Shown here piece after piece: positions 1-29,491 of a DNA stretch of 29,491 nt (its first letter is position 1; every line of letters starts with the position of its first letter). The notes beneath the pieces were generated by a model. That model searched no databases. It saw only the letters and a list, made by a program, of their open reading frames with translations, and was not told the DNA's origin. Both the position numbers and the translations under genes were made by a program. Source of the stretch: a virus; the IMG/VR virus record IMGVR_UViG_3300025759_011127, positions 1 through 29,491 of that record. One strand, given 5' to 3'.

Positions 1-819
1 TCCGTTGACAAAGAAGTCGATTGATGGAGAGGACCCAGAAGTATTGAAGACAAAGGAGAAGTTTCTGAATGTTCCGTCAGAAATAGTCTGACCACCAGCA
101 GACGGTACCTGAACGTTTGTGAAGCCATTTGAGCCTGACTTCATAGTAACATAGAATCGGTCTTCAGATCCTGATACAAGTTCTATTCTTAGCCGACCAT
201 AATCTGCTGCTGTTGTAGCAGACCCGTTCCAAAGATCGAAAACTACTTGTCTTTCGGATTCAGTAGAAGAGTCAATCAAGTCATTTTTACGAAGGAAGAA
301 CTCTACTGTGTTTCCATAAGTTCCACCGAACTCCAGGTTTGAAGTTCTATTTTTTGCTTCGTTGTAAATAGATCCTGAGTGTGGTCCGCCCTTGATCTGA
401 ATATATTCTGCGGAGGCAGAGTAATAACCTGAAGGGTTGGTGGTTATTGCTCCATAGTCTGAACCTAGTGTCACAAAACCAGTTGAGGTTGGGTATATGT
501 CTTCTAAAACATATTTCTCTAGTGGATTTATCTTATTGTAAAATTCTACCCTTTCAAGATTTGATCCGTCATAGGGATAGTAGTTTGCAATGTAATCAAA
601 AGCATTTCTATAATACTCTTCCGCTGAGCCAAATCTTACAAAGTTCTCAGGGTCTGAATAATCTACAGGGGGAAGAAAATAATCACGCTTTTCTACCGCT
701 TGTTGAAGGTGTTCGGCGGACTCTATTCCGTCTCCAAGAGAATCTGGAGAACCAAGCTTTAAGAATTTTCCAACAGTAACGATTTGTTTGTTATTGTCAA
801 ATAGTTTTTTTACGCTCAT
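1..819 (-). CDS. Phage structural protein with LamG-like domain (C-terminus cut by window edge)
   Basis: The frame stays open from an ATG at 819 to the left edge, giving 273 codons with no stop, so the C-terminus is missing. The start overlaps the TGA of the upstream gene as ATGA. Residues 1-100 are a virion-protein-like N-terminus rich in Tyr and Asp. From about residue 135 to the edge, beta-strand patterns such as NLEFGGTYGNTVEFFLR, RLRIELVSGSEDRFYVTM and RNFSFVFNTS resemble a concanavalin/laminin-G sandwich. This fold is common in tail and fibre proteins that contact carbohydrate. It follows the baseplate wedge genes, where T4 carries gp7-gp10, so a peripheral baseplate or host-contact role is inferred. 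The fold call comes from pattern only. Confidence 0.8.
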   Translation of the reverse strand, partial: MSVKKLFDNNKQIVTVGKFLKLGSPDSLGDGIESAEHLQQAVEKRDYFLPPVDYSDPENFVRFGSAEEYYRNAFDYIANYYPYDGSNLERVEFYNKINPLEKYVLEDIYPTSTGFVTLGSDYGAITTNPSGYYSASAEYIQIKGGPHSGSIYNEAKNRTSNLEFGGTYGNTVEFFLRKNDLIDSSTESERQVVFDLWNGSATTAADYGRLRIELVSGSEDRFYVTMKSGSNGFTNVQVPSAGGQTISDGTFRNFSFVFNTSGSSPSIDFFVNG

Positions 820-2327
820 TTATCTTCTTCTTTTATCTTGAACTTGAACACCTCAGGTTGTTCTTTGTACTTACCCTGTAAATAGTATGCAAATGTAATT
901 CCATATGCATACCCTGGCTCTAAACAGGAAGTATCAAGTTCAAAATAACTGCCGCTCACATCATAAGACAATCTACTAAAGTTATTATTAGCACTTCCAG
1001 TGCCGTATGGGATAACTTCTAGGTTGTCAACAACACGATGTATTCGGAAGTAAGAATCTTCTACAATGCTTGGCATTGTTTCAGCAGTAGCAACTGTATA
1101 AATGTTGGGCTGCCAGTTTTTCTTTCTAGCAAAAACTCTAATAGTTGGCTTCTGCCCTTGAGTATAAGAGTCTTCAAGATTTGTCACTGAGGTGATGTAT
1201 TCTTCTGAATAGAGATTGTCAGAAGTATCTATCTGTCTTGGTTCATAAGAGCCTGTATAGAAGTTTATTCTTGCTGCCCCTGATCCTGTGTGCCAGACAT
1301 CAAAGGTAGGATCGAATGAACTGGTTGAAGCGAACGAAGCTGTATAAATACCTGTTACAGCAACGCCATTCTCAACTAACCTCTTAGCCTTAACACTTGT
1401 GACTGATGTTCCATTTTTATCAACAACTGACAAAGCATTGCCTGCTGGCGTTGTGCTTCCAGAATAAATCTCAACAGATAAGCTATGATTGTCAAGACCT
1501 GGGATTTCTTTTAGTTGTCCCCTCACGACGTTGTAAAGGAATAAGGTGTTCAAGTTATCTTCTGAACTTGCGATGCTACTGCTAAGAGTAAAGTTACCTC
1601 GGTTATCTCGTCTTGTAGAGTCCCACCTTGCCTCAAGAGTTGGTCTATAGTGAAAGTATTCACTTGTTCTTGAGAAGAACCTCTTAGTATAAAATGAGTT
1701 AGAGCTAGATACTGCTGTGTCTTGGAACTTGATCAAGAAACCATAGTTCTGATCTGTTCCGTCAACCCACCTTGTTACTGGATCTGTAACATCAAGTGAT
1801 AAGTTCTCAAGACCTGTATCGAAGTAGAATGTTTTTTGTGTTGCCCCAGCAGCAAGGTAGTCGCCACCTGCCTTAGTCCAGTCATTTCCTGAACTTTTCT
1901 TAATCCAGTTGGAAACGCCTAGGTCTGTGTAGTTTTCCATATCCAAGCCACGACCTTCGGTCCAGGCTCCTGCTAGAGAATAAACATCAAGTGTATAATC
2001 TAAAGGAGTGCTGTCACCGTGTGGAGCATTATAAAGATTCAAGTGAAACTTTATCTGACTTACATCAGATGGCAAGTCGCCAGATGCCATATCAGAAATG
2101 ATATCTGAGACTGGGAACTGAATGAGGATCCTGCTCTGTTCGGCAGCATTAGCGTTTGCTTCTGTTTCTCCTGCCGAAAGTTCATCATTTGTTTGTCCGT
2201 GAATGACAAAAGCTTCTAGAATATCAGAAGCACCCATATTAGACCCAGTGCCTCTTGTCAAGAGATTATCTTTAAAAGCGTTTGTGATAGTGTTATCTTT
2301 TGAAGCGTAGTATTTCTTTATGCCCAT
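816..2327 (-). CDS. Phage structural protein with DNRLRE-type N-terminal domain
   Basis: A 503-residue protein starting one base after the TAA of the gp6-like gene and overlapping the next gene by 4 nt. Residues about 10-235 fit the DNRLRE/CBM96-type beta-sandwich pattern: an early SDILEAF segment, RILIQFPVSDI, a strand pair around FHLNLY and LDVYSLAGAWTEGRG, then a late conserved-looking YGFLIKF strand. The rest is Ser/Thr-rich beta structure with no recognised catalytic motif. There is no signal peptide or membrane segment. The position directly downstream of the wedge genes suggests a tail-associated, possibly carbohydrate-binding virion protein. That a structural gene is present is well supported; the domain name is a pattern call. 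Confidence 0.8.
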   Translation of the reverse strand: MGIKKYYASKDNTITNAFKDNLLTRGTGSNMGASDILEAFVIHGQTNDELSAGETEANANAAEQSRILIQFPVSDIISDMASGDLPSDVSQIKFHLNLYNAPHGDSTPLDYTLDVYSLAGAWTEGRGLDMENYTDLGVSNWIKKSSGNDWTKAGGDYLAAGATQKTFYFDTGLENLSLDVTDPVTRWVDGTDQNYGFLIKFQDTAVSSSNSFYTKRFFSRTSEYFHYRPTLEARWDSTRRDNRGNFTLSSSIASSEDNLNTLFLYNVVRGQLKEIPGLDNHSLSVEIYSGSTTPAGNALSVVDKNGTSVTSVKAKRLVENGVAVTGIYTASFASTSSFDPTFDVWHTGSGAARINFYTGSYEPRQIDTSDNLYSEEYITSVTNLEDSYTQGQKPTIRVFARKKNWQPNIYTVATAETMPSIVEDSYFRIHRVVDNLEVIPYGTGSANNNFSRLSYDVSGSYFELDTSCLEPGYAYGITFAYYLQGKYKEQPEVFKFKIKEEDK

Positions 2328-2328
2328 T

Positions 2329-4122
2329 TTAGATCACAGCCCCCGCAATATCAGTGTCTGGAAGCAATACTTCAACAGCAGCATCTTCGGGGACAATCAA
2401 AAATCTTCCATCATCAGAAAGATTTGAATCGATATCAAACACGTAGTTGCTGTAAAGACCACCGAACTTATTTACTAGTTCTACCTCAGTTGTGTCAACA
2501 ACTCCAGGCACTTCGTTTAATAGCTTGTATATCTCAGAGATATAAATAGCTTCACCAATATTGAACTTGATGTTGATGTATTCGTCTTTTAGTTTTTGTA
2601 CACAGGCTTCCAAAAGCTCGTACCTATTGACATCTAGTTCAGGAAGAACTTTGAAGCGTATTCCTATATTTATCACTTTACCGTTCAGCACATCTATAGT
2701 ATCGTTGATCATTCTGTATTTGTTTAGCCAAACAGCAGTATTCTCTCTCAAGGACTGATTTGGTTCTGTAAGGTCGCCATTTGCATTTTCTGACAAAAGG
2801 TAAACATTGAGGTTTCTCTTGAGGGAGTCTACATCTCTGACGACATTTGCTCGCTTGACTTTACCGAACTTAGATGGCATCCTATAAATAAGATTGATAT
2901 AATCTACTCTAGTGACCGCACGGTTCTGAGATGCGAAAGTTCCAAAAGCTCGCTCTCTAACTTCTTCTGCTGTTGGGACAGAAGTGTCACCAAGGATTGG
3001 ATCCTCATTGACAACCTCTATAGATGAGATAACGTTAACAACTTCTCCTGGATCTAGGGTTGTTTGATCCCTAAAAGAAAACAGGGGAGATATCACCTCG
3101 CTTAAGCCGTTCACAGAAAGATTGATAGTATCCGATGTGTTGGCGGTATACTCAATGGTTAGAGTTGTGTTTGTTGGGACAACACCAAACTTATCAGTAC
3201 TGATTAGATTTGTTGGATCAAAAGTCTGATCTGTAATATAAGTTCTTCCGCTAACATCAAGAATGACATCAGAAGGATCGGCGACTACATCAGTAGTGAT
3301 ATTTTCCTCTGAGCCGTATCCAAACTGAACAAAGGTGTCGCCCTCTACTGTGAACTCTGTAATAAATCTTCTTGGCACAGGGCGCAGCTTCATTATGAAT
3401 GGTACAACCTGGCGATCGTCAGAAGTATTTTGGAACTCTTGCACAATAACATCCTGTGTCAAGTAGTCAACCTGATAGTATTCATTTCCTTGGCTGTCTT
3501 TTATTGACAAGACTTCTGAGATATTATCATCGTCAACTCTCAATCTTAGGAATCTTTGATAATCATCTACGGTTACTGTTTGTTGCCTTCTTTGCCCAGA
3601 AATGACTTGACCAAAAGCCTTGATAGCAAAATAAGTTGGGTTACCAGTCGAGTCATCTACACGAGCGACAGTCACCTGGTTGTTGGGATCTGTAAAGTCA
3701 ACGTTCTCAGCAAGAGTGAAAACAGCGCCGCCATTTGATGATACAAGACTACCTCGCTGAAGAATTGGGAAATAGTCTAGATCAGGACCTCTAGAGTTGA
3801 CATCTGCGGGAACAATAATGTAAAAAGCAGCTTGTCCTGAGGATGTCGCTGCGCCTGGTGTTTTATATCCGAGAGTGTTTGACAGACGATTTACACTATC
3901 ATATGTTATAGCACTGTCAAGAAAACTTTCGTTAGCTTGGAAATCAGCATAGAATGAAAGCTGATCGCCGACATATGCCACCATATCCAACATCATAGCA
4001 CCGAAAGATGCTTCACTGAAATCTTTGAAAGTTGTTGGATAATATCTCTGAGCGTAGTTCTCTAAGTCGTTCTTTATGGACTCGAAATCTCTACTGGTAT
4101 AGTTTATTGGTCTTTTAGCCAT
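2329..4122 (-). CDS. Baseplate wedge protein, T4 gp6 / baseplate J-like
   Basis: A 597-residue protein whose N-terminus (INYTSRDFESIKNDL, then SEASFGAMMLDMVAYVGDQL at about 35-55) is the hallmark of the T4 gp6 / baseplate J superfamily. The family forms the inner wedge ring of contractile tails and joins wedges around the hub. The middle part (VPTAEEVRERAFGTFASQNRAVT at about 385-405, quoted only in part as AEEVRERAFGTFASQNRAV) matches the conserved J-like core where the chain turns back, followed by a predicted alpha/beta C-terminus. An AGGA ribosome site lies 8 nt before the ATG. It sits 17 nt after the gp25-like gene, the same W-J / gp25-gp6 pairing seen in P2-like and T4-like phages. Confidence 0.93.
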   Translation of the reverse strand: MAKRPINYTSRDFESIKNDLENYAQRYYPTTFKDFSEASFGAMMLDMVAYVGDQLSFYADFQANESFLDSAITYDSVNRLSNTLGYKTPGAATSSGQAAFYIIVPADVNSRGPDLDYFPILQRGSLVSSNGGAVFTLAENVDFTDPNNQVTVARVDDSTGNPTYFAIKAFGQVISGQRRQQTVTVDDYQRFLRLRVDDDNISEVLSIKDSQGNEYYQVDYLTQDVIVQEFQNTSDDRQVVPFIMKLRPVPRRFITEFTVEGDTFVQFGYGSEENITTDVVADPSDVILDVSGRTYITDQTFDPTNLISTDKFGVVPTNTTLTIEYTANTSDTINLSVNGLSEVISPLFSFRDQTTLDPGEVVNVISSIEVVNEDPILGDTSVPTAEEVRERAFGTFASQNRAVTRVDYINLIYRMPSKFGKVKRANVVRDVDSLKRNLNVYLLSENANGDLTEPNQSLRENTAVWLNKYRMINDTIDVLNGKVINIGIRFKVLPELDVNRYELLEACVQKLKDEYINIKFNIGEAIYISEIYKLLNEVPGVVDTTEVELVNKFGGLYSNYVFDIDSNLSDDGRFLIVPEDAAVEVLLPDTDIAGAVI

Positions 4123-4139
4123 TTATAGATCCTCGTCCA

Positions 4140-4544
4140 TTAAGTAGTTATGGTTGACGTTATTATTAGCTCGTCATCTTGATCTAGTGGCAAGATGTTA
4201 TACTTTATTACTGTTCTTACCTCGTTGAATGAAATATTTGGATCTTCATCTGATGTTATAAAGTCTATAGCCACGAGGTTTATCATTGGCATATATGTTT
4301 GGGTTTGCTCTGTAATCCTATGGACCAACTCGTCCAAAACTTCACCACTTACATTTTCAAACAAAAAACCGTATAACCCAACACCGAAGTCAGGAATCAT
4401 TATTCTTTCACCTGGCATAGTGAGGATCAAGTTCTTGAAGTTTTGCTTTATTGTCTCCCCAAGAGTCCTGTTTAGACGGTACGGTCCATCAATCACATCA
4501 TAGGAGAGTGGTAGCTTTGGGGATATGCCTTGTCTTTTTGTCAT
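4140..4544 (-). CDS. Baseplate wedge protein, T4 gp25-like (GPW/gp25 family)
   Basis: A 134-residue protein with the family signature: GPYRLNRTLGETIKQNFKNL (about 20-40), then LTMPGERIMIPDFGVGLYGF (about 40-60), which is the conserved PGER...PDFG(V/C)GL motif of gp25/GPW proteins. The length matches the family (about 130 residues). These proteins bind gp6-like subunits in the wedge. Despite the old 'lysozyme' label, the family is structural. The ATG overlaps the TGA of the 1827-residue gene (ATGA), so translation is probably coupled. The gp6-like gene follows at once. Confidence 0.95.
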   Translation of the reverse strand: MTKRQGISPKLPLSYDVIDGPYRLNRTLGETIKQNFKNLILTMPGERIMIPDFGVGLYGFLFENVSGEVLDELVHRITEQTQTYMPMINLVAIDFITSDEDPNISFNEVRTVIKYNILPLDQDDELIITSTITT

Positions 4545-7500
4545 AGTCTAAGTATGTTTTCTAATTCATTTTTTTCTTGTAACAGGTCTTGTCTAAATAT
4601 TATCGATACATAAGCAGAAGTGACTGCTCTTGTGATTCTCAGTATAATATTCTCAACACTGGAGTGGTTAAATCCTGATCTATCGTCAAAATCATTTGAA
4701 ATATAGTTTTCAAAAAACTGACTATATGCATTTTGTAGCAATGGTACATCCTCTTCGCTGAGAGAAAACCAGCTAAGTCTAGATAAAAGAACCTGCTCAA
4801 GTGGAGCAACAGACCCATCAAGAACTGCTGTGACAAAATCTGTCAATATTTCATAATCATATGTCTCTGGACGTAATCTATTGATCTGAGAAACGATATT
4901 ATTTTTTTGTCTGAAGCCTTCTGGTGTTGTTTCATCAATACCAGGTAAACGATCAAGCTGTGCAGCAATAACCTCTAAATTATTACTGATCCTCTGTTGA
5001 TAAATTGATTGAATATATTGCAAGTGTTGTTCAAAAGTTTCTGCGTCTATACCTGTCTGGATGGATAATACTCTCAACCTAGTACTGACCTCTGAAGTAG
5101 AGTAAAAAGTTCTATCGATAAAAATCCCCTGAGACCTGGAGACGGTAGTGTATGGGAATCCAATATGCCTAGAGGAGTATTTTGTTATCTCCTGTTCGGC
5201 TATTGATGATAGTATTGCGTCGTCTGCATTGGCGATTTCGACTAAGCTTCGCATATGCCCAGACTTGAAGTTTCTCACAATATTTATCAGGCTATCATAG
5301 GTTATCAAGTATTGACCGATCATAAATCCGATTGGGAAATAATAAGCACCATAATAGAAACCCTCTTCAGTTGGTTCACCATCCTGATCGAGGAGTACGT
5401 TTGTTACAAAGTTTTGTACTCTTTCTATTTGTTGTTGTCCCGTAATTCCATAAATATCATAAGTCTGATCGTTTGTCACAGTCTGAAATCCTTCTAAGAT
5501 CCTCTCATAGAAAGTCTTTATTAGACCCTGATAACGATTTCTTGTTGTAGACCTAGAGTACGGGGAGGTATTCAGAGAACTGTACACACTATCAGAAACA
5601 CTATCTAACATTGAAGAGTAAACTTTTTCTACCAAGCTTTTGATATATTCCTTTGGTGTTCTTGTGTTTAGTTCTTCAAGTCTGTTATCAGGGTTATCAA
5701 CATATACTCTCTTTAGGACGTCAGAGTATTCAAACATAATGTTTGACAAACCTCTAGAGTCTAAGTCGTCATATACCTTTCTAAACAAGTAATCAACAAC
5801 TAGTTTTTTTGTTCCGAAACTATTCCAGTGAGGATATGCAGAAGCCATCGAAACTGTGTTCATAAAGAACCTTTGCAATCGAGCCTGGATCGACAGGACT
5901 ATAGCATTGGCAATAGCAACCTCTTTGTTTGTGACACAGTTTTCATCATTAGGCTGATATAGTGGTCGATTTGTTCCTCTAAGATACTGTTTCATCCTTG
6001 ATTTACCCTGATCATTTGCGAATGAAAAATCGATTTGCTGGTCAATATATTGTGTAGGGTTGGAAACAGATAGCGACTCTGATTCTACATTAGGAACGTT
6101 GACACCGCCACCACCGACAATCGGGAAGCGATATAAAAAACCAAACATAGCATTGTCAATTATCTGAGATATGAGTGCGTCATTCCTAGATGGCATTATA
6201 ATCTGTCGTCGAGGTCCTTCTGTTATTTGACCGCCCAAGAGTGATGGTCCAATACTTGTTGCCATCTTGTAATAATCAACAGACTGCTGATTTGGTTCGA
6301 CATCTCCTGGTGATGGGGTATATTGGGCTATTACTTTTCTCTCTTTTGTTCCGTCGGGATTCTTAACGATCCTGGTTATCTGAACACCATCATTATTTAG
6401 GTTTTCAATTGACATCGATGTTTTTGCGTTGCTGGTCTGATCATCATCGATCCACTGATCAGGTTGAAAAGATTTCTGAGATGCTTTCAAATATGCATTC
6501 AAAGTATCGTACAGCGTATCCCACCTTGTTGTTTGTGCGCCTTCTTCATTAGGGTTTGGAACTGGAACATCTGCAAGCGATGACCTAAGTGTCTGAGGTG
6601 CTGTTCTCAAAGCGTAGGATGATTCAAAATCTTTACGTCGTGCGCTAACGTTATCCAGAGGTCCCAACCACCACCAAGAACTGTTATCGTCAATAGTAGC
6701 AGGAGCAGGATATGGCAATAAGACTGGTGATCTTTCTGGTCGAGTCAAATACCTGTTAGATGATGGCGCTGTATATAAAAACCCTTCTTCATCTGTAGCA
6801 CGGTTGATTTGTGCTGCCATTATTTTTGTGGATATAATATTCCTAATTGTGTAATAAAGATCTTTTCCAAACATTGTGAGGTATAAGTTATAAACTTCTG
6901 AAGAGTCATTGTCAATCTCTTCTCCCCACAATTCTGACCACCACTCAGTCAATGAGTTCCATAAAGCATTTGAAATGGTAGCAATGAACTCCAGCAACTC
7001 TTCGTACTGCTTCATTATTGGGAGATCATTCAGCAAATCTTGCAATCCTTGTAGGATATTATCTAAATCCTTCAGCCAATCACAAAGAGCGTTTATCTTG
7101 TTTATTTTGTCTTCCGCAATACTTGCATATTGTGCTTCAAGTTGATCAGGACTAATCCTGAAACCTAATCTTTCTAATCCAAGGTCGGGTTCCAAACTGG
7201 AACAGTAAGCATCAAGAGGAGAAATATTAAGCTGGGCTATGTCTTCAATATTTTCATCTCTCATGGCATCGCCGAGAGCAATAAAAAAGTCTTTGATCTT
7301 ATTTTTTGTAAACTCAAAAGACCCATAAACATTAGGATCGATTGTTCTTGTAATGATTTCTTCATTACCATTTGGATTAAGATCGCTGTTTATTGGGAAA
7401 GTTATGACACCATCTGTTACAGTCTCCAAAATAAGCTCATAAAGAACATTGTCAGCAGATCCAAAGATAAGTTGATCTAGTTCTCTTGGTGTACACATAT

Positions 7501-10024
7501 TAGAAACATCAGATATAAAAGTCATTAGTTGATTGCTAGTCGGATCTGTCTTTGTTACTTGTTCCGTTCCGCCTACGTCTGATCTTGAGACATTTACAAG
7601 GTCAACACTTTTTGCTATATCGATCAGGTCTAAGTCTTCAACGTATTCATTTAGGTCTAAGATACCATACTTCAAGTCTCTCATCGCATCGTTGAGTGTA
7701 TCTGACCTATTGTTATTTGGACCGCACCCTAAAGCTGCTTTTATGACATCTTTACCAATGCCCACAGCAACAGATTTAAGATAAGCAGATACGATCTTGA
7801 TGATAAGTTGTTCGTATAGATCTGTATCTTTTGAGAATATAGTATCGTAAGTACCCTTCCAGCCCTTAGGAACTTTTAGTTGTATCTTTACTGGGGCTGG
7901 AGCTTTAGCTGCTGGGGTGGCTCCTGACGACTTCTTAGTTGGATTCATATCTCCTGGGTCAAGGAAAGATGTTTCTATGACATTGCCAAGAACATCCAAA
8001 CTACAAAATATCTGCTCATTGATTTGCTTCTCTATATCACGAATAAAAAGCTGTGGGTTTTCTTCTGCACGAATAGCTTGTGTTAGATAAGCTCTTGTTA
8101 CAGAATCTTTAACCACCTCATCCCGTAAAAGAAGTATCGCTTCCCTGATCTTACCTCGTATTGATATCTTTGAATCCATCAAAGACCAGATCTTCATAAC
8201 ATCTTTCAGAGCCTGGGCTTGTCCTGTGTCACAATCAAGGCTTGTTATGGCTCGTCCAATCTGGTAATATGGATTTCTACTTGAGTTGATACGACGATAG
8301 AAATCTTCTATGTCTTTGCCCTCTTTGGCAAGCTCAGAAACCTTTGTGAATATATTCTTTCTTCTATTGCGCCTTGCATTAGCTCTTGAGTTGGCAGCCT
8401 TCTGTCTTATCTTCTCAGCAGACAGTTCGATCGAGGGGAAGAGATAATCACTAAAAAAATCAACCCAAGGCTTTAGGTTGTCTTCATCCACAATGCTATA
8501 ATCATTGTAGATTTTTTGACTATTAGCTACTGCGCTAAATGTTGTTGGAGTTGAATCCGAGAAGGTGTTGAGTATCTTTTGTGCCTTATTATTTTCTTCT
8601 TCCTCGTTTTCTGGGTAAAAATCCTTATTGCCAACACCTCTGGTCATAAGGTAGCCGTTATATGTAAAGTATTCCATATTGTAGGCGTTGGTGAAAGAAA
8701 ACTCTATAATATCCTCATCGTCAAGGCGGACCTTGTTATAAACACAAGCAAGAGCCAAGTCATCCAAAAACCCGTCTAGGATACCGACTTCTCTATCTAA
8801 ATCAATGCCTTGTAGGTCTTCTGGGGCTATACCCTCTTCATCTAACTGCTTTGCATAAATCGAAAATGTTCTCGTTACTCTTGGGAGATGTATTACTAGA
8901 TTCTCTGCTTTTATCACGCTTTTTATAGAGGACTTGTTCTTTTCTGGGTCTAATAAAACCCTTGCTCTTTCGAGGGGAGTTAGTTCAAACTCATCATAAG
9001 AAACAAAGACATCATTGTTCTCTGGTACATCTTCTACTGCGCTCCTTGGGATACGGACAGCATATATCCACCTTGAACCTGGTCTAACATCTAGATGGGA
9101 TAAGAAGTTTATTTTACCTTCTTCCGCTGGTTCGCCGATCCCTAGTGACAAGATCCTACTCAAGTTTGCTTGAGAAAAGCGACCAGTGTATTTCAATATT
9201 TCACTAACACCGTTTGTTATAGCAGCTATCATCTCTTGACCAGCATTTTCACGACCTTGCTGAGTCCAGTATCCCTGATCAAACAATTGACTTGATGCCA
9301 AGTCTGTTCTTTCTGTGTAGTAGAACTTGTCATCTACGCTGTTATAGTATATTTTGTTTGTTTCCGTCCCTGGTTCACAGTTTGCTCGCCAGTCATATAT
9401 GTCAACATTCTCATCATTATTGACATATGAAGACGCCACCACTGACAAAGACAACTTCTCAACACTCTGATAGTCATCAAGCGAAGGAATCTGTTCAACA
9501 CCTATAGACTTATAGATGAGTTTTCTGTACTCTGACGAATGGAAAGGCAAAATAGCAATAAGCTTTGTGTGAGCAGTCTGTATAGACGTACTGTTTATAT
9601 TCTCTGGAAGTATTGCAGTTGGAGATGAGTTAGTAGTGTATTGATTCAGTTGGTCCTTTTCGTCCAACTTCGAAACTAACTGCTTCAGTTTATCATTTGC
9701 AATCTCATCACCTATTAACTCTAGAGATACCGCATCCTCGGTCTCGATTAAGTTGCAGTTCTGTGGGTATAAAAATGAATAGGCTCTTAGATCCTGGGCT
9801 GTTACAGTTAGGTTTGGGGTGTTTTTTTCTATCCCCAAAGCTTGAAGCTCTTGGACTGAAAGGTTTAGGACCTTATTTTGCGGAAGAAAGTTGAAAGAGG
9901 AGAGGTAGTACTCGTGAATAGAACTTATAACAAACAAGTTTCTCTTACTTGAAACAAAGTCGTATTCGATATCTTCCGAAACGTAAGGATTGATAATGTT
10001 TTTTTGTTGTCTGTTTATACTCAT
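4541..10024 (-). CDS. Giant virion/baseplate protein, family not recognised
   Basis: A single 1827-residue frame between the 317-aa protein gene (4-nt gap) and the gp25 gene (4-nt overlap), so it is part of the baseplate operon. No catalytic motif, signal peptide or membrane helix is evident. It is mostly acidic, helical-looking sequence. An Ala/Pro-rich linker (GATPAAKAPAPVKIQL, around residue 700) divides an N-terminal from a C-terminal half. A second flexible proline-rich stretch lies around residues 1090-1120 (ERSPVLLPYPAPATIDDNSS). Its size and operon position suggest a large structural part of the tail or baseplate. A tape-measure role is less likely because long hydrophobic coiled segments are not apparent. 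No homolog family is claimed. Confidence 0.85.
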   Translation of the reverse strand: MSINRQQKNIINPYVSEDIEYDFVSSKRNLFVISSIHEYYLSSFNFLPQNKVLNLSVQELQALGIEKNTPNLTVTAQDLRAYSFLYPQNCNLIETEDAVSLELIGDEIANDKLKQLVSKLDEKDQLNQYTTNSSPTAILPENINSTSIQTAHTKLIAILPFHSSEYRKLIYKSIGVEQIPSLDDYQSVEKLSLSVVASSYVNNDENVDIYDWRANCEPGTETNKIYYNSVDDKFYYTERTDLASSQLFDQGYWTQQGRENAGQEMIAAITNGVSEILKYTGRFSQANLSRILSLGIGEPAEEGKINFLSHLDVRPGSRWIYAVRIPRSAVEDVPENNDVFVSYDEFELTPLERARVLLDPEKNKSSIKSVIKAENLVIHLPRVTRTFSIYAKQLDEEGIAPEDLQGIDLDREVGILDGFLDDLALACVYNKVRLDDEDIIEFSFTNAYNMEYFTYNGYLMTRGVGNKDFYPENEEEENNKAQKILNTFSDSTPTTFSAVANSQKIYNDYSIVDEDNLKPWVDFFSDYLFPSIELSAEKIRQKAANSRANARRNRRKNIFTKVSELAKEGKDIEDFYRRINSSRNPYYQIGRAITSLDCDTGQAQALKDVMKIWSLMDSKISIRGKIREAILLLRDEVVKDSVTRAYLTQAIRAEENPQLFIRDIEKQINEQIFCSLDVLGNVIETSFLDPGDMNPTKKSSGATPAAKAPAPVKIQLKVPKGWKGTYDTIFSKDTDLYEQLIIKIVSAYLKSVAVGIGKDVIKAALGCGPNNNRSDTLNDAMRDLKYGILDLNEYVEDLDLIDIAKSVDLVNVSRSDVGGTEQVTKTDPTSNQLMTFISDVSNMCTPRELDQLIFGSADNVLYELILETVTDGVITFPINSDLNPNGNEEIITRTIDPNVYGSFEFTKNKIKDFFIALGDAMRDENIEDIAQLNISPLDAYCSSLEPDLGLERLGFRISPDQLEAQYASIAEDKINKINALCDWLKDLDNILQGLQDLLNDLPIMKQYEELLEFIATISNALWNSLTEWWSELWGEEIDNDSSEVYNLYLTMFGKDLYYTIRNIISTKIMAAQINRATDEEGFLYTAPSSNRYLTRPERSPVLLPYPAPATIDDNSSWWWLGPLDNVSARRKDFESSYALRTAPQTLRSSLADVPVPNPNEEGAQTTRWDTLYDTLNAYLKASQKSFQPDQWIDDDQTSNAKTSMSIENLNNDGVQITRIVKNPDGTKERKVIAQYTPSPGDVEPNQQSVDYYKMATSIGPSLLGGQITEGPRRQIIMPSRNDALISQIIDNAMFGFLYRFPIVGGGGVNVPNVESESLSVSNPTQYIDQQIDFSFANDQGKSRMKQYLRGTNRPLYQPNDENCVTNKEVAIANAIVLSIQARLQRFFMNTVSMASAYPHWNSFGTKKLVVDYLFRKVYDDLDSRGLSNIMFEYSDVLKRVYVDNPDNRLEELNTRTPKEYIKSLVEKVYSSMLDSVSDSVYSSLNTSPYSRSTTRNRYQGLIKTFYERILEGFQTVTNDQTYDIYGITGQQQIERVQNFVTNVLLDQDGEPTEEGFYYGAYYFPIGFMIGQYLITYDSLINIVRNFKSGHMRSLVEIANADDAILSSIAEQEITKYSSRHIGFPYTTVSRSQGIFIDRTFYSTSEVSTRLRVLSIQTGIDAETFEQHLQYIQSIYQQRISNNLEVIAAQLDRLPGIDETTPEGFRQKNNIVSQINRLRPETYDYEILTDFVTAVLDGSVAPLEQVLLSRLSWFSLSEEDVPLLQNAYSQFFENYISNDFDDRSGFNHSSVENIILRITRAVTSAYVSIIFRQDLLQEKNELENILRL

Positions 10025-10028
10025 ATGT

Positions 10029-10982
10029 CTAGTTCACGTTGTTGTACTTACTTCTAAAGTCGAAAGCTGGCTGTATAAAGGCTCTAGCAAGTTTTATCGA
10101 TGGCTCATCAGTTGGTGCTCCGATATTGTATTTAAATAGAGCAGAGTTAAAAGAGTGAGCAGCAACTTGACCAACTAGTTTAATACCATCTGTTCCAAGT
10201 ATCCTTATTAGTTCTGGAACTGATGATGCCATATATGGATTTGGCAATGTTATGGACAAGTGCCTCATTTGTAGTTTGAATATAAAGATTATAAACTCAA
10301 ACAACTCCTTGTGCATTTCGTGCATCTCTAACAAAGCTTTCTGGAGGTCGTTACCCTTGACCATAGGCTGTAAGTCTTTGTCATTGTTTCCTGCTATCAA
10401 GTCAATACCAGGCATATCATCACCTACCCAAAATCCAGAACCACCTGAATACTTGTCGGAGCCTGTTACAATCTTGATTCCTTTTCGACCAACAAGTCGA
10501 ACCGAGTCTGCCTTGACAACAATAGCAGATTCATTTATTACTTTTCCGACTTTGCCATCAGCTAGATTGAAATACTCTTCTGAGTCAATGTCTTTTGCTT
10601 GCTGAGTGATGTAGATTCTTGCTGCATCTAAGTTTGTATTTGGATCAGTTGCAACTTCATTATTGTTTTCGTCTGTTTCTTTTGCGGTTACACCGCTTAG
10701 ACCAGCAACCAGATCAATCCTTGCAGCGCCAGACTTTTTGCCATCGGCTCCCCAGCCAGTATTCTTACCTCCTGGTTTATCCTTTCCGAAAGTAATGAAA
10801 GCATTCGTTTCGCCAGATAAGACTGTCTCATTCTTTGCTGTGTTTAGTCTTGGCTTAGCCTCTACCATAGGAGTGTTGCCGTGACCAGACTTTAATTTGT
10901 CTACTGTACCAGGGTTTTCCCTGAGTTGTCTCTGCTTATTCTTTGATAAGTTTTGCTTTAGAATAGTAGGCTTTCTAGGCAT
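10029..10982 (-). CDS. Baseplate-region structural protein, conserved in marine T4-like phages (tentative)
   Basis: A 317-residue protein whose ATG shares one base with the TAA of the M23 gene (TAATG), indicating translational coupling. The N-terminus is Lys/Asn-rich. Residues about 85-195 contain short repeating beta-like units such as AARIDLVAGLSG, DAARIYITQQA, SAIVVKADSVRLVGRKGIKI and GIDLIAGN, which look like stacked strands of a beta-helix or needle-type fold. The C-terminal part (about 205-317) is helical. From memory, marine T4-like phages carry a protein with similar 'VRLVGR.GIKIVTG' text near the baseplate hub genes (sometimes labelled VrlC-like). This is recognition, not a search result. 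Role in the baseplate spike or hub is inferred. Confidence 0.75.
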   Translation of the reverse strand: MPRKPTILKQNLSKNKQRQLRENPGTVDKLKSGHGNTPMVEAKPRLNTAKNETVLSGETNAFITFGKDKPGGKNTGWGADGKKSGAARIDLVAGLSGVTAKETDENNNEVATDPNTNLDAARIYITQQAKDIDSEEYFNLADGKVGKVINESAIVVKADSVRLVGRKGIKIVTGSDKYSGGSGFWVGDDMPGIDLIAGNNDKDLQPMVKGNDLQKALLEMHEMHKELFEFIIFIFKLQMRHLSITLPNPYMASSVPELIRILGTDGIKLVGQVAAHSFNSALFKYNIGAPTDEPSIKLARAFIQPAFDFRSKYNNVN

Positions 10983-12145
10983 TATTTTTTCTCAAACTTC
11001 TTGTAAAAGAAATCTTCCACTGGGTCAACTGCCCCGCCAGTTATGACATCATTAACAGTTTTCCAGTTTTTATTATTCTCATATATGACTTCAAAGTGCA
11101 AATGAAAAGGAACAGACTCTCTTCTTCCTGGACCAACAGTGTTTCCTGATAGACCTATCTGACTTCCTCTCTTTACTGATTTTCCGTTAGGTACAGAAAA
11201 GCTTGCCAAGTGTGCATAAAGAGTATAAAAAACACTGCCCAACGTTGGGGCAATGTAAGCGGTATGTTTAATCACAACAACATTGCCATATCCATTTATA
11301 ACCCCTGTCCACACTTCCCCATCTAAAGCTGCCTTAACTGGAACACTCCCAGGTTGACCATTTTTAAAAGTTCTGAGGTCTATGCCCTTGTGAGCATCGC
11401 TTGAGTTATTTCTTGTTGGGAATCCTGAGTTTATTGTTCCTATTTGTGCGAGCCTAGCGACAGGATCTTGAATCGTGTCAGGTGCTCTTTTTCCTGTTAT
11501 TGGACTCTTAGGCCAGACTCCCTTTGGAGGGTTTGGAACTTCTTTATCAGAAATCTTTATTCTTCTTCCGTCACTGCCAACAGATATAGAACACTCTCCT
11601 AAAGTTGTTCTCTCAGTTCCCCCCTGTTTTGGTATTTCAACAGAACAGTTCTGAGAAAACTGATCAAGAGTAGCATCTGGATCGATTACCTTCTCTATGG
11701 TTCCAGCAATATCTGAAGTATGTAGAGTGGCATTGTTATCGATTCTTATTCTTACGACAGCACCAGGATTAAGAGTCTGGTCTGCTCCCAAGAGTACAAA
11801 CTTTGGAAAGTCAAGATCCATAATATTATCTTCTGCATTCTTCACATCAGGATAACAAAATGTTCTATGATCACTGATCATTCGGCACATATAAACGCCG
11901 ACTTCACCCTCTTTATATTCTCCAGAAAATCTTGTTTTGTCCCACCAACCTGGTGTTAGTGGAAGGTGTTTTAAGATCTGTGCAGTTGGTCCAGTATTAT
12001 TTTCATATTTGCCCGTTTGTCGGAGAAACGCCGTGGACATTCTGCTCATAAGAGACTGACCATCGTCTCTACCAAGAGAGTAATGGTTACCTCTTAATTC
12101 TACAGGTTCAGTACTATCACTTGTCTTGTCGAATATTATTGACAT
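10982..12145 (-). CDS. Baseplate hub-type protein with C-terminal M23 peptidase
   Basis: A 387-residue protein. Residues about 115-200 look like an OB-type hub segment (LNPGAVVRIRIDN). Residues about 245-355 are a zinc M23 (LytM-like) endopeptidase: metal ligands H252 and D256 in HKGID, H312 in YAHL, and H348/H350 in HLHFE, so all motifs are intact. M23 enzymes cut peptide crosslinks of peptidoglycan. T4 gp5 has a lysozyme domain in the hub; here a peptidase appears to fill the same job of local cell-wall opening during tail penetration. No signal peptide is present, which fits a virion-borne rather than a secreted enzyme. It starts 3 nt after the preceding gene. Confidence 0.9.
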   Translation of the reverse strand: MSIIFDKTSDSTEPVELRGNHYSLGRDDGQSLMSRMSTAFLRQTGKYENNTGPTAQILKHLPLTPGWWDKTRFSGEYKEGEVGVYMCRMISDHRTFCYPDVKNAEDNIMDLDFPKFVLLGADQTLNPGAVVRIRIDNNATLHTSDIAGTIEKVIDPDATLDQFSQNCSVEIPKQGGTERTTLGECSISVGSDGRRIKISDKEVPNPPKGVWPKSPITGKRAPDTIQDPVARLAQIGTINSGFPTRNNSSDAHKGIDLRTFKNGQPGSVPVKAALDGEVWTGVINGYGNVVVIKHTAYIAPTLGSVFYTLYAHLASFSVPNGKSVKRGSQIGLSGNTVGPGRRESVPFHLHFEVIYENNKNWKTVNDVITGGAVDPVEDFFYKKFEKK

Positions 12146-12148
12146 ATT

Positions 12149-12439
12149 CTACTCCTTGTTTAGGAGATCAAACAACTGGTTCTTGTCTTCTTCGCTCAAA
12201 CCTTCTTGCTTAGATACTGTTTCCTTTTTGTAGACCAGAGTAGCTAGCTTGACTAACTGCTCATTACTTCTCTGCAATGTCTCAACGAATTTAGCAGCAA
12301 CGGGACCACTATCAGAGTAGCGATCCTGGGATACTGACATATGTTCTTGTAAGTTGGCTAGCAAGTCTTCTGTGACTTGTCTATCTTTGTTTATGTTATC
12401 AAGTGCTTGCTCGATGAGAGATTCTAGATTCTTTTTCAT
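12149..12439 (-). CDS. Small coiled-coil protein of unknown function
   Basis: A 96-residue, hydrophilic, mostly helical protein (NLESLIEQALDNINKDRQ, then a C-terminal LSEEDKNQLFDLLNKE helix). It lies 15 nt after the sigma factor gene and 3 nt before the M23 hub gene. No cysteines, signal peptide or membrane helix. Nothing ties it to a known family by inspection. The position between late sigma and hub genes makes a late-expressed assembly or regulatory role possible, but no function is claimed. Coding status is supported by tight spacing on both sides. Confidence 0.7.
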   Translation of the reverse strand: MKKNLESLIEQALDNINKDRQVTEDLLANLQEHMSVSQDRYSDSGPVAAKFVETLQRSNEQLVKLATLVYKKETVSKQEGLSEEDKNQLFDLLNKE

Positions 12440-12454
12440 ACAGTAAGTAGGAGG

Positions 12455-13144
12455 TTACTTTATTTCTCCCTCATTCCACTTACTCTTGAAGGTTCTGTAT
12501 TTTTCTCTCATTTTGTTGAGACAGCTAACGATCTGCTTGGTGTTCAACCCTGTGATCTCTCTCATATACAAGTAGATGGCTTTCTTGTTGAAGATCTCAA
12601 TCTGATCTACATTGTTCATAAGAGTCAGGATAGCGTCTAGAACTTTTTGCTCATTTGGCTTGAGGTTTGGGTTTTCCCAGCTTTTTATTTCTACCAGCAA
12701 AAACGTCCAGAACTCACGCTCTTCTTGTTCGTCGAAAAGGTCTTCGTTATCATCAGAGGAAACCGCTTCGATCTCACGGATCATTGAGTCGTATTCGATC
12801 TCTCGGCGGTTCTTCTTTGTTTGTTGCTTTGCTTTGTGGGTAAACCAGTTTTTGGTTACCACTGAGAAGTATGAGAAAGCTTTGGTACCCTGTGATGGGT
12901 CAAACTTCCCTAGGATGGTTGTGAGCCAAACTTTGCAATCTTCCTTTAGGACATCAATATTTTCAAGGGACGTAAACTTATAAGTGTAAACAATCTTTGT
13001 GACTAACTCATTGAAAGCTGGCTGGATATGTTCGATGTACAACTGGGTTCTGATATTGAGATTATCAGTCGCACAGTAATCGATGATTGCTTGCTCCGTC
13101 TCCTTTGTAAAATAGTGATTCTTTTTGGACGATCGCTTAGGCAT
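12455..13144 (-). CDS. Late-transcription sigma factor, T4 gp55-like
   Basis: A 229-residue protein with a sigma region-2-like core: KVWLTTILGKFDPSQGTKAF, then AFSYFSVVTKNWFTHKAKQ (about 90-120 in the long form), close to the gp55 pattern in which an aromatic helix contacts the -10 type late element. An acidic linker (SSDDNEDLFDEQEE) precedes a C-terminal helical part ending in Lys-rich residues. gp55 directs host RNA polymerase to late promoters with the sliding clamp. Three Met codons lie at the start (13156, 13147, 13144). GGAG at 13154-13151 is 6 nt before the ATG at 13144, so that one is chosen; the reading frame extends to 13156. It overlaps the end of the upstream gene. Confidence 0.88.
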   Translation of the reverse strand: MPKRSSKKNHYFTKETEQAIIDYCATDNLNIRTQLYIEHIQPAFNELVTKIVYTYKFTSLENIDVLKEDCKVWLTTILGKFDPSQGTKAFSYFSVVTKNWFTHKAKQQTKKNRREIEYDSMIREIEAVSSDDNEDLFDEQEEREFWTFLLVEIKSWENPNLKPNEQKVLDAILTLMNNVDQIEIFNKKAIYLYMREITGLNTKQIVSCLNKMREKYRTFKSKWNEGEIK

Positions 13145-13433
13145 CATCTTCTCCATATATTAGATTCTGATTTATTTCTATAAAGTCACCAACATCACCG
13201 CTCAGTTGTTTTGTGTGATCAAGAAGAGATTTCAGAGTCTGATCACCATAAAAGGTTTCCAGCCCATATACTCTTGTTAGATGCTCTTTGAATGAATCAA
13301 CTGATTCGTAGAGGCTTGTCATATCCTCTGTTGTTAATCTTATAAACTTTATTAGGTTCCGACAATACCAGATAAGGGCAACATTCAGCAAACCTGAAAC
13401 TATCAAAAGCGACGTGATCAGCACATTATCCAT
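13137..13433 (-). CDS. Small single-pass membrane protein, unknown function
   Basis: A 98-residue protein with one N-terminal hydrophobic helix (about residues 4-24, LITSLLIVSGLLNVALIWY) followed by a polar helical tail. Topology is probably N-out or N-in anchor with a cytoplasmic or virion-exposed tail; this cannot be decided by eye. It overlaps the zinc-ribbon gene by 8 nt and the sigma factor gene start region, which supports it as a real operon member. No family is recognised. Confidence 0.75.
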   Translation of the reverse strand: MDNVLITSLLIVSGLLNVALIWYCRNLIKFIRLTTEDMTSLYESVDSFKEHLTRVYGLETFYGDQTLKSLLDHTKQLSGDVGDFIEINQNLIYGEDDA

Positions 13434-13695
13434 CCTTCTTTCTCTCTTTTGATAAAGCTTTCTTGGTTTTCTCTAGTTCTTGCCTGCCCTCATCGATTGC
13501 CTTATTCACTTCGTATCCAACCTTATTTTTAGCTGTAGAGTTGGATGACTTTACAGAAATATTTATCTTGTTCCCAAGATGTCTTTGTATGGAGTCTGAT
13601 CCGCAATATAAACAGACAATACCTTTTTCACCATAACTGTGGCGAAGTTCAAATTCTTTTTCGCACTCACCGCAGATATAGTGATAAAGAGGCAT
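13426..13695 (-). CDS. FmdB-type zinc-ribbon protein
   Basis: An 89-residue protein beginning PLYHYICGECEKEFELRHS, the classic start of the FmdB/CxxC putative regulatory family. Four cysteines at 8, 11, 28 and 31 (CGEC and CLYC) can hold one zinc. The C-terminal half is Lys/Glu-rich helix. FmdB-type ribbons are small presumed nucleic-acid or protein adaptors, and copies occur in T4-like marine phages. The start follows directly on the stop of the 65-aa gene (no gap). Target and role are unknown. Confidence 0.87.
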   Translation of the reverse strand: MPLYHYICGECEKEFELRHSYGEKGIVCLYCGSDSIQRHLGNKINISVKSSNSTAKNKVGYEVNKAIDEGRQELEKTKKALSKERKKDG

Positions 13696-13893
13696 TTATT
13701 CTACTTCGAACTTATTCTTTGTTACTTCTTGTTCCGCATTAGCAGACACAGTTGGGGCGTTCAAAACGTAAACTAGATCATTCTCTACACTAAGGTCCCA
13801 GTCAGCCAATAGTTCTGTAATATCTACTTGTTCTGCTAGGCACTTTTGAAGTGTCATCAAGAGAGCGCCTACTGCTTGTTGTGATAATTTCAT
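13696..13893 (-). CDS. Small conserved phage protein of unknown function
   Basis: A 65-residue protein (KLSQQAVGALLMTLQKCLAE at the N-terminus). AGGAG lies 7 nt before its ATG. It is the first gene of the leftward operon after a 56-nt gap, and its stop abuts the FmdB-type gene. The N-terminal amphipathic helix with QQAVGALL text is familiar to me from T4-like marine phages, but no function is known to me. Confidence rests on RBS quality and packing. Confidence 0.75.
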   Translation of the reverse strand: MKLSQQAVGALLMTLQKCLAEQVDITELLADWDLSVENDLVYVLNAPTVSANAEQEVTKNKFEVE

Positions 13894-13910
13894 TTACTTT
13901 CTCCTCTTTA

Positions 13911-13946
13911 TGTTTTTATTATATTCAAATATCAAAATAATGTTTA
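13911..13946 (-). promoter_or_regulatory. Candidate sigma70-type promoter for the sigma-factor/baseplate operon
   Basis: On the minus strand, TATAAT (13923-13918) is preceded after 17 nt by TAAACA (13946-13941), a perfect -10 and a 4/6 -35. The predicted start is near 13911, just ahead of the AGGAG of the 65-aa gene. It lies in the 56-nt gap that separates the glycosyltransferase operon from the downstream operon. AT-richness makes chance matches possible. Confidence 0.4.
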
Positions 13947-13949
13947 GTT

Positions 13950-14612
13950 TTATCTATTGTCTTTGCGATTGCCGAGATGAAATGCTGTAGCTTTTGGATT
14001 GAACGAGATAGGGAAACCACAATCCCGAATAGCCATACTCCACATAACATCTGGGCAAAGTTGGAATAAACCAAATGGTTCAATCTTTTCTAAAACCTCC
14101 CTATGAACAACACATATTCCCACATATGCTGTGTTTGATTGTTCTACTTCCCCTGTATCTACGTCATATTCAAGACCTCTATGGGGCAAGCCTCTGATAG
14201 GATCTGGGAACTGCATCCAGTCTTCACCGTGCTCGTGCCTTTTACCTTCTTCATCTACCAGTCTAAAACCATACTGACCTGGCTCTTTGTCTTGTAGGAA
14301 TGTTGTCATCTCTGGCAACCAGTTATCTTGGGGCAGGATATCATCTGCCAAGAGAGCAATCCATTCCTCATTCCTGGTTGCGATTCCCTGACGCCATTTT
14401 CGTGACATATCTCTTTCCCAAGCAGTATACTCAGAAAAGGTTCCCCCTAGCTCACCTACTAGACTTTTCATCTCTTCATCGTGGCTCGATACTAAAGTAT
14501 AGTTTCCTCCAGAGATTTCCACACAGGTTGGGATGATCTTATTTAGGAGGACATCTTTTCTTTTAGTGTTGGCACTGCTGATCTGAACGATTCCTAAATC
14601 TAAGGTAGTCAT
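13950..14612 (-). CDS. GT-A type glycosyltransferase
   Basis: A 220-residue protein with a GT-A (GT2-like) layout: an N-terminal beta-alpha start (IVQISSANTKRKDVLL), an early acidic segment, then EEWIALLADDILPQDNW (about 82-98) carrying D90-D91, the DxD-like metal and sugar-nucleotide site. A later aromatic stretch and a terminal HLGN segment follow. The family transfers a sugar from a nucleotide donor. The start overlaps the stop of the preceding GT-B gene (ATGA), so the three transferases are one unit. Substrate is unknown: phage DNA bases, virion protein or host surface glycan are all possible. Confidence 0.83.
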   Translation of the reverse strand: MTTLDLGIVQISSANTKRKDVLLNKIIPTCVEISGGNYTLVSSHDEEMKSLVGELGGTFSEYTAWERDMSRKWRQGIATRNEEWIALLADDILPQDNWLPEMTTFLQDKEPGQYGFRLVDEEGKRHEHGEDWMQFPDPIRGLPHRGLEYDVDTGEVEQSNTAYVGICVVHREVLEKIEPFGLFQLCPDVMWSMAIRDCGFPISFNPKATAFHLGNRKDNR

Positions 14613-15952
14613 TTATTGTTCTCCGACATCTCACCAATGTGGCTTCCTATATTCATCATAACGGTCGTATGTTGAATAGCTTGCATAGTTTGTTTTTCTA
14701 GATCTTCTGTAGTAACACTTGAGTCACTCCCGACACTAAGGGCAGAATCTTTTATCTTTTGAAAAGTTGATTCCCTTGTGAACGTTGATCTGATGTGTTT
14801 GCCTAGGATCTCTGCATCATTTGTGTAAACCCTTCTTGAACTTACCAAGGTCCTTAGGCTCTTACGGAAAGACTTCATATCTGGATATGCCCATTTTGCG
14901 TCCTTGTTGATGAGACCAGGCATAATATGATACTCTTTGACCTTATCGATAAGGTATGGAACTTTCAAAAATAGATTCTTTGTTTTTACCTTTTTACTTA
15001 CTTCATTTTCGACGGGAGCAGATAAAAAGTCTAGATGACCAGACCAGGCAGTTGCAATGACAGGAATATCAGAACAGACCGCATTGAAGATTGGAATACC
15101 AAATCCTTCGCCGTGAGTCGTAGAGATGTAGCCGTTGATAACCTCTTTGTCATAAAGAGAAGCTATCTCTGCCTCAGACATATTACCGTGTAATAGATAT
15201 ACTTTACACTTTCTATCTTTTGTCACAGAGTTCAAGAACCCTTTGATATTCATCATCGCTTCGTTACGGTCAATGTTACTGTTGTTTTGAATATGGCTTT
15301 TTAGAACTAGACCAACATTGGGATCATCTTTGAACTCTAAGACAAAGTTTGACAGCATCTCGTACAGATTTTTTCTTGGAGCGATTTGAGAAACACACAA
15401 GAAGTTTGTATCGGTTGTTAGCTCCTCGTAGCCGACAAATTTTTCTCTGTCTTCAATAGCTGGCAAACTGTTGTAAAACGGAATAACACTCACAGGGGTT
15501 GTGATCTTTTCACCGTTGGCACCCACAGTATTTTCGAGATTCTTCTTAGCGTGCTCAGAAACCACTAGAATCTGCTGCATAGAGTTGCACTTGTCGATCC
15601 ACTCAACAGGAGCAGCAGTTGTTTCCAATGCAGCAGTCACCCCGATATCATAGTTGGTAACCTTTTCGAACTCGTTTGGAGGGCGAACCTGATAACAACA
15701 GTCAAAGCCGTCACCCATTGCAGTATTTGTTGAGTGCAGGTAACGCAGATAAACCTGAGACCTTTGTAGACACTCTTCATACTTCTTCTCGTAGACTCTG
15801 CTGCGAGTTGCATTAGCCCACTGAAGATCTATGATATAGGTTTCGAAGTTATCATCTTCTAGGAAGGCATCTGCAAACATTCTTGCGTGCTCTGCATAGC
15901 CGCTAATGTTACAGACAGGACCCATTATAAGTATTTTCTTTTTTGCCGTCAT
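14609..15952 (-). CDS. GT-B glycosyltransferase (GT4-like)
   Basis: About 447 residues. The N-terminal Rossmann half starts KKKILIMGPVCNISGYAEH, a glycine-containing acceptor-side loop. The C-terminal half has TNFLCVSQIAPRKNLYEML, a donor-domain start, and HGEGFGIPIFNAVCSDIPVI, the E-x7-E-type motif that binds nucleotide-sugar in GT4 enzymes. Start: the frame extends to an ATG at 15970, but the ATG at 15952 forms an ATGA overlap with the upstream stop, so it is preferred. Together with its neighbours it suggests assembly of a short glycan or modification of DNA or surface. Confidence 0.88.
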   Translation of the reverse strand: MTAKKKILIMGPVCNISGYAEHARMFADAFLEDDNFETYIIDLQWANATRSRVYEKKYEECLQRSQVYLRYLHSTNTAMGDGFDCCYQVRPPNEFEKVTNYDIGVTAALETTAAPVEWIDKCNSMQQILVVSEHAKKNLENTVGANGEKITTPVSVIPFYNSLPAIEDREKFVGYEELTTDTNFLCVSQIAPRKNLYEMLSNFVLEFKDDPNVGLVLKSHIQNNSNIDRNEAMMNIKGFLNSVTKDRKCKVYLLHGNMSEAEIASLYDKEVINGYISTTHGEGFGIPIFNAVCSDIPVIATAWSGHLDFLSAPVENEVSKKVKTKNLFLKVPYLIDKVKEYHIMPGLINKDAKWAYPDMKSFRKSLRTLVSSRRVYTNDAEILGKHIRSTFTRESTFQKIKDSALSVGSDSSVTTEDLEKQTMQAIQHTTVMMNIGSHIGEMSENNK

Positions 15953-17199
15953 AATTGCACCATTTTCCAAGCTTGATATTCTTTACGTTCTTCCCACGAT
16001 CCGTACTTTTGGTGAATCTCTTCAAGCAGATTTACCCAAGTGGATTGGTAGTCCTCAAAGTTGTAGTTCTTGAGAACGTGTTCACGACCTTTTCTGCCTA
16101 GCTCTGCAAGCTCTTCTTTTGGCATTGCGTAGATCTTGTTAAGAGCATCGATGAAATCTTCCTTTGAGATTCGATCTTCATAGATGTAGGGAACTTGCTG
16201 CGAACCGATAAGGGCTCTTGAAGAAGGTTCAATACCAATACCGAACCAGTTCTCTCCATCTGTCACCTGCTCCTGCAAGCCGCCAGTCATCGTTACAATG
16301 ATTGGAGTCTCCGTTGATAGTGACTCAAGAGTTGCGAGTCCAAAACCTTCTGCATCTGAAATGTTGATTGTGCAATCAGCTAAGTTGTAAAGGTTCGCCA
16401 ACTCTTCAGCGGGAAGCTTATTTTTTGAGAAAACGATCTCACCATTTGTCATTCCGAAAGTCTCTGCGAGATACTCAAGGGGCTGACCGTGTTTATCGCT
16501 CGTATCAGTGTGCATCAAGAGGCAGACTTTCGTGCTGTCAATGTGATCTTGTTTGATAAACTCTGAGAACCAATGAATCAAGCTTCCTGATTGCTTCCTT
16601 CTGGCGTTCCTATTGTTCCAAAAGAAGATGAACTTATCTTTGAGCATTGGATTATTGTTTAATAGCTTTTGTTTATCTGAGCCACTGACCTTGCCAAAGA
16701 TATTCATTGGCACGGCGTGTGGAACATAAACTTCGTGAACATCAGGCGAAACATTCTGAACAATGTCGCTTGTTACTTTTGAGATTGTAGCAATGACATC
16801 ATTCGAATCATACAGTTTCTTATTATACTGAGGATATGGATAGTTATCCCAGACGTGATAGTAGATCATAGGAATGTTTGGTCGGATATCGTCCTCAAAC
16901 ATCCATAACCATTCATAATATCTTGGATCCGTCATAAACCAGAGCATATCTGGCTTATATTGCGAGATAACTGCAAGAATCTTCTGTTTATCACCGTAGC
17001 CATCTACTGGCATTATTCGCCAGTCATCAGTGACCTTCATCGTGTTATAGTTTGGATGTTTAATCGCTCCACCGATAGAGAACACCTCAAACTTGCCACT
17101 GTCTACTATGGCTTCAATCATATATTTTGTTTGTAATCCCACCCCAGAGGACAGGAGCGGGTGGTCGCTTATTGTTAGTACTTTGATTTTATTAGACAT
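15949..17199 (-). CDS. GT-B glycosyltransferase (GT4-like)
   Basis: A 416-residue GT4-family transferase. N-terminal half: IKVLTISDHPLLSSGVGLQT with the glycine loop. C-terminal half: FIFFWNNRNARRKQSGSLI (donor side, arginine/lysine patch) and DAEGFGLATLESLSTETPII (E-x7-E motif), then GGLQEQVTDG. All key features appear intact. Start: the frame extends to a TTG at 17217, but ATG 17199 has GGGGAG a few bases ahead that overlaps the TAG of the nuclease gene, so 17199 is chosen. It is the first of three successive transferase genes. Confidence 0.9.
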   Translation of the reverse strand: MSNKIKVLTISDHPLLSSGVGLQTKYMIEAIVDSGKFEVFSIGGAIKHPNYNTMKVTDDWRIMPVDGYGDKQKILAVISQYKPDMLWFMTDPRYYEWLWMFEDDIRPNIPMIYYHVWDNYPYPQYNKKLYDSNDVIATISKVTSDIVQNVSPDVHEVYVPHAVPMNIFGKVSGSDKQKLLNNNPMLKDKFIFFWNNRNARRKQSGSLIHWFSEFIKQDHIDSTKVCLLMHTDTSDKHGQPLEYLAETFGMTNGEIVFSKNKLPAEELANLYNLADCTINISDAEGFGLATLESLSTETPIIVTMTGGLQEQVTDGENWFGIGIEPSSRALIGSQQVPYIYEDRISKEDFIDALNKIYAMPKEELAELGRKGREHVLKNYNFEDYQSTWVNLLEEIHQKYGSWEERKEYQAWKMVQL

Positions 17200-17207
17200 T
17201 TTCTCCC

Positions 17208-18047
17208 CTATTTGCAATACTCCGTCCTATAAAACTCACAGGTGCCGAAGCGGTCTTTGCAGTCTACGCAAGCATTTCGGTTCTTGACGTAGTTTTCTTT
17301 GTTGATATTATGCAATGCTTTGGTCAGAGCGTTAAGGGCATCTGATGTTCTTTTCTTTGCTGCCGTCACTCTAACGAACTCTGCTTTCTTGCCGGCTTTT
17401 GCAGTCCTCTTCAACAAAACGAAGTGACAGTCAATGTCTTTTGGCTCAACTTCATACTTCTGAGCATAGAAGTGTTTATAGAAAACTAGCTGATAGGCTA
17501 AGATTTTATCACTCTTCTTTTGTGGTTTCCATCCCCACGAGCAAGTTTTCCAATCAATCAGATGAACTTTCTTGTCTTTGTGAGAATACACAACAAGATC
17601 GATGAATCCTTTGAACTTCTTTTCTGCTTCCGTGAATTCTGTGATGGGCTCGTACAGTTGTTCTTCTGCTGCGAGGACTTCCCAATCCTTGCCTAACTTT
17701 CCGTACTTATCTGCAAGACAGCGGTAAAGGTCAGGAATGATTTCAATCCCATTTACAAGCCACTCTTTGAGCTTGAAGTTTGTTTTTGCATCGTTTTGGG
17801 CATCATCGGGCAGGGCGTTGAGTTCAGCAATAAACTGCTCCTTAACTAACGCCTCAATCTTACCAGGCTCTCTGTACTTTTCGGGAGAAGTCAAAGTATA
17901 TTCACAAACAGTGTGAATTGCTTTTCCGAAAGCAGTGAAAATATTGCCCTCGAACTGAGTAACTTTATCAATGTAAGTTAGTTTGTGGTAGTAAGGGCAG
18001 ATATGCCAGTTCTTCCACTCCGAATAGGAAATGTGTTTTCCAGCCAA
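17208..18047 (-). CDS. PD-(D/E)XK exonuclease with Fe-S cysteines (Cas4/RecB-like)
   Basis: A 279-residue nuclease of the RecB/Cas4 type. Visible motifs: H45 in GKAIH, D150 in KGFIDLVV, D165 and K167 in LIDWKT, and Q186/Y190 in AYQLVFY. C17 plus C260, C263, C270 and C278 give the one-plus-three cysteine pattern of Cas4/AddB-type [4Fe-4S] nucleases. Such enzymes resect single-stranded ends. It begins with TTG at 18047, 5 nt after AAGG, and no Met occurs nearby, so the rare start is forced. Location between a metallopeptidase and glycosyltransferases within the PhoH operon suggests a role in phage DNA replication or recombination. No CRISPR array or cas genes are present. Confidence 0.88.
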   Translation of the reverse strand: MAGKHISYSEWKNWHICPYYHKLTYIDKVTQFEGNIFTAFGKAIHTVCEYTLTSPEKYREPGKIEALVKEQFIAELNALPDDAQNDAKTNFKLKEWLVNGIEIIPDLYRCLADKYGKLGKDWEVLAAEEQLYEPITEFTEAEKKFKGFIDLVVYSHKDKKVHLIDWKTCSWGWKPQKKSDKILAYQLVFYKHFYAQKYEVEPKDIDCHFVLLKRTAKAGKKAEFVRVTAAKKRTSDALNALTKALHNINKENYVKNRNACVDCKDRFGTCEFYRTEYCK

Positions 18048-18064
18048 TGTAACCTTCTTTCCAA

Positions 18065-18721
18065 CTACAAGTTGTGAAGTTCGTCGATCTTGTTATATAA
18101 TACAGGACACAGCTTAAAAAGCAAGTCTTTTTTTCCTAAATAATATGCTTCAAAGCCAGTAGCAAAATATTCCCTCAAAGATACTGAGCCGTATGGTCTG
18201 ACAAAATCATTAGCAGTTGCCATCCTGAGCATATTTGGTCCAACTCGATTATAAAGGAAGTTGTCCATTTCTCTGTTGTACTGAACATCAGAAAAGTTAT
18301 ACTCATCAGTCCAGTAACCTTCTGCTTTGAGTTCACTCTCTAAGCGCTTTCTTTTTGATAGAAACTCTTTTTTAATATCTCCGTCGGAATAGATCAAGTC
18401 GCTATTGGTTGTTTCTATATGGTGAGCCATTTCGTGAACCAAGTCATCAAGCAAATCTTCTAGACCGTCTTGTTGGTCCGACAAATAAAGCCAGTCATCT
18501 TTATAAAGAGCCGAAATATTTCGATCATCAAACTCTTTCCTGTGAGCAATCTCAACTCCTTTTAGGTCCCTAAAAAAATGGGAAGGAAAAGACTTTTCAA
18601 GAGTCTTGAAGATTGGAGAGTAGTCAGTCGAGTTATTCTCAGTATCCTGATAAACCGCTATGTCTCCAAACTTGAAGTGTCGGGTTGTATTTTTGATCTT
18701 TTCTTCGATGTATTCTCTCAC
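18065..18721 (-). CDS. Zincin metallopeptidase-like protein (HExxH)
   Basis: A 218-residue protein with H96-E97-M-A-H100 in LVHEMAHHIE, the zinc-binding HExxH helix, and a downstream REYFATGFEAYYLG segment where E184 or E191 may be the third ligand, as in gluzincins. No signal peptide, so it should act in the cytoplasm or be packed in the virion. It starts with GTG, and the GTGA overlaps the TGA of the PhoH gene. Family members cut specific proteins; some in phages have been thought to act on host or prohead proteins, but the target here is unknown. Confidence 0.8.
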   Translation of the reverse strand: MREYIEEKIKNTTRHFKFGDIAVYQDTENNSTDYSPIFKTLEKSFPSHFFRDLKGVEIAHRKEFDDRNISALYKDDWLYLSDQQDGLEDLLDDLVHEMAHHIETTNSDLIYSDGDIKKEFLSKRKRLESELKAEGYWTDEYNFSDVQYNREMDNFLYNRVGPNMLRMATANDFVRPYGSVSLREYFATGFEAYYLGKKDLLFKLCPVLYNKIDELHNL

Positions 18722-20022
18722 AAAATCTCCGATGCTAGAGTTGCTAGTTCTGATCTTTCACCCTTGGTTAGAGTAACGTGACCAGCTATGCCATACTCCT
18801 TGAACTTTTCTACAGCGTGTGTGAGACCATTAGATACAGAATCAACATAAGAGTTGTCAATCTGTTGGATGTCGCCAGTAAGAACTAGTTTAGATCCGTG
18901 CCCCACTCTTGTTATTATAGTCTTTAATTCGTGCGCTGTTAAGTTCTGTGCTTCATCGACAATCATAAAAGCATTAGCTATTGATCTACCACGAATATAG
19001 GTCATAGCTTCAATCTCAATAGTCCCTTGTTCAACTTGCATATCCAAAGCTGTACGGTCTCCGAACAAGTGCTCAAGGTTATCACGTATTGGAGCAATCC
19101 AGGGAAGCATCTTCTCTTCTAAGGTTCCTGGCAAGAATCCAATATCTCTACCCATTGGCTGGACTGGTCGAGTAATAATCAGCTTATCATACCCACCGCT
19201 AGCTGATGTTGTGTTTATAACCTGCTCCAAAGCGCAAGCAGTAGCCAACAATGTTTTACCAGTTCCAGCAGGACCAGTCAAGGACATCATATGTATATCC
19301 CTATCAAACAAAAGATCCATAGCATATTGTTGTTCTTTATTTCTTGCTGATAATCCCCATATGTGTTTGTATTTGTTCACCTTCTTCAAGGGAGTATTGT
19401 AATCAGTGAACCTACAGATGGCTGATTTGTTTGTTGCTTCATTCTTCAAAAGTAGGAACTGGTTTGGGTAAAGTTTTACTTTCTGTTCTTCCAAACAAAA
19501 CGGCTCACCACTGTAAAAGCGGTCAATAACACTAAAGTCTACTTCTAGTTCTTGTGTTCCTTCGAAAAGGCTGTCTACTGATTTGATGACCTTTTGAGGC
19601 TGATAGTCATTGCAAGCAATGCCGTGAGCATCACATTTCACTCTCATATTAAGATCTCTTGAGACGACCTCTACGTCGTGACCCTTTTTGATTAGTCTGA
19701 GAGCTATTGCAATGATCTTATTGTCTGAGTCATCAGTTTTCATTCCTGGTGGCATAAACTCTTCGTCGAAATGGGCAGCAAACACTTTGCCCTTTCCTCG
19801 ACCAAGTGGAACACCACCCATCAAACTGCCTTTAGTTCTGAGTGCATCTAGAATGCGGTTCATCGCTCTAGCGTTCAAGCCGGCTGTATCTTGCCTGTGT
19901 TTATGCTTGTCAATCTCATCTAACACTATGGTTGGGATTGCGATATTGTTCTTGCCGAACGATAAAATAGAACTAACTTCTGTAAGGTATACATTAGTAT
20001 CTAAGATAATAGTTTTCTTCAT
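18718..20022 (-). CDS. phoH: PIN-PhoH family ATPase (PhoH2-like)
   Basis: A 434-residue two-domain protein. Residues 1-140: PIN nuclease-like domain with D8 (LDTN), E36 (LDEID), D98/D100 (DSDNK) and D123 (SRDLNM), an intact acidic set. Residues about 225-434: PhoH ATPase with Walker A GPAGTGKT (250-257) and Walker B MIVDEAQN (353-360). PIN-PhoH (PhoH2/YlaK-type) proteins are RNA-directed helicase/nucleases in bacteria. PhoH-family genes are frequent in marine phages. It follows the tmRNA terminator by about 57 nt and heads the leftward operon. No clear promoter is seen in that gap. Confidence 0.93.
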   Translation of the reverse strand: MKKTIILDTNVYLTEVSSILSFGKNNIAIPTIVLDEIDKHKHRQDTAGLNARAMNRILDALRTKGSLMGGVPLGRGKGKVFAAHFDEEFMPPGMKTDDSDNKIIAIALRLIKKGHDVEVVSRDLNMRVKCDAHGIACNDYQPQKVIKSVDSLFEGTQELEVDFSVIDRFYSGEPFCLEEQKVKLYPNQFLLLKNEATNKSAICRFTDYNTPLKKVNKYKHIWGLSARNKEQQYAMDLLFDRDIHMMSLTGPAGTGKTLLATACALEQVINTTSASGGYDKLIITRPVQPMGRDIGFLPGTLEEKMLPWIAPIRDNLEHLFGDRTALDMQVEQGTIEIEAMTYIRGRSIANAFMIVDEAQNLTAHELKTIITRVGHGSKLVLTGDIQQIDNSYVDSVSNGLTHAVEKFKEYGIAGHVTLTKGERSELATLASEIL

Positions 20023-20079
20023 ACTTTCACCAATTTGGTATGTTTAAATAACTAGTTCTGAGGCGTTACTTAAAGTAAT

Positions 20080-20101
20080 AAAAAAGCCGCCCGAAGGCGG
20101 C
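20080..20101 (-). terminator. Intrinsic terminator of the tmRNA gene
   Basis: On the minus strand, GCCGCC-TTCG-GGCGGC is followed by six T. The stem is 6 bp, all G-C, closed by the very stable UUCG-type tetraloop. It begins the base after the tmRNA CCA end. The plus strand lacks a U-tract, so it works leftward only. Confidence 0.92.
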
Positions 20102-20425
20102 TGGTGGAGGTAGGGAGAATCGAACTCCCGTCTTGCCTAGTTTCATAAAAGGGTCGTTCACAAGGTTAGGTCTGTTTTTATCGTCAGACAGCCCACTTGA
20201 CTAGATCATTTTGTTTACGGCGAAAATAATCAAAAGCTCTTAGAAAATCAAATACGGCTTTCTGTTTTTTGGCTGCCGTCGCCTCAAGTCAAGCCAGGTT
20301 ATTAAGCTGCTTGTGCTAGTTGAAAATCGTCGTTAGCGATTATTAGATAAGCGTTTTTAGTGAGCCACGCTTCCCTCACCCTTGCACCGTTTTTACTTCC
20401 CCATCAATCGATACCGTTTACCCCC
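20102..20425 (-). ncRNA. ssrA: Transfer-messenger RNA (tmRNA, ssrA), one-piece
   Basis: The 324-nt minus-strand gene begins GGGGGTAAACGG and ends CTCCCTACCTCCACCA with CCA encoded. The first seven bases pair with TACCTCC, with a G3-U wobble, the alanyl-tRNA synthetase identity pair. A T-arm (GGGAG-TTCGATT-CTCCC) is present. The mRNA-like part has TAATC just before the GCT resume codon at 20337-20335, then codes for ANDDFQLAQAA and ends TAA TAA (20304-20299). tmRNA with SmpB rescues stalled ribosomes, and the tag marks the product for proteases. The tag starts AND and ends AA like bacterial tags; the third-last residue is Gln rather than Leu. SmpB is not in the window. Confidence 0.96.
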
Positions 20426-20625
20426 ATTGGTTATACTATATAACAACACGTAACACTTGTCAATTTATTCATAACTATTATCATAAAAGCTGTTAATAGC
20501 TGTTAAGTGCTAGAAAAGCTAAGAAAAAGTAATAAAAGTAAGAAAAAGGTTTTTTATTAGCTGTTAAAGCTGTTAAGCCATTATACAGGGAGAGCAAGAG
20601 GCGTAAAGGGTAAAAATGGATTTTT
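20426..20625. repeat. Repeat-rich, A-tract intergenic region upstream of the tmRNA gene
   Basis: A 200-nt gap with no gene. It holds four exact copies of AGCTGTTAA (plus strand) in two pairs: 20488-20496 with 20498-20506, and 20559-20567 with 20568-20576. Between them lie two copies of TAAGAAAAAG (20520-20529, 20539-20548) within an A-rich stretch. The pair starts are 71 nt apart, about seven helical turns, so same-face binding is possible. A weak AT hairpin (GTAAAAA/TTTTTAC) overlaps the stop of the upstream gene. Whether these are operator sites, iteron-like origin repeats, or neither is not decided. Confidence 0.7.
20428..20463 (-). promoter_or_regulatory. Strong sigma70 promoter of the tmRNA gene
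   Basis: TTGACA (20463-20458, perfect), 17-nt spacer, TATAGT (20440-20435, 5/6). The predicted start is about 20428-20427, 2-3 nt ahead of the mature 5' end at 20425, consistent with 5' trimming by RNase P. This promoter uses the host vegetative sigma and would be active without the phage gp55-like factor. Confidence 0.82.
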
Positions 20626-21411
20626 TTACAAGTCTAGACCGAGATCTGGAGTTTCTTCTTCGTTATCAACTGCTTGTACTGAATCTTTTTCTTCTTCGTA
20701 CTCTGGAGTTGTTACATCTGGAAGTGTTGTAGCCAAATCTGCTTCGAACTTATCGAAGTACAAGAGCAAGTTGGTGACCAAATAATCATAGAACATATCT
20801 CTATCTTGGTCGTCTGCTAGCATATCATAAGCATCTACAACTTGTTTCTCTACTCTTTTGAATGTTTCTGCCGCAAAGTTACGACCTGTTTCATTCTGAT
20901 CTTCTATTGATACGAAATCGTCTTTGTCTTCTTCTTTCTCAATATCAATAAACTCATCTGCTGATTCAGGAGCATCAACATTTAGCTCATCAACATCCAT
21001 ATCAATAGTGACTTTCTCTGTCAACACGTCAGCATCGATTTCAAACACAATATTTTCACCCACCTCTTCAGCTTGAGCAGTTACCTCGATGGGTCTTAGA
21101 GAGTTCTTGACAGCGTGTACAAGATGGTTTCTAAAGGAATCTCTTTGTTCCTTTGAAGTTGTGAGCATCATATAGTCATCTTGAATAGTTGGAATGATGT
21201 TCTTCAGCAAATCAGCTAGAACGTTGATACCAGTGTAGGTGCTTGGCTCTTCAGTTCCTGTCTCAGCTTCAGAGATAAGGATTTGACGGATGGAAGCTCT
21301 GAGCTTGGCTTCGTTCTTAGCTATCTCAGTAATTCTAGTTTGTAGGCGCTCACGAACATACTCTCTGATGAGTTGTTCAGCGATAATGGTTTTACGGTCA
21401 AGAATAGTCAT
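20626..21411 (-). CDS. Acidic phage protein of unknown function
   Basis: About 261 residues. N-terminal helix (ILDRKTIIAEQLIREYVRERL), then a middle part with QRDSFRNHLVHAVKNSL, and a strongly acidic second half (DIEKEEDKDDF, then a Glu/Asp-rich C-terminus). Start: the ATG at 21411 follows the previous stop by 10 nt and is used; a GTG at 21447 in the same frame would overlap the upstream gene. No motif gives a function. Acidic assembly-core, scaffold or DNA-mimic roles are possible guesses. It is the last gene before the tmRNA region. Confidence 0.75.
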   Translation of the reverse strand: MTILDRKTIIAEQLIREYVRERLQTRITEIAKNEAKLRASIRQILISEAETGTEEPSTYTGINVLADLLKNIIPTIQDDYMMLTTSKEQRDSFRNHLVHAVKNSLRPIEVTAQAEEVGENIVFEIDADVLTEKVTIDMDVDELNVDAPESADEFIDIEKEEDKDDFVSIEDQNETGRNFAAETFKRVEKQVVDAYDMLADDQDRDMFYDYLVTNLLLYFDKFEADLATTLPDVTTPEYEEEKDSVQAVDNEEETPDLGLDL

Positions 21412-21421
21412 AGTCTTATAA

Positions 21422-24400
21422 TTATCTCCGTCTTTGACGTTTTCCACGATTTACTTTAGGTTTGTTGCTTTTTCTTTTCTTTCCCTTGGGATAGACAGGC
21501 TTTGCACCCAGTGGAAGCGAGTATCCGCCAACAGCACCACCAGCCATCGTGCTCATCTCTTCAATAGCATCATCAATTAAGTTGTCCAAACTCTCTTCCT
21601 TTTTTGTCAAAGTATTCCAGAGAGCATCAGCATCTGCACTTGGCGGAACATAAGATAAGAAAGTTTCTCTGTCACCATCGTTAATAGCTTTTCTCATATC
21701 ACGAGCACTGTAAACAATACCGCCTTCTGACTGAACTGGGTCTTCAACGATGTCATCAACTGTTACACCTGGGTTGTGCTTGTCAGCATATTGTTGTGCT
21801 CTGTTGAAGCGAGTGTCGCCAACATCCTTACTGCTCTTCACTAGAAGAACTGTGTCGCCTTCTTTAGCAGATTCAGGATCAGCTACAAACTCATAGACGG
21901 CTTGTACGGGGCTTCTGTAGTCTGCAATCTTTGCAGTGATGTTTGGCTCACCATTCTGAAGATAGGTTTCCCAGATTTTGAGAGACTGTTGATTGCTGAC
22001 TTCTGGGTAATCGACGGGAGAAATAAGAATAATAACTTCATCAACATCAGGACGCTTAGCAATCTGATTTACATAATCAAAGTGACCTCTGTGAGGTGGT
22101 TTGAACTTCCCTGGGAAAAGAGCAACTCTTCTACCTTCTGCTTCGGTGATGATCTTGTTATGATCTAGGGACTCTTGTTGTGTGGAAGCATCAGCTACCT
22201 GTTGTGTCATTTCTCTGCCGATAACCTCAGAGTCTTTGATGGCTTCTGTACCAGCGTTGATAGCCTGGCTTCGATCACCGTAAGTGAAATAGTTATCAAT
22301 GTTTTCAGACAGTTTTTTGGTAGCATCAAAGATATCTTCAACGGACTTGCTTAGCTGGTCCATATGTTGTGTAGCTATTTTTACGATTGTTTCAGGAGAT
22401 ACAGGTAGGTATCCAAGCTTACCCCACTGAGAAATGTCTTTGGTTTTTGGTAAACGACTATAAGTTACAGACCATTGCTTTCCGCCTGTCTTTCCTTCGT
22501 TGATCAAATACTCATTCATCAACTCTCGATTTTCTTCGATGGTAATTGTTCTTAGGTTCTCTTTTCTGACTTGTTGGTCATCATCTTGAGCAGAAACAAT
22601 ACCTCTTTCTTTGTCGTTTAGTTCTTTTTCTTTGCGAGCCTTATCAAGGTCTGTTTCTCTTTGTTTTGCGTTATATCCATTTGTGCGCTGATACACTCGG
22701 TACTGTTCTTCCCAACTGTTTGCCTTTTTTAGTTCTTCTAAAGTGCTGGTATATGGCTCATCACCAATCCCAAGAATAGCATTAGAAGTTTTATCTTGTT
22801 TTCCTGCTGACAGCAATCCGAATATATTATCCCTTGTGAACATAAACTTTTCTATGGATATCTCATCGCCAAGCTTCCTAGCGACGATATACAACATACC
22901 ATTTTCATATTCATTTAGGGCATCGATAAGGTTTGTGTAACTGCCGTGGATGTCACCTTTTTCCCTGAGAAGTTTCAAACTGACAGGTACTTCATACTCT
23001 TCGCCAAGATCTGTAAAAGCAATCAAATCCTGAATCGGAAGATTTCCTTTTGCTGTTATTGGGTCTGATTCTTGTTTACCGCTAAGCATTGCGGCAAGGA
23101 ACCCCTCAAATACAAATCCTGCGGCAGAAGAAGAGAAGCTGTGAATAACAGCACTCAAGGACTCTAGCATAATAAGAGTGCTAATAATACGCCGTGGAGA
23201 TGTCATCTTAGATTCAGAAGATGCTCTCCTCATAAGATCTTTTAGTCTCTCTTCAATACTTGCTCCACCTGAAATAGTTGAGAATATCTTTTGAACCTGC
23301 TTCCTCTCCATAGAATCAGGCTTACCCCAGTTTTCTGTTGGAATAAACTTAGGGAGCGAGAGAACAAACTTTTTAGCTCGATCAGCCTTAATGTTAGCTT
23401 CATCCTCAGTTAATATATTCTTACGAGGCTGAACGCTCTCATTTGTCATAGGCTTCGTACCCATTCCATACTTAAACATCCCAAGGATCTGATTCAATGG
23501 AGCAAAGTTACCTGAAAACTTATATGTGTGACCGTTGTAGTCAAAGACAACAGCCTCAACAGGAGTTGTTATCTGAGAGAAGTCTTTTATTTTGTTTAGG
23601 TGCCTTTGCATTACTTCCATAGCAGCAGGATCTTCTGCACCTCTGGCTGTGATTTCTCTCACAGCATTTGCCAACTCTTCCTTGAGTCGCATAACTTCAG
23701 CGCTTGTATCAGCGATGAATACACTGTCAAGACCTTTTAGGAGTTCTACAGCAAAGTCGTGAACAATATTCTCAAGAGGTTCGATTGCTTGTAGGAGTAA
23801 TGACTTCTTTGAAGCAATAACATTGTTCAGGTCTGCTAGATCTTCTTTGGATAATCCTTTTTTGATTGCCCTCAGACCGATGTTACCTGGGAGCTTCATC
23901 AAATAGCGGACGATTTCTCTTCTGATGTTCTCTGGAAGTTCTGTGTCCATTCCATTTAGAAGCCTAGTAAACATATAGTCTTCCATCGTGGATTCGTCAT
24001 TTAGGTTGTTGTCCGCCATCTGCCTGTTTAGGGCAGCTATTGAGCGTGAAAGTACCTCTTCATCTTCAAGTCTCTGAAGATTGATTATAGCTTTTCTAGC
24101 GAGCTTGTATTTGCTTTCAGATTTCGAAAGCTGTCTTTGCATTCTTTCAAGGGCGTCATCAATTACTTCTAGGGCACCATCTGGTATTGGATTCTTTTCG
24201 CCCGTCTCTTTGTCAAAAGCAAAATGACCAACACCGTGGATTTTCAAAGTCTTATCATCATATTTGATAACATTTACTGATCCTGGATCATCTGGATCAC
24301 CAGTAGTGCCTGGGTCCATTATCTCGGCATTGTACCAAATATTAGCGTCTGGTCCGAAGGCTCTGATCTTTTCTCTATCAGAAAGCGATTCAACTGCTTT

Positions 24401-24691
24401 TTCAAAAGCATCAAAACCATTGACAAAGGCTTTCTCTAGACCACCTCTACCAGCAAACTTCTTTGCCAATCCAACAGCATCCAAACCACCAGACTTTAGA
24501 TTGCCTTTATTACGAGCGCCTTTTGCCTTACCTTCGGGAACAGAATAAGAAAGAAATAAGTTCTGACCATCTACCTTTTCTTCGGTAGAGAGTTCGGCAT
24601 TAGCAGCCGCACGGATAATCTCCTTCATTTCACCAAAAGTTAATTCTCTATTATCATAGAGATGATCCATGTGACCAGCAACGCCGCCCAT
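21422..24691 (-). CDS. Multi-domain enzyme: ligase-like nucleotidyltransferase, possible nuclease core, HxGH cytidylyltransferase-like domain
   Basis: A 1089-residue single frame. N-terminal region (1-410): K39-V-D-G in EEKVDGQNLF is motif I of the covalent nucleotidyltransferases (ligases, capping enzymes); WYNAEIMDPG (119-128) fits motif III; EAVVFDYNGHTYKFSGNFAP (379-398) fits motifs IV-V. Middle (510-640): FVFEGFLAAML, IQDLIAF and VPVSLKLL give an E...D...SxK pattern like restriction-type PD-(D/E)XK cores; this is tentative. C-terminal region (855-1010): GKFKPPHRGH (861-870, HxGH class) and YSARDMRKAI (994-1003) are the nucleotidyltransferase/cytidylyltransferase signatures. A basic tail ends the protein. 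The known pairing of such domains in phages is a loose memory, not a search. Substrate is unknown; nucleic-acid repair or end processing is inferred. Confidence 0.85.
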   Translation of the reverse strand: MGGVAGHMDHLYDNRELTFGEMKEIIRAAANAELSTEEKVDGQNLFLSYSVPEGKAKGARNKGNLKSGGLDAVGLAKKFAGRGGLEKAFVNGFDAFEKAVESLSDREKIRAFGPDANIWYNAEIMDPGTTGDPDDPGSVNVIKYDDKTLKIHGVGHFAFDKETGEKNPIPDGALEVIDDALERMQRQLSKSESKYKLARKAIINLQRLEDEEVLSRSIAALNRQMADNNLNDESTMEDYMFTRLLNGMDTELPENIRREIVRYLMKLPGNIGLRAIKKGLSKEDLADLNNVIASKKSLLLQAIEPLENIVHDFAVELLKGLDSVFIADTSAEVMRLKEELANAVREITARGAEDPAAMEVMQRHLNKIKDFSQITTPVEAVVFDYNGHTYKFSGNFAPLNQILGMFKYGMGTKPMTNESVQPRKNILTEDEANIKADRAKKFVLSLPKFIPTENWGKPDSMERKQVQKIFSTISGGASIEERLKDLMRRASSESKMTSPRRIISTLIMLESLSAVIHSFSSSAAGFVFEGFLAAMLSGKQESDPITAKGNLPIQDLIAFTDLGEEYEVPVSLKLLREKGDIHGSYTNLIDALNEYENGMLYIVARKLGDEISIEKFMFTRDNIFGLLSAGKQDKTSNAILGIGDEPYTSTLEELKKANSWEEQYRVYQRTNGYNAKQRETDLDKARKEKELNDKERGIVSAQDDDQQVRKENLRTITIEENRELMNEYLINEGKTGGKQWSVTYSRLPKTKDISQWGKLGYLPVSPETIVKIATQHMDQLSKSVEDIFDATKKLSENIDNYFTYGDRSQAINAGTEAIKDSEVIGREMTQQVADASTQQESLDHNKIITEAEGRRVALFPGKFKPPHRGHFDYVNQIAKRPDVDEVIILISPVDYPEVSNQQSLKIWETYLQNGEPNITAKIADYRSPVQAVYEFVADPESAKEGDTVLLVKSSKDVGDTRFNRAQQYADKHNPGVTVDDIVEDPVQSEGGIVYSARDMRKAINDGDRETFLSYVPPSADADALWNTLTKKEESLDNLIDDAIEEMSTMAGGAVGGYSLPLGAKPVYPKGKKRKSNKPKVNRGKRQRRR

Positions 24692-24692
24692 C

Positions 24693-24932
24693 TTATTTTT
24701 CCTCGTTTAAAAGTCTTAGTTGTTCTTCTAGAGAGTTGACACGCTCGTTCAAAGATCTCATGTGGCTTTTGATTGATCTTAGGTGCTCTTTAGCCACAGA
24801 GATTCTGTTTGAATCCCTCTTGTTTGTGGTTCTAATAGAAGTCACAATATCATAAAGGGCTTGAATCGAAGCAGTTGGGTCTACTTTTAGAGCCTCTTTT
24901 AATATGATAGACTTAGTTATCTTTCTTAGCAC
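24693..24932 (-). CDS. Small coiled-coil protein of unknown function
   Basis: 79 residues from a GTG at 24932, with AAGAAG just ahead inside the upstream gene's end (20-nt overlap). The frame is open further upstream to an ATG at 25004, but that would overlap the basic-protein gene by 92 nt. The C-terminal half is a heptad-like helix (SIKSHMRSLNERVNSLEEQ). It ends one base before the 1089-aa gene start. Start is uncertain; coding is moderately supported by packing. Confidence 0.6.
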   Translation of the reverse strand: MLRKITKSIILKEALKVDPTASIQALYDIVTSIRTTNKRDSNRISVAKEHLRSIKSHMRSLNERVNSLEEQLRLLNEEK

Positions 24933-25161
24933 TTGACTTCTTCTTGTAAGAACGTTTCTTTTTAGCAGTCTTTTTCTCAGCTTCGTGTGTTTCACAAGCT
25001 TCATCTTCGCAGACTTCGTTCAGACAAGCTTCTTCAGTTGCTGCGGGAGCTTCTTCTATTACTACTGGAGCTTCAACTACTTGTTGTTCTTGAGCAGGAG
25101 CCAAACCTTTAGCAGCCCTTCTAGCTGCTCTTCTTTTTCTTCTGAGTCGTGGACTAGCCAT
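24913..25161 (-). CDS. Small basic protein with acidic Cys-rich middle
   Basis: 82 residues from ATG 25161, which has GGAGG 8 nt ahead (25174-25170). The N-terminus is a basic Arg/Lys/Ala stretch (PRLRRKRRAARRAAKGLAP), the middle acidic with three Cys (EACLNEVCEDEACETHEAE), and the C-terminus Lys-rich (KKTAKKKRSYKKKSS). The composition resembles nucleic-acid-binding or packaging proteins, and the Cys/His cluster might bind metal. A longer start at 25191 lacks a good RBS. Function is unknown. Confidence 0.72.
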   Translation of the reverse strand: MASPRLRRKRRAARRAAKGLAPAQEQQVVEAPVVIEEAPAATEEACLNEVCEDEACETHEAEKKTAKKKRSYKKKSSAKKDN

Positions 25162-25179
25162 TATTATATCCTCCAAAAA

Positions 25180-25191
25180 GTGCACTTGCAC
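25180..25191. promoter_or_regulatory. 12-bp inverted repeat ahead of the basic-protein gene
   Basis: GTGCA-CT-TGCAC forms a perfect 5-bp inverted repeat. On the minus strand it is followed by TTTTT and then the GGAGG ribosome site. The loop is too short for a normal hairpin, so a protein-binding site is more plausible than a terminator. Confidence 0.3.
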
Positions 25192-25224
25192 AATAATAAA
25201 TAGTTAGTAAAAATCTTCTATGTC

Positions 25225-26058
25225 TTAAACAGAGCCTGTTTGTTTAATATGAACCTGTCCGTTGATGATATCAAAATAGAATATTCCGTAATCACCGTTC
25301 TCATCAGTGCCGTTCATATACAGATAGTTGTTAGCCCCTGAGACATAAATATCAGCGTGTGTTAGTAAGGTTTCACCATCAAATCTGAACCAAGGATCAT
25401 CGACTGAATCCCCGAAATCTGAGTGTGGCACTTCTGCAATGTATGTTTGCCCGTTTTTGATTGAGAACTCGAACTTGGCTGGAGCACCTTGTGTATTGGT
25501 TCCGTGTAGATATAAGTTGTTCCCAGACCCTGATATATAAACATCAGCATTGGTCATTAGAGTGTCGCCGTCAAATAGTAGTTCAGCGTCGTCGTCAATA
25601 TCAACAACTAGACCACCACCTTCAGCTATACTAGCACTTAGTAGTGCGAAGCTTTGACTGAGTGATGTATAGCTTGAACTTAGGGCGGCAAAGCTGGAAC
25701 TTAGCGAATGGTGACTTGAGCTTATGGTTGCGACATTGCTGGAAACATAAAAAATACTAGAACTCAACGAAGTTACGCTAGAGGATACAGAAGAACTAAG
25801 ACTGATAATCTCGGAAACATTGTTAGATATGCTTCCGCTCAGTACCAATATATTAGCTACGTTCCCAGAAATAGATGCACTTAGGTCTGAGACTGTTGTT
25901 GTTAGTCCAGTATTCGAATCTTCTAAAATATCTAACCTTTTTTCAAAAGCAGCAGAAACAATAGAACCAGTTGCATCACTGCTATCTAAAAAATCAACGA
26001 CTGCTTGTTGAAAGGCGTGATGCGCAGATACGTGCCCTAAGCCTCTAGCTTTCTTCAT
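25225..26058 (-). CDS. Fibre-type protein with Ser-rich heptads and duplicated C-terminal domain
   Basis: A 277-residue protein. Residues about 45-145 are a Ser-rich, heptad-like stretch with hydrophobic residues at regular spacing (LSASISGNVANILVLSGS..., cut here), typical of trimeric fibre shafts. Residues about 160-211 and 224-277 are two copies of one unit: DGDTLMTNADVYISGSGNN...NLYLHG and DGETLLTHADIYVSGANN...YLYMNG. No signal peptide or enzyme motif. The architecture suggests a virion fibre, collar or decoration protein with a tandem C-terminal tip. It abuts the next structural gene (no gap). Confidence 0.82.
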   Translation of the reverse strand: MKKARGLGHVSAHHAFQQAVVDFLDSSDATGSIVSAAFEKRLDILEDSNTGLTTTVSDLSASISGNVANILVLSGSISNNVSEIISLSSSVSSSVTSLSSSIFYVSSNVATISSSHHSLSSSFAALSSSYTSLSQSFALLSASIAEGGGLVVDIDDDAELLFDGDTLMTNADVYISGSGNNLYLHGTNTQGAPAKFEFSIKNGQTYIAEVPHSDFGDSVDDPWFRFDGETLLTHADIYVSGANNYLYMNGTDENGDYGIFYFDIINGQVHIKQTGSV

Positions 26059-26529
26059 TTACACGATTGCCTCACCACTACCACCATCATAACCAAGCGA
26101 TTTGTCGGTTAGATCTAAGCGATAGTGTCTATCGACATATCCGTAGATGTTAATAACGTTGTCGGAACTTGCTTTCGCATAGACTGTAGTGTTACCGTTA
26201 TGAGGGATACCTGGATATATTTGAGTAAGTCCTGTTTCTTTTGTTAGGATAATCTTGAAAGTTAGGTTAACGTCTGTGAAGGATCCATCACCACCTATCT
26301 CGACAGTCAGAGTGTGGTTTGAAGTGTTGCTGTGATTTGAAGCCCACAAGAATATTTCATCATGAGCATAATCAGTTGCTTGATGAATTAATCTTCCAGT
26401 TGTCGGAATATTGATTGGAACACTGGACGAATCACCAGATAAGTTAATACGACCGTGTCTTAGGGTTTTGAACTTATATGCTGTACCGTTAATATTTGGT
26501 ACTGATGGTTGGTTTCCTAGTTTAGCCAT
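26059..26529 (-). CDS. Small beta-rich virion protein
   Basis: A 156-residue protein with no signal peptide: an Asn/Pro N-terminus (KLGNQPSVPNINGTAYKFKT), then beta-strand-like segments (HTLTVEIGGDGSFTDVNLTF, NVINIYGYVDRHY). GGAG lies 8 nt before the ATG. Its stop is immediately followed by the fibre gene start, so the two are expressed together. Composition fits a virion-surface or decoration protein. Family not recognised. Confidence 0.75.
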   Translation of the reverse strand: MAKLGNQPSVPNINGTAYKFKTLRHGRINLSGDSSSVPINIPTTGRLIHQATDYAHDEIFLWASNHSNTSNHTLTVEIGGDGSFTDVNLTFKIILTKETGLTQIYPGIPHNGNTTVYAKASSDNVINIYGYVDRHYRLDLTDKSLGYDGGSGEAIV

Positions 26530-26570
26530 CTTTTGGACTCCATAGAGAATGTTTTAGAATAATATAAATA

Positions 26571-27467
26571 TTACTTTCCGAACATTTTGTCTAAAGAGTG
26601 CTTCATCCTATTCATCCACTTTTCGTCGATCTGAGTCCCAGAAGCAGGTTTATTGCTTTTTTCCCAGAGATTCATTTCAGCTAAAGCAATGCTTTTCTTA
26701 AGGAATACACGAATCGCAACGAGGGGAGAGGAAAGACCAACATTCTCTATAGCAGGGTAGCCAGCGAATATCAAACCGACAATCTTATGATCTTTGTTTA
26801 TGATTGCTGATCCGCTTGAGCCTGGTTTTGTTGGCAGTGTGTATACTGAGTACCCAAGTGTATGATATCCTGAGAAATATCCCTTGAAAATAAGAACTGA
26901 ACCAGGCCAGAAAAGACCGTGAGGTGCAGCAAGGTTTGTCACCATCTCACCACGCTCAGGTTCTTTGTCAGCAAGTCTCAGGGTTGTCAACCTCTTATAA
27001 ACATCGGAAACTTTTAGAAGACAGAGATCAAATCTTTTATTTGTCATAACGACTTCTGCGTTATAATGCTGACCTTCTAGATCTACAACCTTGAAGGTTG
27101 ATCCCTTATTCTTAATCATAATACCTTCTATGATCTGAACAGGTGGGATCTTATTTTCACAAGAGTGACCAGCAGTCATAACATAGGACACGTTATCAGA
27201 TACTTCACTATGAAAGACAAAAGAACCAGATGAAACATATCTCATATTGGCTTTTTGACACTTTCTTTCGCCTGTTTTAGGATCATTTCCACAACCCTCA
27301 AGCAAAACTGAGTGTTTTATTTGAGCAAATGCTTCTCTTGGTAGTGGCTTTTCAGACCACATATTAGAGACATTGACATTTACTGTTTTACAACCACTTG
27401 CGCAACTAGCAAGGCTGAGAAGCCCTACGATCAGAAACTTGACGTAAAGTGATGTTTTTTTCTTCAT
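26571..27467 (-). CDS. Exported trypsin-like serine protease, probable lipoprotein
   Basis: A 298-residue protein. Residues 1-26: Lys-rich start, hydrophobic helix and lipobox LASC (C22), with a second Cys at 26, so an exported, probably lipid-anchored protein. The protease fold follows: H101 in VMTAGHSC, D147 in RFDLCLLKV, and S218 in PGSSGSA (GxSG) give the chymotrypsin triad in the right order. GLIFAGYP fits the last strand. Substrate and cell location (outer or inner membrane) are unknown. It is transcribed divergently from the plus-strand cassette. Such secreted proteases are uncommon among T4-like phage core genes, so an accessory role at the host envelope is inferred. Confidence 0.87.
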   Translation of the reverse strand: MKKKTSLYVKFLIVGLLSLASCASGCKTVNVNVSNMWSEKPLPREAFAQIKHSVLLEGCGNDPKTGERKCQKANMRYVSSGSFVFHSEVSDNVSYVMTAGHSCENKIPPVQIIEGIMIKNKGSTFKVVDLEGQHYNAEVVMTNKRFDLCLLKVSDVYKRLTTLRLADKEPERGEMVTNLAAPHGLFWPGSVLIFKGYFSGYHTLGYSVYTLPTKPGSSGSAIINKDHKIVGLIFAGYPAIENVGLSSPLVAIRVFLKKSIALAEMNLWEKSNKPASGTQIDEKWMNRMKHSLDKMFGK

Positions 27468-27494
27468 AATAAAGTAAGTATGTTCCGCAGATAC

Positions 27495-27502
27495 TATTTA
27501 TC
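27495..27502 (-). promoter_or_regulatory. Candidate late promoter element of the protease gene
   Basis: GATAAATA on the minus strand, 28 nt ahead of the protease ATG, in the divergent gap. It matches the NATAAATA-type late element reported for T4-like marine phages and could serve the gp55-like sigma encoded here. Scattered copies inside genes show that chance matches occur. Confidence 0.35.
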
Positions 27503-27545
27503 CTCAGTAAATCAAATAATGATTTTCATTTGCGAGGAATAAAAA

Positions 27546-27800
27546 ATGAAGTCTAGTGTTCTACTATTCGGAGCTTTATTGTTCTCTAGTCCAAATCTAG
27601 ACTTCCCTGTCGTATGGGAAAAGATCGAAGGTAAATGGTCATACGTCGGTGAAGTCAAAGAGAAGACTCAAATCTTGTTTTGGCTGGAGAAAGAGACAAA
27701 AAGCCCAAATAAAAATCTACATACTAAAGAGATAAAGAAGATGCCTTTCATCACTTTGTCACCAAAAGGGGAGGTAGTTGATATAGAGCCTCTCCGCTAA
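27546..27800 (+). CDS. Small exported protein of unknown function
   Basis: An 84-residue protein with a hydrophobic N-terminus (KSSVLLFGALLFSS, signal-like) and a mixed-charge remainder with a WEKIEGKWSYVGE segment. GAGGA lies about 8 nt before the ATG. First gene of the rightward cassette; the next gene follows after 9 nt. No family is recognised. The divergent gap of 78 nt to the protease gene would have to hold both promoters. Confidence 0.72.
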   Translation: MKSSVLLFGALLFSSPNLDFPVVWEKIEGKWSYVGEVKEKTQILFWLEKETKSPNKNLHTKEIKKMPFITLSPKGEVVDIEPLR

Positions 27801-27809
27801 GGAGAGCTT

Positions 27810-28289
27810 ATGTTCAGTATCCTCGTATCTTCAAAACGAAAAGAAATACTTCTTGTTTTACTAGCGCTTTCAGGCGCAGTTTCATACTACTACTATGCTA
27901 TGGCGAATATTGAGTATCCGACCATAATCGCAAAGAAAAGTACTTTCTATACTCCAGGACAACACGACAACTGCAAGTGGGTTATCCACATCAGTGATGA
28001 AGTGACAACATTTCCTGGAGACACATCATCCGCACAAATAGGGATTCCAGAAGTCATTAAGGATGGCTACATTTCTGGAATCTTGCAGAGTGGTCCAGGA
28101 AACTCTTTATTGTTGGCTTTCAGTATGCCAAACCAGCCACCATCTTCTCCACCATTGATTATGACCTCATCATATGAAAAGGATAAGCTACCACTTCACA
28201 CAATGAAGTTCAGAGTTTTCAACAGCACTGCTTTGTCTATGACATTGTACTCAACATATGAAGAATGTATTCAGGCTACTATGAAATGA
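27810..28289 (+). CDS. Membrane-anchored or exported protein of unknown function
   Basis: A 159-residue protein with an N-terminal hydrophobic helix (about 12-29, EILLVLLALSGAVSYYYY), probably a signal anchor. The remainder is beta-like with two Cys (C54 in DNCKWVIH, and one near the C-terminus) that could form a disulfide outside the cytoplasm. AGGAG is 6 nt before the ATG. It ends in an ATGA overlap with the MopE/VWA gene, so the two are likely coupled. Function unknown. Confidence 0.78.
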   Translation: MFSILVSSKRKEILLVLLALSGAVSYYYYAMANIEYPTIIAKKSTFYTPGQHDNCKWVIHISDEVTTFPGDTSSAQIGIPEVIKDGYISGILQSGPGNSLLLAFSMPNQPPSSPPLIMTSSYEKDKLPLHTMKFRVFNSTALSMTLYSTYEECIQATMK

Positions 28290-29491
28290 AACGTCTTCTC
28301 TTTTTGAGTATCTTTGTTTTTTCTGCCTGCGAAGAAGATCGGCTTGTAAAGTTAGAATGCGTTCTTGGCGATAAACTCGTCTGTAACGAGTTTGGACAGA
28401 ACTTTCCAGCCGTTGATCCAGCCGACATCCCAGAGAGAACAGGTCAATGCTCTTATGGAACGAGAACCTGTACAATAAACGGCTGGGGAGAATGTGAGGG
28501 AGCAAAAGGACCAGAAGAAGAAGTTTGTGATGGGATTGATAACGATTGTGATATGACGATCGACGAAACCTACCCAGAAGAACATCAACTTTGCGGGTTC
28601 CAAGAAAATATAGACTACGGAGTTGGTATCTGCAAGCCAGGTGTTATGACCTGTTATAACGGCGTTCTGTATTGTGATGGTCACGTAGGACCTGATGATG
28701 AAATCTGTGATGGCGTTGATAACAACTGCAACGGAACTGTTGATGAGGGTATTGCTAATGCTACAGCGGTTGCCTGTTATGAAGGACCTGAAGGGACTCT
28801 AGCTGTTGGTGAGTGTCGAGCAGGCATTCGCTATTGTACTGACGGCAACTTTGGCGGTCCTTGTGATGGTCAGGTTTTACCAACTGCTGAAAGATGTGAT
28901 GACCTTGATAATGATTGTGACGGAGAAGTCGATGAAGGCTTTGATACCCGTGGTGTAGATTTGGTTTTTGTTATCGATATATCTGGTTCCTTCGATGACG
29001 AGATAGAGTCAATGATTTTAGGCATAACTCCTCTTTTAGACGACCCGATAACGAGCAGATTTCGTTTTGGACTAGTTGTTGTAGGTGCTAGGCAGGGTGA
29101 AGATATAAGACCGCATAATCTATACTCTAGAATGGTCTCTGATTTTGTTCCCGCTGATGAGTTCGTGGCGATTTTGGAAGCAGGCAGAATGATTGATAGT
29201 GCTGGGCAAGAACCAACCATTGATACAATGTACTGGGCAATGAACAGATACCCATTTTCGTGGAGACCAGAAGCACAAAAAGTTGTTATCACAATGACTG
29301 ATGAAATAGCCCAGACAATCACATCAATGACCTGCTTAGAAGTAGGAACTCACGCCGACAACTATGGATATGAGTTGTTTGTATTTGCCCTACAAGAGCA
29401 TCATAGGAGTTTCTTAGATTGTGTTGGTGGGAACAGAGACAGGCTTTATAGCCCAACTGCTAACTCTGAAACAGTATTCTATCAGATTAGG
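28286..29491 (+). CDS. Lipoprotein with MopE-like repeats and von Willebrand A domain (C-terminus cut by window edge)
   Basis: The frame runs 402 codons to the right edge with no stop. Residues 1-15: signal with lipobox FSAC. Then three MopE-like metal-binding repeats: CDGIDNDCDMTIDE (about 81-94), CDGVDNNCNGTVDEG (about 142-156), CDDLDNDCDGEVDEG (about 204-218). From about 225: VWA domain with DISGS, the MIDAS-type DxSxS metal site, then TIDTMYWAMNRY and KVVITMTDE. Such acidic CDGxDNDCDG repeats are common in surface proteins of myxobacterial and other deltaproteobacterial lineages. VWA domains bind proteins via a metal. A surface-adhesion or host-envelope role is inferred; the start overlaps the upstream stop. 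Confidence 0.88.
   Translation, partial: MKRLLFLSIFVFSACEEDRLVKLECVLGDKLVCNEFGQNFPAVDPADIPERTGQCSYGTRTCTINGWGECEGAKGPEEEVCDGIDNDCDMTIDETYPEEHQLCGFQENIDYGVGICKPGVMTCYNGVLYCDGHVGPDDEICDGVDNNCNGTVDEGIANATAVACYEGPEGTLAVGECRAGIRYCTDGNFGGPCDGQVLPTAERCDDLDNDCDGEVDEGFDTRGVDLVFVIDISGSFDDEIESMILGITPLLDDPITSRFRFGLVVVGARQGEDIRPHNLYSRMVSDFVPADEFVAILEAGRMIDSAGQEPTIDTMYWAMNRYPFSWRPEAQKVVITMTDEIAQTITSMTCLEVGTHADNYGYELFVFALQEHHRSFLDCVGGNRDRLYSPTANSETVFYQIR

Follow-up and report, generated by a model that had tools for sequence, protein, structure and literature searches.

The locus considered here raises the question whether a phage lineage maintains a working ribosome-rescue RNA, and what its non-canonical tag may mean. 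It lies in a linear IMG/VR virus record of 29,491 bp, which is called the window below. Comparison of sequences suggests that it very probably encodes a working phage tmRNA that rescues ribosomes via host factors and bears an exchangeable tag cassette.

The tmRNA gene and its genomic setting

A single one-piece tmRNA was predicted in the window by ARAGORN, with the tag ANDDFQLAQAA and two stop codons at gene positions 89-127. The match to the Rfam family RF00023 covers the complete model (positions 1-374 of 374) and is well above the curated gathering cut-off (85.6 bits versus 47, E = 3.8e-32). The features of the locus are listed with their evidence.

20102..20425 (-): tmRNA gene (ssrA), one-piece, with encoded CCA and an acceptor pair of the G3-U70 type (ARAGORN; RF00023; acceptor pairs invariant)
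20435..20463 (-): sigma-70-type promoter TTGACA-17-TATAGT (11 of 12 consensus positions; seen in relatives)
20305..20337 (-): reading frame of the tag ANDDFQLAQAA, with GCT as resume codon and 11 codons in all (ARAGORN; length kept in 38 of 39 relatives)
20299..20304 (-): TAATAA, tandem stops closing the tag frame (ARAGORN; comparison of relatives)
20307..20312 (-): helix 5, 5' strand, shared with tag codons 9-11 (compensatory pairs in the 32-row alignment; chimera energies)
20291..20297 (-): helix 5, 3' strand, covarying with tag codon 9 (32-row alignment; chimera energies)
20085..20102 (-): intrinsic terminator hairpin, T tail to about 20076 (same hairpin in most relatives)
18718..20022 (-): PIN-PhoH (PhoH2-type) gene, conserved downstream neighbour (PF13638 and PF02562; preceded at 58-82 nt by the tmRNA in 40 of 40 relatives)
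20626..21447 (-): gene for a conserved protein of 273 aa, upstream of the tmRNA (gene order shared by nearly all relatives, the distant clade included)

The tRNA-like domain has all expected elements: the CCA end is present in the sequence, the G3-U acceptor pair (GU at positions 4/347) is retained in all 32 aligned relatives, and the T-arm contains stem pairs with compensatory changes. In the same alignment 24 of the 64 consensus pairs have changed on both sides with pairing kept. The tag frame opens with an alanine resume codon, has a hydrophobic Ala-Ala end and is closed by an in-frame stop. The candidate promoter ends 9 nt before G1 of the tmRNA. It is conserved across relatives though the spacer sequence diverges, and the exact TTGACA box with a 17-nt spacer occurs in 32 of 39 distinct tmRNAs. 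The terminator hairpin, AGCCGCCTTCGGGCGGCT-TTTTTATTAC, begins at the 3' end of the tmRNA. Thus both the complete one-piece tmRNA and the promoter and terminator of its own, proposed in the first-pass annotation, are borne out.

The same annotation placed the gene in a T4-like phage, and indeed the virus record contains T4-like baseplate-wedge, endolysin-like and PhoH genes, and the tmRNA occupies the same slot in relatives of up to 190,528 bp. Hence the gene resides in phage and not in host DNA. The description of the tmRNA as lying between phage operons is loosely worded, since all genes flanking it share one strand. The two conserved proteins encoded upstream (20626-21447 and 21422-24691; 273 and 1089 aa) have no Pfam match; in PHROGs the larger one gives a weak match of cytidyltransferase-like type. 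Elsewhere in this phage contig, at 26571-27467, a trypsin-like serine protease is encoded whose N terminus appears to be of the lipoprotein type.

PhoH2-type proteins are RNA helicase-RNases. Such an activity encoded near a tmRNA would fit a role in rescue, but the synteny is general and this is not proof. A special pairing of PhoH with tmRNA was considered as evidence and dropped, since the whole neighbourhood is syntenic.

Conservation in related viruses

A search for related viruses with the PhoH protein yielded 49 loci. Among these, 40 relatives have a PhoH identity of 65% or more, and in every one the tmRNA is situated just upstream of PhoH, its 3' end 58-82 nt before that gene; two of the 40 are cut at contig ends, so that only the 3' part of the tmRNA is visible. 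A scan for a conserved pseudoknot-1 motif detected it in 48 virus records, the longest of 190,528 bp, and produced 39 distinct complete tmRNAs. About a dozen family members were missed by ARAGORN and recovered by Rfam. Some close relatives had seemed to have no tmRNA; these were ARAGORN misses, found again with Rfam or on inspection of the sequence.

In a distant clade (PhoH identity about 54%) a tmRNA with the tag ANDNVEFDYALAA or ANDNVEIDYAIAA is located between the same two genes, farther from PhoH. Other members of this clade contain no tmRNA over the DNA examined. The ancestor of the lineage thus probably had the tmRNA already, and members beyond the close clade have lost it or lack it. 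The relatives are metagenome assemblies, and as nearly all of them are incomplete, the absences of genes are not fully proven. A BLASTn search of the phage collection with the window tmRNA gave only a 34-nt T-arm-like match. The search for hosts by PhoH in genome contigs retrieved only other lineages (45%, 42% and 40% identity), sharing no neighbour genes with the phage except for one weak glycosyltransferase match.

Tag alleles, helix 5 and exchange of the tag

The 39 distinct tmRNAs fall into four classes by the C-terminus of the tag: QAA (15), MAA (13), LAA (10) and bare Ala-Ala (1); thus all tags end in Ala-Ala. The frame has 11 codons in 38 of 39 cases while the length of the remaining RNA ranges between 289 and 321 nt, which indicates that the frame is maintained. 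The canonical ClpX-type ending Y/F-A-L-A-A is absent from the window, which has Leu at position -5 and Gln at -3. None of the 39 family tags has Tyr or Phe at -5; tags of the distant phage clade do. Among bacterial tags (the best 30 by score, from one phylum) 29 end in (Y/F)AxAA, most of them in YALAA. On the other hand, tags of a second, small bacterial phylum end in ELALAA, so that phages are not alone in lacking the aromatic residue. Gln at -3 was found in none of the 35 bacterial tags compared. The antepenultimate Leu of relatives is encoded by different codons, CTC, TTA and CTA. The first-pass annotation had singled out the tag as divergent, with Gln in place of Leu. The replacement is real and the tag non-canonical, but it is one allele of a mosaic set and not a lone oddity. 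Moreover, according to the statement in PMC7652416 that cites Flynn et al. 2001, changing the antepenultimate Leu raises the KM of ClpXP only modestly in E. coli, so Gln alone is a weak argument for altered proteolysis. The further idea of that annotation, that a tag unlike the host's could alter the choice of protease, is a conjecture.

The third-from-last tag codon is paired, within helix 5, with the sequence 3' of the stop. Compensatory changes are seen here in the 32 aligned sequences: column 122/143 is A-U in 13 sequences and U-A in 11, and column 123/142 is A-U in 19, G-C in 10 and C-G in 3. When 5' strands were refolded with 3' strands from other tag classes, the mean energy was -4.0 kcal/mol, compared to -6.2 kcal/mol with their own strands; 20 of 22 distinct haplotypes preferred their own strand. 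This is single-strand folding of a short stretch and hence a rough model, consistent in direction.

Exchange of tags among close relatives has occurred repeatedly, with little change elsewhere in the RNA. On the PhoH tree (36 rows) the tag class needs 14 changes, the minimum being 3 and the mean of shuffled assignments 17.7. The tree of tmRNA bodies with the tag removed (39 sequences), itself weakly supported, again requires 14 changes. Well supported sister pairs with unlike tags are L036/L037, L033/L034 and L020/L029, and L014 similarly stands beside the clade of the window.

A distant member, L195 (PhoH identity 51%), has a strongly diverged tmRNA body at 6518-6836 with a tag cassette nearly identical to the main-family ANDDFNMEMAA. 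Compared with L017, three segments of the body are 57.5%, 42.1% and 54.3% identical, whereas the segment comprising the pre-resume region, the tag, helix 5 and early pseudoknot 2 is 84.8% identical. The reverse is seen between the window and L017, with 92.5% and 93.5% identity at the two ends and 78.3% in the cassette segment. Both identity patterns fit a local transfer of the tag cassette; an alternative in L195 is strong selection on this segment. The tag-coding segment and the covarying strand of helix 5 appear to behave as an exchangeable cassette.

The bare Ala-Ala allele was observed in L032. At the resume position of this tmRNA there is GCA GCT TAA, opening the stretch GCAGCTTAAAAAC that recurs at the usual end of the tag. 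Apparently, the two-residue tag arose by duplication of GCAGCTTAAAAAC, which brought the end of the tag itself to the resume codon. Both strands of helix 5 are changed with pairing retained, the promoter agrees with 11 of 12 consensus positions, and the tmRNA scores 67.5 bits in Rfam. A search for a second such allele returned only the 97,631-bp record of L032 itself. As GFP ending in LAA alone is not degraded by ClpXP (PMC7652416), the Ala-Ala tag would probably spare tagged proteins.

Possible function and relation to known systems

No SmpB gene was found in 32 virus records (26 and 6, up to 190 kb), the same search being positive in 10 control bacterial genomes; therefore the phage would use the SmpB of its host. 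The following scheme may be proposed. Host RNA polymerase probably transcribes the tmRNA early, from the sigma-70 promoter, and host alanyl-tRNA synthetase would charge it. Host SmpB would then deliver it to ribosomes that have stalled on mRNA which is broken or lacks a stop codon, the tag would be added to the unfinished protein, and the ribosomes would be freed for phage translation. The most likely role is the freeing of ribosomes stalled on cleaved mRNA during infection. The QAA, LAA, MAA and bare AA tails of close relatives probably differ in their uptake by host Clp proteases.

Two explanations deny the gene this role. It could be a captured, non-functional host ssrA, such as a relic of a prophage attachment site. 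Prophages frequently integrate in ssrA, and an origin of this kind was raised for Melnitz (PMC9004378). However, the gene is of full length, its changes conserve the structure, it occupies one slot in 40 relatives, and in the clade with 54% PhoH identity it is again found in the interval bounded by these two neighbour genes; no integrase was noticed among the window genes scanned. Such a relic is extremely unlikely. Hardly more probable is that the RNA acts as a decoy, titrating SmpB and blocking the host tmRNA. Phage DS6A does have a nearly TLD-only tmRNA, and a similar molecule inhibits tmRNA (PMC4131195). The window tmRNA, on the contrary, has an mRNA-like domain with a tag; this domain, the reading frame and the stop codons are all retained, and a decoy would need none of them.

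If the RNA does rescue ribosomes, the significance of the tag can be viewed in several ways. One possibility, on balance rather doubtful, is that rescue alone matters and the tag, an almost neutral passenger, changes by drift and recombination, bound mainly by helix 5 and the frame. Indeed, L032 encodes only Ala-Ala yet retains the promoter, the terminator and a re-paired helix 5, and tag classes are spread almost freely over the phage tree. A neutral tag is at odds with the constancy of the 11 codons (38 of 39) and of the Ala-Ala end (39 of 39), with the recurrence of a few C-terminal types (QAA, LAA, MAA), and with one MAA tag common to divergent tmRNA bodies. It is somewhat easier to envisage, though still by no means probable, that the tag matches or avoids the Clp adaptors or proteases of a given host and that cassettes are exchanged to follow host changes. 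Near sisters differ at the antepenultimate residue (L036/L037, L033/L034, L020/L029), Leu at this site is encoded by CTC, TTA or CTA, and long relatives encode ClpP-family proteins. Against an adaptive tag are the modest KM effect of replacing this Leu, as cited for E. coli in PMC7652416, and the lack of any ClpX/ClpA-type C-domain in nine phage records. A further tentative suggestion is that the mRNA-like cassette is a module under shifting selection: tags would recombine with compensation in helix 5, setting the destruction or sparing of rescued proteins for each host; at the extreme, a bare Ala-Ala would separate rescue from degradation.

Phage tmRNAs as such are known: one survey recorded them in 402 of 18,146 phage genomes (PMC9004378), and a 2025 database contains 79 unique ones (PMC11915505), to be compared with the 39 distinct tmRNAs described here. 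Their function in phages is unproven in those sources too. Mycobacteriophages Bxz1, Cali, Catera and Wildcat and Bacillus phage G likewise have a complete one-piece tmRNA with a tag frame (PMC4131195); the tmRNA described here differs in that it keeps a single conserved position throughout a lineage of uncultured myophages and has a polymorphic and mosaic tag. The pelagimyophage Melnitz is similar in being an aquatic myophage with a tmRNA of no proven function (PMC9004378). However, its tmRNA is a permuted two-piece molecule with a glutamine riboswitch, found in 17 of 47 contigs of its cluster, whereas that of the window is a one-piece molecule behind a sigma-70 promoter, present in 40 of 40 close relatives. 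Two-residue Ala-Ala tags occur in 25 tmRNAs of Fermentibacterota (PMC11915505), as in L032, which is a phage. The ANNELALAA and ANEELALAA tags of the small phylum mentioned above (that of G027) resemble the phage allele ANNNAELALAA. These bacteria were rejected as a host lead: their tmRNA bodies are unlike that of the phage and hence provide no host evidence.

No report of exchangeable tag cassettes was found in the literature searched, a search that most subscription journals lay beyond; a lineage-wide, exchangeable tag cassette appears to be undescribed so far. The bacterial tag ends sampled (the best 30, one phylum) are conservative, in contrast to the exchanged tags of this phage lineage. 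By keeping the rescue RNA everywhere while its tag is exchanged, such a lineage provides a natural set of variants with which to examine whether ribosome rescue, proteolysis directed by the tag, or the two together are what phages require.

ClpP-family proteins are encoded in long relatives (7 of 26 records), for instance L070 (13695-14297, minus strand) and L081 (18834-19577, plus strand). The former apparently keeps the catalytic Ser, His and Asp, whereas in the latter Asn seems to replace the Asp. GroEL-like chaperonin genes were observed in L070 (17702-19288, minus strand; Pfam Cpn60_TCP1) and in L082 (3411-5072, plus strand). Finally, the 175-kb relative L081 encodes at 16454-17500 (plus strand) a protein that, by eye only, looks like an IMP dehydrogenase.
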